DNA of 64,000 nucleotides from Gallionellales bacterium GWA2_60_142. GTDB lineage: Bacteria > Pseudomonadota > Gammaproteobacteria > Burkholderiales > Gallionellaceae. Numbering within the stretch: position 1 is the first letter of the stretch; each line of letters opens with the position of its first letter. The notes below the pieces were generated by a model that worked only from the letters and a program-made list of their open reading frames with translations, made no database searches and had not been told where the DNA came from. Both the position numbers and the translations under genes were made by a program. Below are positions 1 through 64,000 of the stretch, piece by piece. Where the stretch lies: assembly GCA_001801085.1 (NCBI GenBank), contig MGWR01000021.1:18522-82521 (forward strand), in the 5' to 3' direction.

Positions 1-428
1 ATTTCGGCATCGTGTCGCGTCATCTTCCGGATCGTGTTCGGCTTCCAGCCTCTTACCTCTGCTTCCTTGGTTCGCGCATGAGCAAGCAATTCATTCTTGT
101 TAATTTCTGGCGTAACAAAGTACCAGTGTCCAAGTTTGGTAGAGCCGAGCCGCCGAGCTAATTCGTTTTCATATTTCCTTAGTTTGCCTAGATCCTCTGT
201 TATTTTGTCACGCTGCTTGTCGTACAACTCTTGTTGGGTGTAATGCTTATTCGGGCAGTAACACTGAAACCCAATGCCCGTAAGCAAGGTGAATCCTTCA
301 AGACCAAAATCACCTGGCGATGTCGGTATCGTCTGATAGCCTTCATTTGTGAACTTCTTCTTGAATACCTGTTGGCATAGCGCTTCCCATGAATCACCGT
401 CGAAAGCACCAAAACTTGTATTAAACAC
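1..428 (-). CDS. Unrecognised protein, cut by left window edge
   Basis: An open frame of 142 codons runs off the left edge, so only the N-terminal part is present. It begins with GTG, preceded by an AGGGAG ribosome binding site (438-443, complement) with a nine-base spacer, and an in-frame TGA lies two codons upstream, fixing the start. The protein begins MFNTSFGAFDGDSWEALCQQ and contains GDFGLEGF (about residues 39-46) followed by FQCYCP (54-59), then a charged, probably helical stretch and HWYFVTPEIN. The acidic residue, then GD(F/L)G, then a strand with a polar residue resembles the layout of PD-(D/E)XK nucleases, but the usual lysine is not obvious, so this is only a suggestion. Its base composition is clearly AT-richer than the downstream genes, consistent with acquired DNA. 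Function not known. Confidence 0.7.
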   Translation of the reverse strand, partial: MFNTSFGAFDGDSWEALCQQVFKKKFTNEGYQTIPTSPGDFGLEGFTLLTGIGFQCYCPNKHYTQQELYDKQRDKITEDLGKLRKYENELARRLGSTKLGHWYFVTPEINKNELLAHARTKEAEVRGWKPNTIRKMTRHDAE

Positions 429-543
429 GAATCATGTCTCCCTAGAATTAAATGAGTTACCTCAGCTTTTAATTAATTCTCTCCCTATCGGCAACTGTCG
501 CATTATTCCCCCCCCAACCACGCATCCGAAGTCCGCAACATCT

Positions 544-1218
544 TCAGCGCCCCCCGCCATATTCCTTCGCCACATCATCGTAATGCGCATGCGCCTCGGT
601 TTCCTGCAGCGCGGCCGTATACCATTCCTGCATCGCCGGGTGCGCCAGCAGTGCGTCGCGATAGGCTGCCGCCACGTCGGGCAGCGGCACGTTGTAGATG
701 TGGAAGCGCCACGCGACGGGGGCGAACATGGCGTCGGCTATCGAGAATGCGCCGAACAGCCAGGGGCCTGCGGGCGTTGCGAACCGGGTGCGGGCTTCGA
801 TCCATATCTCGACGATGCGGTCGATGTCGCGCTGTACGGCTGCCGTGGCCGGTTTGCCCTTGAGCTTGAATTTCAGGTTCATCGGCATCGCCTTGCGCAG
901 ATCGACGAAGCCGGAGTGCATTTCCGCCGAGATGCTGCGCGCACGGGCGCGTGCCTGGGTGTCTGCCGGCCACAACTGCGGATGCTGTTCGGCCAGGTAT
1001 TCCGCTATCGCGAGGCTTTCCCATATCTGGAATTCGTCGACGTGCAGGCAGGGCACCCTGGCATTGCCGGCGATGGGGCGCAGGGCCGGGTTGTAGTCGC
1101 GCCCGCCGACCGAGACCATGTGCTCGGTGAAGGGGATGCCCAGGTGCTTGAGCAGCAGCCACGGCCGCAAAGACCATGACGAATAATTCTTGTTGCCGAT
1201 ATACAGGTCCAGACTCAT
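544..1218 (-). CDS. Glutathione S-transferase family protein
   Basis: A 224-residue cytosolic protein with an N-terminal thioredoxin-like GST domain (residues 1-80) starting LDLYIGNKNYSSWSLRPWLL, where the serine of SSWS is the likely glutathione-activating residue, and the family ES dipeptide in WESLAIAEYL that binds the gamma-glutamyl group. The C-terminal all-helical domain includes GAFSIADAMFAPVAWR, matching the conserved N-capping/SxAD motif of GSTs. I chose the ATG preceded by AAAGGGA rather than the upstream in-frame ATG, because conserved homology begins there. It probably conjugates or reduces small electrophiles; the substrate cannot be told. No operon partner is evident: both flanks are intergenic. 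Confidence 0.9.
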   Translation of the reverse strand: MSLDLYIGNKNYSSWSLRPWLLLKHLGIPFTEHMVSVGGRDYNPALRPIAGNARVPCLHVDEFQIWESLAIAEYLAEQHPQLWPADTQARARARSISAEMHSGFVDLRKAMPMNLKFKLKGKPATAAVQRDIDRIVEIWIEARTRFATPAGPWLFGAFSIADAMFAPVAWRFHIYNVPLPDVAAAYRDALLAHPAMQEWYTAALQETEAHAHYDDVAKEYGGGR

Positions 1219-1745
1219 CGCATTCCCTTTCTGTTTTGTCATTTCACGCCTGTGTCCAGCCTGTGGTTGCACTGCATTCTTTGCGCATGCTGGAGGCAGG
1301 TTGGGGTGGACGGCGACTTCCGTGCTCGGCAGTTTTTTCGTTTGAGATCACAATTTGTGATTTCAAGTTTGAGGTGCCATATCGGGACCTCAAAGCTGCA
1401 AATTCCTTAAATGAATAGGGTGCAGGCCACGACTTATCTGGCCCGAAAAGTAGCTGCGCTGGATGGTGTGACAAGTGCTCCCCTTTTTACAGTCGTGTGC
1501 CGGCAATACTCCCGTCGATGCGGGATGATTGTTTGCGCCAGCCTCCTGTTCTGGGGATTGTGCCGTGAGCCTCGCGCCGTACGTGCGGCGGGATGTGCGT
1601 CAGGTAAATCTGCAAGTGGGCCGAACTTTATTTGAGCGGGGCGGGGGTGTCAATGCCGGCAAGCGCAGAGGCGAGACGGGTTTGAGTTCGAAGGCTATGC
1701 ACTGCGTCGCGCGAGTTTGTATCGGGAATCGGATAAACTTGCCCC
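1219..1745. other. Gene-free intergenic stretch with a perfect 15-bp palindrome
   Basis: I see no convincing gene here; the short frames lack family character. The notable feature is a perfect inverted repeat with a single central base, ATCACAATTTGTGAT, at 1347-1361, set in an AT-rich patch. It has the size and symmetry of a dimeric regulator operator, but the regulator is unknown and the nearest starts (GST at 1218, membrane protein at 1746) are 130 and 385 bases away. Confidence 0.4.
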
Positions 1746-2087
1746 ATGCAGATCAAACAAATTTCCTATACCTCATCCCATCGTCCCAGCCTGTTGCGCA
1801 AGGTCGTGACGCTAATCGGCATGGTCGCGCTGGGCATCGTGGCGCTGATGTTTTCGGCGGTCTTGCTTGCGGTCATCCTGGTCGTCGTCGTGTTCGGCGG
1901 CACTTACCTGTGGTGGAAGACGCGCGCGGTGCGCAAGATGATGCGGGAGATGCAGAGCCACGCGGCCCGCAATGCCCAGGCGGAAAACGATGCATTCCGG
2001 GGCGAGGTCTTCGAGGGCGAAGTGATCGAGGGCGAGGTGATTGAAGTCGTGGCCGTTCGCGTGCAGGAGTCCGAGGTCAGGCGCTGA
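1746..2087 (+). CDS. Small single-pass membrane protein, unknown function
   Basis: A 113-residue protein with basic N-terminus, one strong hydrophobic segment (about residues 23-55: VVTLIGMVALGIVALMFSAV onward) and a cytoplasmic tail beginning WWKTRAVRKMMREM. The tail ends in an acidic, repetitive stretch in which EGEVIEGEVIE is a short tandem repeat. Coding potential is supported by codon-position bias and by the composition pattern (positive-inside, one helix, charged tail). I do not recognise a named family. It stands alone, with a 500-base gap upstream. Confidence 0.65.
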   Translation: MQIKQISYTSSHRPSLLRKVVTLIGMVALGIVALMFSAVLLAVILVVVVFGGTYLWWKTRAVRKMMREMQSHAARNAQAENDAFRGEVFEGEVIEGEVIEVVAVRVQESEVRR

Positions 2088-2104
2088 GGATCGTCCCTCT
2101 GCTG

Positions 2105-2263
2105 TCACTTTCTGCGGGATCGCACCTGGATACGATACTGTTCCATCAGGGCTAGCGCTTGCTTCTTGATCGCGGCGGACTGCACGGGTTTGCAGCCTTC
2201 GATCCGCATCGAGGTCTGGACGGCTTGGGCGATTTTCTTGCTCAGATGGGCACTTATCTTCAT
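2105..2263 (-). CDS. Small basic protein, 52 residues, antitoxin-like size
   Basis: This frame is short but looks real: MKISAHLSKKIAQAVQTSMR, then RIEGCKPVQSAAIKKQALALMEQYRIQVRSRRK-type basic, helix-forming sequence, with an in-frame stop two codons before the ATG. The Shine-Dalgarno sequence is weak. It lies 61 bases downstream of brnA on the same strand, in a cluster of toxin-antitoxin genes, so it may be a third small component or a remnant of an antitoxin. No family assignment is possible by eye. Confidence 0.5.
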   Translation of the reverse strand: MKISAHLSKKIAQAVQTSMRIEGCKPVQSAAIKKQALALMEQYRIQVRSRRK

Positions 2264-2324
2264 CGTTCAAGCCGTCTGCGCGCTGACATTTTCATCGAGG
2301 TGATTGTGCGCATGACAGCGCCGA

Positions 2325-2591
2325 TCAATGACTATGCAGCTTTTCTTGCAGCCATACCTTGATGAGCGATTGATACGGCACATCCCTGGAGTTCGCTGCC
2401 GCCTTGATGGAGTCCAGCATATGTTGGGGCAGGCGTAGCGAGATAGTCTTGGTCGTCGGCTTCAGGTTCGGCAGCACGGCTCGTTTCGCCTTCGTCCAGT
2501 CCACATAGTCGGCGGAGTCGTTGGTTTCCCAAAACGCGCGCTCTTCGGCCTCGCTGGCGAACGTCGGGATTTGTTTAAGTGGTTTGTTCAT
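2325..2591 (-). CDS. brnA: BrnA-type antitoxin
   Basis: An 88-residue protein with an N-terminal region that would bind toxin (IPTFASEAEERAFWETNDSA) and a C-terminal ribbon-helix-helix-like segment, TTKTISLRLPQHMLDSIKAA, ending with PYQSLIKVWLQEKL. This matches the BrnA/CopG-type antitoxins, which neutralise the ribonuclease BrnT and repress the shared promoter. The gene follows brnT and overlaps its 3' end by 17 bases, the usual toxin-first order of this family. A GGAG sequence upstream of the ATG lies within the toxin coding region, consistent with translational coupling. Confidence 0.85.
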   Translation of the reverse strand: MNKPLKQIPTFASEAEERAFWETNDSADYVDWTKAKRAVLPNLKPTTKTISLRLPQHMLDSIKAAANSRDVPYQSLIKVWLQEKLHSH

Positions 2592-2877
2592 AGCTCTTGC
2601 GCTCCTTCTTGTGCATGTCTCTGGCCGAAATCACGCGTATCTTTTCTCCGCTGTGCCGTAGCGTGAAGGTGATGTGCAGTAGCCTTCCTTCGTCCGTTAT
2701 GCCGAGCGCATGGTTGCGTTTCTCGCGCTCGCTATGTTTTGCATCGTCCAGCAATAACAGCGGGTCGTTGAAGAAAATCTGCTCGGCTTCGGCCATCGAT
2801 ACGGCGTGCTTCGCCTCGCTCTTGCGGGCATTGCCATCGTCCCAGTCGAAGCCCGTGATTTTGGTCAGATCGATCAT
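2575..2877 (-). CDS. brnT: BrnT-type ribonuclease toxin
   Basis: A 100-residue protein with the BrnT pattern: FDWDDGNARKSEAKHAVSM near the N-terminus (the W-D-x-x-K-x-x-x-N/K-x-x-K-H signature), AEQIFFNDPLL, then GRLLHITFTLR and RVISARDMHKKERKSYE at the C-terminus, where RxISAR-x6-ER is the family hallmark. BrnT is a RelE-fold endoribonuclease that arrests growth when free of BrnA. I start it at MIDLTK because homology begins there; a TATA-rich stretch just upstream (about 2886-2895) could be its -10 region, implying a very short leader. A longer frame extends upstream to 2913 but carries no family sequence. Confidence 0.85.
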   Translation of the reverse strand: MIDLTKITGFDWDDGNARKSEAKHAVSMAEAEQIFFNDPLLLLDDAKHSEREKRNHALGITDEGRLLHITFTLRHSGEKIRVISARDMHKKERKSYEQTT

Positions 2878-2972
2878 CGGCTGTATATTATGAACACATA
2901 CGCAATAATGCAAGTCGGGATTGCCGATTGGCTTGGGATGCTCGCTGCCCTTACCCGGCCATGCCCCCGAAG

Positions 2973-3377
2973 TCAGGTCGCTACCCAGTTCTCCAGCAGT
3001 AATCCCGGAACCCGTTCGAACTCCCGCAGGTTGTTGGCCACCAGGGTCAGTCCGTTGCTGCGCGCGTGGGCGGCGATGTGCAGGTCGTTCACGCCTATCG
3101 GCTGGCCGATTTTTTCGAGGGCGGCGCGGATTTGGCCGTATTGCCAGGCCGCCTTGTCGTCGTAGGGCAGCACGGCAAGCCGGCTGGCGAAGTCTTCGAC
3201 TACGCGAATGTTGCGCGCGACATCGCTGCTCTTTTCGGCGCCGTGCACCAGTTCGGCCAATGTGACGGACGAGATCGCCATGTGTCCGTGATGGCGGTTG
3301 AATATTGCCAGCGCTTCCGGCGGCCGCCGTTTGATGACGTAAATGACGATGTTGGTGTCGAGGAGATATTTCAGCAT
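2973..3377 (-). CDS. vapC: VapC-type PIN-domain ribonuclease toxin
   Basis: A 134-residue PIN domain. The acidic metal-binding residues are visible in order: MLKYLLDTNIVIY (D7), SSVTLAELVHGAEKS (E), IGVNDLHIAAHA (D), and the terminal NNLREFERVPGLLLENW typical of VapC. All four motif blocks are intact, so the toxin is predicted active as an Mg-dependent RNase. The chosen ATG follows TAGGTGCGGCG; the longer open frame reads through the antitoxin in another frame. It lies eight bases after the antitoxin stop, in a two-gene operon. Confidence 0.92.
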   Translation of the reverse strand: MLKYLLDTNIVIYVIKRRPPEALAIFNRHHGHMAISSVTLAELVHGAEKSSDVARNIRVVEDFASRLAVLPYDDKAAWQYGQIRAALEKIGQPIGVNDLHIAAHARSNGLTLVANNLREFERVPGLLLENWVAT

Positions 3378-3385
3378 CGCCGCAC

Positions 3386-3619
3386 CTACAGGCTTTCGCG
3401 TTCGGGCTGGGTCTGGCTGGCGCGTTCGGTCATGAAATCTTCGGTGGCTGTCGCGGCACCCTGAAAGAAGCTGTCCCATGCGGATTCCGCGGGCGCGATG
3501 ATGCGCTCCTGGCCGACTATCCGTACTTCCACTTTTTTGACCGAATCCGGGAAGCGCATCTCGGCGGGCAGGCGAACCGCTTGGGTGCGGTTGTTGTTGA
3601 AGACGGTGCTGGCGGACAT
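3386..3619 (-). CDS. vapB: VapB-type antitoxin (AbrB/VagC fold)
   Basis: A 77-residue protein beginning MSASTVFNNNRTQAVRLPAE, which is the swapped-hairpin AbrB-like DNA-binding domain of VapB/VagC antitoxins (the NRxQAVRLP motif), followed by a toxin-wrapping tail with SAWDSFFQ. The ATG is preceded by a strong GGAGGAACC site; an in-frame upstream ATG at 3679 lacks family sequence. It should neutralise the adjacent VapC and autoregulate the operon. It is the second toxin-antitoxin pair within one kilobase. Confidence 0.9.
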   Translation of the reverse strand: MSASTVFNNNRTQAVRLPAEMRFPDSVKKVEVRIVGQERIIAPAESAWDSFFQGAATATEDFMTERASQTQPERESL

Positions 3620-3733
3620 GGTTCCTCCGATGTGGGTGCTATATACACAGAGGATATACGGGATGTTCATGTTGGTCAAATCATTGATCTGGAATGGGTA
3701 ATAGCGGATTCTCTAAGAGGGAGTAGCGGTCAG

Positions 3734-3830
3734 CCCCCCCTTTATGAAAGGGGGCGAGGGGATTTGCGGGAGGAGAGAGAGTAATGCCGCATTTTCAAAT
3801 CCCCCTCGGTCCCCCTTTTACAAAGGGGGA
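3734..3830. repeat. 97-bp palindromic C/G-run repeat element
   Basis: Two hairpin units in inverted orientation form an imperfect palindrome. The left unit has CCCCCCCTTT-ATG-AAAGGGGG followed by CGAGGGGATTTG; the right has CAAATCCCCCTCGG followed by CCCCCTTTTACAAAGGGGG. The halves match along nearly their whole length. A related element with the two units in the opposite mutual orientation lies inside the helicase gene at 38708-38805. It sits between the vapBC promoter and the end of the convergent sigma-54 activator gene and could also act as a terminator or mRNA-stabilising structure. Confidence 0.85.
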
Positions 3831-3900
3831 AGCCGTTGGAATCACCAACGGGAGTTGCCGGGGGTTAATTTAGCCGAGAGCGAGGAGGGTTTGATTCGCC

Positions 3901-5253
3901 TCAGGGCAAGTCCGGCCCCGAGTTCCTGAGCTTCCGATACAGCGTGCGTTCGCTGATGCCCAGCCGTTCCGCCAGGGCTTTGCGGTCGCCTTGGAAGTTT
4001 TCCGTTGCCCATGTCAGGTAGCGTTTTTCCAGAGTTGCCAGCGGGGCGATCTCTTCGGCCGGGCTGGTTGTCGGCGTCTCCTGTATTCCGCTTTTCGGCA
4101 TTCCGCTTTTCATCGCGTCCAGATACAGGTGCTGCGGCAGGATGGTGTTGCCGTCGGCCATGATCAGCGCGCGCTCCAGGATGTTGCGCAGTTCGCGCAC
4201 GTTGCCGGGGAAGTCGTGGCGCATCAGCGCGGCCAAGGCTTCTTCGCCGAGCGTGATCTTGCGCGTCGCATCCAGGTGGGACAGCAGGCTGGCGGCCAGC
4301 ATAGTCAGGTCTTCCATGCGCTCGCGCAGCGGCGGCAGCGGGATGGGGAAGACGTTGATGCGGAAGAACAGGTCCTGGCGGAAGCTGCCTTCGCGCACCA
4401 TTTGCGCGAGGTCGCGGTGGGTCGCGGCGACCAGGCGGAAGTCGGCGCGCAGCGGCTCCAGTCCGCCGACGCGCCGGTAGGTGCCGGCCTCCATCAGGCG
4501 CAGCAGTTTGACCTGTAGCGACAGCGGGATGTCGCCGACTTCGTCCAGGAACAGGGTGCCGCCGCGCACCGCTTCCACCAGTCCGATCTTGCGGCCGACC
4601 GCGCCGGTGAATGCGCCTTTCTCGTAGCCGAACATTTCGCTCTCGAACAGGGTTTCGGTCAGGCCGGAACATTCGACCGCGACGAAGGGCGCGGCGGCGC
4701 GCGGGCTCATGTCGTGGATGGCGTGGGCGACGAGCTCCTTGCCGGTGCCGGATTCGCCCAGCAGCAGCACCGAGCTTTCGTGTCCGGCCACGCGTTTGGC
4801 GAGTTCCAGCATGCGGTTGAACGGGCGGGAGTAGCCGACCATCTTCCGTTCGGGCGCGCCTTCGGCATGACGCAGGAAATGCATGGTCTCCATGAAATAG
4901 ACCGTGCTGCCGGCCTCGTTCCTGACCGGCGCGACTTCCACTTCGACATGCTCCCTGCCCGCGGAGGTGTGATGCACATGCAGCACGCGGCTGGGGTGGC
5001 CGCTCTCCATGCAGTCCCGCAGCGGGCAGTTCTCGCCGGCCTGGTCGCAGGGCTTGTCGTAGTGATGGGAGAGTTCGTAGCAGTAGCGCCCGACGACATC
5101 CCGGTCCGCGCCGAATTCCCGCAGGTAAGCGGTATTGGCCGCGACGATGCGGTATTGCCCGTCGAGCAGAATCTTGGGCTCGGCGAAGCTGTCCAGCAGA
5201 TTCAGCGTCTCCGCCGGGATATGGCTGGAACTTGTGTCGTTAATGGCTGTCAT
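3901..5253 (-). CDS. Sigma-54-dependent activator with Cys-rich PAS sensor
   Basis: A 450-residue enhancer-binding protein. Residues 15-130 form a PAS domain that carries four cysteines (C58, C69, C76, C81) in the pattern [19 protein letters not shown], suggestive of a metal or redox sensor. The central AAA+ domain has Walker A GESGTGKE (166-173), the sigma-54-contacting loop GAFTGA (213-218) and the Walker B FLDEVGD. The C-terminal Fis-type helix-turn-helix ends [20 protein letters not shown]. There is no receiver domain, so sensing is likely direct. It is divergent from the ferredoxin-ccoG operon, whose leader contains a near-consensus sigma-54 promoter; this is the obvious target. No clear Shine-Dalgarno precedes the ATG. 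Confidence 0.93.
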
Positions 5254-5368
5254 GGCAGTGAGTATATGACAAATATGGCATGCGCTCCAGTTTTCCTGTT
5301 TGTATGTTCTTTGCTAGAAATTGATTATCCAATTGAAGACAAAGGGTATTTGCCTGAAGTGCGCCGGG

Positions 5369-5384
5369 TGGCACGGTGATTGCT
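5369..5384 (+). promoter_or_regulatory. Sigma-54 (-24/-12) promoter of the ferredoxin-ccoG operon
   Basis: TGGCACG at -24, a four-base spacer GTGA and TTGCT at -12: this matches the consensus TGGCACG-N4-TTGCW exactly. The start of transcription would fall near 5396, giving a leader of about 150 bases before the ferredoxin ATG. The 115 bases between this site and the divergent activator gene are enough for upstream activator sites. Confidence 0.85.
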
Positions 5385-5513
5385 AAATAGAGATCGGGTT
5401 ACGGTGACGTAAACCTCCCTGATCTGACAGGACGTGCAGTCCGTCAGCTTTGGCCTGTGGTGCGGTGCGCCACAGGTTCTTTTTGGCGCGCATGGTGCGC
5501 GCTGCAGGATTGA

Positions 5514-7222
<1,709 letters not shown>

Positions 7223-7236
7223 GCGCGCACCGGTCC

Positions 7237-7281
7237 GGCCGTTCTGTTACTTGGAGGTTTGGTAACGGAGCGGCCTTTTTT
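7237..7281 (+). terminator. Rho-independent terminator after ccoG
   Basis: GGCCGTTCTGTTAC pairs with GTAACGGAGCGGCC across a ten-base loop (with minor mismatches), followed by six T residues. It lies 15 bases after the ccoG stop. Confidence 0.8.
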
Positions 7282-7289
7282 CAACGCGC

Positions 7290-7367
7290 CTACACCGTCT
7301 TCGCGTTCACGAATTCGAGCATGCCCAGCCTGGACAGGTTGCGCCCGTCGCGCGCCGGTGAGGTGAA
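7290..7367 (-). pseudogene. Possible 25-residue coding remnant
   Basis: Downstream of the DUF2007 gene on the same strand a short start-less frame reads FTSPARDGRNLSRLGMLEFV followed by NAKTV and a stop, bounded upstream by a TGA. The composition looks like the C-terminus of an ordinary protein. I cannot name the parent gene, and chance is possible. Confidence 0.25.
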
Positions 7368-7377
7368 TCATCCCTGG

Positions 7378-7713
7378 CTAGTCTGGGATGGCGGTCAGTT
7401 TTAGCAACCAGTACATGAGCGCCGCGCCGATGAGGACGCCGGCGAAAAACAGTTGGAGTCCGACGGCGGTGCGTTCTTCTGGTTTGGCTTTCTCATCCGG
7501 TGGCTGTAGCGCTTCCCATTCGCCGACGATGCGCCTGGCCTCGTCGTAATCCAGCTCGGCAACCATTACCCGCACGAACCCCATCGCCTGCAGTTCGCCG
7601 ATGCCGCCCTGCAAATACTCGCCTTCGATTTGTCCGCTAATGCCGCGCTGCTCCAGCAGACTCAGGATCATGTGGGCGTCGAGTCCGCTGGATGCTTCAA
7701 ATACGCTTTTCAT
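7378..7713 (-). CDS. DUF2007-type putative signal-transducing protein
   Basis: A 111-residue protein. Residues 1-70 (MKSVFEASSGLDAHMILSLL through AELDYDEARRIVGEWE) match the small ferredoxin-like DUF2007 domain, with the usual 'long-lived hydrophobic patch plus VMVAELD' strand. A linker rich in charged residues precedes a C-terminal transmembrane helix (about residues 84-108). The domain resembles the regulatory PII-like fold, but no function is established. It follows a similar-sized membrane protein gene on the same strand with a 12-base gap, so they may be co-transcribed. Confidence 0.75.
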   Translation of the reverse strand: MKSVFEASSGLDAHMILSLLEQRGISGQIEGEYLQGGIGELQAMGFVRVMVAELDYDEARRIVGEWEALQPPDEKAKPEERTAVGLQLFFAGVLIGAALMYWLLKLTAIPD

Positions 7714-7725
7714 GTATCCCTCGCG

Positions 7726-8064
7726 TCACGCCAGCCCGATGTACGCCACCGCGCACAGCGAAACGACGGAAATGACGAATGATGCGTAGCCCAACATCAT
7801 CGCGCGCCGATAGCTTTTTTCGGCGAGCGCGGTTCCTTTCTCCAGCGCCTCGACGGCATTCTGCATCTGCAGGGCCAGTGCCTTGATGTGGGCGTCGTTG
7901 CCGGATGTCGCGGCCTGGAGTTCGATGATCTGCTGCTGTAACAGCGCCGATTGATTGGCGGCGGCGTCCGCGGTCTTGCGGGTAAACACCGGTGCGGCCG
8001 CAGAAACGATGGCGCCGACATGGGGCAGGACGGACTTGAGAACGGGAATGAGCCATGCGTGCAT
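7726..8064 (-). CDS. Small membrane protein with coiled coil, unknown function
   Basis: A 112-residue protein with an N-terminal hydrophobic stretch (WLIPVLKSVLPHVGAIVSAA), a middle region rich in Q, A and L that should form a coiled coil (about residues 36-80: SALLQQQIIELQAA onward) and a C-terminal transmembrane segment (RAMMLGYASFVISVVSLCAV). No family recognised. The start is preceded by GGAGTCCCAC. It is followed on the same strand by the DUF2007 gene. Confidence 0.7.
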   Translation of the reverse strand: MHAWLIPVLKSVLPHVGAIVSAAAPVFTRKTADAAANQSALLQQQIIELQAATSGNDAHIKALALQMQNAVEALEKGTALAEKSYRRAMMLGYASFVISVVSLCAVAYIGLA

Positions 8065-8158
8065 GTGGGACTCCTGATTGTGTGCCGGTCATGAATGAGG
8101 ATGCGGGCAATCTTACGCGATAAAATGATGCCATTCCTTTCGATCCGGGCCCGACATC

Positions 8159-8584
8159 ATGTGGCTACAAAAAGAGATACGCCTGCAAGCGAAGCCGCGC
8201 GGCTTCCATCTGGTCACCGACGAGTTGCTACGCGAGCTGCCGGAACTGCGCGACTTCTACGTCGGGATGATGAACGTGTTCATCATGCACACCTCGGCAT
8301 CATTAACGCTGAACGAGAACGCCGACCCGACGGTGCGGCAGGATTTTGAGAGTTTCTTCAACCGCGCGGTGCCTGAGGACGAGCCTTACTACCGCCATCG
8401 CGACGAGGGCTCGGACGACCTGCCCGCGCATATCAAGTCCAGCCTGCTGGGCAGCAGCCTGAACATCCCCGTCTTCAACGGACGTCCCGCGCTGGGAACC
8501 TGGCAGGGCATCTATCTGTGCGAACATCGCGACCACGGCGGCAGTCGCCGCATCGTGGTGACGGTGCAGGGGGAACGAGCATGA
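8159..8584 (+). CDS. YjbQ family protein (UPF0047)
   Basis: A 141-residue protein covering the full YjbQ family: [15 protein letters not shown], then the conserved [15 protein letters not shown] block with the invariant H and N-E-x-D residues, [10 protein letters not shown], and [21 protein letters not shown] at the C-terminus. Members have weak thiamine-phosphate synthase activity; the true role is unclear. It is the first gene of a tightly coupled run (yjbQ, acylphosphatase, thioredoxin-like protein, caxA), each overlapping the next by four bases. Confidence 0.92.
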
Positions 8585-8865
8585 GCGATACGATCAAGAC
8601 GTTGCGACTGGTGATGCATGGCCGTGTGCAGGGCGTGTGGTTTCGCGACTCGATGCGCCGCGAGGCCGAGCATCTGGGCGTCAGCGGCTGGGTGCGCAAC
8701 CGCAGCGACGGCGCGGTGGAGGCGATGGTGCAGGGCGCGGCGGGCGCGGTGGACGAGCTGGTGCGCTGGGCGCATCGCGGCCCGCAGCTCGCCGAGGTGG
8801 AGCGCGTCGAGGCCGAGCCGGGCAGCGGGAGTTTTGCGGGCTTCGAAGTGCGGGGTTCGGCATGA
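8581..8865 (+). CDS. acyP: Acylphosphatase
   Basis: A 94-residue enzyme that hydrolyses acyl phosphates. The catalytic loop [11 protein letters not shown] supplies the phosphate-binding arginine and [17 protein letters not shown] supplies the catalytic asparagine; both are intact. The length is normal for the family. The start is the ATG overlapping the yjbQ stop (ATGA), and its own stop overlaps the following gene in the same way. Confidence 0.95.
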
Positions 8866-9509
8866 ACACTTTCGTGCCGCCCGACGCGCTGCTGTTCGTC
8901 ACTTCGGATTGTCCGCATTGCGCGACGGTGAAGCGCGGGCTAGACGAGCTGGTACGGCAGGGGCTCATCGGCAAGGTGGCGGTGGTCGATGCGTCCGCGC
9001 ATCCCGAACGGGCGGCGGAACATGGCGTGCGCACCGCCCCTTGGCTGCGGCTGGGGCCGTTCACGTTGACCGGGGCGCAGAGTGTTTCAGAGTTGCGCCA
9101 GTGGGCGGAATGGGCGAGCGGCGAGGAGGGCATCGCGCGCTATGTCGTGCATCTGTTGAAGCTGGGCGAGTTCCAGCATGCCGTCGCCTTCGTCTCTGCG
9201 GATGCGCAGCGCCTCAAGCCGCTGCTGGACATCCTCGCCGACACCGATGCAGGCATTGATCAGCGTCTCGGTGTCAGCGCGCTGCTGGAACGCTATGCCG
9301 ACACACCCGAACTGCGAGCCTTGCTGCCGCAACTGGCCGAACTCAGCCGCGATGCAGACCATCGCGTGCGCGCTGATGCCTGCCATCTGCTCGGCCTGAC
9401 AGGCAGCGCCGAGGCGCTCGGCCATGTCGAGGCCCGCCTGGCCGACGAAAATGAAGAAGTGCGCGAGATCGCGGCGGAGGCGATACAAAGACTGGGAGGG
9501 ACGGCATGA
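8862..9509 (+). CDS. Thioredoxin-fold protein fused to HEAT-like repeats
   Basis: A 215-residue protein. The N-terminal 80 residues look like a glutaredoxin/thioredoxin fold with the redox motif SDCPHCATVKRGLDEL and a following strand KVAVVDASAHPERAAEHGVR-T-APWL, where the cis-proline is in place. The C-terminal part (about 95-210) has two to three HEAT-type helical repeats (DHRVRADACHLLGLTGSAEA; NEEVREIAAEAIQRLG). The CPHC site should be redox-active, and the HEAT part probably docks a partner. It overlaps both neighbours by four bases. Confidence 0.8.
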   Translation: MNTFVPPDALLFVTSDCPHCATVKRGLDELVRQGLIGKVAVVDASAHPERAAEHGVRTAPWLRLGPFTLTGAQSVSELRQWAEWASGEEGIARYVVHLLKLGEFQHAVAFVSADAQRLKPLLDILADTDAGIDQRLGVSALLERYADTPELRALLPQLAELSRDADHRVRADACHLLGLTGSAEALGHVEARLADENEEVREIAAEAIQRLGGTA

Positions 9510-10474
9510 TTACCGCATCGCTCGCGGTCGTGCTGGGGCTGGCGCTGCTGGTTTACAGCGCCGACCGTTTTATCGAGGGCGCGGCTGCCGCCGCACGGCA
9601 TTGGGGCATGCCGCCGCTGCTGATCGGCATGGTGGTCGTCGGCTTCGGCACCTCCGCGCCGGAGATGACGGTCTCCGCGCTGGCGGCTTACCAGGGAAAT
9701 CCTGGCATCGCGCTCGGCAACGCCTATGGTTCGAACATCGCCAACATCGCGCTGATCCTCGGGGTGACCGCGCTGATCAGCTCTATCCCGGTGCATTCGC
9801 AGGTGTTGCGCAAGGAGTTGCCGCTGCTGACCGCGGTGACGCTGCTGGCGGCGTGGCAGTTGCACGACGGCGAAGTCTCCCGCGCCGATGCCTGGGTGTT
9901 GTTCGGCGTGTTCGCCGCGGTGATGGGCTGGAGCATCTGGCAGGGGACGCGCAAGCGGCGCGATGCGTTGGGGCGCGAGATGGTGCAGGAGTTGCGCGAA
10001 CATGCGATGCCGTTGCGGCAGGCGCTGTTCTGGGTGGTTGCCGGCCTGCTGCTGCTCGTGGTCAGTTCGCGCCTGCTGGTCTGGGGCGCGGTGGAGATCG
10101 CGCAGGCGCTGGGCGTCAGCGACCTGATCATCGGCTTGACCGTGGTCGCGGTGGGCACCTCGCTGCCGGAACTGGCCTCTTCCATCGTCGCCGCGCGCAA
10201 GGGCGAGCACGACATCGCATTGGGCAACGTCATCGGTTCCAATATGTTCAACACGCTGGCCGTGGTGGGCATCGCCGGGATGATCTCGCCTATGCAGGTC
10301 GGGCTGGAGGTCTTCTCGCGGGACATGCCGGTGATGGCGCTGCTGACGGTGTCGCTGTTCGTTTTCTGCTACGGCTTCCGCGGGCCGGATCGCATCAGCC
10401 GCCCCGAAGGCGGGATGCTGCTGCTGGCTTACGTCACCTACACCGTCTGGCTGCTGGGGACGGCCTTCGGCTAG
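9506..10474 (+). CDS. Calcium/sodium antiporter, CaCA family (YrbG/CaxA-like)
   Basis: A 322-residue inner-membrane exchanger with about ten transmembrane segments and the two inverted alpha repeats: VVGFGTSAPEMTVSALAA (about residues 48-65) and VAVGTSLPELASSIVAA (about 213-229). The paired acidic residues in these G-T-S-x-P-E motifs bind the cation. Length and motifs are typical. It ends the four-gene coupled run and converges on the flavoreductase gene with nine bases between stops. Confidence 0.93.
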   Translation: MITASLAVVLGLALLVYSADRFIEGAAAAARHWGMPPLLIGMVVVGFGTSAPEMTVSALAAYQGNPGIALGNAYGSNIANIALILGVTALISSIPVHSQVLRKELPLLTAVTLLAAWQLHDGEVSRADAWVLFGVFAAVMGWSIWQGTRKRRDALGREMVQELREHAMPLRQALFWVVAGLLLLVVSSRLLVWGAVEIAQALGVSDLIIGLTVVAVGTSLPELASSIVAARKGEHDIALGNVIGSNMFNTLAVVGIAGMISPMQVGLEVFSRDMPVMALLTVSLFVFCYGFRGPDRISRPEGGMLLLAYVTYTVWLLGTAFG

Positions 10475-10483
10475 CCTGAGCGC

Positions 10484-11977
10484 TCACTTCACATTTGCCA
10501 CGGCGACCCGCGTCTTGGGCAGGCCGCGGTCCAGGAAGAAGCGCTCGGCGATGTTCACCGCATCTTCCGGGCCGGCGATGTAGATGTCTCCCTGAAGCAG
10601 TTCCGCATCGGCCGCGACGATATCGCCCAGTTGCCCGAGCAGCGTCTCTTTGCGTTTGCCGCTGACGGTGCGCAGGTCGAAGCCGGCGATATGTTCCTCG
10701 TGGCGGAAGTTGTCCAGTGCGTCCTGCCAGGCCTGTGCGATGTTCTGAAGGTAGATGTGCTGCGGGCTGGAGCCGAACCAGTGCAGGCATATGCTTTCCG
10801 CTTCGAGCGACAGCGCGTGTTCGATCAGGCTCTTGATCGGAGCGAAGCCGGTATCGAAGGCGAAGAAGTACAGGGGGCGCGGGGATTTCTCGTGCAGGAT
10901 GAATTCGCCCTGCGGCCCCTCGATCTCCACCACGTCGTTGTGGTGCAGGCGGTCGAAGACATAATCCGAGAACAGGTTGCCGGGCTGCCTGTGGATGTGG
11001 AACAGCAGGTTGCGGTCGTCGCAGGGGCAGCTGGCGATGGGTAGTTCTGCGCTATAGGCTTGCCCGACGCGCAGCGTGACGCTCTGTCCCGCGAGGAAGC
11101 GCAGGCGCTGGGTGCGCGGGGTCTGCAGGTGCAGCAATAGCATGTCGTCGTTGAGATGCCCGGTCGTTTTGACATGGGCTTCGATCTGCTGGAAGGGGAT
11201 GTCCTGCACGCCGCCCGCCACGGGTGCCTCGATCACCAGATCGCTGACGGCGGTATTGCTGCACAGCAGGATATAGCCCTGGTTCTTTTCCGCCTCGGAG
11301 ATGACGAAGTCGTGCGACCGCGTCTTCTTCACTTCGCCGGACACCACCCTGGCCTTGCACAGGCCGCAGTTGCCGCCGCTGCAACCGTAGTTGAGCGGTA
11401 TGCCCGCCCTCATTGCCGCCTCCAGCAGGGTGTCGTGCCCTTCGACCAAGAAGTCGTGTCTGCTCGGCAATATGGTCACCTGGGCGGCGATGATGCGCAG
11501 GACGCTGTCTTTGATCTCCAGCGGATTGATGAATCCAGGTTCCATCGCCGACTCCACTTCCTGTTTGATCCATGTTTTCAGTTCCGCCATCGTCATGCGC
11601 GATTCCGGGGGCAGCCGGGATTCGGTCTCGGCCAGCTTGTCCCATAGCTTGCCCAGCAACGTATTGAACTGCCTGACTTGCCCCTGATTGATCGCCAGCG
11701 TCTTGCCGAGTTCGGTGACGCGCGCGGCCAGTACTTCCGCATCGGGCAGGGCTCGCTCGAATACGCGTTTGCCGAAAGCCCGTTCCTTGATCTGGGCGAC
11801 CCGTCTGGACTCGGCGGTGTCTTCCAGTTGCGCGTCCGGATAGCAGACCAGCAGATTGCCGACCGTGACCATCCCGTCGTGGGAGATCATCTCGCCGCGC
11901 TGGATCTTCTTCTGCAGTTCCGCGCGCGTCACGCCGATCAATCTTGCGGCGCGCGTCAGGCTCAGCATCTCGTTCAT
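10484..11977 (-). CDS. HTH-like fusion to 2Fe-2S/flavin oxidoreductase
   Basis: A 497-residue protein of unusual build. Residues 3-45 (LSLTRAARLIGVTRAELQKK-IQRGEM) read like a MerR-type winged helix-turn-helix; 55-150 are mostly helical. Residues 165-250 are a plant-type [2Fe-2S] ferredoxin domain with C199, C204, C207 and C239. Residues 258-360 are a ferredoxin-reductase FAD domain and 365-490 an NAD(P)-binding domain, like CDP-6-deoxyglucoseen or phenol hydroxylase reductases. A DNA-binding-like head on an electron-transfer chain suggests a redox-sensing regulator, or the head may only be a scaffold. The next gene upstream on this strand is not obviously linked. Confidence 0.85.
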   Translation of the reverse strand: MNEMLSLTRAARLIGVTRAELQKKIQRGEMISHDGMVTVGNLLVCYPDAQLEDTAESRRVAQIKERAFGKRVFERALPDAEVLAARVTELGKTLAINQGQVRQFNTLLGKLWDKLAETESRLPPESRMTMAELKTWIKQEVESAMEPGFINPLEIKDSVLRIIAAQVTILPSRHDFLVEGHDTLLEAAMRAGIPLNYGCSGGNCGLCKARVVSGEVKKTRSHDFVISEAEKNQGYILLCSNTAVSDLVIEAPVAGGVQDIPFQQIEAHVKTTGHLNDDMLLLHLQTPRTQRLRFLAGQSVTLRVGQAYSAELPIASCPCDDRNLLFHIHRQPGNLFSDYVFDRLHHNDVVEIEGPQGEFILHEKSPRPLYFFAFDTGFAPIKSLIEHALSLEAESICLHWFGSSPQHIYLQNIAQAWQDALDNFRHEEHIAGFDLRTVSGKRKETLLGQLGDIVAADAELLQGDIYIAGPEDAVNIAERFFLDRGLPKTRVAVANVK

Positions 11978-12055
11978 CGCATCCCCCGTTAAAGGTGTCA
12001 GGCTCGAACTGCGATCGCTTGCTTATCTCCTCTTGGTGCTAACGTCCGTCGGTGT

Positions 12056-12997
12056 TCACGGCATGCCAGCTACATGGCGGGTCTCGTTCAGCTTAGCCAG
12101 TTTTGCCTTCAGTTCCGGCAGGATCGCGGCAACGGCTTTTTCGCCTTCGAGCACCGCCTTGTTGCGACCGCTCGTGTCGGCTGCGGGAAGGCCTGCGATG
12201 ACCGGGCGAATCACAATGTCCGCGCTGGAGTGCTCGTGGCGATTGAGCGTCTGTCCGAAGATGGAAAAACTCTGGCGCATGATATCGACCATCCCGGTCG
12301 TTTTCCTGTCCTGCGGGCGGTCCGAAATATCGACGGCGATGACGAAATCCGCGCCCGCCGCGCGGGCAGCGCTGGCCGGAACCGGGGCGACGAGCCCGCC
12401 GTCCACGTACTCTTGACCGTTGATGGCGACCGGCTGGAAAAACACCGGAATGGACGAGGAGGCGCGTACCGCCATGCCGGTGTTACCAGAGCGGAATACG
12501 ATCATCTCGCCGTTACCCAAGTTGGTGGCGACTGCGCCGAAGGTCTTCCGGAGTTTTTCTATCGGACGACCGCCGACATTTTTGTTGATGAAGTCTTGCA
12601 AGGCCTGCCCCTTGATGCAGCCCCGCTTGTCCGAGATCATGGCCTCGGCCATGCAGCGGTAGAAACCCGAGCCGTCGAGCACTTGCTCTTCTTCCAGCGT
12701 CATGGACAGTTCTTGAATCTGGAAGCCGTTGAGTCCGGACGCATAGAGCGCGCCCACGACCGAGCCCGCGCTGGTCCCCACGACGATGTCGGGAGAGATG
12801 CCTTGCGCTTCCAGCGCCTTGATTACGCCGACGTGCGCAAAGCCGCGCGCCGCGCCGCCGCCCAAGGCGAGCGCGATTTTGGCGGGCGGACGCTCCACGA
12901 TAACGGGCGTGGGCGGAGACGGTGTCTGTTCGGGCGGCTTGGGTGTGCTGCATCCGGTTACGGAGAGCAGGAGGAGGGCGAAGGCGACTTTTTTCAT
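12056..12997 (-). CDS. Patatin-like phospholipase, lipoprotein
   Basis: A 313-residue protein with a lipoprotein signal peptide (lipobox LSVTGC, lipidated C16), a proline-rich linker and a patatin domain: the oxyanion loop GGGAARGFAHVG, the nucleophile elbow GTSAG (S76) and the catalytic aspartate in EYVDGGLVAPVP. All catalytic elements are present. It resembles RssA/NTE-type enzymes, likely acting on phospholipids at the periplasmic face of a membrane. I start it at MKKVAFALL because the signal peptide begins there; the open frame upstream lacks signal-like sequence. It lies 53 bases after the LRR-kinase gene on the same strand. Confidence 0.92.
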   Translation of the reverse strand: MKKVAFALLLLSVTGCSTPKPPEQTPSPPTPVIVERPPAKIALALGGGAARGFAHVGVIKALEAQGISPDIVVGTSAGSVVGALYASGLNGFQIQELSMTLEEEQVLDGSGFYRCMAEAMISDKRGCIKGQALQDFINKNVGGRPIEKLRKTFGAVATNLGNGEMIVFRSGNTGMAVRASSSIPVFFQPVAINGQEYVDGGLVAPVPASAARAAGADFVIAVDISDRPQDRKTTGMVDIMRQSFSIFGQTLNRHEHSSADIVIRPVIAGLPAADTSGRNKAVLEGEKAVAAILPELKAKLAKLNETRHVAGMP

Positions 12998-13050
12998 GGT
13001 TCGGGTTCGGGAGCTTTCGGCGACGGGACGGGATTCGTAAGCGGGAGAAA

Positions 13051-14358
13051 CTATACCGCGAGCTTCGCCAGTTCGCCGCAGATTTCCGCGAACAGCGGAC
13101 GCAGGCTCGTTTCTGCGTGATCGCAGCGTTGCTGTAGTGCGTGCAGCGCGGCCATATCTTCGGGCGATGCATCGCAGCGATCCAGCAACTCTTCCAGCAG
13201 GCAGGCATAGGCGCGCACTTCGAGGCGTTGCAATGCGATGGCTTGTTGTGGGTCGGGCGGCAGGAAAGAGGCCGCGCCGAAATCTCCGAGCAGGCAGTCG
13301 CCTTCGTCGCTCCACAGGATGTTGTGCGCGTACAGGTCGCCGTGCATGATGCCTTGCGCATGGAGATGCTCCGCGACAGACGCGATGCCGAGCGCGATGT
13401 TCAGCGCGACGGGCAGCGTGAAGCGGAGTTCCTGCGGGTAGATGTCTCGGGTGCAGGATTCTAGGCTGGGCGGGCTGGCGAGGTTGCGGAAGCTGGGGGC
13501 GATCAGCGACATCACCAGACCCGGCATCTGCTCTGGATGTTCGCAAACCTTGCCGATCACGGGTATCAGTCCGGGGTGCGCGCCGGCCGCGAGGCTGGCG
13601 GCCTTCTCGCTACGCGGCAGGCCGTCGCTGGTGAGCACGCCCTTGAACATCTTCACGGCCACCGGCTCGTCGCTCGCATGGTGATGCGCGCGGTGGATCA
13701 CGCCGGACGCGCCTTCGCCCAGCCTGTGCTGCAATTCCAGCGTGTGCCACTCGACCTCTGCGATATGCAGATGCTCCAGCGCGGCGGCTTCGCTGCCGTC
13801 GCTGCACGGGTTGCCGGAACAGGCCAGCCAGGCGAGGCGGGGCAGGGTGAGCAACCAGTCGGGCAGATGCTCGAAACGGTTCGCGGCGATGCGCAGCAGT
13901 TCCAGGTTCTTGCAGTCAGCCAGTTCGTCCGGCAGGCGCTGCAACTGGTTGCCGGCCAGCATGAGTTTCTGCAGCCGCGAACACTTGCGGATCTCTGCGG
14001 GCAGTTCGTGCAGGCGGTTGTCGGTGAGGATCAGCCAGCGCAGTCTTGCGGGCAGGGCTGCTGCGGGCAACTCGCTGATCTGGTTGGCCTTGAAGCCGAT
14101 CATCTCCAGATTCGCGCAGCGTCCCAGCACTTCCGGCACGCGGGTGAAGTCGTTGTCGGAGCAGAAGATCACGCGCAGCCTGTGCAGGCGGTGCAGGTCG
14201 TCCGGCAGGCTGGAAAGCCGGTTGCCGGAGAGGTTGAGTATCTCCAGCGAGTCGGCCAGATCGAATATCTCGCGCGGGAATTCGGTCAGCCCGCAGGAAA
14301 GATCGAGACGCTTGATGCCGGCCAGTTCGCCGGCGCGCAAGGATGCCAGAGTGTGCAT
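13051..14358 (-). CDS. Leucine-rich-repeat protein fused to a protein kinase
   Basis: A 435-residue cytoplasmic protein. Residues 1-190 carry about seven leucine-rich repeats of the 'NxLxxLPxxLxxLxxL' bacterial type (for example NLSGNRLSSLPDDLHRLHRL, LAGNQLQRLPDELADCKNLE). Residues 205-425 form a eukaryotic-like kinase: glycine loop LGEGASGVIHRA, lysine in PVAVKMFKG, catalytic loop HGDLYAHNILW (HGD instead of HRD) and GDFGAA as the DFG motif. Essential residues are kept, so it may be an active Ser/Thr kinase with an LRR substrate platform. It lies 21 bases after a diguanylate cyclase gene and upstream of the patatin gene, all on one strand. Confidence 0.92.
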   Translation of the reverse strand: MHTLASLRAGELAGIKRLDLSCGLTEFPREIFDLADSLEILNLSGNRLSSLPDDLHRLHRLRVIFCSDNDFTRVPEVLGRCANLEMIGFKANQISELPAAALPARLRWLILTDNRLHELPAEIRKCSRLQKLMLAGNQLQRLPDELADCKNLELLRIAANRFEHLPDWLLTLPRLAWLACSGNPCSDGSEAAALEHLHIAEVEWHTLELQHRLGEGASGVIHRAHHHASDEPVAVKMFKGVLTSDGLPRSEKAASLAAGAHPGLIPVIGKVCEHPEQMPGLVMSLIAPSFRNLASPPSLESCTRDIYPQELRFTLPVALNIALGIASVAEHLHAQGIMHGDLYAHNILWSDEGDCLLGDFGAASFLPPDPQQAIALQRLEVRAYACLLEELLDRCDASPEDMAALHALQQRCDHAETSLRPLFAEICGELAKLAV

Positions 14359-14379
14359 GAGGAAGGGGACTCTGGCTGG

Positions 14380-16776
14380 TCAGGAATGTTCCGGATCTTG
14401 AGGGCCGGAAGGCGGTGACTGATCGCGGATTCCGATATGGTATGTGTTCTTGCCGGCCACCTTGGCCATGTACATGGCATGATCGGCTTGTCTTACCAGC
14501 TCGTCTTCGTTGCGGGCATCTTCGGAGTAGCGCGCGATGCCGATGCTGATACCGATATGCACCCGGTTTCCATCTATGTCGAAGGGGGCGGAAATGGCGT
14601 CGATGATTTTCTGCGCGATGGCGACGACATCTTCCTGCTTGTGCGCATCGTTGAGGATGATGGTGAATTCGTCACCGCCCAGGCGCGATACGGTGTCGCT
14701 TTCCCGAACGCAGGCGGACATGCGCTCTGCCGTGATTTTCAGCACCATGTCTCCGGCATGATGCCCTTGGGTGTCGTTTACCTTTTTGAAGCCGTCCAGA
14801 TCTAGGTACAGCAGAGTCAGTCCGACCTCGTGCCGTTTCGCCAGCACCAGAGCCTGACGCAGGCGGTCGTAGAACAAGGCCCGGTTCGGCAGGCCGGTCA
14901 GTGTGTCGAAGTGCGCCATGCGCTCGATGCGTTGTTGGATCTCCTGCTGTTCGGTAATGTCCTGAATGGTGCCGACGGAGCGTATCGGGGCGCCTTTCGT
15001 GTCAAAAGAGGTTTGGCAACGTTCGTGTACCCACTTGATGCGTCCATCCCGCATGAGCAGGCGATGGACGATTTCATAAGGCTGCCGGGTTTGCAGCGAA
15101 TCGGTGTAGGCGCTATTCACCGCGTCTCGGTCTTCAGGATGAACGGCATTGAGGAATCCTTCGTAGGTCGGTGCGAAATCATGCGATTCGATTTCGAACA
15201 GCCTGAAAACCTGTTCCGACCAGAAGAGCTCGCCGCTGATGTGATCCAGCGCCCAGTTGCCGAGATGCGAAATACGCTGGGCTTCCACCAGTCTTTCTTC
15301 GCTCTCGCGCATGCGGGCCTCTGCCTGGATGCGTTCGGAGATGTCTCGGTTGGATGCCCGCCGTCCCAGGTATTTTCCCGTTGCGCTGAATACCGCCTGG
15401 CAACGGTGTTCCAGCCAACGTGTCTGGCCGTCGGGCAGCACGATGCGAACTATCAGTTCCGCGGGCTCGTCTTCCTCTTTCTCCAGTTGGTGAAGATGCT
15501 CCCTCATGTGCGGGCGGTCTTGCGGGTGGGTGATTCTGATCAGCAGATCCGGGTCGGCGATGAATTCTTCGACGGTGCGGCCGGTGATGCGCTCGCAGGA
15601 TGGCGAGCAATAGACGTAATTTTCCGCTGGGTCTATCCAGGTTTCCCAGTTGTAGGTGTAATCCGCGACGGCTTTGTAGCTGACGTTTGCTTCGGCCAGC
15701 AAATGCCATGAGCGGGCCAGCACCCAGCAAGCCACGCCGGTCAGGGTTAGCAGCAAACCCAGGATCCATGCCGCCTTGCGCCAGATTGCCTGCCGAAGCG
15801 CGTCCAATTCACCTGCGGAATAATGTGTGATCGATTTCCATAAATACTGCCGGTATTCGAGTTCGCTGTGGCTCGGGGCGAACGCTACGCCGGTGCCGGA
15901 GGCGGTTTTCTGATTGGACAGGAGGGGATAAACCGTTCCCCATGTCCATATTCCGTCATCGAGTATGACTTGACCGCTATCGCTGGCGCGTATGCGTTCC
16001 CATGCGGCCGGGGCGCGTGCCGCAAGGGTTAGTTCCTGACGATTGAATATGAATCCCCATTCGTCGGACGGGGCGGGGCTCATCAGCCAGTAACCTGCGC
16101 GATTGACGAGCATGCGGTGTTCGGCGATGTCGGCCGTTGCCTTGGTGTAGGCCTGCAGCAATTTGGCGCCGTAGTAGTTGAGTATGACGATCCCGCGATT
16201 CCGGCCTGTCGCGTCGGCAACCGGGGTGGCGATGCGGATCATGGGTTTGTAGGGGATCTCGATTTTTTCTTGCTCGATGTTGAGGTCGAGCGGTGAAACG
16301 AATATTTCGCCGGGATTGAGCCTGATCGTGTCGGTGAAATAGTAGCGGGCGCTTTTGTCCTGTAGTTTGTCTGCAGGTACGGTTACGGGTTTGCCATTGA
16401 TGAAATCGACGCGAACCATTTCCATGCCGTTCTCGTCGATCCAGCGTATCTGGTCGTAATCTTCCTTGCTGCTGGAAAAAATCGCGAAGTCTTCGGCCAG
16501 GTGCGTGAGGTGTTCCGGCGCAGGTTGCTCGATGGCGTTGCGCAGGGCGCTGTGCCCGGACAGGAACATGAGGTCTTTGGCGATGAATTCGATCTTGTCC
16601 GAGAGGGCGCTCGCTCCCAGCTTGGCGTTCGATTCCTGAAGATGGTGCAGTTGCGCGAGTTCGTTCTTGATCGAGTTACTGGCAAAGAAAATCGCGCCGC
16701 CACTCAATAATAGAACCAGCGGCAAGAACAGTTGCAGGAACAGCGAGACGAGGCTTTTTGACTTGCTTTGTAACAT
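14380..16776 (-). CDS. Membrane-bound PAS-PAS-GGDEF diguanylate cyclase
   Basis: A 798-residue sensor. An N-terminal transmembrane helix (about 10-32), a periplasmic dCache-type domain (about 35-330), a second helix (about 337-358), two PAS domains (about 365-485 and 490-620) and a C-terminal GGDEF domain. The active site is RLGGDEF and an inhibitory I-site RESD lies five residues upstream, so product inhibition by c-di-GMP is expected. No EAL domain. The second PAS (ISHLGNWALDHISGELFWSE) resembles one in the histidine kinase at 45.5 kb. The start gives the signal anchor directly; it leads a run with the LRR-kinase and patatin genes. Confidence 0.94.
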   Translation of the reverse strand: MLQSKSKSLVSLFLQLFLPLVLLLSGGAIFFASNSIKNELAQLHHLQESNAKLGASALSDKIEFIAKDLMFLSGHSALRNAIEQPAPEHLTHLAEDFAIFSSSKEDYDQIRWIDENGMEMVRVDFINGKPVTVPADKLQDKSARYYFTDTIRLNPGEIFVSPLDLNIEQEKIEIPYKPMIRIATPVADATGRNRGIVILNYYGAKLLQAYTKATADIAEHRMLVNRAGYWLMSPAPSDEWGFIFNRQELTLAARAPAAWERIRASDSGQVILDDGIWTWGTVYPLLSNQKTASGTGVAFAPSHSELEYRQYLWKSITHYSAGELDALRQAIWRKAAWILGLLLTLTGVACWVLARSWHLLAEANVSYKAVADYTYNWETWIDPAENYVYCSPSCERITGRTVEEFIADPDLLIRITHPQDRPHMREHLHQLEKEEDEPAELIVRIVLPDGQTRWLEHRCQAVFSATGKYLGRRASNRDISERIQAEARMRESEERLVEAQRISHLGNWALDHISGELFWSEQVFRLFEIESHDFAPTYEGFLNAVHPEDRDAVNSAYTDSLQTRQPYEIVHRLLMRDGRIKWVHERCQTSFDTKGAPIRSVGTIQDITEQQEIQQRIERMAHFDTLTGLPNRALFYDRLRQALVLAKRHEVGLTLLYLDLDGFKKVNDTQGHHAGDMVLKITAERMSACVRESDTVSRLGGDEFTIILNDAHKQEDVVAIAQKIIDAISAPFDIDGNRVHIGISIGIARYSEDARNEDELVRQADHAMYMAKVAGKNTYHIGIRDQSPPSGPQDPEHS

Positions 16777-16953
16777 GATGATCTCTGGACTCCCGGCTTG
16801 ATATTATGCCGGAATCTCTCCTGCGTCATTCGGTCGATGGGAGCGGCTGCGCGGTTCGATGAGGACGGATTCCTCGAATCTCCGCAAGCGGAAGAATGTG
16901 TTTCCACCGCCGGGTGACCGGCAGGTCGATTGCCTGGCGTCAGGACTTGCCGG

Positions 16954-18816
16954 TCAGTATCCCAGCGCTCGCGCACCCTGATAGAAGACGAAGCTGACCA
17001 GCCAGGCCAGCAGCAGCGACCAGCCGAGCGCGAACAGCGTGTAGCGCATGTCTTTCGCCTCGCTTCGCAGCGTGGCGATCGCGGACAAACAGGGGGTGTA
17101 GATCAGCGTGAACAGCATGAAGCTGTAGGCCTGTACCCAGTCCAACTGCTGCGCCAGCGCGCCGCCCAGCGCCTCGCCGGAAAGGCCGTAGATCACCGCG
17201 AGCGAGCCGATGACGATCTCCTTGGCGACGAAGCCGAACAGTAGCGCGATGGTGAGGTTGGCATCGATGCCGATGGGCGCGAATATCGGCTGCAGCGCGC
17301 CGCCCAGCATGCCGGCCAGCGTGTCGGCGCTCGCCGGTGCGGCGGAGAACGGCAGATGGGTCAGCAGCCACACCAGTACGACACCGGCGACGATGAACTT
17401 GGTGGCGCGGCGCAGGAAGTGCTGCACCTCCAGCCAGCCGCGAACCACCATCTGGCGCGGCGTGGGGAAGCGGTAGGGCGGCAGTTCCAGCACGAAGGGT
17501 TCCTGGCTGTGGAACTTGCCCCTGAACAGCAGTGCGGTCAGGATTGCCGCGGCGAAGCTGAACAAGTACAGGCTGAACAGCACCAGTGCCGCATTGGCGG
17601 GGGCGAACAGTGCGGCAGTGATGAACACGAACACCTGCAAACGCGCGGAGCACAGCGAGAACGGGATCACCAGCATCGTCAGCAGGCGTAGCGAGCGCGA
17701 GCGCATCACGCGCGTGCCCATCAGCGCGGGCACGTTGCAGCCGAAGCCCATCAGCAGCATCACGAAGCCGCGCCCGTCCAGCCCCATCCTCGCCATCAAC
17801 GCGTCCATCAGGAAGGCCGCGCGCGACAGGTAGCCGCTGTCCTCGACCATCGCCATGAACAGGAAGAACAGCACGATGATGGGCACGAAGGCCGCGACGG
17901 TCAGGTAGCCGCTGTCCTCGACCATCGCCATGAACAGGAAGAACAGCACGATGATGGGCACGAAGGCCGCGACGGTCGCGACGCCGTTGTAGACGCCGTC
18001 CAGCAGCAGGCCGGACAGCCAGGCGGGCGCGTTGGCGAATGCCGGGTCGAGCACAGTCTCGCGCAGCCAGCCCAGCAGTTCCGCGACGCCGCCCTGCAGC
18101 GGCTGGCCGAGCAGGAAGATGCCCTGAAACAGCAGATACATGATGCCGAAAAAAATCGGCAGTCCGGCCCAAGGGTGCAGCATCACGCGATCCAACTTGT
18201 CGGTGAGGTGCTCCGGCATCTGCGCCGGGACCTGCACCGCGTGTTTCAGCACGCGCGCCATCTCGGTCTCGATGTGTTCGTCCTGTTCCAGTTGCGAGCG
18301 CAATTGCTCGGCCATGCCGGGCGTGGGGTAGCGCAACGCTTTCGTGACGGCCTGCAGCGCCTCCTGGTAGCCGGTGCCGTATTTTCCGCTGAGCAGGAAG
18401 ATGGGCATGTCCAGCAGCTCGGCCATCTTTTTGACGTCTATCGTGATGCCGTATTTCTTCGCCTCGTCGGCCATGTTCAGCAGCACGACGACGTTCATGT
18501 TCAGCTGCTTCAGTTGCAGCAGCAGGCTCATCTGGCGCTCGATCTGGGTCGCGTTCAGGATCACCAGCGCGAGGTCGGGCACGTTGTCGTGCAGGAAGTG
18601 GCGCACCACCTGCTCGTCGTCGGAGAAGCCGTGCAGGTCGTAGATGCCGGGCAGGTCGATGATCTCGACCATGTCGCCGCCGAGCAGAATTTTTCCGGAG
18701 AGCAGCTCGACGGTGATGCCGGGCCAGTTGCCGACGCGGGCAGCACCCCCGGTCATACGGTTGAACAGCGTGGACTTGCCGGTGTTCGGCATGCCTAGCA
18801 GGGCGATACGCTTCAT
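16954..18816 (-). CDS. feoB: Ferrous iron transporter FeoB with internal duplication
   Basis: A 620-residue Fe(II) permease. The cytoplasmic G domain has G1 GMPNTGKST, G3 DLPGIYDL and G4 NMAD; the membrane part has the Gate motifs including FGCNVPALMGTRVM and the second-half core. A 25-residue block, TVAAFVPIIVLFFLFMAMVE-DSGYL, occurs twice in tandem (about residues 281-305 and 306-330), encoded by a perfect 75-bp repeat. Normal FeoB has it once, so this copy carries an extra membrane segment that could invert or distort the following helices. The rest is intact. The start overlaps the feoA stop (ATGA); an upstream in-frame extension is not coding. Confidence 0.95.
   Translation of the reverse strand: MKRIALLGMPNTGKSTLFNRMTGGAARVGNWPGITVELLSGKILLGGDMVEIIDLPGIYDLHGFSDDEQVVRHFLHDNVPDLALVILNATQIERQMSLLLQLKQLNMNVVVLLNMADEAKKYGITIDVKKMAELLDMPIFLLSGKYGTGYQEALQAVTKALRYPTPGMAEQLRSQLEQDEHIETEMARVLKHAVQVPAQMPEHLTDKLDRVMLHPWAGLPIFFGIMYLLFQGIFLLGQPLQGGVAELLGWLRETVLDPAFANAPAWLSGLLLDGVYNGVATVAAFVPIIVLFFLFMAMVEDSGYLTVAAFVPIIVLFFLFMAMVEDSGYLSRAAFLMDALMARMGLDGRGFVMLLMGFGCNVPALMGTRVMRSRSLRLLTMLVIPFSLCSARLQVFVFITAALFAPANAALVLFSLYLFSFAAAILTALLFRGKFHSQEPFVLELPPYRFPTPRQMVVRGWLEVQHFLRRATKFIVAGVVLVWLLTHLPFSAAPASADTLAGMLGGALQPIFAPIGIDANLTIALLFGFVAKEIVIGSLAVIYGLSGEALGGALAQQLDWVQAYSFMLFTLIYTPCLSAIATLRSEAKDMRYTLFALGWSLLLAWLVSFVFYQGARALGY
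17827..17977. repeat. Perfect 75-bp tandem duplication inside feoB
   Basis: Unit 1 starts at 17827 and unit 2 at 17902; all 75 positions are identical, and one further base matches. The period is a multiple of three, so the feoB frame is kept. Identity without a single silent change implies a recent event or an assembly artefact. Confidence 0.95.
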
Positions 18817-19058
18817 GTTCCGGACACTCCCTTGCATACATTGATCTTGGCCGCCTCGTTGCGGCGCAGCAGCACGTCGGTGGTGCCGACGCGCACCTGC
18901 AGCGGGCCGGAGAACGCGGCGCGGCGTATCAACTCGACCTGTTTGCCGCTGCGGAACCCCAGCGCCAGCAGCCGTTGGTGCAGCGCCTCTTCGGCGTGGA
19001 TAGCCACTATCGTGGCGGTGTCGCCCGGTTGCAGGCTGGCAAGTGTGATCGAGGACAT
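18813..19058 (-). CDS. feoA: FeoA, SH3-like partner of FeoB
   Basis: An 81-residue cytoplasmic protein with the FeoA pattern LASLQPGDTATIVAI, HQRLLALGFRSGKQVELIRR and PLQVRVGTTDVLLRRNEAAKI. It is required for efficient Fe(II) uptake through FeoB. The ATG at this position precedes the conserved start (MSSITLASL); the longer frame begins inside the promoter. It is the first gene of feoAB, with a Fur box 28 bases upstream, so it should be repressed by iron-loaded Fur. Confidence 0.94.
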   Translation of the reverse strand: MSSITLASLQPGDTATIVAIHAEEALHQRLLALGFRSGKQVELIRRAAFSGPLQVRVGTTDVLLRRNEAAKINVCKGVSGT

Positions 19059-19085
19059 GGGGTGTATCCCGTAGTGATTTGCGTA

Positions 19086-19106
19086 GATGATAATAGTTCT
19101 CATTTG
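19086..19106 (-). promoter_or_regulatory. Fur box in the feoA/fur intergenic region
   Basis: On the minus strand the sequence AATGAGAACTATTATCAT closely follows the Fur consensus (overlapping NATWAT-type hexamers). It is placed to block the feoAB promoter; it also lies 54 bases before the divergent fur gene and could give autoregulation. Confidence 0.8.
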
Positions 19107-19159
19107 CAACTGCAAGCGCTTTCAGGCAAGATACCCAAAAACGACAGGAGAGCGTTGAT

Positions 19160-19591
19160 ATGGATAAACCCCAACCCGATGACTTGAAAGACGCAGGCCT
19201 CAAATCCACCGTGCCGAGGCTCAATATTCTTGCCCTGTTCAAGTCCGGTCAGGAGCGCCACATGAGCGCGGAAGACGTGTACAAGCAACTGCTGGCCAAG
19301 GGCGACGACGTGGGGCTGGCTACGGTCTATCGCGTGCTGACGCAGTTCGAGCAGGCCGGGCTGCTGGTGCGCCATTATTTCGAGGGCGGCAAATCGGTGT
19401 TCGAGCTCAATCAGGGCAAGCATCACGACCACATCGTCTGTCTGCAATGCGGTCACGTCGAGGAATTCTACGATGCGGATATCGAGTCTCGTCAGGAAAA
19501 GGTCGCTACCGAACGCGGTTTTGCCGTTCACAACCACTCGCTTCACATCTATGCGGATTGCAACAAGAAGGCGTGCCCGCACAAGCACTAA
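19160..19591 (+). CDS. fur: Ferric uptake regulator Fur
   Basis: A 143-residue dimeric repressor. The winged helix is seen in LKSTVPRLNILALF and GLATVYRVLTQFEQAGLLVR. Metal sites are intact: HHDHIVCLQCGHVEEF (regulatory histidines and the first structural Cys pair) and the C-terminal CNKKACPHKH (second Cys pair). With Fe(II) it represses iron-uptake genes such as the adjacent feoAB. The ATG follows AGGAGAGCG. Divergent from feoA across a shared Fur box. Confidence 0.96.
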   Translation: MDKPQPDDLKDAGLKSTVPRLNILALFKSGQERHMSAEDVYKQLLAKGDDVGLATVYRVLTQFEQAGLLVRHYFEGGKSVFELNQGKHHDHIVCLQCGHVEEFYDADIESRQEKVATERGFAVHNHSLHIYADCNKKACPHKH

Positions 19592-19644
19592 GGTATCGCC
19601 AGGGGCGTTGTTCGATGGCGCTGCATCTTTTGTCGCGCGGCCCT

Positions 19645-19673
19645 TTGGCCGCGTTGGCGTATTGCGGTAGAAT
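19645..19673 (+). promoter_or_regulatory. Probable sigma-70 promoter of dapA
   Basis: TTGGCC and TAGAAT are separated by 17 bases, 28 bases before the dapA ATG. The -10 matches the TAGAAT form also seen before parA and fdxA in this window. Confidence 0.5.
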
Positions 19674-19700
19674 GCCGCATTTATTTTGGTGGCAGGCAAA

Positions 19701-20597
19701 ATGATCAAGGGCAGTATCGTAGCAATCGTCACCCCCATGCATGAGGATGGCAGTCTGGACTTGGCGTCGTTCCGCGCGCTGATCGATTTCCATATCGAAC
19801 AGGGGACGGACGGCATCGTCGTGGTTGGCACGACCGGCGAGTCTCCCACCGTGGACGTCGAAGAACACGAGACGCTGATCGCCGAGGCGGTCAAGCATGT
19901 CGCGGGGCGCATCCCGGTGATCGCCGGCACCGGCGCGAATTCCACCAAGGAAGCCATCGAGCTGGCGTTGTTTTCGAAGAAGGCCGGCGCGGACGCATCG
20001 CTGACCGTGGTGCCTTATTACAACAAGCCGACCCAGGAAGGCCTGTACCTGCACTTCAAGGCCATCGCCGAGGCGGTGGACATGCCGCATATCCTGTACA
20101 ACGTGCCGGGCCGCACCGTGGCCGACATGAACAACGACACCGTGCTGCGTCTGGCGCAGATCCCCAATATCGTCGGTATCAAGGATGCGACCGGCAACAT
20201 TGAGCGCGGCAGCGATCTGTTGCAGCGCGCGGCTGCATTGAAGCAAACCATCGGGGACTTCGCGGTCTACAGCGGCGACGACGCCAGCACACTGGCGCTG
20301 ATGCTGCTCGGCGCGGCAGGCACGATCTCGGTGACCGCTAACGTTGCACCGAAACTGATGCACGAGATGTGCGCGGCCGCGCTGGTCGGCGATCTCGCCC
20401 GCGCGCGCGACATCAACTTCCAGTTGCTTGGGCTACATCGCAACCTGTTCGTCGAGGCGAATCCGATCCCGGTGAAGTGGGCGGTGGCGCGCATGGGCAA
20501 GATGAAGAATACGTTGCGCTTGCCGCTGACGCCGCTTTCCACAGGCGGGCAGCCGGCGGTCGAAGCGGCGATGCGTCAGGCCGGCGTCATCAATTAA
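19701..20597 (+). CDS. dapA: 4-hydroxy-tetrahydrodipicolinate synthase
   Basis: A 298-residue TIM-barrel enzyme that condenses pyruvate and aspartate semialdehyde in lysine and diaminopimelate synthesis. Signature motifs: [15 protein letters not shown], the tyrosine in LYNVPGRT and the Schiff-base lysine in [12 protein letters not shown]. Length is standard. I use the ATG preceded by GGTGGCAGG, five codons into the open frame. bamC follows after 27 bases, the dapA-bamC order common in proteobacteria. Confidence 0.97.
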
Positions 20598-20624
20598 TCG
20601 TACGGAATCACCGGAGAGAAATAC

Positions 20625-21740
20625 ATGAAGGCTTTGCATATCGGGATTTCCACTGTCGTGCTGCTCTCCTTGGCGGGATGCGGCGCGATGGGGTTGGGCA
20701 GCAAGCGTATCGATTACCATGCCGGCGCGGTGCAGGCGCCGTCGCTGGAAGTGCCGCCCGGTCTGACATCGCCCGGCAGCGATGATCGTTACAAAGTGCC
20801 GGGGGGCGAGGCGGTTGCGACCTATTCCGATTACAGCAAGGGCGGAGAGGCGGCACAAGGTTCGCGCGCCGCAGCAGTGCTGCCCGAGGTGAAGGGCGTG
20901 CGTCTGGAACGTAACGGTGCGCAGCGCTGGCTGGTTGTCAGCGACAAGGCGGAGAACGTCTGGCCGGTGGTCAAGGCGTTTTGGCAGGAAAATGGCCTGA
21001 GCATCGCCAGCGAAGATCAGGCGGCGGGCGTGATGGAGACCGATTGGGCGGAGAATCGTGCAAAAATCCCGCTGAGCGGCGTTCGCAGTGTGATCGGCAA
21101 GGTGTTCGATAATCTCTATTCGTCCGGCGAGAAGGATCAGTACCGCACCCGTCTCGAACGCGGCAAGGACGGCGCGAGCACCGAGGTGTACATCACTCAT
21201 CGCGGCATGGAAGAAGTAGTGGCTGCCGACGGGAATACATCGAAGTGGCAGCCGCGCGCCAACGATCCCGAGATCGAGGCTATCCTGTTGCAGAAACTGT
21301 TGGTGCGTTTCGGCGCCAGCGAGGCTGAAGCCGCGAATGCAGTTCCGGCGAATGCTCCGGCGGGAGCGGCCGCATCGGTCGGCGGTGACGGCAAGGCCAA
21401 TTTGCGGGAAACATTCGACGGCAGCAAGGTCATCGTCGTGAACGATGCATTCGACAGGGCATGGCGTCGCGTTGGTTTGGCGATAGAAGGCGCGGGCCTG
21501 GCGGTCGAGGACAAGGATAGAGCCAAGGGTGTTTACTTCCTGCGCCTGTCCAAGGCGGAGAAGGGTTGGATGGATACGCTGATGTTCTGGCAGGACGACG
21601 AAGCGGCTGGTCGCCGCTATCGCGTGAACGTCAAGGACGGCGGTGCGTCAAGCGAGGTGACGGTGACCGACCAGGAAGGCGTCAGCGACGATGCGACCGC
21701 TGCCTTGATCGAGGCTATCTACAAGAATATCGGGCAGTAA
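20625..21740 (+). CDS. bamC: Outer-membrane assembly lipoprotein BamC
   Basis: A 371-residue lipoprotein of the BAM complex. The signal peptide ends in the lipobox SLAGCG. After an unstructured region (VPPGLTSPGSDDRYKVP) two helix-grip domains follow: AQRWLVVSDKAENVWPVVKA with FWQENGL, and the second at SKVIVVNDAFDRAWRRVGLA. It binds BamD on the periplasmic face. The ATG is preceded by CCGGAGAGA. It follows dapA in the expected order. Confidence 0.92.
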   Translation: MKALHIGISTVVLLSLAGCGAMGLGSKRIDYHAGAVQAPSLEVPPGLTSPGSDDRYKVPGGEAVATYSDYSKGGEAAQGSRAAAVLPEVKGVRLERNGAQRWLVVSDKAENVWPVVKAFWQENGLSIASEDQAAGVMETDWAENRAKIPLSGVRSVIGKVFDNLYSSGEKDQYRTRLERGKDGASTEVYITHRGMEEVVAADGNTSKWQPRANDPEIEAILLQKLLVRFGASEAEAANAVPANAPAGAAASVGGDGKANLRETFDGSKVIVVNDAFDRAWRRVGLAIEGAGLAVEDKDRAKGVYFLRLSKAEKGWMDTLMFWQDDEAAGRRYRVNVKDGGASSEVTVTDQEGVSDDATAALIEAIYKNIGQ

Positions 21741-21751
21741 CGCGCAGTCCC

Positions 21752-22519
21752 ATGCGTTTTGCCTCTCTGGGCAGCGGCAGCGAGGGCAACGCGCTGCTGG
21801 TCGAGGTCGCCGGCACGAGACTGCTGATGGATTGCGGTTTCGGGCTGAACGACAGCATCGCCCGTCTGGCCCGCCTCGGCATCTCTCCCGAACAGCTCGA
21901 CGGCATCCTCATTACCCATGAACATGGCGACCACAGCAGCGGGGTGGCGCGTCTGGCGCGCAAGTTCGCCCTGCCGGTCTGGCTGACGCACGGCACGCTG
22001 CGCAGCCTGTCGGGCAAGCTGTCAGGCGTCGGGCGGATATGCGAAATCGATCCACATCAGTCTTTCGCCATCGGCGACATCGAAATCACTCCTTATCCCG
22101 TTCCTCACGACGCCGCCGAGCCGGTGCAGTTCGTCTTCGGCGATGGCGCGCAGCAGTTGGGCGTGCTGACCGATGCCGGCAGCAGCACGCCGCACATCGA
22201 GGCGGTGCTGGGCGGCTGCGATGCGCTGGTGCTGGAATGCAACCACGACAGCGACATGCTGATGAACGGGGATTATCCCTGGAGCCTCAAACAGCGCGTC
22301 GGCGGGCGTTTCGGGCATCTGAACAACCGCGATGCCGCGGCGATCCTTTCGCGGCTGGACAGGAGCAGGCTGCAGCATCTGGTCGCTGCGCATCTGAGCC
22401 GCAGCAACAATACCGAGGCGCTGGCGATTTCCGCACTGAGCGGTGCAATGGGATGCGAGGCGGGGTGGATAACGGTGGCGACGCAGCAGGAAGGATGCGG
22501 TTGGCGCGAGATTCGTTGA
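21752..22519 (+). CDS. Metallo-beta-lactamase fold hydrolase (YycJ/WalJ-like)
   Basis: A 255-residue cytoplasmic protein. The di-metal site motif is THEHGDHSSG, with downstream ligand histidines (PHDAAEPV and the C-terminal VAAHLSRSNN) and D in LTDAGSS. The start FASLGSGSEGNALLVE is the typical opening of this subgroup, which is thought to act on nucleic acids. I use the ATG 11 bases after the bamC stop; the track frame upstream overlaps bamC. Confidence 0.9.
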   Translation: MRFASLGSGSEGNALLVEVAGTRLLMDCGFGLNDSIARLARLGISPEQLDGILITHEHGDHSSGVARLARKFALPVWLTHGTLRSLSGKLSGVGRICEIDPHQSFAIGDIEITPYPVPHDAAEPVQFVFGDGAQQLGVLTDAGSSTPHIEAVLGGCDALVLECNHDSDMLMNGDYPWSLKQRVGGRFGHLNNRDAAAILSRLDRSRLQHLVAAHLSRSNNTEALAISALSGAMGCEAGWITVATQQEGCGWREIR

Positions 22520-22544
22520 GATGCAATCGGCGAATGCCGGAAAT

Positions 22545-22572
22545 AAAAAAAGCCGACTTGCGTCGGCTTTTG
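22545..22572 (-). terminator. Bidirectional terminator between MBL and lipoprotein genes
   Basis: AGCCGAC-TTGC-GTCGGCT stem with A-run on one side and T-run on the other. It can serve both converging genes. Confidence 0.85.
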
Positions 22573-22591
22573 TCGCCCGTAGGCTAGTTGC

Positions 22592-22804
22592 TTACTTTGC
22601 AGCAGGAGCGGCAGCGTCAGCAGCAGGAGCAGCAGCAGCTTCGGAAGCAGCAGGAGCAGCAACAGCGTCGGAAGCAGCAGCAGGAGCAGCTTCGACAACA
22701 GCGGAAGCAGCAGGAGCTTCAACAGCAGGAGCTTCAGCAGCCTTTTCGCCACAAGCGGTCAGAGCCAGAGCCAGCAGAGCAGCAACGAGAGCGGACAATT
22801 TCAT
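22592..22804 (-). CDS. Small alanine-rich lipoprotein
   Basis: A 70-residue protein: a signal peptide MKLSALVAALLALALTACGE with lipobox LTAC, then a tail almost wholly of A, P, E, S, D and V (PAVEAPAASAVVEAAPAAAS). The DNA is a degenerate GCAGCAGGAGC-type trinucleotide repeat, which gives a Gln-rich false frame on the other strand. Possibly a cell-envelope spacer; no function known. It has its own terminator. Confidence 0.8.
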   Translation of the reverse strand: MKLSALVAALLALALTACGEKAAEAPAVEAPAASAVVEAAPAAASDAVAAPAASEAAAAPAADAAAPAAK

Positions 22805-22961
22805 TTTTATATACCTCGGGAGTCGTTAATTAAATAGAAGGTTCAATGTCTTTTTGCCTCGATTGCGATTGTTCCCGTAATCGAAGGCGGCGCATTCTAG
22901 CACTTGCATAGAGGAAATCTAGTGGTTGCGCAACTATTTTTTCAAGTCTGTATTGGCTGTG

Positions 22962-23453
22962 CTATAACCCCAGACGAGCAGTGGTCAATGCGGAGTGCGA
23001 ACCCTCCCACATTTCGAGGAATCTCGACCTCAGCGCCCGTGCATTTTCAGGGTCGTTCCGGGCCAGGATGCCGCGCGGGTCGTCGAAGTGAAAGCGGCGT
23101 ACATAATGCGATTCGTCGGCCACAGAGAAGGGGGCGGTGATGTGCTGCAAGCTCTTCGGCGTCTGGTGGATGGACATGCCGGTGCCAAACTGGCCGAGCA
23201 GCGTCATCATGCGCGGGCATCGGGTGGACAGGTAACGCGTGTCGTGGGCCAGCACGAACAAACGATGCGCCGGGCTTTCCAGCAGGAAACGGCGCAGCGT
23301 CTCGTAGCGTGCCTCGCCGTTGAAGCCCAGGCCGTCGAAGTCGTTCTCGAACAGGTAGAGGTTGTGTTCGGCCAAGCCGCACAGTGTATCGAGTGCGGCG
23401 GTGTAGTCGGCGATGCCGTCTAGGTGGATATGTTGCAGTTCATCGTCGCTCAT
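22962..23453 (-). CDS. Conserved protein of unknown function next to roxA
   Basis: A 163-residue cytoplasmic protein beginning MSDDELQHIHLDGIADYTAA and containing LYLFENDFDGLGFN, RLFVLAHDTRYL, and VADESHYVRRFHFDDPRGI. It resembles the DUF7931 group as I recall it, but I would not assign a function. The ATG follows GGAGCGCACG. It lies 17 bases after the ribosomal oxygenase gene on the same strand, and looks co-transcribed. The much longer open frame that covers it continues across the oxygenase gene in another phase and is not coding. Confidence 0.75.
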   Translation of the reverse strand: MSDDELQHIHLDGIADYTAALDTLCGLAEHNLYLFENDFDGLGFNGEARYETLRRFLLESPAHRLFVLAHDTRYLSTRCPRMMTLLGQFGTGMSIHQTPKSLQHITAPFSVADESHYVRRFHFDDPRGILARNDPENARALRSRFLEMWEGSHSALTTARLGL

Positions 23454-23470
23454 CGTGCGCTCCTTGCCGC

Positions 23471-24595
23471 TCAGCGTGGGGTGAGATAGCCGTCCTGATA
23501 CCACTGGTAAAGCAGTTCGGCGCATTCGTCCGAGATGTCCGTCGCTGCGGGCAATTCGCGGTGGTCTGCCAGTTCGCGCAGCAGCGGGTAGTCGTCCTTG
23601 CCGGCTTCGAACTCCTCGCCGTTGATGAATATCCAGCCGGCATGGCACAGCATCTGGCTCTTCAGATCCAGTTCCACCCCTTGTTTTTGCACGGCCTGCC
23701 GGAACTTCGCCTCGCTCAGCGGGCGTTGCGGCGAGTCGAAGAAGATGTGCGGCTTGGGTTCGGAGAGGTAGCAGCCGAGGAAGTTTGCGATGTCTTCCTT
23801 GTCCCAGCGCACCTGCTTGATCGCCTGTTCCACCTGGCCCAGCATTGCCGAGCCGATTTCCGACGGGTGCTTCTGCGCCTTGAGGTCGGGGTCGGCGTAC
23901 ATGCCGTTCACTTCGATGCGATCCTGTAAATACACCAGGAACTGTTCTGCTAGTTCCTGATACGACGGCGTGCGGAAGCCGATGGAATAGGTCATGCAAT
24001 CGTCTTCGGCGATGCCGTTGTGTGCGCAATGCGGCGGCAGGTAGAGCATGTCGCCCGCTTCCAGCACCCATTCCTGTTCGACGCTGAAATCCTTGAGGAT
24101 GCGCAGCGGCGCGCCTTCGATTAGCGTCTGATCTTTCTGCGTCGAAATTTGCCAGCGACGGTGTCCCGCGCCTTGCAGCAGGAACACGTCGTAGGAGTCG
24201 AAGTGCGGCCCGACGCCGCCGCCCGCAGGCGCATAGCTGACCATCAGGTCGTCCAGTCGTGCGTGGGGAATGAAGGAGAAGAGTTTCAGCAGTTCGGTGC
24301 CTTCCGGCAGGTGATGGTTCACGCCCTGCACCAGCACGGTCCATTTCTTCTTGCCGAAATGGCCGAAATCCTCGGGCTCGAACGGCGAGTGTTGCAGCCC
24401 GAATTTGCCGCCGTGCTGCGTGACGAGGCGCGCCTGCACATCTTCCCCGCAGGCGAGGTCTATCAGTTGTTGTGGATCGAGCAGGCCTTCGAAGGAGGGG
24501 AGCGCCTTGCGGATCAGCAGCGGCTTCTTCTGCCAGTAGTCGCGCAGGAATTCGGCTACGCTCAGGCCGCCGAGTAGTGTCTGTATGGTTTTCAT
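23471..24595 (-). CDS. roxA: Ribosomal protein arginine hydroxylase RoxA (YcfD-like, JmjC)
   Basis: A 374-residue 2-oxoglutarate/Fe(II)-dependent oxygenase. The JmjC core has the iron ligands H131 and D133 in VGPHFDSYDVF, with the third histidine in YLPPHCAHNG (about H189/H192); K for 2-oxoglutarate is probably in the R-R-W-Q-I strand region. The C-terminal half is the winged-helix dimer domain. E. coli YcfD hydroxylates an arginine of ribosomal protein L16 (uL16). Length and motifs match. Confidence 0.92.
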   Translation of the reverse strand: MKTIQTLLGGLSVAEFLRDYWQKKPLLIRKALPSFEGLLDPQQLIDLACGEDVQARLVTQHGGKFGLQHSPFEPEDFGHFGKKKWTVLVQGVNHHLPEGTELLKLFSFIPHARLDDLMVSYAPAGGGVGPHFDSYDVFLLQGAGHRRWQISTQKDQTLIEGAPLRILKDFSVEQEWVLEAGDMLYLPPHCAHNGIAEDDCMTYSIGFRTPSYQELAEQFLVYLQDRIEVNGMYADPDLKAQKHPSEIGSAMLGQVEQAIKQVRWDKEDIANFLGCYLSEPKPHIFFDSPQRPLSEAKFRQAVQKQGVELDLKSQMLCHAGWIFINGEEFEAGKDDYPLLRELADHRELPAATDISDECAELLYQWYQDGYLTPR

Positions 24596-24696
24596 GCCGG
24601 CGATTATAGACGCACAGAATGCCGTTCGGGCAGGGCGTAAAAACTTTTATGGCGTATCGCAAATGTGTTTAAAATGCCCGCAAGGGGGATAGGATC

Positions 24697-25176
24697 ATGC
24701 AAGCTGTCCAGCTCGCGGAAGGAATGGAGGCGCCGCATTTCGAGTTGCCGGATGCGGACATGGAAAGCTTCGTGCTCACCTCGCTGAAGGGCAAGCGCAA
24801 CATCGTGTTGTATTTCTATCCCAGGGACGACACGCCGGGCTGCACGATGGAGGCCAACGAGTTCAGCAATCTCGACGACGATTTTGCGAAACTGGACGCC
24901 ATCGTGGTGGGCATCAGCCGCGACGATTGCTTGAGCCATGCGACGTTTCGCGACAAGCACGGGCTGTCCGTGTTGCTGCTTTCCGATCCGGAAGCCCGCG
25001 TCTGCAAACGTTATGGCGTGATGGTGGAGAAGGAAGCCGACGGGCACAGGAAACAGATGATCCAGCGTTCCACCTTTGTAATAGACAAGCAGGGCAAGCT
25101 TCGCCATGTTCTATACGGCGTTCACGCACACGGACATGCGCAGGAAATTTTTAATTTGATAAAGGAAATGAAATGA
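24697..25176 (+). CDS. bcp: Bcp-type peroxiredoxin
   Basis: A 159-residue thiol peroxidase of the Bcp/PrxQ group. The peroxidatic cysteine is in DDTPGCTMEANEF; the resolving cysteine found five residues later in E. coli Bcp is absent (alanine-asparagine there), so it may work as a one-Cys enzyme or use C in RDDCLSHA. The downstream FRDKHGLSVLLLSDPE is standard. The ATG has AAGGGGGATAGG upstream. Its stop overlaps the slyD start. Confidence 0.94.
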   Translation: MQAVQLAEGMEAPHFELPDADMESFVLTSLKGKRNIVLYFYPRDDTPGCTMEANEFSNLDDDFAKLDAIVVGISRDDCLSHATFRDKHGLSVLLLSDPEARVCKRYGVMVEKEADGHRKQMIQRSTFVIDKQGKLRHVLYGVHAHGHAQEIFNLIKEMK

Positions 25177-25661
25177 AGATCGCCAAAGACACCGTTGTAT
25201 CGCTGCGTTACGAACTTTTCGATGCCGATGGCGAACAGCTGGAGAAGGTCGAAGACCCGGTCAGTTATCTGCATGGCGGCTATGACGGCATCTTCCCGCT
25301 GGTCGAAGAAGCGCTGCACGGCAAGAGAGTCGGCGATACCTGCAATGTCACGATGAAGCCGGATGACGCTTTTGGCGAATACGATCACCAGTTGGTGGAA
25401 GTCGAAGCGCGCAACGCGTTCCCCAAGGATGTCACGGTCGGCATGCAGTTCGAGGGGGGCCCGGAGAATTCCGACGAGGACGACTTCATGCTCTACACCG
25501 TCGTTGATGTGACCGACGATGAAGTCACCGTGGACGGCAATCATCCGCTGGCCGGCAAGACCCTGACTTTCAACTGCATCGTTGTCGGTGTGCGCGCGGC
25601 CACCGAAGAGGAGTTGGCGCACGGTCATGTGCATGAGGGCGACGGGGAACATCTGCACTAG
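25173..25661 (+). CDS. slyD: FKBP-type peptidyl-prolyl isomerase SlyD
   Basis: A 162-residue protein with the SlyD layout: FKBP half-domain with YLHGGYDGIFPLVEEALHGK and GDTCNVTMKPDDAFGEYDHQ, the inserted IF chaperone domain around FPKDVTVGMQF, and a C-terminal GKTLTFNCIVVGVR strand. The metal-binding tail is short here (HGHVHEGDGEHLH). It assists folding and nickel handling. It is coupled to bcp by a four-base overlap. Confidence 0.94.
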   Translation: MKIAKDTVVSLRYELFDADGEQLEKVEDPVSYLHGGYDGIFPLVEEALHGKRVGDTCNVTMKPDDAFGEYDHQLVEVEARNAFPKDVTVGMQFEGGPENSDEDDFMLYTVVDVTDDEVTVDGNHPLAGKTLTFNCIVVGVRAATEEELAHGHVHEGDGEHLH

Positions 25662-25773
25662 TTCTCGCCGCAATCCGAGAGGCCGCCGTCAGAGTGGCCT
25701 TTATTCCTGGTAGCTACAGGGCGGGGTGTCCCAGAAAGGTGAGGTTCGAAGTGTCTTTCCGGTTTGTCGTCGT

Positions 25774-26814
25774 ATGAAAAACAGGTATACGCAGGACAAG
25801 GTAGCCAGTGCCGAGATATTGAGGCTGCTGCTGCAGAAAATGGCCGCTCATCCGGCCGCGTTCACTCCGTTCGCCTACGCCTTGTGGTATGAGTTCATCA
25901 CCGGCATCAATCCGCCGCTGAGCAAGGCGGTGAATGCGTTGCTCGACAACAAGCAGCAACTCACCGACGATTTGGTGCATGAGTTGTATGCCAGCCATAT
26001 CGCCGACGGCAACGTCGAGGCGGAGCAGGCTTTCAAGCAGAACATGCAAAAGGTGCTGGAGAATCTGGCGCGATTCACCGAAGCGACCGGCGACGAGGCC
26101 GGGAAGTTCAACGCGGGCTTGCAGAAGCATGGCGAGCGTTTGTCCCGCGGGCTGGATGCCGACTCCCTGCAGGGACTGGTCGGCGAGATTGCCCAGGAGA
26201 CGGCGGTCATGCGCTCTTCGGTCGATTCGTTGCAGGACAAGCTGCAGGAAAGCAAAAGCGAGGTAGAGCGGCTGCAACAGGAGCTGATGAGTGCGCGCAG
26301 CGAGGCCTTGCTGGACCCGCTGACCGGGGTGTTCAACCGGCGCGGTTTCGAGGCGCAGATGCGCAACCTGGCCGCCAATCCGGAGATGCAGGGCAAGCAG
26401 GTCAGCTTCCTGATGCTGGACATCGATTTCTTCAAGAAGATCAACGACACCTACGGACACCTGTTCGGCGACAAGGTCATTCGCGTCATTGCCGAGGTGC
26501 TGAAGGCTCAGGTCAAGGGGCAGGATTCGGTCGCGCGGCTGGGCGGCGAGGAATTCGCCGTGATCTTGCCCGACACGCCGCTGCAGGGCGCCAAGGTGGT
26601 TGCCGAGCATATCCGTCAGTTGATCGAACGGGGCAAGATACGCCGCATGGACAAGGACGAGAGTGTCGGCGGCATCACCGTCTCGATTGGTATCGCAGGC
26701 TGCGATATCGGCGCCGACTGGCTGGCGACACTGGGCCAGTCCGACGAGGCGCTCTATGTTTCCAAGCAGGGCGGGCGCAACCGTTCCACGATTTATACGC
26801 CGCCGCAGGACTGA
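25774..26814 (+). CDS. Cytosolic diguanylate cyclase (GGDEF)
   Basis: A 346-residue protein with a helical N-terminal sensory region (LLLQKMAAHPAAFTPFAYAL; typical of the orphan cyclases with a YxxWYE motif), a coiled-coil linker (LQDKLQESKSEVERLQQEL) and a GGDEF domain with RLGGEEFAVIL, an active form; no RxxD I-site is present upstream. Start: I use the ATG that puts MKNRYTQDK at the N-terminus, as homologues begin; a GTG at 25726 with a GGGCGG site is the alternative. It lies in tandem after slyD but with a 110-base gap. Confidence 0.9.
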   Translation: MKNRYTQDKVASAEILRLLLQKMAAHPAAFTPFAYALWYEFITGINPPLSKAVNALLDNKQQLTDDLVHELYASHIADGNVEAEQAFKQNMQKVLENLARFTEATGDEAGKFNAGLQKHGERLSRGLDADSLQGLVGEIAQETAVMRSSVDSLQDKLQESKSEVERLQQELMSARSEALLDPLTGVFNRRGFEAQMRNLAANPEMQGKQVSFLMLDIDFFKKINDTYGHLFGDKVIRVIAEVLKAQVKGQDSVARLGGEEFAVILPDTPLQGAKVVAEHIRQLIERGKIRRMDKDESVGGITVSIGIAGCDIGADWLATLGQSDEALYVSKQGGRNRSTIYTPPQD

Positions 26815-26818
26815 CGCG

Positions 26819-27883
26819 TCATATCTCCAGTCTGGCGGACAGCCATTTCGCGACCTGTTCGCCACCCGATGGAACCGGTGTCGGCGACCGTGCCATTTCC
26901 CTTAACCGCTCCATTTCGGTTGCGATGTTTCCATCTTCCAGAGTCTGCCGCGAGATATTGCGGCATCGTCCATGGTTTTGCAGCCATTCGACCAGCGCCG
27001 GAGATTCCGGCCAGTCCGGGCGGTCTGCATAAAGCACGGGCACACCGCTGCAGGAGGCTTCGACGAAGCTGCCGTAGCCCGGTTTGCACAGCAATACGTC
27101 GCAACTCGCCAGCAGGTCGCCGAAGCCCATGGTCAGCGATTCCAGTTCGATCGAATCCGGATGGCGCACCTGCCAGCTCGCCTGCACCAGATAACGCACG
27201 CCCTCTATGCGCGGCCAGCGTTCCATTGGCAGGCGGCTATCGATGCCGCCCATGCTGACCAGCACCAGTTTTTCTTCTCCGGATAAGCGCAGCAAACGGT
27301 TCAGTTCGTCGCGGCGGTTCGCGCCGATGTCGGCGATGGGGGAAGCCGGGACGAGGTTGGGCAGATAGCCCATCGTCATGCCCGGCGTCGCTCGCAGAAA
27401 GGCATCTGCATGCGCATAGCATCCGCGTATCTGCGCGGCGATATCGTCGTCGCCGCAGTAATGGCGGTAGATGTCGTGCCAGTTCAGCGAGCACAGCGCC
27501 GCATTCGGGATGCCGGCACGCTGCGCGCCCGCCAGCGGCAGGTAGCCGACGTTGGAAAGCACCATGTCCGTACCGAGATCGCGCAGCAGTCCGGCTTCGT
27601 CTTCGACGCGCGCCTGCCAGTCCGCGTGAAAAGCGCGATAGGCCGCGCGACTGTCCTCGACGCGCACATCCAGCGCCGAGGACATCAGCATGCCGATGTC
27701 GCCGTGGCTTTGATGATGCTCGAACGGCGCGTGGATGCGCGAACGCAGATGGGATGCCGGCACAGCCGAACGCACCGTGATGCGCAACTGCGGCATCAAG
27801 CTATGCAGTTCGTTCAGGACAGGTGCGGTCTGTGCGACATGGCCGTAGCCGTGGCCGGAGATCGAGACGACGAGATGGGGCAT
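26819..27883 (-). CDS. MGT/MurG-like glycosyltransferase
   Basis: A 354-residue cytoplasmic protein with the GT-B layout: glycine-rich N-terminal VSISGHGYGHVAQTAPVLNE, a helical acceptor half, LVLVSMGGIDSR at the domain boundary and the donor half KPGYGSFVEASCSGVPVLYA with WPESPALVEWL. The GHGYGH form also occurs in glycosyltransferase-like N-terminal halves of sugar kinases. Donor and acceptor cannot be named. It converges on the diguanylate cyclase gene with five bases between stops. Confidence 0.8.
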   Translation of the reverse strand: MPHLVVSISGHGYGHVAQTAPVLNELHSLMPQLRITVRSAVPASHLRSRIHAPFEHHQSHGDIGMLMSSALDVRVEDSRAAYRAFHADWQARVEDEAGLLRDLGTDMVLSNVGYLPLAGAQRAGIPNAALCSLNWHDIYRHYCGDDDIAAQIRGCYAHADAFLRATPGMTMGYLPNLVPASPIADIGANRRDELNRLLRLSGEEKLVLVSMGGIDSRLPMERWPRIEGVRYLVQASWQVRHPDSIELESLTMGFGDLLASCDVLLCKPGYGSFVEASCSGVPVLYADRPDWPESPALVEWLQNHGRCRNISRQTLEDGNIATEMERLREMARSPTPVPSGGEQVAKWLSARLEI

Positions 27884-27939
27884 GTTGCGATAAGGCGTTG
27901 CTTGTTCGGGCCGGGATTATCCCATGGGCGGGACGAGCG

Positions 27940-28482
27940 TCAGGGGGAACTCGGCATGCCGACGCCGCGCCGTGCCGCCATGCATGCGCCGATCTGCCGC
28001 AACTGCTCCGGCGTCAGCAGGCGATTCGCCAGCGGCAATAGCTCGGAATTCTCCACCGCGATGTGTCCGGTATAGCCGTTGATGAATCTTTCCGCGAGCC
28101 TGTCGTCCAGACGCGCATTCGCGCCTTCGGCCAGTTGCAATAGCGCCGGGCGCAACTCGTCCCATGCGGCAAGCATCACGACATGCTCTTGCAGCAGGCG
28201 ATGCAGCAGCGCATTGAGCTGTTCCGGATCGTCGCCGGCGCTTGTCCGCAACGCGGGGAACAGGTTCTCTTCCTCGTCCCGGTGATGGAACTGTCCCGCA
28301 GTATCGAAGTAGCGCAGGATGCCGTATGCGGCCTGCCGCACTTGCTCGTCGCAGCCGTGAGTCCTCAGGTGTGCCGAGAGTTTCTGCAGCGTGTCGCACT
28401 GGCGCAATATCTTGCCGTGGCAGGCAAGTAGCATCTCCAGCGGATGATCGAAGGTCGGGGCACTGGATTCGAGTCCAAGCAT
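27940..28482 (-). CDS. Hemerythrin HHE-domain protein
   Basis: A 180-residue helical bundle with the iron-ligand pattern of hemerythrins: H in HGKILRQ, HHRDEEENLFP, HVVMLAAWDELRPALLQ, and HIAVENSELLPLANRLL. A di-iron site that binds O2 or NO is likely. The ATG is preceded by GGAGGAAAAATA. It begins 13 bases after the sirB2 stop on the same strand and lies next to HPP, Rrf2, DUF2249 and NnrS genes, which as a set point to nitrosative stress. Confidence 0.9.
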   Translation of the reverse strand: MLGLESSAPTFDHPLEMLLACHGKILRQCDTLQKLSAHLRTHGCDEQVRQAAYGILRYFDTAGQFHHRDEEENLFPALRTSAGDDPEQLNALLHRLLQEHVVMLAAWDELRPALLQLAEGANARLDDRLAERFINGYTGHIAVENSELLPLANRLLTPEQLRQIGACMAARRGVGMPSSP

Positions 28483-28495
28483 TATTTTTCCTCCA

Positions 28496-28891
28496 TCATA
28501 AGAATGGCAGCGGGTCGTGGCGCAGCGCGACCAGCGCAATGTAGCCGAATATCGCCTGTGCCGCGAGCCAGGCAGATACTCTCATGGTTTTGCTCCTGCC
28601 GTATTTCAGCGCGACAAAACCGAGCGCGATATACAGCAGCAAGGCAGTGACTTTTGCGGTCAGCCAGCTATCGACGAAGGGATATTGTCCTATGGTCCAA
28701 GCCAGCGCGACGGCGCTGCCCAGCAGCACGGTGTCCACCATGTGCGGCACTATCTTCACCCAGCGCTGCCGCATTATGGCGGAGTCGCGCAGCATCCAGA
28801 TTCCGCGCAGCAGGAACAGCGTATAGCTGGCTGCGGCGCAGGAGATATGCAGGTGTTTGAGCAGGGCGTAGCTCACGTCGTTTTTGTCCAT
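28496..28891 (-). CDS. SirB2 family membrane protein
   Basis: A 131-residue protein with four predicted membrane helices (LKHLHISCAAASYTLFLLRG at the start; HMVDTVLLGSAVALAW; TAKVTALLLYIALGF; AWLAAQAIFGYIALVAL). The K-x-x-H motif of SirB2 proteins is present. They are thought to handle haem/NO in the membrane. I start it at MDKNDVSYALL; the upstream ATG (28918) is alternative. Hemerythrin follows after 13 bases. Confidence 0.85.
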   Translation of the reverse strand: MDKNDVSYALLKHLHISCAAASYTLFLLRGIWMLRDSAIMRQRWVKIVPHMVDTVLLGSAVALAWTIGQYPFVDSWLTAKVTALLLYIALGFVALKYGRSKTMRVSAWLAAQAIFGYIALVALRHDPLPFL

Positions 28892-28962
28892 TCGTTCACG
28901 GTTGCGCCAAGATAACATAAAACATGTATTATTCGCGCATCATTAAATCGGTGCGGGTGAAG

Positions 28963-29874
28963 ATGGCTGCGAAGACGATATTGAAGCTGCTGGGTGTGGC
29001 GCCGGATGCCACGGGGCATAGCGAGAAGCTTATCGCTGCAACGGGCGCGCTGGTCGCGATCGCGGCGACGATGGCGACCAGTCTGCAGTTCGTCGGCGCG
29101 CAGGGCGCGGCATTGCTGGTGGCCTCGATGGGCGCATCGGCAGTCCTGCTGTTCGCGGTGCCGCACGGTGCCTTGTCCCAACCCTGGGCGCTGGTCGGTG
29201 GACATCTGGTGTCGGCGCTGATCGGCGTCAGCTGCGCCATGCTCGTATCCGATCCCTTCGTTGCCGGGCCGCTGGCCGTCGCGCTGGCGATCTACGCGAT
29301 GCATCACCTGCGCTGCATCCACCCGCCCGGCGGTGCGACCACGTTGGCGGCCGTGGTCGGCGGTGCCGAGGTGCATGCGCTGGGCTACCAGTTCGTGCTG
29401 ACGCCTGTGCTGCTGAATGTCGCCATCATGCTGCTGGTTGCCGTGGCGGTGAACTACCCCTTCCCGTGGCGGCGCTACCCGGCAGGCCTCAAGCCGGCAT
29501 CGCCGCGTCTGGCAGCGCCGGCGAAATTGAATCATGCCAATTTTTCCTATGCCTTGCGCGAGATCGGCTCCTATCTGGACGTCACCGAAGATGATTTGGC
29601 CAAGGTGTACCGGCTGGCATGCAAGCATGCGACGCGAATCTCGGACGACGAAGAAACGCTCGCGCCTGGCAATTACTACAGCAACGGCGAGTTCGGCGAT
29701 CGACTTTCGGTGCGCAAAGTAATCGAAATCGATGGCGATACGGTGAGCTTCATGTTTTCCGCCGGCGTAGGCGAGGGCGACGAGGGAACGGCGAGCCGCG
29801 CGGAGTTCATGTCCTGGCAGCGCTACGAAGTGATCCCGGCGGATGGCGCGTGGCATCGCATCATGCGGCTTTGA
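28963..29874 (+). CDS. HPP family membrane protein with C-terminal domain
   Basis: A 303-residue protein. Residues 15-170 hold four transmembrane helices with the family motif HPPGGATTL in HHLRCIHPPGGATTLAAVVG, and the following VNYPFPWRRYP loop. The C-terminal part (about 190-300) is a soluble domain with EDDLAKVYRLACKHATR and is not a CBS pair that I can recognise. HPP proteins include nitrite/nitrate transporters of chloroplasts and bacteria. An alternative start lies 13 codons upstream (MYYSRII), but that stretch resembles promoter DNA. It is divergent from sirB2-hemerythrin. Confidence 0.85.
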   Translation: MAAKTILKLLGVAPDATGHSEKLIAATGALVAIAATMATSLQFVGAQGAALLVASMGASAVLLFAVPHGALSQPWALVGGHLVSALIGVSCAMLVSDPFVAGPLAVALAIYAMHHLRCIHPPGGATTLAAVVGGAEVHALGYQFVLTPVLLNVAIMLLVAVAVNYPFPWRRYPAGLKPASPRLAAPAKLNHANFSYALREIGSYLDVTEDDLAKVYRLACKHATRISDDEETLAPGNYYSNGEFGDRLSVRKVIEIDGDTVSFMFSAGVGEGDEGTASRAEFMSWQRYEVIPADGAWHRIMRL

Positions 29875-29904
29875 GTCGAATACGATGATTGAAATGGAAT
29901 CATG

Positions 29905-30037
29905 AAGACACATCGAGAAAACGTAGCGAGCACCTTGAGTGCAAGGCGCACGGAACGCAGAAACCGGAATGTACTTAAAGTACATGAGGATTTCGAGTAC
30001 CGCGCAACGCAGCAATCGAGGTGCGCAGTAGTTTTAT
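29905..30037. repeat. Noncoding composite repeat, copy A
   Basis: A 130-bp stretch reading GAAAACGTAGCGAG, AAGGCGCACGGA, CAGAAACCGGAATGTA, GGATTTCGAGTACC, GCGCAACGCAGCA and CAGTAGTTTTA. Copy B with the same blocks in the same order lies at 32890-33145. Contains a short palindrome at GTACTTAAAGTAC. It sits between the HPP gene and the Rrf2 gene and no protein is encoded. Confidence 0.8.
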
Positions 30038-30047
30038 CGGGGTGTCT

Positions 30048-30530
30048 ATGAAACTCACACAGTATTCCGACCTCGGCCTGCGGCTGACGATGTATCTGGC
30101 GCTGCGCCAAGGCGAGCCGGTGACGATAGGCGAGGCAAGCGAGCGGCTGTCGGTGTCGAAGAATCATCTGGTCAAGGTATCGCATCAACTGACATGTGCT
30201 GGCCTGATCGAGAGCATACGCGGCCGCAACGGCGGCGTGCGGCTGGCGATGACGCCGGAACAGCTCACGGTCGAGCAGGTGTTGCGCGCAACCGAAGACA
30301 ACTTCGATCTGGTCGAATGCCTGGGCGGCGCGAACACCTGCGTGATCGCAGGGGCCTGCAAACTGGCGGCGGCGCTGGAAGATGCGCGCGAAGCGTTCTT
30401 CGCGTCGTTGCGTCAGGTCAGCATGGCCGACCTGGTCAAGAACGGCCGGGCGCTGGAGCGCTCTCTGCTGCCGCAGGAGGCTGTCGCACGCATAGCAGTC
30501 AAACGCGCTCCGAAACGAGGTCGCCCGTAG
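30048..30530 (+). CDS. Rrf2-family regulator, NsrR-like
   Basis: A 160-residue winged-helix regulator. The start MKLTQYSDLGLRLTMYLAL with the ATG after GGGGTG is typical. The cluster motif ECLGGANTCVIAGACKL gives three cysteines with spacing C-x6-C-x5-C, consistent with an NsrR-type [4Fe-4S] or [2Fe-2S] site that NO destroys. The gene precedes DUF2249 and nnrS; regulation of that set by NO is a direct inference from the family and position. Confidence 0.9.
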   Translation: MKLTQYSDLGLRLTMYLALRQGEPVTIGEASERLSVSKNHLVKVSHQLTCAGLIESIRGRNGGVRLAMTPEQLTVEQVLRATEDNFDLVECLGGANTCVIAGACKLAAALEDAREAFFASLRQVSMADLVKNGRALERSLLPQEAVARIAVKRAPKRGRP

Positions 30531-30604
30531 GGGCAATTCATTGCGCCCAGGCGTTCGCTCGCGCAATGAGGCAATAGTTTTTCAACCAACCGAAGGAACA
30601 CATC

Positions 30605-30868
30605 ATGGAACACAACTGCGCCAACAGCTTTACCCAGGACATGCGCTATCCGTTCGACGCACGCGCCGTCGCCAAACGCTTTCGCCATGCCGCGATCTTC
30701 GGCGCGCTGGACTCGCTGAATCCGGGTGAAACGATGGCGTTCGTCAACGATCACGATCCGTTGCCGCTGCTCGCGCAACTGCAACAACGCTACGGCGCGG
30801 GGATAGAGATCAAGTACGTCGCCCGCGAACCGGGCAACATCGCCATCGACTTCACTCGCCGCCAGTAA
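30605..30868 (+). CDS. DUF2249 domain protein
   Basis: An 87-residue protein with the DUF2249 pattern DAR...RHAAIFGALDSLNPGETMAF and VNDHDPLPLLAQLQQRYG, plus KYVAREPGNIAIDFTRRQ. Members cluster with NO/denitrification genes and may bind a cofactor or act in iron-sulfur maintenance. GAAGGAA lies before the ATG. It lies seven bases before nnrS on the same strand. Confidence 0.88.
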   Translation: MEHNCANSFTQDMRYPFDARAVAKRFRHAAIFGALDSLNPGETMAFVNDHDPLPLLAQLQQRYGAGIEIKYVAREPGNIAIDFTRRQ

Positions 30869-30875
30869 TCGCCGC

Positions 30876-32027
30876 ATGAGTCATCCGTTCTGGCAAGTCG
30901 GCTTCCGGCCGTTTTTCGCGCTGGCGATGCTGTCCGGGTTGAGCCTGCCGGCATTGTGGGCGCTGCTATTTGCCGGCGCGGTTGCAGCGCCCGAGACCAC
31001 GTTCACGACGGTGCAGTGGCATGCCCACGAGATGTTCTTCGGCTTCGGCTGGGCGGTGCTGGGCGGCTTCCTGCTGACCGCGACCAAGAACTGGGTCAAT
31101 GTGCGCGGCTATCACGGGCAGGCGCTGATGTTCCTCGCGTCCGCCTGGCTGTTCGAGCGCATCGGCATGTGGTTTGAAGGCAGCTGGCCGCATGCGCTGT
31201 TCCTGCTGTCGAATAACCTGTTCCTCGGTTCCATCGTCGCGATGCTGGTCTGGACGCTGGTGAAGAACCGCGCGACCGATGCCTACCGCGACAACTATCT
31301 GTTCCTGCTGGTCTTGCCGACCTTCCTGATCGCGAAGCAGCTGATGCTGAGCGCCGACTATTACCTGCTCGGCTGGAGCATCGCGCTGGGCCTGTTCCGC
31401 ATGGCCTTCCTGGTGATGCTGGAGCGCACGCTGGTGCAGTTCATGAAGGGCGCGTTCCAGGTCGGCATCCTGCAGCATCCGCTACTGGACAAGGCCATCA
31501 AGCTGCTCGGCTTGCTGCTGGTATTCGCGGGACTGCTGCCGCCTGTACTGGCCGCGTATGCCGGGCTGGTGCTGGCTTTGCTGTTGGCGGTGCGCTTCGC
31601 GTACTGGAAGCCGCAGCTGGCGCTGACGCGGCTGGACATCGGCATCATGTATCTGGGTTATCTGGCTATCGTCGCGCAACTGCTGGTCGAGTTTTTCCGG
31701 CTGGCCATGACTATGCCGGAGCTCGTCTCGTTGTCGATACATGTGTTCACCTTCGGCGCGATGGGATTGATCGTCCCGGCGATGCTGATCCGCATCTCGC
31801 AGGGACATACCGGCAGGAAGGTGGTATTCGATAAAATCGACAAGCTCGCGCTGAGGATCATGATGCTGGCCTTCGTGCTGCGCATCGTCGCACCGCTGTT
31901 CCATCCGGCAAGCTACATGCTGTGGATCGCATCGGCAGCGGTCTGCTGGTTCGCCGCTTTTGCGCTGCTCGCTACACGTTACATTCCGCTGTTGTTGCGG
32001 CCGCGCGTCGACGGAAAACCGCATTAG
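30876..32027 (+). CDS. nnrS: NnrS haem-copper NO-stress membrane protein
   Basis: A 383-residue integral membrane protein with about 12 helices. It begins HPFWQVGFRPFFALAMLSGL and has the conserved HAHEMFFGFGWAVLGGFLLT histidines, TKNWVNVRGYHG, and MERTLVQFMKGAFQV-type segments in the NnrS order. NnrS relieves NO damage to iron-sulfur proteins. Its neighbours, DUF2249 and an NsrR-like regulator, fit. The stop is 75 bases before the parA start. Confidence 0.93.
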   Translation: MSHPFWQVGFRPFFALAMLSGLSLPALWALLFAGAVAAPETTFTTVQWHAHEMFFGFGWAVLGGFLLTATKNWVNVRGYHGQALMFLASAWLFERIGMWFEGSWPHALFLLSNNLFLGSIVAMLVWTLVKNRATDAYRDNYLFLLVLPTFLIAKQLMLSADYYLLGWSIALGLFRMAFLVMLERTLVQFMKGAFQVGILQHPLLDKAIKLLGLLLVFAGLLPPVLAAYAGLVLALLLAVRFAYWKPQLALTRLDIGIMYLGYLAIVAQLLVEFFRLAMTMPELVSLSIHVFTFGAMGLIVPAMLIRISQGHTGRKVVFDKIDKLALRIMMLAFVLRIVAPLFHPASYMLWIASAAVCWFAAFALLATRYIPLLLRPRVDGKPH

Positions 32028-32035
32028 CTATACCG

Positions 32036-32063
32036 TTTGCCGTAGCGTGCGCTCTGCTAGAAT
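32036..32063 (+). promoter_or_regulatory. Probable sigma-70 promoter of parA-like gene
   Basis: TTTGCC and TAGAAT with 16 bases between them, 40 bases before the ATG. The -10 context GCTCTGCTAGAATG is shared almost base for base with the fdxA promoter at 33474-33502. Confidence 0.5.
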
Positions 32064-32102
32064 GGCCGCATCGCCATACGCAAAGCCGATGCTTTTCCAT
32101 AC

Positions 32103-32867
32103 ATGACTGTTATCGCCGTATTCAACCAGAAGGGTGGTGTAGGCAAGACTACCACGGCGGTCAATCTCGCCGCTGCTTTGGCGCGTCGCGGACACCGGAC
32201 CACGGGTATCGACCTCGATCCCCAGGCGCAGTTCGGTTCCACTGTGGGCATCACCGCAGCATCCGGCGACGACAGCCTGTACGGTCTGTTCCAGCGCAGT
32301 CGTCCGTTGCGCGAAATGATCCAGATGACGGCTAGCGGCATCGGCATCATTCCCTCTCATGTGGAGATGTCCAAGGTGGACGCGTTGTACGGCAAGGGCT
32401 ACAACGCGATCAATAAACTGAATCTGGGGCTGAAAGCCGAAAATGCGGAGGGCGAGGTTCACCACTGGGTGCTCGATTGCAGTCCGGTGGTCGGCGTGCT
32501 TTCGCTGAATGCGATCTTCGCCTGCGACGGCATCATCGTTCCGATGTCGGCGGATTATCTGTCGATCAAGGGGGCGATTCAGATCCAGAAGACCCTCAAG
32601 GCGCTCGAACTGGTGCTGAAGCGCCGCGTCAACCGCCGCTATTTGCTGACGCGCTACGACTCGCGTCGGCGTTTGTCGCGCAACGTCCTGCTGATGGCGG
32701 AAAAGGAATTCGGCACAGATGTCTGCCGCACGCTGATTGCGGAGAACGTGAGTCTCGCGGAAAGCCCTTTGATGAACAAGACGATCTTCGAGCATGCGCC
32801 CAGCAGCCGCGGCGCGAAGGACTACGATGCGCTGATGAACGAACTGATCGCGGACGGGTTCATCTAA
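32103..32867 (+). CDS. ParA-family ATPase, no partner ParB nearby
   Basis: A 254-residue Walker-type ATPase with deviant Walker A FNQKGGVGKTTTAVNL, the signature IDLDPQAQ and Walker B around VLDCSPVVG, where the usual second aspartate pattern is altered (DCSP instead of D-x-P/D-S-P...). It has no ParB gene alongside, so it is more likely a positioning ATPase for a protein cargo (like MipZ/McdA/PpfA) than a plasmid partition protein. It stands between nnrS and a composite repeat. Confidence 0.88.
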   Translation: MTVIAVFNQKGGVGKTTTAVNLAAALARRGHRTTGIDLDPQAQFGSTVGITAASGDDSLYGLFQRSRPLREMIQMTASGIGIIPSHVEMSKVDALYGKGYNAINKLNLGLKAENAEGEVHHWVLDCSPVVGVLSLNAIFACDGIIVPMSADYLSIKGAIQIQKTLKALELVLKRRVNRRYLLTRYDSRRRLSRNVLLMAEKEFGTDVCRTLIAENVSLAESPLMNKTIFEHAPSSRGAKDYDALMNELIADGFI

Positions 32868-32889
32868 TCCAAAGAAACGATGATCGGGT

Positions 32890-33145
32890 ACTGGAAAACG
32901 TAGCGAGGACGGTTGGCTGTAAGGCGCACGGAGCTTTGCATGGCCAATCGACTAAGCTGGCCAAAAACGCCAGCCAAGTCGCTGGTCAGCACAGAAACTG
33001 GAATGTATTTTAGTCTGCCGTTACACGGCCCCGGATTTCGAACACCGCGCAACGCAGCAGGCGACCGCCGCATAACCAGTGACTTGGCCGTTGTCTTTTG
33101 ACGGCCTAGTCAAATGCCTAGTTGTTTCATCAGTAGTTTTACAGT
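32890..33145. repeat. Noncoding composite repeat, copy B, with inserted segments
   Basis: Shares the conserved blocks of copy A (29905-30037) in the same order: GAAAACGTAGCGAGGAC, AAGGCGCACGGA, CAGAAACTGGAATGTA, GGATTTCGAACACC, GCGCAACGCAGCA, CAGTAGTTTTA. Two extra segments (about 32934-32993 and 33067-33130) contain short inverted repeats around GCCAAAAACGCCAGC and GACTTGGCCGTT...ACGGCCTAGTC, as if other repeats had inserted. No gene. Confidence 0.75.
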
Positions 33146-33151
33146 GCCCGA

Positions 33152-33367
33152 TCAACTGTGTTTGACGATCAGCGTCAGGACATCCTCGATATCCGCGGAT
33201 TGGGGCAACTCCTTCTCGACGACGATAGTCTGGCTGTGGACGATTTCGCAATTGAGGTACATCTGGCGCAGCTTGCGTTCGGCATCGGCTTGATCCTTGC
33301 CGAATATCCGGATGTTTTCGACCAGATGGCCGTTCCGTGTCTTTACCGTGAAGTCGTATTTCTGCAT
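33152..33367 (-). CDS. Conserved small protein, unknown function
   Basis: A 71-residue cytoplasmic protein, MQKYDFTVKTRNGHLVENIR, then IFGKDQADAERKLRQMYLNC and EIVHSQTIVVEKELPQ. The start is the last in-frame ATG; longer readings have no protein character. The alternation of strands and a helix suggests a ferredoxin-like or dsRBD-like small fold. I do not know the family. It is flanked by copy B repeat and the divergent fdxA promoter. Confidence 0.6.
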   Translation of the reverse strand: MQKYDFTVKTRNGHLVENIRIFGKDQADAERKLRQMYLNCEIVHSQTIVVEKELPQSADIEDVLTLIVKHS

Positions 33368-33473
33368 GGTCGAATAAGAAGATATGTGAGCTATCTGACG
33401 TTCAGAGTAGATGCATAGCAGGCGATGCGTCAAGCAGAGAAATATTGGGCAGAGAGATACTGGGTGCACCGGA

Positions 33474-33502
33474 TTTCTCGCGCCGGGTCGCTCTGCTAGA
33501 AT
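33474..33502 (+). promoter_or_regulatory. Probable sigma-70 promoter of fdxA
   Basis: TTTCTC and TAGAAT with a 17-base spacer, 30 bases before the fdxA ATG, in the context CGCTCTGCTAGAATGCCGC shared with the parA promoter. Confidence 0.5.
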
Positions 33503-33531
33503 GCCGCGACTGTTGAGCATTGGAGAATGAC

Positions 33532-33855
33532 ATGACCTACGTGGTTGCCGAGAACTGTATCAAGTGCAAGTACACCGACTGCGTGGACGTGTGCCCGGTG
33601 GACTGCTTCCGCGAGGGGCCGAACTTTCTGGTGATCGATCCGGACGAGTGCATAGACTGCACCTTGTGCGTCGCCGAATGCCCGGCCGAGGCGATCTACG
33701 CCGAGGACGACCTGCCGCAGGCCCAACATCATTTCATCGAACTGAACGCCGAACTGGCGAAGCTGTGGAAACCCATCGTCGAGAAGAAACCGGCGCCGCC
33801 CGACGCCGACCAGTGGCGCGGCGTGCCGGACAAGCTGCGTCTGCTGGAACGTTAA
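33532..33855 (+). CDS. fdxA: Seven-iron ferredoxin FdxA
   Basis: A 107-residue ferredoxin of the [3Fe-4S][4Fe-4S] type: the first motif [17 protein letters not shown] and the second [16 protein letters not shown], then the C-terminal extension characteristic of FdxA ([16 protein letters not shown]). It is an electron carrier in the cytoplasm. The ATG with GGAGAATGAC before it gives MTYVVAENC; the longer frame adds four codons. The stop is followed at once by a MITE-like element. Confidence 0.95.
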
Positions 33856-33856
33856 A

Positions 33857-34091
33857 CCTAGACACCTCGGTTGACCGCGCCCAAAGGTACGCAAGCCAAT
33901 GAACGGTAATTTCAGAATTGTTCCATACCCGCTCACCCGATTGGTGAGGCGCTACGAGGCGTATTGCACGTCCCTCGCAGTGCATGGCGGCATTGCTTCT
34001 CCTCGGAATGGGATAACCATTCCTCGTCGGCGCGCCTTGCCCTGCGCCGCGATGAACGCACACTACACCTCGTCCAACCGAGGAATCTAGG
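33857..34091. mobile_element. MITE-like 235-bp element with CTAG flanks
   Basis: The terminal sequences ACACCTCGGTTG and CAACCGAGGAAT form 12-bp inverted repeats with two mismatches, each flanked by CTAG (33858-33861 and 34087-34090), so target-site duplication of CTAG is likely. Inside there is no intact transposase. The element starts one base after the fdxA stop and ends directly before the TTG start of the AddB-like gene, so its outer end now supplies that gene's upstream region. Called from structure only. Confidence 0.6.
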
Positions 34092-36770
34092 TTGCTCCCC
34101 TCCTTTTTTCATCATGTAGCGCAGCGCATCCTGCATGTGCAGGGTGACCGCGACCTGCGCGCGGCGACCGTGTTGTTGCCGAACTATCATGTCGCGCAGC
34201 CGTTGGCACAGGCATTCGGCGAGGCCGCGGGTACTACCGTGCTACTGCCGCGCATGCTCACGCTCACCGACTGGGCGCAGACCGTCCGGCTCGATACCCC
34301 GATACAACCCGACACCCGGCGCATCGCGTCGTTGTACCAAGCGCTGCGCGAGCGCGACTGGTTCGGCGACGCCGACCTGTGGAGCCTGTCGCGTGAACTG
34401 ATGGGGCTGATGGATGAGCTGACGCGCCACCATGTCGTGCTGCCCGAATCCGAAGCCGACTTTGCCGCACAACTGACCGAGGCCTATCGCGCGCGCAGCG
34501 GACAGGCGTTACAGTTCGAGGCGCGCGTGGTGCATGAGCTGTGGTACGCGATGACCTCCGGTTCTGAGCTGGATAACGAACGCGCCTGGCAGCAGCGACT
34601 GGCGCGGCTGGTCGAAGCTGTCGATGGCCCGCTGTATGTGTTGCAGACCTGCAATCTTGCTGCGCCCGAACGACATTTTTTGCAGGCCTGTCGCGAGCGC
34701 GTGCCGGTCGAGGTATTCGACCTGCGCGAGATGGTCGCCGAGTCTTGCGAATGCGCATTGCTGTCGCGCGCGTTGCAGCGCGACGCGAACAGCGCCGACC
34801 TGCGCAGCGATGCATCGTTACTGGAACGGCAGCCGGAAGCGTGGCTGAGCAGCCGCTTGCAACTGTTCGGCGCGCACGGCCTTGAGCAGGAGGCGCAGGC
34901 CGCCGACGTGCAAATCCGCCGCTGGCTGCTCGAAGGCAAGCAATCCATCGCGGTCGTCGTGCAGGACCGGCTGGTCGCGCGGCGCGCGCGCGCGCTGCTG
35001 GAGCGCGCGCAGGTGCAGGTGCGCGACGAGACCGGCTGGACGATGGCGACGCTGTCGGTCAGCACCGCGCTGATGCGCTGGCTGGAAGCGGTGCAGGGCG
35101 ATTTCTATTATCAGGACGTGCTCGATCTGCTGAAGTCTCCGTTCCTGTTCGCCGACGCGCCGCCCGCAGAACGCAAGCAGGCCGCCTACCTGTTCGAGCA
35201 ACTGGTGCGCAAGCACGGCGCGGTCGCGCAACTGGAGAGCTATATCGAACTGGCCGAGCGCGAGCAGCGCGAACTGGTGCAGCCGCTGGTGCGCCTGCGC
35301 CAAGCGATGCAGGCGCTGCCGAAAAAGAGCGTGCCGTTGGCCGAATGGCTGCATGCATTGAGCGACAGTTTGCAGATACTCGGCGTGTCGCAAGGCTGGG
35401 CGCAGGATGCGGCGGGACAGCAACTGCTGGGTTCGCTCGGACAATGGGAAGATGAGCTCGGCGACGACAATACGCGCTGCAACTTCGCCGAATGGCGGCG
35501 CTGGCTGGCGCAGCAGCTCGACCTGAACACCTTCCGCGACCTCGGCGTGGAAAGCCCGGTGCTGTTCACCCATCTCGCCGCGACGCGCTGGCGCAGTTTC
35601 GACGCGGTGCTGCTGCTCGGCAGCGACGCGGCGCATCTGCCCGCGCCGGCGAACGCAGGGCAATGGTTCAACGACACGGTGCGCGCCTCGCTCGGCCTGC
35701 CGCTCGCGAGCGCGCAGCAGGCGCAGGTGCGCGACGACCTGTTGGCGTTGCTGGCGCTCAATGAGACCGTGCTGGCGAGTTGGCAGGCGAGCAAAAACGG
35801 CGAACCCAATCTGCTCAGCCCGCATCTGGAGATGCTGCGCGCCTTGCATCTGCTGGCGTATCGAGACGACCTGGCCGCCGATGAACTGGGCGATCTGCTC
35901 GCGCAAGCCAAGGTGCAAGGCGAGGCGTTCGCGCTGCCGCCTGCGGGCGAAATGCCGCGACCTGCGGTGCTGCCGGAACTGGTTCCGCAGCGTGTCTCGC
36001 CGTCCGGCTACAACAGCCTGGTCGCCTGCCCGTACCAGTTTTACGCGCGCCACATGCTGCGCCTGAACGAACTCGACGAGGTGCGCGAAGAGCTCGATAA
36101 GCGCGACTACGGCACCTGGGTGCATGCGGCGTTGCAGCGTTTTCACGACGAATTCAAATCGCTGCTGGAGCATGAGCGCGACGTTGCCGAAGCAGCGCTG
36201 CGCCGCATCAGCGCGGAGGTATTCGCCGGAGCGCTGGCGCATGACTATCTGGCGCAGGCCTGGCTGCTGCGCTGGCAGGCGCAGATACCTGCCTATATCG
36301 ACTGGCAGTTAGCCAACGAGCGTGCAGGCTGGCGCTATTCCGGGGCTGAAACGGAATTCGAGATCGGCGTGATGGAGAATCTGACATTGCGCGGACGCAT
36401 CGACCGTATCGACTACCAGAGCGAGGACATGGAAGTGCTGCGCGTGCTGGATTACAAGACGCAGGCGGTCGCACCGTTGCGCAACAAACTGAAAGAGCCC
36501 GGCGAAGATGTGCAACTGGCCTGTTATGCATTCGACCTCCACGCGAGCGAAGCCGCCTTCGTCGCGCTGGACGGCGGCAAGGTCGATGCGGTGACGCCGC
36601 CGCAAGACATCGCCGAACTGGCGCGACTGAACATCGAGCGGCTGAAGAGCGTGTTCGAACGCATGCATCAGGGGGTGGCGCTGCCCGCACACGGCGCGGA
36701 ATCGGTGTGCGGCTATTGCGAAATGCGCGGCCTGTGCCGCCATGGACAGTGGGAGGAGGCGCATGGATAA
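34092..36770 (+). CDS. AddB-like PD-(D/E)XK nuclease subunit
   Basis: An 892-residue protein, the partner of the following UvrD-type helicase. The N-terminal part is helicase-like but without an obvious Walker A, as in AddB. The C-terminal nuclease domain has GRIDRID and LRVLDYKTQ, the PD-(D/E)XK residues D and K. An iron-sulfur-type Cys set is present: ACPYQFYARHM upstream and VCGYCEMRGLC near the end. It should act in double-strand break repair. The TTG start is taken because homologous sequence begins LPSFFHHVA; no ATG is near, and the preceding MITE end may have altered the native start. Confidence 0.88.
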   Translation: MLPSFFHHVAQRILHVQGDRDLRAATVLLPNYHVAQPLAQAFGEAAGTTVLLPRMLTLTDWAQTVRLDTPIQPDTRRIASLYQALRERDWFGDADLWSLSRELMGLMDELTRHHVVLPESEADFAAQLTEAYRARSGQALQFEARVVHELWYAMTSGSELDNERAWQQRLARLVEAVDGPLYVLQTCNLAAPERHFLQACRERVPVEVFDLREMVAESCECALLSRALQRDANSADLRSDASLLERQPEAWLSSRLQLFGAHGLEQEAQAADVQIRRWLLEGKQSIAVVVQDRLVARRARALLERAQVQVRDETGWTMATLSVSTALMRWLEAVQGDFYYQDVLDLLKSPFLFADAPPAERKQAAYLFEQLVRKHGAVAQLESYIELAEREQRELVQPLVRLRQAMQALPKKSVPLAEWLHALSDSLQILGVSQGWAQDAAGQQLLGSLGQWEDELGDDNTRCNFAEWRRWLAQQLDLNTFRDLGVESPVLFTHLAATRWRSFDAVLLLGSDAAHLPAPANAGQWFNDTVRASLGLPLASAQQAQVRDDLLALLALNETVLASWQASKNGEPNLLSPHLEMLRALHLLAYRDDLAADELGDLLAQAKVQGEAFALPPAGEMPRPAVLPELVPQRVSPSGYNSLVACPYQFYARHMLRLNELDEVREELDKRDYGTWVHAALQRFHDEFKSLLEHERDVAEAALRRISAEVFAGALAHDYLAQAWLLRWQAQIPAYIDWQLANERAGWRYSGAETEFEIGVMENLTLRGRIDRIDYQSEDMEVLRVLDYKTQAVAPLRNKLKEPGEDVQLACYAFDLHASEAAFVALDGGKVDAVTPPQDIAELARLNIERLKSVFERMHQGVALPAHGAESVCGYCEMRGLCRHGQWEEAHG

Positions 36771-39700
36771 CCGCGCCGCGCTCGACCCCAAGAATAGTGT
36801 CGTCGTCGAGGCCTGCGCCGGCAGCGGCAAGACCTGGCTGCTGGTGTCGCGCGTCGTGCGCCTGTTGCTGGCCGGCGTGCCGCCCGGCGAGATACTGGCG
36901 ATCACTTTCACGCGCAAGGCCGCGCAGGAGATGCAGGCGCGGCTGCGCGATTGGCTGTACGAGTTGGCCTCCGAGGACGACGACCATGTGCGCGGATTCC
37001 TGCGCCATCGCGAAGTGGACGAGGCCGACATCGAGCGCCTGCTGCCGCGCGCGCGCAGCCTGTACCAACAGTTTTTGCTGGCGCAGCCCAACATCACCAT
37101 CAGCACCTTCCACGGCTGGTTCATGCAGGTGTTGCAGCGCGCGCCGCTGAACGCCGGTATGGCCGGCGGCGTGCAACTGGTGGAGCAGACTTCCGCATTG
37201 CGCGACGAGGCCTGGAAGACGATGCTCGACAAGCTGCACAGCCATCCCGATTCGCCGGAGGCGCAGAGCATGCTGGCGCTGTTCGCCGAGCTGGGGCTCT
37301 CCAGTACCGAGCAGCTGCTGTTCAACTTTCTCGCCAAGCGCAGCGAGTGGTGGGCCTACAGCACGGGGCAAGGCGATCCGCTGGCGTTCGCGCTGGACAG
37401 CCTGCGCGCCGAGCTCGGCGTGGACATGGCGTTCGACCCGGTCGAGGACTGGGGCATGTGCGGCAACAACGAAGAGAGCTTCTTCGCGTTTGCTCGCCAG
37501 CTCGCGGCCAGCGGCACCGAGACGCAGCAGAAGAACGCCTCCGAGCTGGAACGCGCGTGGACCGACTCGGAACCTGAGGTGCGATTCGATGCGGTGTCGC
37601 CGCTGCTGTACACCAAGGCGGGCGAGCCGCGCAGCCTGAAGCCGACCAAGAAGCAGCAGGCGGAGGCGTTTCTACTGACGCGCGAGTCGCTGTTTGCCAG
37701 CTTGCAGGAGGCGCGCGACACGCTGGCCGAGCAGCAGGCCTACCGCATGAACGAGCACGCGTTGCGCTGCGGCGTCGCGTTGCTGGACAGCTATCAGGCG
37801 CTGAAGCAGCGCCAGCAGATGCTGGACTTCGGCGATCTGGAATGGCGCGTATGCCAGTTGCTGAACGACAGCGACCACGCCGAATACCTGCAATACAAGC
37901 TCGACAGCCGTTACAGCCATGTGCTGCTGGACGAGTTTCAGGACACCAACCCGCTGCAATGGCAGATATTGCAGTCATGGTTCGCCGCCGCCGACGCGGT
38001 GGACTCGCGCCCGACGGTGTTCGTCGTCGGCGACCCGAAGCAGTCGATCTACCGTTTTCGCCGCGCCGACGCGCGGCTGTTCGGCGTCGTGCGCGAGTTT
38101 TTGCAACAGCATTACGGCGCGCACCACCTGACGCAGAACATGACGCGTCGCAACGCGCCTGCGGTGCTGGACGCGGTCAACGGTGTGTTCGACGGATTGC
38201 CGGAATACGAGGGGTTCGAACGGCACGGCGCGCATCAGGTTGAGCTGCCGGGCTATGTCGAAGTGCTGCCGCTGTGCGCGATGCCGGAGTCCGAAAAAGA
38301 AGCCGAGGGCGGCGCGCTGACGTTGCGCGACCCGCTGACCGAGCCGCGCGACGAGCGCGAAGAAAGCGCGCGCGAACTGGAGGCGCAGCAGTTCGCCGCG
38401 AAGGTCAGAGAGATCGTCGGCAACTGGCAGGTCAACGACGAAGGCGAGATACGCCCTGCGCAATACGCAGACATCATGGTGCTGGTGCGCCGTCGCACCC
38501 ATTTGAAGATTTACGAACACGCACTGCGTCAGCGCGGCATCCCCTGCCTCACCTCGCGCCGCGGCGGCCTGCTGGAGACGCTGGAGGCGTCCGACATCCA
38601 GGCGCTGCTGACCTTTCTGATCACGCCGTTTGCCGATCTGCAACTCGCGCATGCGCTGCGCACGCCGATGTTCTCCTGTAGCGACGAGGATTTGATGGCG
38701 CTGGCGAAAATCCCCCCCGCCCCCCCTTTGGCAAAGGGGGGAGAACAAGCGGCAGTGGAAGGCTCATCGCTTCCCCCCTTGGTAAAAGGGGGGGCAGGGG
38801 GGATTCGCAGTTGGTGGTTGCGCCTGCAACAGCTTGTAACCAGCGGCGAGGCTACCTCTCATCTGCAACGCGCCCATCGTTTGCTGCAAGGCTGGTTGAG
38901 GCTCGCCGACAAGCTGCCGGTGCACGACCTGCTCGACCGCATCTATTTCGAGGGCGACGTGCAGAGCCGTTATGCCGCAGCCGTGCCGGAGGCGATGCGC
39001 GCGACCGTGCTGGCGAACTTGCAGGCCTTCATCGAGATCGCGCTGAACGTCGATGCCGGGCGCTATCCCAGTCTGCCCGGATTCCTGCGCGAACTGGCCG
39101 AGTTGCGCCGTGCGGACGACAGCGAGTCGCCCGACGAGGGAAAAGTCGCGCATGCCGGCAACGCGCTGCGCATCTACACGGTGCACGAGTCCAAGGGGCT
39201 GGAAGCGCCCATCGTCTGGTTGCTGGACACGAACGCCAAGCCGCCCGTGGACAAGGGCTACGACGTGCTGCTGGACTGGCCGACCGCGAGCGCGCGTCCC
39301 GCGCATTTCTCGCTGTACGGCGACAAAGCCAGCCGCGGCCCGACGCGCGAGCGCTACTTCGAACAGGAGGCGCAACTCGCCCAACGCGAAGACCTGAACT
39401 TGCTGTATGTCGCGATGACGCGCGCGAAGCAGGCGCTGCTGGTCAGTGGCAACGGCGAGCGCATCGAAGGCATGTGGTACGACCGCATCACGAATGCGCA
39501 ACCGCAAGCGGGCGAGAATCCGCTGCTGGCGGTATCCGCGGCTCCTGTACGTCATGCTGCAATCGGAGCCGCTGCAGCGGTCGATATCCGTCTGACGCAG
39601 CCGCTGCCGACCGGATCGCGCAAGGCCGCGACTAGTGCGCAGCAGCAGCGTGGCATCTGGCTGCATGCATTGCTACAGCATCTGCTGCCGCCCGCCGAGG

Positions 39701-40071
39701 CTGCGGTCGAGGCCGAACTGTGCCAGCGCTGCGGAATTCCCGAGGCTGAATTCGACGCGCTGCTGGAACAGGCGCAAAGCCTGCTTGCGCAGCCGCATCT
39801 GCAGTGTTATTTCGATCCGCTGCATTACCGCATCGCCTGCAATGAGATGCCCTACGTAGACGCGCAAGGCGAACTCAAGCGCATCGACCGACTGGTCGAG
39901 TTCGACAGCGAGGTGTGGGTACTGGACTACAAGCTGGGCGACAGCGGCGATGTGGTGCGACATCGAGCGCAGATGCAGGGATACCGCGACGCGATGCGAA
40001 CGGTGTATGCGGGCAGGCCGGTGCGCTGCGCGCTGGTGTTCGCGGATGGAACATTGCAGGAGATGGAGTAA
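36763..40071 (+). CDS. AddA-like UvrD helicase/nuclease with in-frame repeat insert
   Basis: A 1102-residue superfamily-1 helicase: Walker A EACAGSGKTWLL, motif Ia AITFTRKAAQEM, Walker B VLLDEFQDTNPLQW, motif III VGDPKQSIYRFRRAD, motif V HESKGLEAP, motif VI LLYVAMTRAKQALLV, and a C-terminal nuclease with RIDRLVEF and VLDYKLGD. Together with the preceding gene it forms an AddAB-type complex. Residues 649-681 (KIPPAPPLAKGGEQAAVEGS onward) are encoded by a palindromic repeat inserted in frame between motifs IV and V. The start overlaps the previous stop (ATGGATAA). Confidence 0.93.
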   Translation: MDNRAALDPKNSVVVEACAGSGKTWLLVSRVVRLLLAGVPPGEILAITFTRKAAQEMQARLRDWLYELASEDDDHVRGFLRHREVDEADIERLLPRARSLYQQFLLAQPNITISTFHGWFMQVLQRAPLNAGMAGGVQLVEQTSALRDEAWKTMLDKLHSHPDSPEAQSMLALFAELGLSSTEQLLFNFLAKRSEWWAYSTGQGDPLAFALDSLRAELGVDMAFDPVEDWGMCGNNEESFFAFARQLAASGTETQQKNASELERAWTDSEPEVRFDAVSPLLYTKAGEPRSLKPTKKQQAEAFLLTRESLFASLQEARDTLAEQQAYRMNEHALRCGVALLDSYQALKQRQQMLDFGDLEWRVCQLLNDSDHAEYLQYKLDSRYSHVLLDEFQDTNPLQWQILQSWFAAADAVDSRPTVFVVGDPKQSIYRFRRADARLFGVVREFLQQHYGAHHLTQNMTRRNAPAVLDAVNGVFDGLPEYEGFERHGAHQVELPGYVEVLPLCAMPESEKEAEGGALTLRDPLTEPRDEREESARELEAQQFAAKVREIVGNWQVNDEGEIRPAQYADIMVLVRRRTHLKIYEHALRQRGIPCLTSRRGGLLETLEASDIQALLTFLITPFADLQLAHALRTPMFSCSDEDLMALAKIPPAPPLAKGGEQAAVEGSSLPPLVKGGAGGIRSWWLRLQQLVTSGEATSHLQRAHRLLQGWLRLADKLPVHDLLDRIYFEGDVQSRYAAAVPEAMRATVLANLQAFIEIALNVDAGRYPSLPGFLRELAELRRADDSESPDEGKVAHAGNALRIYTVHESKGLEAPIVWLLDTNAKPPVDKGYDVLLDWPTASARPAHFSLYGDKASRGPTRERYFEQEAQLAQREDLNLLYVAMTRAKQALLVSGNGERIEGMWYDRITNAQPQAGENPLLAVSAAPVRHAAIGAAAAVDIRLTQPLPTGSRKAATSAQQQRGIWLHALLQHLLPPAEAAVEAELCQRCGIPEAEFDALLEQAQSLLAQPHLQCYFDPLHYRIACNEMPYVDAQGELKRIDRLVEFDSEVWVLDYKLGDSGDVVRHRAQMQGYRDAMRTVYAGRPVRCALVFADGTLQEME
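38708..38805. repeat. 98-bp palindromic repeat inserted in the helicase gene
   Basis: Two hairpin units in inverted orientation. The left half reads AATCCCCCCCGCCCCCCCTT then T, GG, CAAAGGGGGG; the right half is its complement with few changes (CCCCCCTTGGTAAAAGGGGG, then GGCAGGGGGGATT). It shares the hairpin core with the element at 3734-3830, with the two units in the opposite mutual orientation. It leaves the reading frame open and adds about 33 residues, rich in P, G and K. Confidence 0.9.
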
Positions 40072-40101
40072 GTATGAAACTGAGACTAGTCGCGATGCTG
40101 G

Positions 40102-40286
40102 CTCGTCTTCGAGTTCCTTAAGGCGCGCCATCAGGGATGCGTCCATGCCGCCAAGTTTGCTGCGCCATTTGTAAACGTGGCGGAACTGATGCCGTGTTCC
40201 CGGCAGAGCTCGGGAACCGGGCTGCCGGCCTCCGCTTGCTTGAGTACGGCAATGATCTGGCTGTCTGAAAATCGTGATGTCTTCAT
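40102..40286 (-). pseudogene. IS3-family transposase OrfA remnant, frameshifted and truncated
   Basis: The frame starts MKTSRFSDSQIIAVLKQAEA followed by GSPVPELCREHGISSATF, a clear OrfA helix-turn-helix. Then one base is missing where ATFYKWR should be read, and after the shift the sequence continues GGMDASLMARLKELEDE and stops matching at about 40102. No OrfB is present. An IS-end-like tract with a G-run lies upstream (about 40297-40360). A GGAG site precedes the ATG. The fragment adjoins the AddA stop. Confidence 0.85.
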
Positions 40287-40339
40287 GTAAAACTCCTCGC
40301 TTCCTAATTGAGAAAATTCTACTTTTAACTGCGGCTAAT

Positions 40340-40531
40340 TTCAGGGGGGATTACCGTTTCACCTCGCTGAGTGAAGTTGCGCGCAATCTGGAGGAATATC
40401 TCAGCGAATTCGCACAATCCAAAACAGCGCCTAACGAAGAGCAACATCAGCGAATCCAGGAAAAGTTGAACGAACTTTTTCAAGTGGATATACGCAGGGA
40501 AGATATAAGGCGGCTTGGGGGCGAAGATTGA
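40340..40531 (+). pseudogene. C-terminal fragment of an unknown gene at the IS end
   Basis: The frame GDYRFTSLSEVARNLEEYLS continuing EFAQSKTAPNEEQHQRIQEK and LFQVDIRREDIRRLGGED looks like genuine protein, helical and charged, but no credible start precedes it: in-frame sequence upstream belongs to the IS remnant. It may be the 3' end of a gene whose 5' part was lost on insertion. Unknown family. Confidence 0.45.
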
Positions 40532-40575
40532 GACCGAACGGTAATGCCACGCGCTTTTCCTCTTTATGGCAGAAA

Positions 40576-40606
40576 CAAAAAAGGCCGACGGTTAAGTCGG
40601 CCTTTT
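40576..40606 (-). terminator. Terminator of hppA
   Basis: AAGGCCGAC-GGTTAA-GTCGGCCTT stem with A- and T-runs on both sides, 22 bases beyond the hppA stop; symmetrical, so it may work in both directions. Confidence 0.85.
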
Positions 40607-40628
40607 GTACTGCAACGAACTATAAAAT

Positions 40629-42665
40629 TTACAGCAACGGCACGATCATCAGTGCGACGATGTTGATGATCTTGATCAGCGGGTTCACCGCCGGGCCGGC
40701 GGTGTCCTTGTAGGGATCGCCCACGGTGTCGCCTGTCACGGCGGCCTTGTGCGCTTCCGAGCCCTTGCCGCCGTAGTTGCCTTCCTCGATGTACTTCTTC
40801 GCGTTGTCCCATGCGCCGCCGCCGGTGGTCATCGAGATCGCGACGAAGATGCCGGTGATGATCGTGCCGACCAGCACGCCGCCCAGCGCCTGAGCGCCCA
40901 GCGTCAGGCCGACGATCACCGGCACGGCGACCGGCAGCAGCGAGGGTACGATCATTTCGCGGATCGCGGCCTTGGTCAGCATGTCGACGCAGGTGCCGTA
41001 TTCCGGTTTGGCTGTGCCTTCCATGATGCCGGGGATTTCCTTGAACTGGCGGCGCACTTCGACGACCACCGAGCCCGCTGCGCGGCCGACCGCTTCCATG
41101 CCCATCGCGGCGAACAGGTAGGGCACCATGCCACCGATGAACAGGCCGATGATGACCATGTGGTTGGACAGGTCGAAGGTCAGCGCCGGGCCGCCGTGTG
41201 CACTGAGCGCATGCGTGTAATCGGCGAACAGCACCAGTGCCGCCAAGCCGGCGGAGCCGATCGCATAGCCCTTGGTCACCGCCTTGGTGGTGTTGCCGAC
41301 CGCGTCGAGAGGGTCGGTGATGTTGCGGATGCTCTCGTCCAGACCGGCCATTTCGGCGATGCCGCCGGCGTTGTCGGTGATCGGGCCGTAGGCGTCGAGT
41401 GCCACGATGATGCCGGCCATTGACAGCATCGAGGTCGCGGCGATGGCGATGCCGTACAGGCCGCCCAGTTCGAATGCGCCCCAGATCGACAGACACACCG
41501 CCAGCACCGGCGCGGCGGTGGACTTCATCGACACGCCCAGGCCCGCGATGACGTTGGTGCCGTGGCCGGTGGTGGAGGCCTGCGCGATGTGGCGCACCGG
41601 GCTGAATTCGGTGGCGGTGTAATACTCGGTGATCCAAACCATCGCCGCGGTCAGCGCGAGGCCGATCAGCGAGGCCAGATACAGGTTCATCGACGAGACC
41701 AGCATGCCGTCTATCATCACGCCGTCGCCGAGTATCCAGGTGGTCACCGGGTAGAACGCGACGATAGCCAGCACGCCGGAGACGATCAGGCCGCGATACA
41801 GCGCGTTCATGATCTTGCCGCCTTCGCGCGCCTTGACGAAGAAGGTGCCGATGATGGAGGCGATGATGGACACGCCGCCCAGCACCAGCGGATAGATCAC
41901 CGCCTCGGGCGAACCGGTGATGAGCAGACCGCCCAGCACCATGGTCGCGATGATGGTCACCGCGTAGGTCTCGAACAGGTCGGCCGCCATGCCTGCGCAG
42001 TCGCCGACGTTGTCGCCCACGTTGTCCGCGATCACCGCTGGGTTGCGCGGGTCGTCCTCGGGAATGCCGGCTTCGACCTTGCCGACCAGATCGGCGCCGA
42101 CGTCTGCGCCCTTGGTGAAGATGCCGCCGCCGAGACGGGCGAAGATGGAGATCAGCGAACCGCCGAAGGCCAGGCCGACTAGCGCATGTGTGGCTTCAGC
42201 GGTGGTGGTGCCGACCATCAGCGAGAGGAAGGCGTAATAGCCGGCCACGCCCAGCAGGCCTAGGCCGACTACCAGCATGCCGGTAATCGCGCCGCCCTTG
42301 AACGCGACATTCAGCGCGGCATTGAGTCCGTTGCTGGCAGCCTGCGCGGTGCGAATGTTGGCACGCACCGAGACGTTCATGCCGATATAGCCGGTCAGTC
42401 CGGATAGTACTGCACCGAGTATGAAACCGAGCGCCGTTTGCCAGCCCAGCGCCAGCAGGATGGCGACCAGCAGGATCGCGCCGACGATGGCGATGGTGGT
42501 GTACTGCCGGTTCAGGTAGGCCTGCGCACCTTCCTGCACGGCGGCGGCGATCTCCCGCATTCGGTCGTTGCCGGTCGGCAGCGCGAGTATCCATTTGATT
42601 GAGAATGCGCCATAGAGTATGGCGACGATGGCGCAGAACAGTGCAAATCCGAGACCAGCTGACAT
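40629..42665 (-). CDS. hppA: K+-independent proton-translocating pyrophosphatase
   Basis: A 678-residue membrane enzyme with about 16 helices that hydrolyses PPi and pumps protons. Signature motifs: [51 protein letters not shown] and [19 protein letters not shown]. The K/A switch is lysine in [20 protein letters not shown], the form of K+-independent proton pumps. ATG chosen after GGAGGGAAAC. The gene is monocistronic with its own terminator. In a chemolithotroph it would save energy from biosynthetic PPi. Confidence 0.96.
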
Positions 42666-42810
42666 GTTTCCCTCCATTAGGTTGATACCGACAGGACTTT
42701 CGTATCATGGTGATCGGGATATCCCGACCATAATTTCATGATAGCAATCATGCCGTGATTCGTCGCGGGGAATTTTGCCGGCGGAGACTAGGATTTTTCC
42801 GAGAGGTGCG

Positions 42811-42894
42811 ATGCGCTATTCCCTTGCATGTCGTTTCGCGAGCCGTGGTTTCGGATGGAATGCGGTGGTTATGACAGGCTGGTTTATGCGATGA
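42811..42894 (+). CDS. 27-residue leader peptide overlapping the PDE start
   Basis: A short frame (MRYSLACRFASRGFGWNAVV with MTGWFMR) has a good ribosome site, GAGAGGTGCG, directly before its ATG and ends in a TGA that overlaps the ATG of the next gene by four bases. The receiver-EAL gene itself lacks a good Shine-Dalgarno at that ATG, so translational coupling is plausible. It could equally be chance. Confidence 0.35.
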   Translation: MRYSLACRFASRGFGWNAVVMTGWFMR

Positions 42895-45392
42895 TGCAGA
42901 TGCCTTTTTATTCGTTTGGAGTGGCGTTGGAAAATCCGGATATCTGCCGTGTGTTGCTGGTCGAGGACGATCCTGGCGATGCCAATCTGGTGCGCCAGAT
43001 GCTGCGGCTCGGCGGCGAGGGCCGCTTTGCGGTGACCTGGGCGGTTACGCTGGCCGATACCAGTCAGCAGCTGCACGCAGCGGAATTCGATGTCGTACTG
43101 CTCGACCTGTCGCTGCCGGATTCGTCCGGGCTGGCTACCGTGCAGGCTTGCCGCCAGTTGAATGCCAGGCTGCCGATCATCGTGCTGACCGGACACGACG
43201 ACAAGGTGTTTGCGTTGCAGACCATCGAGGCCGGCGCACAAGACTATCTGGTCAAGGGCAGCTTCGACGAGGATGCGCTGATTCGCGCGATGCGCTATGC
43301 GATCAGCCGCGCCAGCCTGGAACATAACCTGGCCGAAACCGGCATGCAGTTGCGCACGCTGATTAATGCGATGCCGGACATTGTCTGCTTCAAGGATGGG
43401 CAGGGGCGCTGGCTGGAGGCCAACGATTTTGTCGTTCAATTGTTCGAGCTGGAGTCTTTCGACTATCGCGGCAAGACGAATTCGGAGATCGCGGCTTACC
43501 AGGATTTCTACAGCGAGGCGTTGCTGGACTGCGAGTCTCACGACGAGATCGCCTGGCAGGCGCGCAAGATGATACGCATCGAACTGGTCATACCGCGGCC
43601 GGACGGCGCCATGCTCACATTCGATATCATCAAGGTGCCGCTGTTTGGTCCGAACGGCAGCCGCAAGGGCTTGGTCATGGTCGGGCGCGACATCACCCAG
43701 CGCAAGCGGTCCGAGGAGCGGCTGAATCTCGCCTCCCATGTGTTCGACACCACCGGTGAGGGCATCGCCGTGACCGATATGCACGCCAATATCGTGGCGG
43801 TCAATCCGGCATTCACCAAGATCACCGGTTACAGCGAGGCCGAGGTGATCGGACAGAATCCCCGTATCCTCAAGTCTGGGCAGCAGGATAAGAGTTTCTA
43901 CCTCGCTCTCTGGCGCGAACTGACCACGCGCGGCGAATGGCGGGGGGAGCTCAGAAACAAGCGCAAGAACGGCGAAATCTATCCGCAGTGGTCCACGATC
44001 AGCGCGATCCGCAACGAGGCGGGAGAGAACGCCAGCTATGTCGCGGTGTTTTCCGACATGACTGAGATACAGCAGGCGCAGCAGCGTGCCGATCAGCTTG
44101 CATGGCGCGATCCGCTGACCGGGCTGGCGAACCGCGCGCTGTTTCTGCGCCAGGTCGAGCAGACGCTGGCCGGCGCAAAGCGCGAGAAGCATTATGCCGA
44201 CGTGTTGTTGATCGACCTCGACCGCTTCAAGGAAATCAACGAGGCGCGGGGATTGGCCGCCGGGGATGCGTTGCTGAAGGCGGTGGCGGAGCGTTTTGCT
44301 CTGCTGTTGCATGAGGACGACCTGCTGGCCCGTCTCGATTCGGACGAATTCGCGGTGCTGCTGCCGAGGCTGCGCACATCGCGCGAGGCCGCCGCGCGCG
44401 AGGCGCTGGCGGTGGCCGAGAAATTGCGGGCCGCATTGCGCGAAACCATTGAAATCGACGGCGAAGCCATGCATGTCGAGGCCAGCATCGGTATCGCGTT
44501 ATTGCCGGATTCTCCGGAGGGACTGGCCATCGACGTGGTGCGCCAGGCCGAGATGGCGCTGGCCAGGGCCAAGGCCGAGGGCGGTGCGCGCTCGATGTTC
44601 TTCGAAGCCGCGATGGGCGAAACGGCGAAGAATCGTTACCAGGTCGAGACCGAGTTGCGCGCCGCCATCGCCGGCGAGCAGTTGCGGCTCTATCTGCAAC
44701 CGCAGGTGAATGCGGTCGGCAAACAGGTCGGTGCCGAGGCGCTGGTGCGCTGGCAGCATCCCGAGCGCGGTCTGGTGATGCCGGGCGCGTTCATCCCGCT
44801 GGCCGAAGCCTCCGACCTGATTGTCGCCATCGACCAGTGGATGCTGTCTTCCGTGTGCCGCTTGCTCGCGCGGCTGGATGGCGAGGGGAGGACGCTGCGC
44901 ATCGCGGTCAACATCAGTCCGCGCCATTTCCAGCAGGCGGGCTTCGTCGCCGATGTGCGCCATCACCTGCACAGCAGCGGTGCCGATCCGACCCATCTGG
45001 TGCTGGAAGTGACCGAAGGTTTGATGATAGGGGACATCGACGACGTGATCGTCAAGATGTCCGCACTGTCCGCGATGGGCATCCATTTCTCCATCGACGA
45101 TTTCGGCACCGGCTATTCTAGCCTTGCCTACATCAAGCGCCTGCCTATCCACGAACTGAAGATAGACAAGAGTTTTATTCAGGACGCCGCCACCGACCAG
45201 AACGATGCCGCGCTGGTCGAGACCATCGTCGCCGTAGCGCGCCACCTGCACTTGCAGGTCGTCGCCGAAGGCGTAGAAACGCAGGCGCAGGCCGACCTGC
45301 TGAATTCCTATGGCAACGTGATCCATCAAGGCTATCTCTATGGCAGGCCGGAACCGGTCGAGATATGGCTGGAGCGCCTGGACCGAGACTGA
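42891..45392 (+). CDS. Receiver-PAS-PAS-GGDEF(degenerate)-EAL phosphodiesterase
   Basis: An 833-residue cytoplasmic protein. The receiver (about residues 20-140) has the acidic pair LLVEDDPGD, phospho-acceptor in VVLLDLSLPDSSG and lysine in GAQDYLVKG. Two PAS domains follow (about 150-275 and 275-410), then a GGDEF domain with RLDSDEFAVLL in place of GGDEF, so no cyclase activity is expected, and an EAL domain with EALVRWQHPERG, DDFGTGYSSLAYIKRLP and AEGVETQAQ all intact. Predicted c-di-GMP phosphodiesterase. I take the ATG overlapping the leader peptide; the frame is open back to 42828. Shares its receiver type with the cyclase at 53.3 kb. Confidence 0.92.
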   Translation: MMQMPFYSFGVALENPDICRVLLVEDDPGDANLVRQMLRLGGEGRFAVTWAVTLADTSQQLHAAEFDVVLLDLSLPDSSGLATVQACRQLNARLPIIVLTGHDDKVFALQTIEAGAQDYLVKGSFDEDALIRAMRYAISRASLEHNLAETGMQLRTLINAMPDIVCFKDGQGRWLEANDFVVQLFELESFDYRGKTNSEIAAYQDFYSEALLDCESHDEIAWQARKMIRIELVIPRPDGAMLTFDIIKVPLFGPNGSRKGLVMVGRDITQRKRSEERLNLASHVFDTTGEGIAVTDMHANIVAVNPAFTKITGYSEAEVIGQNPRILKSGQQDKSFYLALWRELTTRGEWRGELRNKRKNGEIYPQWSTISAIRNEAGENASYVAVFSDMTEIQQAQQRADQLAWRDPLTGLANRALFLRQVEQTLAGAKREKHYADVLLIDLDRFKEINEARGLAAGDALLKAVAERFALLLHEDDLLARLDSDEFAVLLPRLRTSREAAAREALAVAEKLRAALRETIEIDGEAMHVEASIGIALLPDSPEGLAIDVVRQAEMALARAKAEGGARSMFFEAAMGETAKNRYQVETELRAAIAGEQLRLYLQPQVNAVGKQVGAEALVRWQHPERGLVMPGAFIPLAEASDLIVAIDQWMLSSVCRLLARLDGEGRTLRIAVNISPRHFQQAGFVADVRHHLHSSGADPTHLVLEVTEGLMIGDIDDVIVKMSALSAMGIHFSIDDFGTGYSSLAYIKRLPIHELKIDKSFIQDAATDQNDAALVETIVAVARHLHLQVVAEGVETQAQADLLNSYGNVIHQGYLYGRPEPVEIWLERLDRD

Positions 45393-45522
45393 ACGCGCCC
45401 TGAATAACCGCATATGAACGGCATGGACAGGGTGGAAGCAAAATGAATCGACCGGTAATGAGCGTAGCGCCGATCGGCCAGGCGCAGTTGTTTCACCCCG
45501 ACATGGCGAAAGCGAGGACATC

Positions 45523-48500
45523 ATGAAAAGACGGCCCGGTATTGCGGAGTCGGCGATGCGTTCCAGCGGATTTCTCCCTCGGCTGGCGGCTGGCCTGCTG
45601 CTGGTCAATTTGTGCGTCGCAGTGCTCGCGGCATGGAGCATGTGGCAGAACTTCCGGATACACGAGGAGCAGGCCGAACTGGCCACGCAAAATCTGGCGC
45701 GCGCGCTGGAGAGCGATCTTGCCGGGGCGATCCGGACCGACGAAATGGCGTTGCATAGTGTGCTCGACGAACTCTATCGGCAGCGCGCCGCAGGTCGTGT
45801 GGACGCGCAAGCGCTCAACTTCTATATCGAACGGGTGCGCGAGCGGTTGCCCGAGATCGACGCGATTCGCATCACCGATGCGCAGGGCGTGCTGTTGTAT
45901 GGCACCGGGGTGAACTCGCAGGAGCGTAAGTCGTTGGCCGACCGGCCGCATTTCATCCGGCTGCGCGACGATCCGGCCGCGAATCTTGCGTTTTCCAAGC
46001 CGCAGATCAGCCGCGTCAACGATAAATTGGTGCAGGTACTGGCTCACCGTATCGAGCGTGCCGATGGTGCGTTCGACGGCATGGTGTTCGCGGCGATTCC
46101 GCTGGACTATCTGGCGAGGACATTTTCTACGCTGGATATCGGCAAGAACGGCATGGTGGCCTTGCGCGACGCCGACCTGGAGCTGGTGGTGCGCTATCCG
46201 GAGTCCGGCCTGAGCGAGTTGGCGGTTGGCGGCAAGATGCCGCCTTCGGAGTTGTCGCAGTTTGCAGCTTCGGGCATGACTGCCGGCAGCTATACCGCCA
46301 CTTCTTTGGCAGACGGCATCGGGCGGATGATCTCGTTCCGCAAGCTGCCGAATTATCCGTTTTACATCCAAGTTGGCTGGGCGCGCGACGATTATCTGGC
46401 GGCCACGCGTCAGGAAGCGAAAGAGCTGGCTGTGCTGGTGGTGCTGTTCGTCCTGCTGACGCTGGTGGCAGGCGGACTGATTCTCCGCACCTGGCAGGGG
46501 CAGCGCCGGATCAATCGCGCGCTGGCCGAGAGTGAGACGCGCCTGAACGAGTTGTTCGAAAACATGAGCAGCGGCGTTGCAATCTATCGTGTCGATGAGG
46601 AGGGCAAACGATTCGTGTTCGACGCATTCAATCGTGCGGCGGAGCGCATCGAGAAAATGTCGCGCGGCGAGGTGATCGGGCGAGAGGTAATCGATGTGTT
46701 CCCCGGGATCGAAAAGCTGGGATTGCTGGAGGTGTTCCGGCGCGTCTGGCAGACCGGCAAGTCAGAGCATTTCCCGCTGTCGCTCTATCGCGACGGTCGC
46801 GTCACCGGATGGCGCGACAATTTCGTGTACAAACTGCCGGGCGGAGAGATCGTCGCGATCTACGACGACGTGACCGAGCGCATACGGGCCGAAGAGTCGT
46901 TACGCTTGAGCGAAGAGCGCTATCGCGCAACTTTCGACCATGCCGCGGTGGGTATAGCCCAGGTTGCTACCGACGGGCGCTTCCTGGAGATCAATTCGGT
47001 GTTCTGCGACATCATCGGATATACCCGCGAAGAGGTGCTGTCGCAGGGATTTACCTTCCAGCAGATCACCCTGCCGGAAGATCTTGCGCCGGATATGGCG
47101 CAGGTGCAGCGCCTGCTCGACGGCGCGGATAATCAGTACGCCATGGAAAAACGTTACGTCCGCAAGGATGGCTGCGTGGTCTGGGTAAGCCTGTCGGTGG
47201 CGCTGTTGCGCGACGAGGCGGGCAAGCCGCTGCATTTCATCAGTTCGGTGGCTGACATCACCGAGCGCAAACAGGCAGAACAGACGGTGCGATTCAGCAT
47301 GGAAAAGCTGAACGAGGCGCAGCGCATCGCCCAGGTCGGCAACTGGGACTTGGATCTGGGCGGAGGCTATCTGTATTGGTCGGACGAGATATTCAACTTG
47401 TTCGAGATCGACAAGGAGATGTTCGCTGCTTCCTACGAGGCGTTCCTCAACGCGATCCATCCGGACGACAGGGACAGGGTGAATCAGGCCTACACCCGCT
47501 CGCTGGAAACGCGGCAACCCTATGAAATTATGCATCGCCTGTTGATGGCCGACGGCCGGGTCAAGTGGGTGAACGAACGCTGCGAGACTTTCTACGATGC
47601 GCAGGGCAAGGCGTTGCGTTCGGTGGGAACGGTGCAGGACATTACCCTGCGCAAACAGGCCGAAGAGGCGCTGGCGCAAAACGAACTGCTGTTGCGCACC
47701 ATTTTCAACACGTTGCCGGTCGGCGTGTGGGTGACCGACGCACAGGGGACCATCCGGCTCGGCAACGAGGCCAGCCAGCGGATATGGGCGGGGTCAAGAT
47801 ATGTCGGGCTGAAACAGTATGGCGAATACCGCGGCTGGTGGCACGATAGCGGAAAGCCCATCGCGCCGGAGGAATGGGCGCTGGCCAGGGCGGTCACCAG
47901 GGGCGAGGTCTCGCTGAACGAGTTGGTCGATATCCAGTGCTTCGACGGCGCGCGCAAGACGATACTCAACTCGGCGATGCCGTTGCGCAACGATGAGCAG
48001 GAGATCGCCGGAGCGATCGTGGTGATCCAGGACATTACCGACCGCATCGAATCCGAAATGGAACTGAAGGAGAAGAGCGAGGCGTTGCAACGATCCAATT
48101 CCGACCTCGAACGCTTCGCCTACAGCGTGTCGCACGACATGCGCCAGCCGTTGCGCGCGGTGAGCGGCCATCTGCAACTGCTGCAGCGCAGCATGAAGAA
48201 CAAGCTCGACGACGACGAACGCGAGAACATGAACTTTGCGCTGGAAGGCGCAAAGCGCATGGATTCGATGATCGTGTCGCTGCTCGACTATTCGCGCGTA
48301 GGGCGCAAGACCGAGGCCAAAGCGTTGATGCCGGCGCGCGAGGCGCTGGAGGATGCGATGGGTTTCCTGGGGCCGATGATGCACGACTCCGAGGCGGAGG
48401 TCAGTGTCGCCGGCGAGTGGCCGCAGGTGTATGCCAGCCGCGACGAGTTGACGCGGCTGTTCCAGAATCTGATTGGCAATGCATTGCACTACCACGAGCA

Positions 48501-48801
48501 GGATCAGGCGCCGCGCGTCGAGATCGAATCCTCGATTGGCGAACGACAGTGGCGGGTGATGGTGCGTGACCACGGCATCGGCATTGATCCCGCGCAACTG
48601 GACCGGCTGTTCCAGTTCTTCAGCCGGCTGCAATCGCGCGCGCGCTTCGAGGGAACCGGCATGGGGCTGGCGCTGTGCCGGCGCATCGTCGAGCACCACG
48701 GCGGGCGGATATGGGCGGAGTCGGAAGGGGAAGGCAGAGGCAGCACCTTTTCCTTCGAGTTGCCGTTGACCGCGATGGAGGAGGGCAAGACCGATGCGTA
48801 A
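45523..48801 (+). CDS. Large sensor histidine kinase (Cache, four PAS)
   Basis: A 1092-residue hybrid-free kinase. Transmembrane helices at about 16-38 and 303-325 bracket a periplasmic Cache-type domain (LARALESDLAGAI at its start). Four PAS domains follow (about 340-455, 458-590, 595-715, 720-840), then a phytochrome-type HisKA with H871 in SVSHDMRQPLRAV and a HATPase with LIGNALHYHE, DHGIGIDP and GTGMGLALCRRIVEHHGG. Active residues are complete. It overlaps the PhnD-like gene by eight bases and leads the co-oriented signalling run; a 130-base gap separates it from the PDE gene. Confidence 0.93.
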   Translation: MKRRPGIAESAMRSSGFLPRLAAGLLLVNLCVAVLAAWSMWQNFRIHEEQAELATQNLARALESDLAGAIRTDEMALHSVLDELYRQRAAGRVDAQALNFYIERVRERLPEIDAIRITDAQGVLLYGTGVNSQERKSLADRPHFIRLRDDPAANLAFSKPQISRVNDKLVQVLAHRIERADGAFDGMVFAAIPLDYLARTFSTLDIGKNGMVALRDADLELVVRYPESGLSELAVGGKMPPSELSQFAASGMTAGSYTATSLADGIGRMISFRKLPNYPFYIQVGWARDDYLAATRQEAKELAVLVVLFVLLTLVAGGLILRTWQGQRRINRALAESETRLNELFENMSSGVAIYRVDEEGKRFVFDAFNRAAERIEKMSRGEVIGREVIDVFPGIEKLGLLEVFRRVWQTGKSEHFPLSLYRDGRVTGWRDNFVYKLPGGEIVAIYDDVTERIRAEESLRLSEERYRATFDHAAVGIAQVATDGRFLEINSVFCDIIGYTREEVLSQGFTFQQITLPEDLAPDMAQVQRLLDGADNQYAMEKRYVRKDGCVVWVSLSVALLRDEAGKPLHFISSVADITERKQAEQTVRFSMEKLNEAQRIAQVGNWDLDLGGGYLYWSDEIFNLFEIDKEMFAASYEAFLNAIHPDDRDRVNQAYTRSLETRQPYEIMHRLLMADGRVKWVNERCETFYDAQGKALRSVGTVQDITLRKQAEEALAQNELLLRTIFNTLPVGVWVTDAQGTIRLGNEASQRIWAGSRYVGLKQYGEYRGWWHDSGKPIAPEEWALARAVTRGEVSLNELVDIQCFDGARKTILNSAMPLRNDEQEIAGAIVVIQDITDRIESEMELKEKSEALQRSNSDLERFAYSVSHDMRQPLRAVSGHLQLLQRSMKNKLDDDERENMNFALEGAKRMDSMIVSLLDYSRVGRKTEAKALMPAREALEDAMGFLGPMMHDSEAEVSVAGEWPQVYASRDELTRLFQNLIGNALHYHEQDQAPRVEIESSIGERQWRVMVRDHGIGIDPAQLDRLFQFFSRLQSRARFEGTGMGLALCRRIVEHHGGRIWAESEGEGRGSTFSFELPLTAMEEGKTDA

Positions 48802-49699
48802 CATCATGTCATTGTTGGGGCTGGCGATACTGTTGTCGCTGGCCGGTTGCGGCGACGGGCAGCAGGAATACCAGCCCGGTTTCGCCGAAAAGCAGGAGCA
48901 GCCCGAGAAGCATTACAGCTTTGCGATCCATCCGCTGCACAATCCCGAGATGCTGCTGGAACGTTACGGCCCTATCGTCGATTACCTGAATCGCAACATC
49001 AAGGGTGTGCATTTCACGCTGGAGGCCTCGCGCAACTACGATGAGTTCGACAAGAAACTGTATGCCGGTCAACCCGATTTCGCGCTGCCCAATCCCTATC
49101 AGACCATCAATTCGCTGAAGCACGGCTACCATGTGTTCGGAAAAATGGGTGACGACCATAATTTTACCGGCGTCTGGCTGGTGCGGCGCGATTCGGGCAT
49201 CCGCAAGGTGACCGATCTCAAGGGCAAGAAGGTCAGTTATCCGGCGAAAACCGCGCTGGCCGCGACGATGATGCCGCAGTATTACCTGCACACTCACGGC
49301 ATCGATGTGAACAAGGATGTCGAGAATCTCTATGTGGGATCGCAGGAGTCGTCGATCATGAACGTCTATCTCGGACAGGTTTCTGCGGGGGCGACCTGGC
49401 CTATTCCGTGGATGCTGTTCCAGAAGGAACAGCCGGAAAAGGCCGCGCAACTCGAAAAGATATGGGAGACGGAGCCGCTGATCAACAACGGACTGGTCGC
49501 GCGCGGCGACATGCCGCCGGAACTGGTCGAGCGGGTGGCAACGCTGCTCTCCACGCTGCACGAGAACGACGAGGGGCGGGCGATGCTGGGGCGGCTGCCG
49601 ATTTCGCGCTTCGAACGGGCCAACGACGCGAGCTACGACGTGGTGCGTTCCTTCCTCGATACCTTCTCGCGCAAAGTGCGCCCGCTGGAGCCACAATGA
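48794..49699 (+). CDS. PhnD-like periplasmic binding lipoprotein
   Basis: A 301-residue lipoprotein with lipobox LSLAGCG and a type-2 substrate-binding fold: YSFAIHPLHNPEMLLERYGP, PNPYQTINSLKHGYHVFGKM, GVWLVRRDSGIRKVTDLKGK, VSAGATWPIPWM. This is the phosphate/phosphite/phosphonate (PhnD/TctC-like) family, but no ABC permease or ATPase gene is nearby. Situated between two sensor kinase genes and coupled to both by overlap, it most likely presents a ligand to the kinase, as in two-component systems with periplasmic co-receptors. Confidence 0.88.
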   Translation: MRNIMSLLGLAILLSLAGCGDGQQEYQPGFAEKQEQPEKHYSFAIHPLHNPEMLLERYGPIVDYLNRNIKGVHFTLEASRNYDEFDKKLYAGQPDFALPNPYQTINSLKHGYHVFGKMGDDHNFTGVWLVRRDSGIRKVTDLKGKKVSYPAKTALAATMMPQYYLHTHGIDVNKDVENLYVGSQESSIMNVYLGQVSAGATWPIPWMLFQKEQPEKAAQLEKIWETEPLINNGLVARGDMPPELVERVATLLSTLHENDEGRAMLGRLPISRFERANDASYDVVRSFLDTFSRKVRPLEPQ

Positions 49700-51183
49700 A
49701 CTTCGCACCCGTCAAGCTGCGCCGTTTCTGGTTCGCCTCGATCCGGCGGCAAGTGATGCTGTCGTTCGCCGCCGTGTCGGTGCTGGTGATGCTGTCGTTC
49801 GGCTACGGCATTCTGGAACAGGAGCGCAATTTCCTGCGCAAGCAGAGCATCGATTATGCACAGGGGCTCGCCCATACCGTGGCGGTCAGCAGCGCTTCCT
49901 GGGTCGTGGCGAACGATGTGGTCGGCTTGCAGGAAGTGCTGGCCAGCGTCGGACGCACTCGCAGCCTGCGCTATGCGCTGGTGTTGTCGTCCGAGGGGCG
50001 CGTGCTGGCATCGAGCCAGCCGAAGAATGTCGGGTTGTTTGTCAGCGATGCGCTGAGCCGCAAGCTGCTCGACGCAACCGCGCCCAAACCGATGGTGTTG
50101 CTCGACAACGCGGCGATGATAGACGTTGCCGAACCGGTGATGCTGGGTGGCCGTATGGTCGGCTGGGTGCGCATCGGCTTTGGGCGCGACGAAATGCAGG
50201 CCAACCTGCGCAAGGTTGAACGAACGGGTTACCTGATGATGATCGTTTCCATCGTCGCGACAATGCTGGTTGCGCTGGCGCTGTCGGGGCGGGTGACCGG
50301 GCGTTTGCAGCAACTGGTGGATGTGGCGAACCAGATTCATGCCGGGCGACGCGATGCGCGCGCGCAAGTGAGCGGCAGCGACGAGGTGAGCGTGCTGGCG
50401 GACAATTTCAATACGATGCTGAACGAACTGGAGAAGTCGGAGCGCGGACTCGCAGCGCGCGGCAATGCTCTGTCGCGCGCCAATGCCGACTTGATGCGCT
50501 TCGCTGAAATCTCGGCGCATCACCTGATGGAGCCGTCGCGCCGTCTTTCGGTTTACGGACAAAATCTGCGCGAGCGTATCGATGCCATTTCCGACTTGCG
50601 CCAGGACAGCGAGGTGCGCAACTCGCTCGAGTACATAGAACGGGATGCGGCGCGGCTGCGCAACCTGGTGCGCGACATCCAGCTCTATCTGGCGGCGAGC
50701 GAGCCGCGAGGCGTAGTATGCGAAGAAGACGCGAACGCCGTGGTCGCCGCGCTGGAGCGTCGACTGGCGCAGCGCCTGCAGGAGCAGGGGGCCGTGCTTG
50801 AACGCGGACCGCTGCCGCCGGCGATGCTGGACAAGCCGCGCCTCAACGACTTGTTTGCGGTGTTGCTCGACAACGCGCTGATCCATGCCTGTCCGCTCGA
50901 TCCGGCGCAGACGCTGCATATCCGCATCGATGGCGAACGTGGCGAAGGTTTGAGTCGTTATCGCGTCGCCGACAACGGCCCGGGCATCCCGGCGGAATAC
51001 CGAGAACGGGTGTTCGAGATATTCGAGCGTCTGACGACGGGGGGCGAGGGCGGTTCGGGCATCGGTCTGTCGATTGCGCGCCGCATCGTCGAGAGCCGCC
51101 ACGGCCGGATATGGGTCGAGCAGGGAGAGCGGGGCGGCGTGGTGGTGGTGTTCGAACTGCCGGATCGGGATGACGCGGAGTAG
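49696..51183 (+). CDS. Membrane histidine kinase, paralogue 1
   Basis: A 495-residue kinase with transmembrane helices at about 17-37 and 173-195, a periplasmic sensor of about 135 residues, a HAMP domain (SGRVTGRLQQLVDVANQIHA; GSDEVSVLADNFNTMLNEL), a His-box with HH at 275-276 in SAHHLMEPSRRL, and a HATPase domain with DNALIHACPLDPAQ, VADNGPGIPAEYRERVF and GSGIGLSIARRIVESRHG. The last 230 residues are nearly the same as in the next gene. The start overlaps the PhnD-like stop (ATGA). Confidence 0.92.
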   Translation: MNFAPVKLRRFWFASIRRQVMLSFAAVSVLVMLSFGYGILEQERNFLRKQSIDYAQGLAHTVAVSSASWVVANDVVGLQEVLASVGRTRSLRYALVLSSEGRVLASSQPKNVGLFVSDALSRKLLDATAPKPMVLLDNAAMIDVAEPVMLGGRMVGWVRIGFGRDEMQANLRKVERTGYLMMIVSIVATMLVALALSGRVTGRLQQLVDVANQIHAGRRDARAQVSGSDEVSVLADNFNTMLNELEKSERGLAARGNALSRANADLMRFAEISAHHLMEPSRRLSVYGQNLRERIDAISDLRQDSEVRNSLEYIERDAARLRNLVRDIQLYLAASEPRGVVCEEDANAVVAALERRLAQRLQEQGAVLERGPLPPAMLDKPRLNDLFAVLLDNALIHACPLDPAQTLHIRIDGERGEGLSRYRVADNGPGIPAEYRERVFEIFERLTTGGEGGSGIGLSIARRIVESRHGRIWVEQGERGGVVVVFELPDRDDAE

Positions 51184-51206
51184 CGCGGTGTGCGGGGGAT
51201 AGCCGG

Positions 51207-52706
51207 GTGAACGACACGAAAATACAACTGGAGAGAGCGCAGTACTTTTTCTCCCCATACCGGGCGGCAGCAATCGCAACGCTGCTCTGGTGCGCAGCCA
51301 TGGGCGGTTTCCTGGCATGGTATGTCAGCGTGATGCAGGATCACACGGAACAATTGGCGCGTAACGAGGTGCGCATCATATTCAACAAGGATCTGTCGTT
51401 CCGGCGCTGGGTGACCAGCCATGGCGGTGTGTATGCGCCGGTCGATGACAAGACACTACCGAATCCCGGGCTGTCCCATCTGACCGAGCGCGACATAAAA
51501 ACTCCCTCCGGCAAGGAGCTGACGCTGATGAATCCGGCCTACGTGATGCGCCAGGTGATGACCGATTTTGGCGAGCTGTATGGCGGCAAGGGCAAGCTGA
51601 CCAGCCTCAATCCGATCAATCCCGCCAATGCGCCGGACGAATGGGAGCGGGCGGCGCTGCTGCGTTTCGAGAAGGGCGAGCGCGAGATCGCCGAAGTCAG
51701 CGAGATCGACGGCCAGCCGTATCTGCGCCAAATCGGCGTGCTGATGGTGGAGTCGGGTTGCATGAAGTGCCATGGACGTCAGGGTTACAAGGTGGGCGAC
51801 GTGCGCGGCGGCATCACCATCTCGATTCCGATGCAACCCCACCTCGAGCGCATGTACGGCGACATACGCAAGATGCTGCTGCCGTTCGGCGCGATCTTGC
51901 TGCTGGGGCTGGCGCTGATTGCGTTGCTGGTGCGCCAGGTGCGGCGGCGCATCGAGGTGCAGCGAGCCGGCGACGAGGCATTGCGCCTCAGCAGCGCCGA
52001 AGTTGCACGTGCCAATGCCGACCTGACGCGTTTTGCCGACGTCTCCGCGCATCACCTGATCGGGCCGGTACGGCGTTTGGGCAGCTATACCCAGTTGTTG
52101 CGCAAGGAATTGGCGGCCTACCCCGCGACATTCGCCGAACCGGGCGTGCAAGAAACGCTGGCCTATCTGGAGCGCGATGCAGCCAGATTGCGCATTCTGG
52201 TGCGCGACATCCAGCTCTATCTGGCCGGAGGCGTGCCGCGCGGCGAAGTGCGGCAGGAGGGCGCGGATACCGTGGTCGCTGCGCTGGAGCATCAGCTGGC
52301 ACCGAGGCTGGAAGAATCCGGCGCGGTTATCGAACGCGATCCGTTGCCGCCGGCGGTGCTGGACAAGCCGCGTCTCAACGATTTGTTTGCGGTGCTGGTC
52401 GACAATGCGCTGATCCATGCCCGTCCGCTCGACCCGGCGCAGCCGTTGCGCATCCGCATCAGCGGCGAGCGTGGCGACGGATTGAGCCGCTATCGGGTAG
52501 CCGACAACGGGCCAGGCATCCGCGTCGAATACCGCGAACGGGTGTTCGAGATATTCGAACGGCTGACGGCGGGGGACGAGAGCGGCTCGGGCATCGGGCT
52601 GTCGATCGCACGTCGCATCGTCGAGAGCCGGCATGGGCGGATATGGATAGAGCCGGGCGATCAGGGCGGCGCCGCGGTGGTGTTCGAGTTGCCGGATGCG
52701 GGCTGA
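51207..52706 (+). CDS. Histidine kinase with periplasmic c-type haem domain, paralogue 2
   Basis: A 499-residue kinase. A helix at about 17-40, a periplasmic Tll0287/DUF3365-type domain with a CxxCH haem site (C185, C188, H189 in ESGCMKCHGRQGYKVGD) and a second helix at about 222-242. No HAMP is seen. The His-box has HH at 282-283 in SAHHLIGPVRRL, and the HATPase is close to that of paralogue 1. The haem points to sensing of redox state, O2 or NO. Start is GTG with GGGGGA upstream. It follows paralogue 1 after 23 bases. Confidence 0.92.
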   Translation: MNDTKIQLERAQYFFSPYRAAAIATLLWCAAMGGFLAWYVSVMQDHTEQLARNEVRIIFNKDLSFRRWVTSHGGVYAPVDDKTLPNPGLSHLTERDIKTPSGKELTLMNPAYVMRQVMTDFGELYGGKGKLTSLNPINPANAPDEWERAALLRFEKGEREIAEVSEIDGQPYLRQIGVLMVESGCMKCHGRQGYKVGDVRGGITISIPMQPHLERMYGDIRKMLLPFGAILLLGLALIALLVRQVRRRIEVQRAGDEALRLSSAEVARANADLTRFADVSAHHLIGPVRRLGSYTQLLRKELAAYPATFAEPGVQETLAYLERDAARLRILVRDIQLYLAGGVPRGEVRQEGADTVVAALEHQLAPRLEESGAVIERDPLPPAVLDKPRLNDLFAVLVDNALIHARPLDPAQPLRIRISGERGDGLSRYRVADNGPGIRVEYRERVFEIFERLTAGDESGSGIGLSIARRIVESRHGRIWIEPGDQGGAAVVFELPDAG

Positions 52707-52843
52707 CTGTGCGAAGACAATGGGGGCGGGTTCTGGATTCCGCCGGGGAATACGCTCCATCCGGAAGCAGGGCTTGATACACTGAAGGCATGTGTTTGCC
52801 TTGAATGCAAAGCTGGAATCGAACTTTAATGAGGAGTACGACT

Positions 52844-53290
52844 ATGCTGGTTGAAAATTCGCAACCTTTCGACATTCTGCTGGTGGAGGATGAACCGGCG
52901 GATGCCAATCTGGTGCGTTCCGCGCTGAAGGAAAACAAGGTGCTGTGCAATCTGCATCATGTGCTGGACGGTGTCGAGGCGCTGGAGTTCCTGCGCCGCG
53001 AGGGGCCGCACCGGGACGCACCACAGCCCGACCTGATCCTGCTCGACCTGAACATGCCGCGCATGAACGGGCGCGAGTTTCTCGCGGCGGTGAAGGCCGA
53101 CGATGTGCTGAAGCTGATACCGGTGGTGGTGCTGACGACATCCGATGTCGAACGGGATGTGGTTGCTTCCTACAAGCTGGGTGCAGCCGGTTATATCACC
53201 AAGCCGGTGGACATGGATCAGTTCGTCGATGCGATCCGACAGCTCGACAGCTACTGGTTTGTATTGGCGCGTCTGCCGAAGAGGGTATGA
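52844..53290 (+). CDS. Single-domain response regulator (Rcp1-like)
   Basis: A 148-residue stand-alone receiver: LLVEDEPADANLVRSALKEN, phospho-acceptor in LILLDLNMPRMNGREFLAAV, T in VVVLTTSDVERD and K in GAAGYITKPVDMDQF. The extended loop between helix 2 and strand 3 (RREGPHRDAPQPD) is the mark of phytochrome-associated Rcp receivers, matching the phytochrome-type HisKA of the neighbouring kinases. With no output domain it may pass phosphate or regulate by binding. Start after GAGGAGTACG. Overlaps the next gene by four bases. Confidence 0.92.
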   Translation: MLVENSQPFDILLVEDEPADANLVRSALKENKVLCNLHHVLDGVEALEFLRREGPHRDAPQPDLILLDLNMPRMNGREFLAAVKADDVLKLIPVVVLTTSDVERDVVASYKLGAAGYITKPVDMDQFVDAIRQLDSYWFVLARLPKRV

Positions 53291-54615
53291 CGATGTTCCG
53301 CAATCCGGCCTGCCGTGTCCTGCTGGTGGAGGATGACGCCGGAGATGCCAGCCTGGTGCGCCAGATGCTGCGCGCCAATGCCGATCCTCGCTTCGAGATC
53401 GCGCTGGCCGGTACGCTGGCCGAGATGCGCGAGCGATTGAGCGGGGCGACGCCGGACGTGCTGTTGCTGGATCTGTCGTTGCCCGACTCCCAGGGGCTGG
53501 AGACTATACATGCCGCCAGACGCGCTGCAAATGCACTGCCGCTGATCGTGCTGACCGGGTACGACGACACCGAGTTTGCGCTGAAATCGCTGGATGCCGG
53601 TGCGCAGGACTATCTGGTCAAGGGCGCATTCAATACCGACGGTCTGGTGCGCGCGATCCGCTATGCGATCGGCCGCGCGCGGCTGGAGCAGCGCGTGCAC
53701 GATGCCGAGGAGCGCTGGCGTTTTGCACTGGAAGGTTCCGGCGATGGCGTGTGGGACTGGAGTGTGCCGAGTGGCGAGGTGCAGTTCTCGCAACGCTGGA
53801 AAGAGATGATCGGTTACTCCGAGGACGAGATCGGGGACAAGCTCGACGAGTGGGAAAAACGTATCCATCCAGACGATCGGGCGCGGGTGAAGGCCGATGT
53901 GCAGGCGCACTTCGACGGCAAGACGGCTACCTATATCAACGAACATCGGGTCTGTTGCAAGAACGGCGAATGGAAGTGGATACTCGACCGCGGCAAGGTG
54001 GTGAGCCGCGACGTCGCTGGCAAGCCGCTGCGGATGATAGGCCTGCATACCGACATCACCGAGCGCAAGCATATCGAAGAACGCATCCGCCATATGGCAC
54101 AGCACGATACGCTGACCGATCTGCCCAATCGCGCGTTGTTCAGCGACCGTTTGCAGCAGGCGCTCGCAGTCGCCAAGCGCGACCAGTTGCGACTGGCGGT
54201 GTTATATATCGATCTGGACAAGTTCAAGCCGATCAACGACAGCCTGGGGCACGATGTAGGCGACCTGATGCTTAAGGAAGTGGCGCAGCGTATGCAGGCT
54301 TGCGTGCGTGAATCTGACACCGTGGCGCGCATCGGCGGCGACGAATTCGTCGTGCTGTTGCGCAACGTCGAGACCCCGGACGATGCCGTGCGTGTCGCGG
54401 AAAAGATACGGTTTGCGCTAAATCAGCCGTTCGATATCGCCGGACGGACATTGAATATTTCGTCCAGCACCGGCATCGCGATCTATCCGGATCACGGCAG
54501 CAATGAAATCGAACTGTCCAAGAATGCCGACATGGCGATGTACACCGCCAAACAGAGCGGACGCGACAACGTCAAACTGTTCGTTTCCGAACGCGACTCG
54601 ATGCCCGGTTGCTGA
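53287..54615 (+). CDS. Receiver-PAS-GGDEF diguanylate cyclase
   Basis: A 442-residue cytoplasmic protein. The receiver (about 8-130) has LLVEDDAGDASLVRQMLRA, VLLLDLSLPDSQGLETI and GAQDYLVKG, like the phosphodiesterase at 42.9 kb. One PAS domain (about 140-265) has WDWSVPSGEVQFSQRWKEMI. The GGDEF domain has ARIGGDEFVVLL, intact, with an inhibitory RESD five residues before it. Its output opposes the phosphodiesterase. Start overlaps the Rcp-like stop. Confidence 0.93.
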   Translation: MTMFRNPACRVLLVEDDAGDASLVRQMLRANADPRFEIALAGTLAEMRERLSGATPDVLLLDLSLPDSQGLETIHAARRAANALPLIVLTGYDDTEFALKSLDAGAQDYLVKGAFNTDGLVRAIRYAIGRARLEQRVHDAEERWRFALEGSGDGVWDWSVPSGEVQFSQRWKEMIGYSEDEIGDKLDEWEKRIHPDDRARVKADVQAHFDGKTATYINEHRVCCKNGEWKWILDRGKVVSRDVAGKPLRMIGLHTDITERKHIEERIRHMAQHDTLTDLPNRALFSDRLQQALAVAKRDQLRLAVLYIDLDKFKPINDSLGHDVGDLMLKEVAQRMQACVRESDTVARIGGDEFVVLLRNVETPDDAVRVAEKIRFALNQPFDIAGRTLNISSSTGIAIYPDHGSNEIELSKNADMAMYTAKQSGRDNVKLFVSERDSMPGC

Positions 54616-54616
54616 A

Positions 54617-55024
54617 TCAATCCTGCATCAGCACGGCAGCCCCTGCTGCCGCAATCTGCCCGTCCTGGAACGAGCGCACTCCGCTGATTCCCAGCCCTCC
54701 GATCACCACGCCGTCGCGTTCCAGCGGCACGCCGCCCTCGGCCGGAATCACGCCGGGTAGCGCCAGATGGATCAGGCGTCCGCTCATCACCGCATCTTCG
54801 GAGGCCTTGGTCGGGATGTGCAATGCGGCGGACATGCGCGCCTTGGCGATCGCCGTTTCGACACTGCCGAAGCGCGTATCGTGGCTGCGCTGCATATACA
54901 GCATGTGACCGCCGTCATCGACGACGACGATGGATACCTTCCAGCCGTTCGCCTGCGCTTCGGCATCGGCTGCGGCAGCGATGCGTTTTGCATCCTCCAG
55001 CGTCAGGATCTGTTTGGTCGCCAT
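54617..55024 (-). CDS. GlcG/HbpS-family protein
   Basis: A 135-residue protein with the family pattern LTLEDAKRIAAAADAEAQAN, VSIVVVDDGGHMLYMQR, and IPAEGGVPLERDGVVIGGLG-ISG. Members are small haem or cobalamin-binding or glycolate-linked proteins. The reading begins two bases after the adk stop, so both lie on one message. It converges on the signalling run with one base between stops. Confidence 0.88.
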   Translation of the reverse strand: MATKQILTLEDAKRIAAAADAEAQANGWKVSIVVVDDGGHMLYMQRSHDTRFGSVETAIAKARMSAALHIPTKASEDAVMSGRLIHLALPGVIPAEGGVPLERDGVVIGGLGISGVRSFQDGQIAAAGAAVLMQD

Positions 55025-55025
55025 C

Positions 55026-55825
<800 letters not shown>

Positions 55826-55830
<5 letters not shown>

Positions 55831-56593
55831 CCTTCCCGGTTTCGAATAGTTCGCGTGCCGCATGCAGATCCTGCTCGGTGTCCACGCCGGCGGGCGGGGC
55901 CTCGGCGGTCAAGAATACGCCGATCTTGTAACCATGGTATAGCGCGCGCAGTTGTTCCAGCGCCTCGAATTGTTCGATCGCAGCCGGGGCCAGTTGGCCG
56001 TAGGCACGCAGGAACGAGGCGCGATAGGCGTAGATGCCGATATGGCGCAGCACCGGCAGGCCTTGCGGCAGAGGTTGTTGCGCGGCAAATGTGTCTCGTG
56101 AATACGGGATCGGGGCGCGGCTGAAATACAGCGCGTTGCCGTCCTTGTCGATCACTGCCTTGACGATATTCGGGTTGCGCATGGACGCTTCGTCGTGGAT
56201 CGCATGGCAGGCGGTGGCGATGGCGCATTCGGGATGCGCGTGCAAATGTTCGGCGACCGCGCGGATCAGCGACGGCGGGATCAGCGGTTCGTCGCCCTGC
56301 ACGTTGACGACTATTGTTTCGTCGCTCCAGCCATGCTGCTCGACGACTTCGGCGATGCGGTCGGTGCCGCTGGCATGGGTGTCTTTCGTCAAGCAGGCCT
56401 TGAAGCCGTGATCGCGCACCACTTCGGCGATGGCGTGATGGTCGGTCGCGATCCAGATTTGCTGCGCGCCGCTCTGTGCCGCACGTTCCGCAACCCGTAC
56501 CACCATGGGCTTGTCGGCGATGAGCAGCAGCGGTTTGCCGGGCAATCGGGTGGAGGCGTGGCGCGCCGGGATGACGACGTGGAAGTCGGTCAT
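55826..56593 (-). CDS. kdsB: 3-deoxy-manno-octulosonate cytidylyltransferase
   Basis: A 255-residue enzyme that activates KDO for [23 protein letters not shown] is the nucleotide-binding loop, then [14 protein letters not shown] and [16 protein letters not shown] overlaps the ycaR stop (ATGA). Lies between ycaR and adk. Confidence 0.97.
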
Positions 56594-56778
56594 CTGAGCG
56601 CGTCGACTTCTTCGGCGGTGAGTTTGCGCGCTTCGTCGGCCAGCATCACCGGGATGCCATCGTCGATGCGGTAGGCCAGTCGGTCCGCCTTGCAGACCAG
56701 TTCCTGTTCGGCCTTGCGGTAGACCAGCGGCGACTTGCACAGCGGGCAGACGAGGATTTCGAGCAGTTTAGCGTCCAT
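56590..56778 (-). CDS. ycaR: Trm112-like zinc-ribbon protein YcaR
   Basis: A 62-residue protein with [36 protein letters not shown]. Only three cysteines of the ribbon are evident, as is common in YcaR. Between lpxK (11-base overlap with its 3' end) and kdsB (four-base overlap). Confidence 0.92.
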
Positions 56779-57751
56779 GGGGAGCGATCTTTCGGAGAAG
56801 GTGGGCAATCAGGGCCGGGGCTATCCGGGCTTCCACGCGCAGCATCCAGTAGCGCGCGTCGGCGAATGCCGCGCATTTTACCGCATCTTTTTCGGTGAGG
56901 AGTATCGCATCGCAATCGGCAAAGGCCAGATCGTTCGCGCGATAGGGATGATGGTCTGGGAATGGGTGCGGCGTGAAACGGATACCCAGCGACTCCAGAT
57001 GGCGGAAGTAACGCTGTGGGTCGCCTATGCCGGCGACCGCATGGTTCTTTGAGGTCTGGAAATCGGCTGCGGTCGCGGTGTGGGCCGGATCGGATAGATT
57101 CTGGAACGACGCGCCTTCCAGCCGCATCGAGAACTGGCCGGGGGCTGTTTCACCGCCGTTGATGACGACCGCATCAACCGAACGCAGTCGCGACACCGGT
57201 TCGCGTAGCGGCCCGGCCGGCAGCAGCCAGCCGTTGCCGAAGCCGCGAACGCCGTCGATCACCGCGATCTCGACATCGCGCTGCAAGCGGTAATGTTGCA
57301 GGCCGTCGTCGCACAGCACCATGTCGCATTGCGGATTGGCCTGCAAGCCCGCGCGTGCGGCGGCTGCCCGGTCTTTTCCTATCCATACCGGACAGATGCC
57401 GCGGCGGGCCATCAGCAGCGGCTCGTCGCCGACCTGCGCCGGGTCGCTGTCCGGCATCACGGCACGGGGTTGCACTGCATCGCCGCCATGGCCGCGGCTG
57501 ACGATCAGCGGATGCATGCCTTGTTCTGTGAGTTGCTGCGCCAGTGCCAGCGTCAGCGGCGTCTTACCGGCGCCGCCGATGCTGATGTTGCCGACCACAA
57601 CTACTGGAACTGGCAGCCGCTCACTATGCAGCAGGCCGGCGCGGTACAGCGTGCAGCGCAGGGCCGCCAGCGGGCGGAAGATCAGGCTGAGTGGGATCAG
57701 GAACAGGTGCAGCGGAGTGAGGCGATACCAGTGGCGCTCCAAACCGGACAT
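56768..57751 (-). CDS. lpxK: Tetraacyldisaccharide 4'-kinase LpxK
   Basis: A 327-residue membrane-associated kinase: an N-terminal helix, P-loop in [39 protein letters not shown] and [12 protein letters not shown]. Adds the 4'-phosphate of lipid A. Follows exbD after two bases. Confidence 0.96.
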
Positions 57752-57753
57752 GC

Positions 57754-58173
57754 TTATTTTGTCTGGTTCTGGGTGGTGAAGGTAATGCGGCCGTAGCCTG
57801 CCATCCGCGCCGCTTCCATCACATTGACGACGGATTGGTGCGGGGCCTTGGCATCGGCGTTGATGACGATGGTCGGGTCGGTTTGTTCGCCTGCGGCGCT
57901 CTTCATCGCGGCGGCCAGCGCCTCGATGCCGGAGAAGCCGGTGGCCTTGCCGTTGATGGCGTAATGCTCAGAGGCATCTACCGCGATGTTGATCGGCTTG
58001 TCCTGCGTCGTGCTGGTTTCGCCGCCGGCCTGCGGCAGGTTGATCTGCAGTTCGGAGAACTTGGCGTAGCTGGTTGTCACCATCAGGAAGATCAGGATGA
58101 CCAGCAACACGTCGATCAGCGGGATCAGGTTGATCTCCGGCTCCTCGCGACTGTTTCCTCGCTGGAAATTCAT
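57754..58173 (-). CDS. exbD: ExbD/TolR-family energy transducer
   Basis: A 139-residue protein with one transmembrane helix near the start containing the proton-carrying aspartate (EINLIPLIDVLLVILIFLMV) and a periplasmic domain (NINVDASEHYAINGK-like strand order). It works with the preceding ExbB; TonB is not in the window, so TolQR or TonB role is open. Confidence 0.94.
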   Translation of the reverse strand: MNFQRGNSREEPEINLIPLIDVLLVILIFLMVTTSYAKFSELQINLPQAGGETSTTQDKPINIAVDASEHYAINGKATGFSGIEALAAAMKSAAGEQTDPTIVINADAKAPHQSVVNVMEAARMAGYGRITFTTQNQTK

Positions 58174-58177
58174 TGCC

Positions 58178-58786
58178 TTAGTCCTTGCGCTGGCCGTGGA
58201 CGATCTCGACCAGCTTGATGGCCTGCTGTTCCATCTCGATGGTCAGGCTATCCACCTGAGCACGGAATTGACGGTAGGCGATCATGCTCGGGATCGCGAC
58301 GATCAGGCCGAAGGCGGTGTTGTACAGCGCGACCGAGATGCCGTGCGCCAGCATCGTCGGGCTGTTTCCGCTCGGCGCTTGCGAGCCGAAAATTTCGATC
58401 ATGCCGACCACCGTGCCGAACAGGCCGAGCAGCGGGCTGATCGAGGCGATCGTGCCCAGCGTGGTCAGGAAGCGCGACAGGTCGTGCGCGACCTTGCGCC
58501 CGGATTCCTCGATGGCTTCCTTCATCACCTCGGGCGTGCTCTTGGCGTTCTTCAGTCCGGCCGCGAAGATGGCGCCCAGCGGCGAACTCGCGGTGAGCCT
58601 GGTCAGCATGCCTTCGCTGACGCCGCGCTGTTTCAGTTCCTTGACGACCTCGTTCAGCAGCGCGGGCGGGGCGATACGAGCGGCCCGCAGGAACAGCATG
58701 CGCTCGACGATCAGCCCGACGGCAATGACGGACGCAAAAATCAGAAACCAGATCGGCCAGCCGGCCGCTTCTACAATTGCAAACAC
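58178..58786 (-). CDS. exbB: ExbB/TolQ-family proton channel
   Basis: A 202-residue inner-membrane protein with three helices: WPIWFLIFASVIAVGLIVER, LTTLGTIASISPLLGLFGTVVG and ISVALYNTAFGLIVAIPSMIA. The start is GTG, since GGAGAATCCGC lies directly before it; the open frame upstream has no membrane character. Forms the motor with ExbD two bases later. Confidence 0.93.
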   Translation of the reverse strand: MFAIVEAAGWPIWFLIFASVIAVGLIVERMLFLRAARIAPPALLNEVVKELKQRGVSEGMLTRLTASSPLGAIFAAGLKNAKSTPEVMKEAIEESGRKVAHDLSRFLTTLGTIASISPLLGLFGTVVGMIEIFGSQAPSGNSPTMLAHGISVALYNTAFGLIVAIPSMIAYRQFRAQVDSLTIEMEQQAIKLVEIVHGQRKD

Positions 58787-59133
58787 GCGGATTCTCCAGA
58801 ATATGCTTAAATCGACAGGGCGCAACTGTATCGTTTCGACGTGGCTTGGGCAAGGATTCTAACGTTTCACTTAAGCAAAACCTCACTAAGCTGTCATCCG
58901 AAAAGGATATTTTCGTTTACCCACAAAACCTGTGGATAACTTTGTGGATTAAATCGGGGATAGGGCATTAAGATGGCGTTGTATAAGGATTTTTGTTGCG
59001 TTGCCTATTTTTTGTGTCGTAATTAAGTCTATTAAAAACAGTGTGTTATCGTAAGTGATGGGTTTTTGTGTAGTCAAAAACTGCGTAGAAGCCCGTATTT
59101 GCTTGGATTGTGGATTATTTTGAGGTTGTCAAT
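58787..59133. other. Intergenic AT-rich region between exbB and xseA
   Basis: 346 bases, markedly AT-richer than the flanks. It contains the three DnaA-box-like sites listed separately and several T-runs; no gene was found. Both flanking genes are divergent, so it must hold two promoters. Confidence 0.6.
58916..58951. promoter_or_regulatory. Cluster of three DnaA-box-like 9-mers
   Basis: TTACCCACA (one mismatch) at 58917-58925, TGTGGATAA (complement of TTATCCACA, perfect) at 58931-58939 and TGTGGATTA (one mismatch) at 58943-58951 lie within 35 bases of AT-rich DNA. Confidence 0.55.
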
Positions 59134-60480
59134 ATGCCTGAAGGCCTATTTTTGGAAGAAAAGAGCCGCGTCCTGCGCGTTTCGGAACTCAACCTTGCAA
59201 TCAGGCGCTTACTGGAAAGTGAGATTCCCCTGATATGGGTGCGCGGGGAAATCTCCAATCTGGTGAAGGCCGCCTCCGGGCATTTCTATTTTTCGCTGAA
59301 GGACGATCAGGCGCAGGTGCGTTGCGTGATGTTCCGTCACAAAAATCAATTGTTGAGTGCAACGCTCGCCAATGGGCAGCAGGTCGAGGTGCTGGCGGTT
59401 GCGACCTTATATGAGCAGCGCGGCGACTTCCAGTTGACTGTCGAGCAGTTGCGCCCGGCAGGGCTGGGGGTTTTGTACGAGCGCTTCGCGCAGCTCAAGC
59501 TGAAGCTGGAGCGCGAAGGCCTGTTTGACGCCGACCGCAAGCGCGCGTTGCCGAGATTTCCCCGTCGCATCGGCATCGTCACCTCGCCACAGGCCGCCGC
59601 GCTGCGCGACGTGCTGACTACATTAAGGCAGCGCCTGCCCGGTGTGCCGGTGGTGCTGTATCCGACCGCGGTGCAGGGCGCGGGCAGCGCGGAACAGATC
59701 GCGCTCGCCATCCGTGCCGCGAACCATCGCGCCGAATGCGACGTGCTCATCGTCTGTCGAGGTGGCGGCAGCATCGAAGACCTGTGGTCCTTCAACGAAG
59801 AAATCGTCGCGCGCGCGATCGCGGCCAGCGATATCCCCACCGTCAGCGGCGTCGGCCATGAGACCGACTTCACCATCGCCGACTTTGTCGCCGACGAGCG
59901 CGCCCCGACGCCTACCGCCGCGGCCCAGCGCGTCGTGCCGGACAGGCGCGAGCTGCTGCGCGGCCTGCAAGACCTCGCCCAGCACCTGCGGCGCGCGCAG
60001 CGCAACCGTTTACAGAACGCGATGCAGACGATGGACTATTTGCAGCGCCGCCTGGTGCACCCCGCACAGCAATTGCAGCGCCAGTCGCAGCAACTGGATC
60101 AGTTGTACCAGCGTCTGCAGCGTGCCGACGCCTATCGCCAGCGGCACTGGAACTGGCAATGGGTTTCGCTGACGCAACGCATGCAGGCCGCGAGCGTCGA
60201 TTTTTCCCGGCTGCAGGATAGGCAGGCCAATCTTGCGCAGCGCTTGGCCCGCGCGATGAATACCATGCAGCAGCGCCATGCGGCGCGGTTGGAGAGTGTC
60301 GCGCAGCATCTGATCTACCTCGATCCGAAACAGGTGTTTGCGCGGGGATACAGCATGGTGCAGGACGCGAACGGTCGCGTGGTGTCGGATGCGGAGACAT
60401 TGGCGGTGGGAGATGAGTTGAGGGTGACGTTTGCGCAGGGATGGGCGAAGACCGAGGTCAAGGAGGTCGGCGGAAAATAG
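59134..60480 (+). CDS. xseA: Exodeoxyribonuclease VII large subunit
   Basis: A 448-residue nuclease subunit: an N-terminal OB fold (IPLIWVRGEISNLVKAASGH), VRCVMFRHKN, then the central IGIVTSPQAAALRDVLTTLR and CRGGGSIEDLWSFNEE, SGVGHETDFTIADFVADERA with PTPTAAAQ and a long coiled-coil tail. ATG chosen with GAGG before it; a GTG 24 bases upstream is possible. The small subunit xseB is not in the window. Confidence 0.95.
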   Translation: MPEGLFLEEKSRVLRVSELNLAIRRLLESEIPLIWVRGEISNLVKAASGHFYFSLKDDQAQVRCVMFRHKNQLLSATLANGQQVEVLAVATLYEQRGDFQLTVEQLRPAGLGVLYERFAQLKLKLEREGLFDADRKRALPRFPRRIGIVTSPQAAALRDVLTTLRQRLPGVPVVLYPTAVQGAGSAEQIALAIRAANHRAECDVLIVCRGGGSIEDLWSFNEEIVARAIAASDIPTVSGVGHETDFTIADFVADERAPTPTAAAQRVVPDRRELLRGLQDLAQHLRRAQRNRLQNAMQTMDYLQRRLVHPAQQLQRQSQQLDQLYQRLQRADAYRQRHWNWQWVSLTQRMQAASVDFSRLQDRQANLAQRLARAMNTMQQRHAARLESVAQHLIYLDPKQVFARGYSMVQDANGRVVSDAETLAVGDELRVTFAQGWAKTEVKEVGGK

Positions 60481-60786
60481 GCTGGGTTAGCGGGGCGTGT
60501 GGCAGGCGGCGCGCACCTCCCAAACTGGCTTCAACTTGCTGCCCCTCACCCGCCTGCGGGAGAGGGGCTCGCGACCTCATACTTTATTCGTGCCGGATCA
60601 CTAGGCAGTATCCGTAGGGTGGGCTCTGCCCACCATGCCTGTTCTGAGCCTGCCGAAGTGGTCGGGCAGAGCCCGACCTACACTCGGTTTCGGCTCGTTC
60701 GGCTTAGGGGTAGGGTGGGCACGTTGTTGTGCTCACGCCGAGCAGCAACCGCGTGGGCAAGAAAAAACTTGCCCACCCTACTTGGT
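60481..60786. repeat. Cluster of GTAGGGTGGGC palindromes between xseA and nrdJ
   Basis: 306 bases without a gene. GTAGGGTGGGCTCTGCCCACC (as a hairpin) at 60613-60634 and GGTCGGGCAGAGCCCGACCT at 60662-60681 form nested stems, and GTAGGGTGGGCA at 60710-60721 pairs with TGCCCACCCTAC at 60770-60781. A Y-shaped DNA or RNA structure is possible. Both flanking genes end here (xseA plus, nrdJ minus), so it may act as a bidirectional terminator. Confidence 0.75.
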
Positions 60787-63615
60787 TTAGCCGCATGCCC
60801 CTATCGCACCGCAGCTGGTGCAGAACTCGCAGCCGTCCTTCTTGATCAGCGTCGCATTCCCGCATTCCTTGCACAGCTTGCCGGTCAGCGGCTTGTGGAT
60901 CGCGGTGGGTTTGATCTGTCCTTCGGGGATCTCCAGCACGCCCATCTGCTGCACCGGGTAGCCTTGTTCGTCGAGGATGCCGAGCATGGCGTAGCGGTGG
61001 ATGATGAGCTTGGCGACGTAGGACACGGTCGACGGGTAGCTCTCCATCTTCATGCCACCCGGCACGCGCGCCATGAAATCGCCCAGCGGCTCGCCGAAGT
61101 TCAGCAGTTTGCGCAGCTTCATGCCTATCCACGCCGGGTCGATCACGCGCATGTCCAGGCTCAGCACCTTGCACAGCCCGTCGAGCGCGCGCGGATATAC
61201 ACCGGACAGCCACATCGAGTAGGGGCGGCGCTGGCCGTCGGGCAGCACCAGTTCTTTCAGGCCCAGCACGAAGTCGTCGCCGCTGCCCGCATTCGAAATA
61301 TCCACGGTCCAGCTCATCGTGCCGTCGGTGCCGGTCTTCGGCTCCTTCTTCGCGAACAGCGCGTCCATCATCGGCGTGGTCACGCCCTCGCTTACTTCCA
61401 ACGCGCCCAGCGCCTCGATGCGGTATTTCAGCAGATGTGCGAACGCGGCGACCAGGCTGGGCATGCGCTGCACTTCGCCGTCGGGGGGCATGGGCATGTC
61501 GAAGGCGTCGTCGCCAGCGGTCTTCGTCAGCATCTCCAGCTTCATGCGTATCCACACCGGGTCGCGCGTGCGCATGTCCATAGACAGCGACTTCGCCAGC
61601 GCGCCGAGTCCGCGCGGCTGCTCGGAGCCGTTCACCCAGACTTCGAACGGATGGTTATGGCCATTCGAGGTGTGCGACACGAACGCGACGAAGCTGCCCA
61701 GCGGATGCTTCACCACCTGCGACACCCAGCCCTCGCTGCCGGCGGTGAGCTTGGGGCGGCCCGGCCAGCGCAGCGAGGCCAGCGCCGGCGTGGGCGCGGC
61801 TTCCAGCTCAATGCGGCGATCCTGATCGAACACGAAATCCTGCGGCTGCTCGTCCGTCTTCGGCTCCGGCGTGACCGACAGCACCGAGCCCAGCACCGCG
61901 TTGGGCCGGTAGGTCGCGAGGCCCTTCAGTCCGGCCTTCCATGCCTCGGTGTAGAGGTCCTTGAAATCCTCGTAGGGATAGTCGGCCGGTACGTTCACCG
62001 TCTTGCTGATGGCCGTGTCGATAAAGGGCGCGACGGCGGCGACCATCTTCATGTGGTTGATCGCGGAGATGTCCAGCGCGGAGACGAAGGCGGGCGGCAG
62101 ATGCTCCGTGTCGCCGCCCTGTTTCTTGTACAGACGCCAGGCATGGTCCTCGACCTGATAGTCCTTGGTCGTGCCGTCCGGCATGCGCTTCTTGCGCGTG
62201 TAGAACCAGGAGAACGCCGGCTCGATGCCGTTGGATGCGTTGTCGGCGAAGGCCAGCGAGATGGTGCCGGTGGGCGCGATGGAAAGCAGGTGGCTGTTGC
62301 GTATGCCGTGCTGCCGTATCTTGTCTTTCAGTTCGTCCGGCAGGCGCGAGGCGAAGCGCGGCGCGGCCAGATATTGCTCCGCATCCAGCAACGGGAACGC
62401 GCCGCGCTCCTGCGCGAGTTCCACCGACGCGAGATAGGCCTCGTCGCGCATGATGCGCGTGATGTCGGCGGCGAAGGCGCGCGCCTCGTCGGTGTCGTAG
62501 CGCAGGCCCAGCATCGCCAGCGCATCGCCCAGCCCGGTGTAGCCCAGCCCGATGCGGCGCTTGCTCTGCGCCTCCTGCTGCTGTTCCGGCAGCGGCCACG
62601 CGCTCACGTCCAGCACGTTGTCCAGCATGCGCACCGAGGTGCGCACCAGTTGTTTGAATGGTTCGTAATCGAAGCCGGCATGCACCGTGAACGGATTCTT
62701 CACCATGCGCGTCAGGTTGATCGAGCCGAGGCAGCAGCAGCCGTAGGCGGGCAGGGGTTGCTCGGCGCAGGGGTTTGTCGCCGCTATGACCTCGCAATAC
62801 GACAGGTTGTTGTCGCGGTTCATCAGGTCGATGAACAGCACGCCAGGTTCGGCGTGGTCGTAGGTGCTGGCGATGATCTGCTTCCACAGCTCGACGGCGC
62901 GCACCTTGCGGTATATCCAACGACCGTCGGCGCGGCGGGTCGCACCCTGTTCCTTGAGCGTGGCGGAGGGTTCGGCGGCATGCACCAGCTCGAATTCCTC
63001 GTCCTTCTCCACCGCCCGCATCAGCGCATCGGTCACGCCGACGGAGATGTTGAAGTTGCGCAGGTCGCCCTTGTCCTTGGCACCGATGAATTTCTCGATG
63101 TCGGGATGGTCGCAGCGCAGCACGCCCATCTGCGCGCCGCGCCGCGCGCCGGCGGATTCCACCGTCTCGCAGGAGCGGTCGAACACGCGCATGTAGGAGA
63201 TCGGGCCGCTGGCGCGCGAATTGGTGCCTTTCACCTGCGCGCCCTCGGGGCGTATCGCGGAGAAGTCGTAGCCCACGCCGCCGCCGCGCCGCATGGTTTC
63301 GGCGGCCTGCTGCAGTGCGTCATAGATGCCAGGCTTGCCATCGACGACGCCGGAGATCGCATCGCCCACCGGCTGCACGAAACAGTTGATCAGCGTCGCC
63401 TGGCTGTCCAGCCCGGCGGCCGAGTTGATGCGCCCGGCGGGCACGAAGCCGTTCTCCTGCGCGAGGAAGAACTTCTCTTCCCACTGCGCGCGCTGCTCCG
63501 GAGCTTCGGCCTGCGCCAGCCCGCGCGCCACGCGGCGGCGCACATCCCCGACCGAGTGTTCGCCCGGCTCGGCGTATTTTTCCAGCAATACTTCGATGCT
63601 GATTTCCTGTGTCAT
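60787..63615 (-). CDS. nrdJ: Adenosylcobalamin-dependent ribonucleotide reductase
   Basis: A 942-residue class II reductase. The substrate and active-site motifs are [26 protein letters not shown] and [20 protein letters not shown] (active-site Cys and NPCAE), [10 protein letters not shown] and HHMKMV-type segments; the C-terminal CxxC region [18 protein letters not shown] carries a zinc-ribbon-like set. It makes deoxynucleotides using B12, so it works with or without O2. I use the ATG that gives [14 protein letters not shown]. No B12 riboswitch was recognised upstream. Confidence 0.95.
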
Positions 63616-63846
63616 CGCTGATGTCATCCCATGCAGTTGTTGCACGTGAATGATAGTACAAACGGGAAACGGTCAGAGGACAAGTTCGGGTCTACGGAGT
63701 CAGCATTTGTAGGTTCACTCGTTTTTCAAAAGAGCCTCTTTTTCTTCCCCCCCCTCGGTTGCGCCATCGGCTTAAGGTAGTGCCAACGAGCAGGTCGCGA
63801 GCGTGAATTTGGCGTGGAGCATGATTACTCGTTTGAGCAGTTATAA

Positions 63847-63883
63847 AGAAAACAGGCGGCTGCCGGAGCAGCCGCCTGTTTAG
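63847..63883 (-). terminator. Terminator for a gene entering from the right
   Basis: AACAGGCGGCTGC and GCAGCCGCCTGTT form a perfect 13-bp stem with a four-base loop; the T-rich tract (TTTTCTTTAT) is on the minus strand. Confidence 0.8.
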
Positions 63884-63935
63884 TGGCACGAGGCGCAGAG
63901 CCGAGTGATGGACAGTGACTAATTCAGATTGCTGA

Positions 63936-64000
63936 TCAAGGGCGGAAGCGTGAGAGTGCATCTCTTACGGTCTGACTATGGTCCGTAGGCAGCTGATTAG
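63936..64000 (-). CDS. Possible C-terminus of a gene entering from the right
   Basis: On the minus strand the frame NQLPTDHSQTVRDALSRFRP ends in TGA and is followed by a strong minus-strand terminator 50 bases on. Only 21 codons lie in the window, so no family can be given; it could be chance. Confidence 0.35.
   Translation of the reverse strand, partial: NQLPTDHSQTVRDALSRFRP

Follow-up and report, generated by a model that had tools for sequence, protein, structure and literature searches.

In the 64,000-nucleotide stretch of Gallionellaceae DNA analysed here (the window), two neighbouring genes, HK1 and HK2, join much the same C-terminal output core to unrelated sensors, which raises the question of what two such proteins do side by side and how the pair arose. 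A preliminary description had taken them for ordinary histidine kinases that were caught in place after a tandem duplication with replacement of the sensor. We find instead that both look like response-regulator phosphatases of the DrBphP type, apparently paired with a real kinase encoded next to them, a point absent from that description, and that the part they share is shorter than was thought.

Results

A tandem of two sensor genes and its neighbours

Both genes are present as open reading frames on the forward strand, among the following features (window coordinates).

45523..48801, +, HK0: dCache, several PAS domains, canonical HisKA (SHDMRQP, H at about 48133) and HATPase_c (Pfam)
48794..49699, +, PhnD-type periplasmic binding (lipo)protein (Pfam Phosphonate-bd, 183 bits)
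49696..51183, +, HK1: sCache_3_2 (about 49831-50217), HAMP (about 50281-50433), HHL-type DHp and CA (open reading frame, Pfam, BLASTP)
50470..50709, +, HK1 DHp domain (H-box HH at 50518-50523, H+4 Glu at 50530-50532)
50734..51165, +, HK1 CA block homogenised with HK2 (trees, site patterns, break-point scan)
51207..52706, +, HK2: TM, Tll0287/sCache_heme (about 51342-51830), TM, HHL-type DHp and CA (open reading frame, Pfam, AlphaFold)
51759..51773, +, HK2 CMKCH c-haem attachment motif (CxxCH in the sequence)
52002..52241, +, HK2 DHp domain (HH at 52050-52055; H+4 Gly at 52062-52064, where the family has Glu)
52266..52697, +, HK2 CA block homogenised with HK1 (trees, site patterns, break-point scan)
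52805..53290, +, Rcp1/DrRR-type single-domain response regulator (Pfam; nearest solved structures 5te9, RcpA, Rcp1 and DrRR 6xvu)
53305..54615, +, REC-PAS-GGDEF response regulator, predicted diguanylate cyclase (Pfam; kept downstream in many loci)

The stop codon of the PhnD-type gene overlaps the start of HK1 (ATGA), and 23 bases lie between the end of HK1 and the start of HK2. HK0, the predicted active kinase of the module judging by its sequence, holds the sole CAYGAYATGCGNCARCC site that a genome-wide pattern scan found in this genome. The regulator at 52805-53290 matches Rcp/DrRR over the full domain and the C-terminal extension. Convergent to the REC-PAS-GGDEF gene and adjoining the haem-sensor locus is an HbpS-like gene of a haem-degrading family (54617-55054, reverse strand); such a gene is also present at locus L026 (11386-12411, reverse strand).

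HK1 and HK2 gave a single long BLASTP match (167/232 identical, 72%; E=7e-112; HK1 259-490, HK2 266-497), within which the identical stretches quoted earlier were found to be correct, and no real match between their N-terminal halves. Pfam assigns sCache_3_2, HAMP and HATPase_c to HK1, and a Tll0287-like domain (DUF3365, PF11845; 81.9 bits against a cut-off of 24.1) and HATPase_c to HK2. The preliminary description was thus right in seeing a tandem with swapped sensors on the same output core, with unrelated N-terminal halves and a Tll0287 CxxCH domain in one of them. The best match to the cores elsewhere in the 2.3-Mb genome reaches only 35% identity, and its H-box, AHDLKEP, is of the ordinary kind. 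With the Pfam HisKA model (PF00512), HK1 scores below the cut-off (13.6 against 26.9 bits) and HK2 gives no match; despite this, the core of the HK2 AlphaFold model (mean pLDDT 86, pTM 0.53) was matched structurally to HisKA-type cores such as that of RpBphP2 (TMt 0.77-0.79).

The cores carry a phosphatase-type signature

Nothing marks HK1 and HK2 as the ordinary kinases they had been named; their H-box and N-box are of the kinase-dead, phosphatase type. Over 73 aligned cores of this kind (here HHL), the H-box reads A-H-H-L-x-E-P-x-R. Histidine stands at H+1 in all 73, HK1 and HK2 included, and the first N-box Asn is found in none. Glu at H+4 and Arg at H+7 are each present in 71 of the 73; the two cores that lack the Glu are HK2 and its L026 orthologue, both with Gly, and the Arg is kept in HK1 and HK2. 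The neighbouring canonical kinases have an acidic H+1 residue (57/57) and the N-box Asn (57/57), and both groups retain the ATP-site D, G and second N-box Asn.

Among solved structures, the HHL cores are closest in sequence to those of DrBphP, a protein in which His at H+1 goes with the absence of kinase activity and which dephosphorylates DrRR; the N-box Asn is lost where H+1 is His, and H+4 Glu and H+7 Arg serve dephosphorylation (PMC8292422). In other HisKA proteins an acidic H+1 residue is required for kinase but not for phosphatase activity (PMC3510030). HK1 and HK2 are thus probably not kinases, and their motifs carry the signature of DrBphP-type response-regulator phosphatases. Overall they are only about 30% identical to DrBphP and no closer to it than their canonical partners, so this signature could be convergent. 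A phytochrome identity of the long HHL N-termini was considered and rejected, as Pfam finds none, and no PAS-GAF-PHY photosensory module was detected by Pfam in HK1, HK2 or the 20 relatives scanned.

It is unlikely that the HHL proteins are still kinases, with the second His or another residue acting as the base, or with HK0 phosphorylating them on His within a mixed dimer or a relay. Such a role would explain the conservation of the phospho-acceptor position and the ATP-site motifs, but it has to contend with the joint loss of the H+1 acid and the N-box Asn from every core, with the inactive kinase of DrBphP and with the D529H substitution, which abolishes the kinase activity of Agp1 (PMC8292422). 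The H533D substitution by itself fails to give DrBphP back a kinase activity (PMC8292422), so other residues matter as well.

The shared block begins after the DHp domain

The block common to HK1 and HK2 had been thought to run from the His-box to the C-terminus. Identity between the paralogues changes along the core, however, from 58% in DHp (residues 1-80) to 80% in CA (residues 81-232). Orthologues in the window and at L026 are 84-85% identical in DHp and 80-83% in CA; the DHp domain is not faster evolving but merely less related between the paralogues. The DNA comparison proposed for placing the junction was run as site patterns over four genes, namely HK1, HK2 and their counterparts in the tandem of the second Gallionella. 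In DHp the informative sites of the ortho, para and cross patterns number 43/2/2, against 9/12/9 for CA (Fisher p=4e-6). A single break fits best when placed between core codons 89 and 97, a fit that none of 5000 permutations equalled, and this puts it in the linker that joins DHp to CA (HK1, about 50734-50758; HK2, about 52266-52290).

The trees (FastTree and constrained IQ-TREE) also divide at this point. The DHp tree groups HK2 with L039, a Tll0287-HHL gene of another Gallionella (0.984), and a clade of the four cores is rejected (AU p=0.034); the CA tree unites the four cores (0.995), and there it is the competing topology that fails the AU test (p=0.022), these AU values of 0.02-0.03 coming from only 80 (DHp) and 152 (CA) columns. 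Site patterns, trees and AU tests thus place the junction after the DHp domain and confine the shared block to CA. The two cores go with different outside homologues in DHp and with each other in CA. Likewise, what is expected of a recent whole-core tandem duplicate, that its members be closer to each other than to outsiders, is seen in CA and not in DHp, where the best outside matches are 70-71% identical. After its orthologue, the sensor of HK2 is nearest to that of L039 (68%), and as its DHp groups with L039 too, the sensor and DHp of HK2 came together.

That the whole kinase core was duplicated and the sensor alone then replaced, as first described, is hard to credit. Both window cores and their L026 orthologues do form one clade in the whole-core tree (SH-aLRT 96), in keeping with 72% identity over 232 residues, but the clade is carried by CA, DHp alone joins HK2 to L039, and the outside DHp matches exceed the paralogue. 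Joint replacement of the sensor and DHp, a variant of this scheme, accounts for the data no less well than gene conversion. Of duplication with domain replacement, then, the common core with swapped sensors stands, and its extent does not, CA alone being shared.

Two histories suit these results, homogenisation of CA by gene conversion and a single replacement of sensor and DHp together in a duplicated gene; the break-point analysis of the four cores favours neither direction of copying. We make no claim of conversion after the species split, as the para and cross patterns in CA do not differ (12 vs 9, p=0.66). The second Gallionella genome (L026, which appears to be the same site as G035) has the same tandem with the same neighbours, so the arrangement predates the split of the two species. 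Between the window and L026 the cores are 81% and 84% identical, the sensors 78% and 80%, and the PhnD proteins 85%. CA was homogenised at roughly the time when the species split, and there was no fresh duplication; "caught in place" was an overstatement. The case shows that exchange among histidine kinases can have its break between DHp and CA; nothing on point was found in the literature on tandem or gene-converted histidine kinases. Another two HHL genes, with PDC-PAS and CHASE sensors, stand in an independent tandem at L069 (5369-9500) and show no homogenisation of CA (50% identity there).

HK2 couples a predicted haem sensor to an altered core

The periplasmic domain of HK2 holds the CMKCH motif and no other cysteine. 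A signalling-type sCache_heme protein that has CxxCH and lacks the axial Cys binds NO and releases it slowly (PMC12889525). The input of HK2 may be NO or redox, received through its predicted periplasmic c-haem Cache domain. A phmmer search of the HK2 sensor among PDB sequences gave no match. A second, apparently stand-alone Tll0287 domain is encoded in the same genome (G000:C40:3505-3927, L013; a 196-residue open frame).

All seven Tll0287-HHL genes of other loci have Glu at H+4, versus Gly in HK2, which may, with this Glu lost, be phosphatase-dead too. In DrBphP, E536A lowers phosphatase activity, with a suggested shielding of phospho-DrRR; Gly is not among the substitutions listed (PMC8292422). 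Loss of the Glu from HK2 alone, in both species, would also suit a decaying, dispensable copy, but this is very improbable given a frame open in both genomes, a retained CxxCH, a sensor 80% identical between species, and the intact H+7 Arg, HH and ATP motifs.

The module recurs with other sensors

With the two cores as queries, 67 loci were found on genome contigs of Gallionellaceae, Sulfuricella, Rhodocyclales, methanotrophs, Magnetospirillum and others. They were gathered partly by a peptide pattern containing HH, so that the edge of the family is not fully sampled; a second pattern without HH (LVRDIQLY) also gave HH members. Directly upstream of 43 of the 69 HHL genes lies a histidine-kinase gene, nearly always with SHDMRQP or SHDLRQP, and directly downstream of 56/69 an Rcp-type regulator, commonly followed by a REC-PAS-GGDEF gene. 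A PhnD gene is directly upstream in 6/69, and one precedes HHL sensors at loci L026, L029, L030, L043, L050 and L060 as well as in the window. Among 150 genomes of the family, SHDMRQP also occurs in 8/8 genomes with HHL and 20/142 others (Fisher p=6e-7), the eight including the source genome and related ones and thus not being fully independent. HHL is rare, being present in 2 of 399 sampled Pseudomonadota genomes, the source genome among them; a wide pattern matched six of the 399, only two of which hold real HHL cores.

The sensors that Pfam finds on HHL outputs include CHASE, CHASE+PAS, ETR1_N+PAS, LapD_MoxY_N+HAMP, CHASE8+HAMP, sCache_3+HAMP and Tll0287, and the cores that bear Tll0287 fall in several distinct regions of the core tree. 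At L040 and L084 (1297-7696; Methylotuvimicrobium and Methylomicrobium), two canonical SHDMRQP kinases precede a Tll0287-HHL gene, and directly downstream of it no Rcp regulator turned up. Sensor swapping on one core goes further in a genome of the same genus (L106 and L107, G144:C21:12711-44378), where nine SHDMRQP kinases stand in tandem, their cores 77-94% identical and their sensor sets different (HNOBA, PhnD-PAS, CHASE8-HAMP-PAS, HDOD-REC-PAS, MASE1-PAS and others), ahead of one Rcp-type regulator.

Discussion

The reading we favour, with fair though not high confidence, is that the locus forms one module in which the canonical HK0 and two kinase-dead sensors act on one Rcp-type regulator, and that HK1 and HK2 are two older HHL sensors whose CA was homogenised near the species split. 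The sequence anatomy, conservation of the module, break point and discordant trees are observed; the enzymatic activities are inferred by homology, and the ligands and the pairing of partners are predicted. HK0 would load phosphate onto the Rcp-type regulator, and HK1 would remove it when its Cache domain signals, probably through the PhnD-type binding protein. HK2, which keeps the H+7 Arg, would bind the regulator through the same DHp face, but with Gly at H+4 it is predicted to have little phosphatase activity, if any, and might shield the phospho-regulator from HK1 or compete for it. All three probably act on the adjoining REC-PAS-GGDEF protein too. As to their history, the two HHL sensors would be old neighbours that differ in sensor and DHp, with CA homogenised, by gene conversion or by a single copying of CA, around the split of the Gallionella species.

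A bolder version is possible, though we hold it doubtful: HHL proteins would be dedicated response-regulator phosphatases that evolve by exchanging the sensor and DHp in front of a shared CA, with a fixed place beside SHDMRQP kinases in the operon, and HK2, haem-gated and with neither activity, would protect the phospho-regulator from HK1.

In many two-component systems a single protein is both kinase and phosphatase. At this locus the two functions appear to be divided among adjacent genes, and the sensors on the phosphatase side (Cache, CHASE, LapD/MoxY, ETR1-like, haem-Cache) are interchangeable. If so, DrBphP, so far an oddity, would gain non-phytochrome relatives, and the locus would offer a simple, testable circuit that takes in a haem signal from the periplasm and is predicted to give c-di-GMP as output.

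Several known systems resemble parts of this arrangement. With the sCache_heme/Tll0287 proteins, HK2 shares a TM-anchored Cache domain with CxxCH and without an axial Cys, fused to a signalling output, but that output is an HHL phosphatase-like core and its ligand is only predicted (PMC12889525). DrBphP and DrRR of Deinococcus radiodurans offer the HH H-box, the H+4 Glu (in HK1), the H+7 Arg, the loss of the N-box Asn seen in HK1 and HK2, and an Rcp/DrRR-type regulator (PMC8292422). Unlike DrBphP, HK1 and HK2 have periplasmic sensors in place of a phytochrome and a canonical kinase encoded alongside, and HK2 lacks the H+4 Glu. The Rcp1 and RcpA regulators are likewise single REC domains with a C-terminal extension that adjoin histidine-kinase genes, whereas the regulator here is served by non-phytochrome sensors. 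In multikinase networks of the RetS-GacS type, the output of a sensor kinase protein is held down by a second such protein that interacts with it directly; the antagonism that we propose would instead be exerted on a shared regulator.
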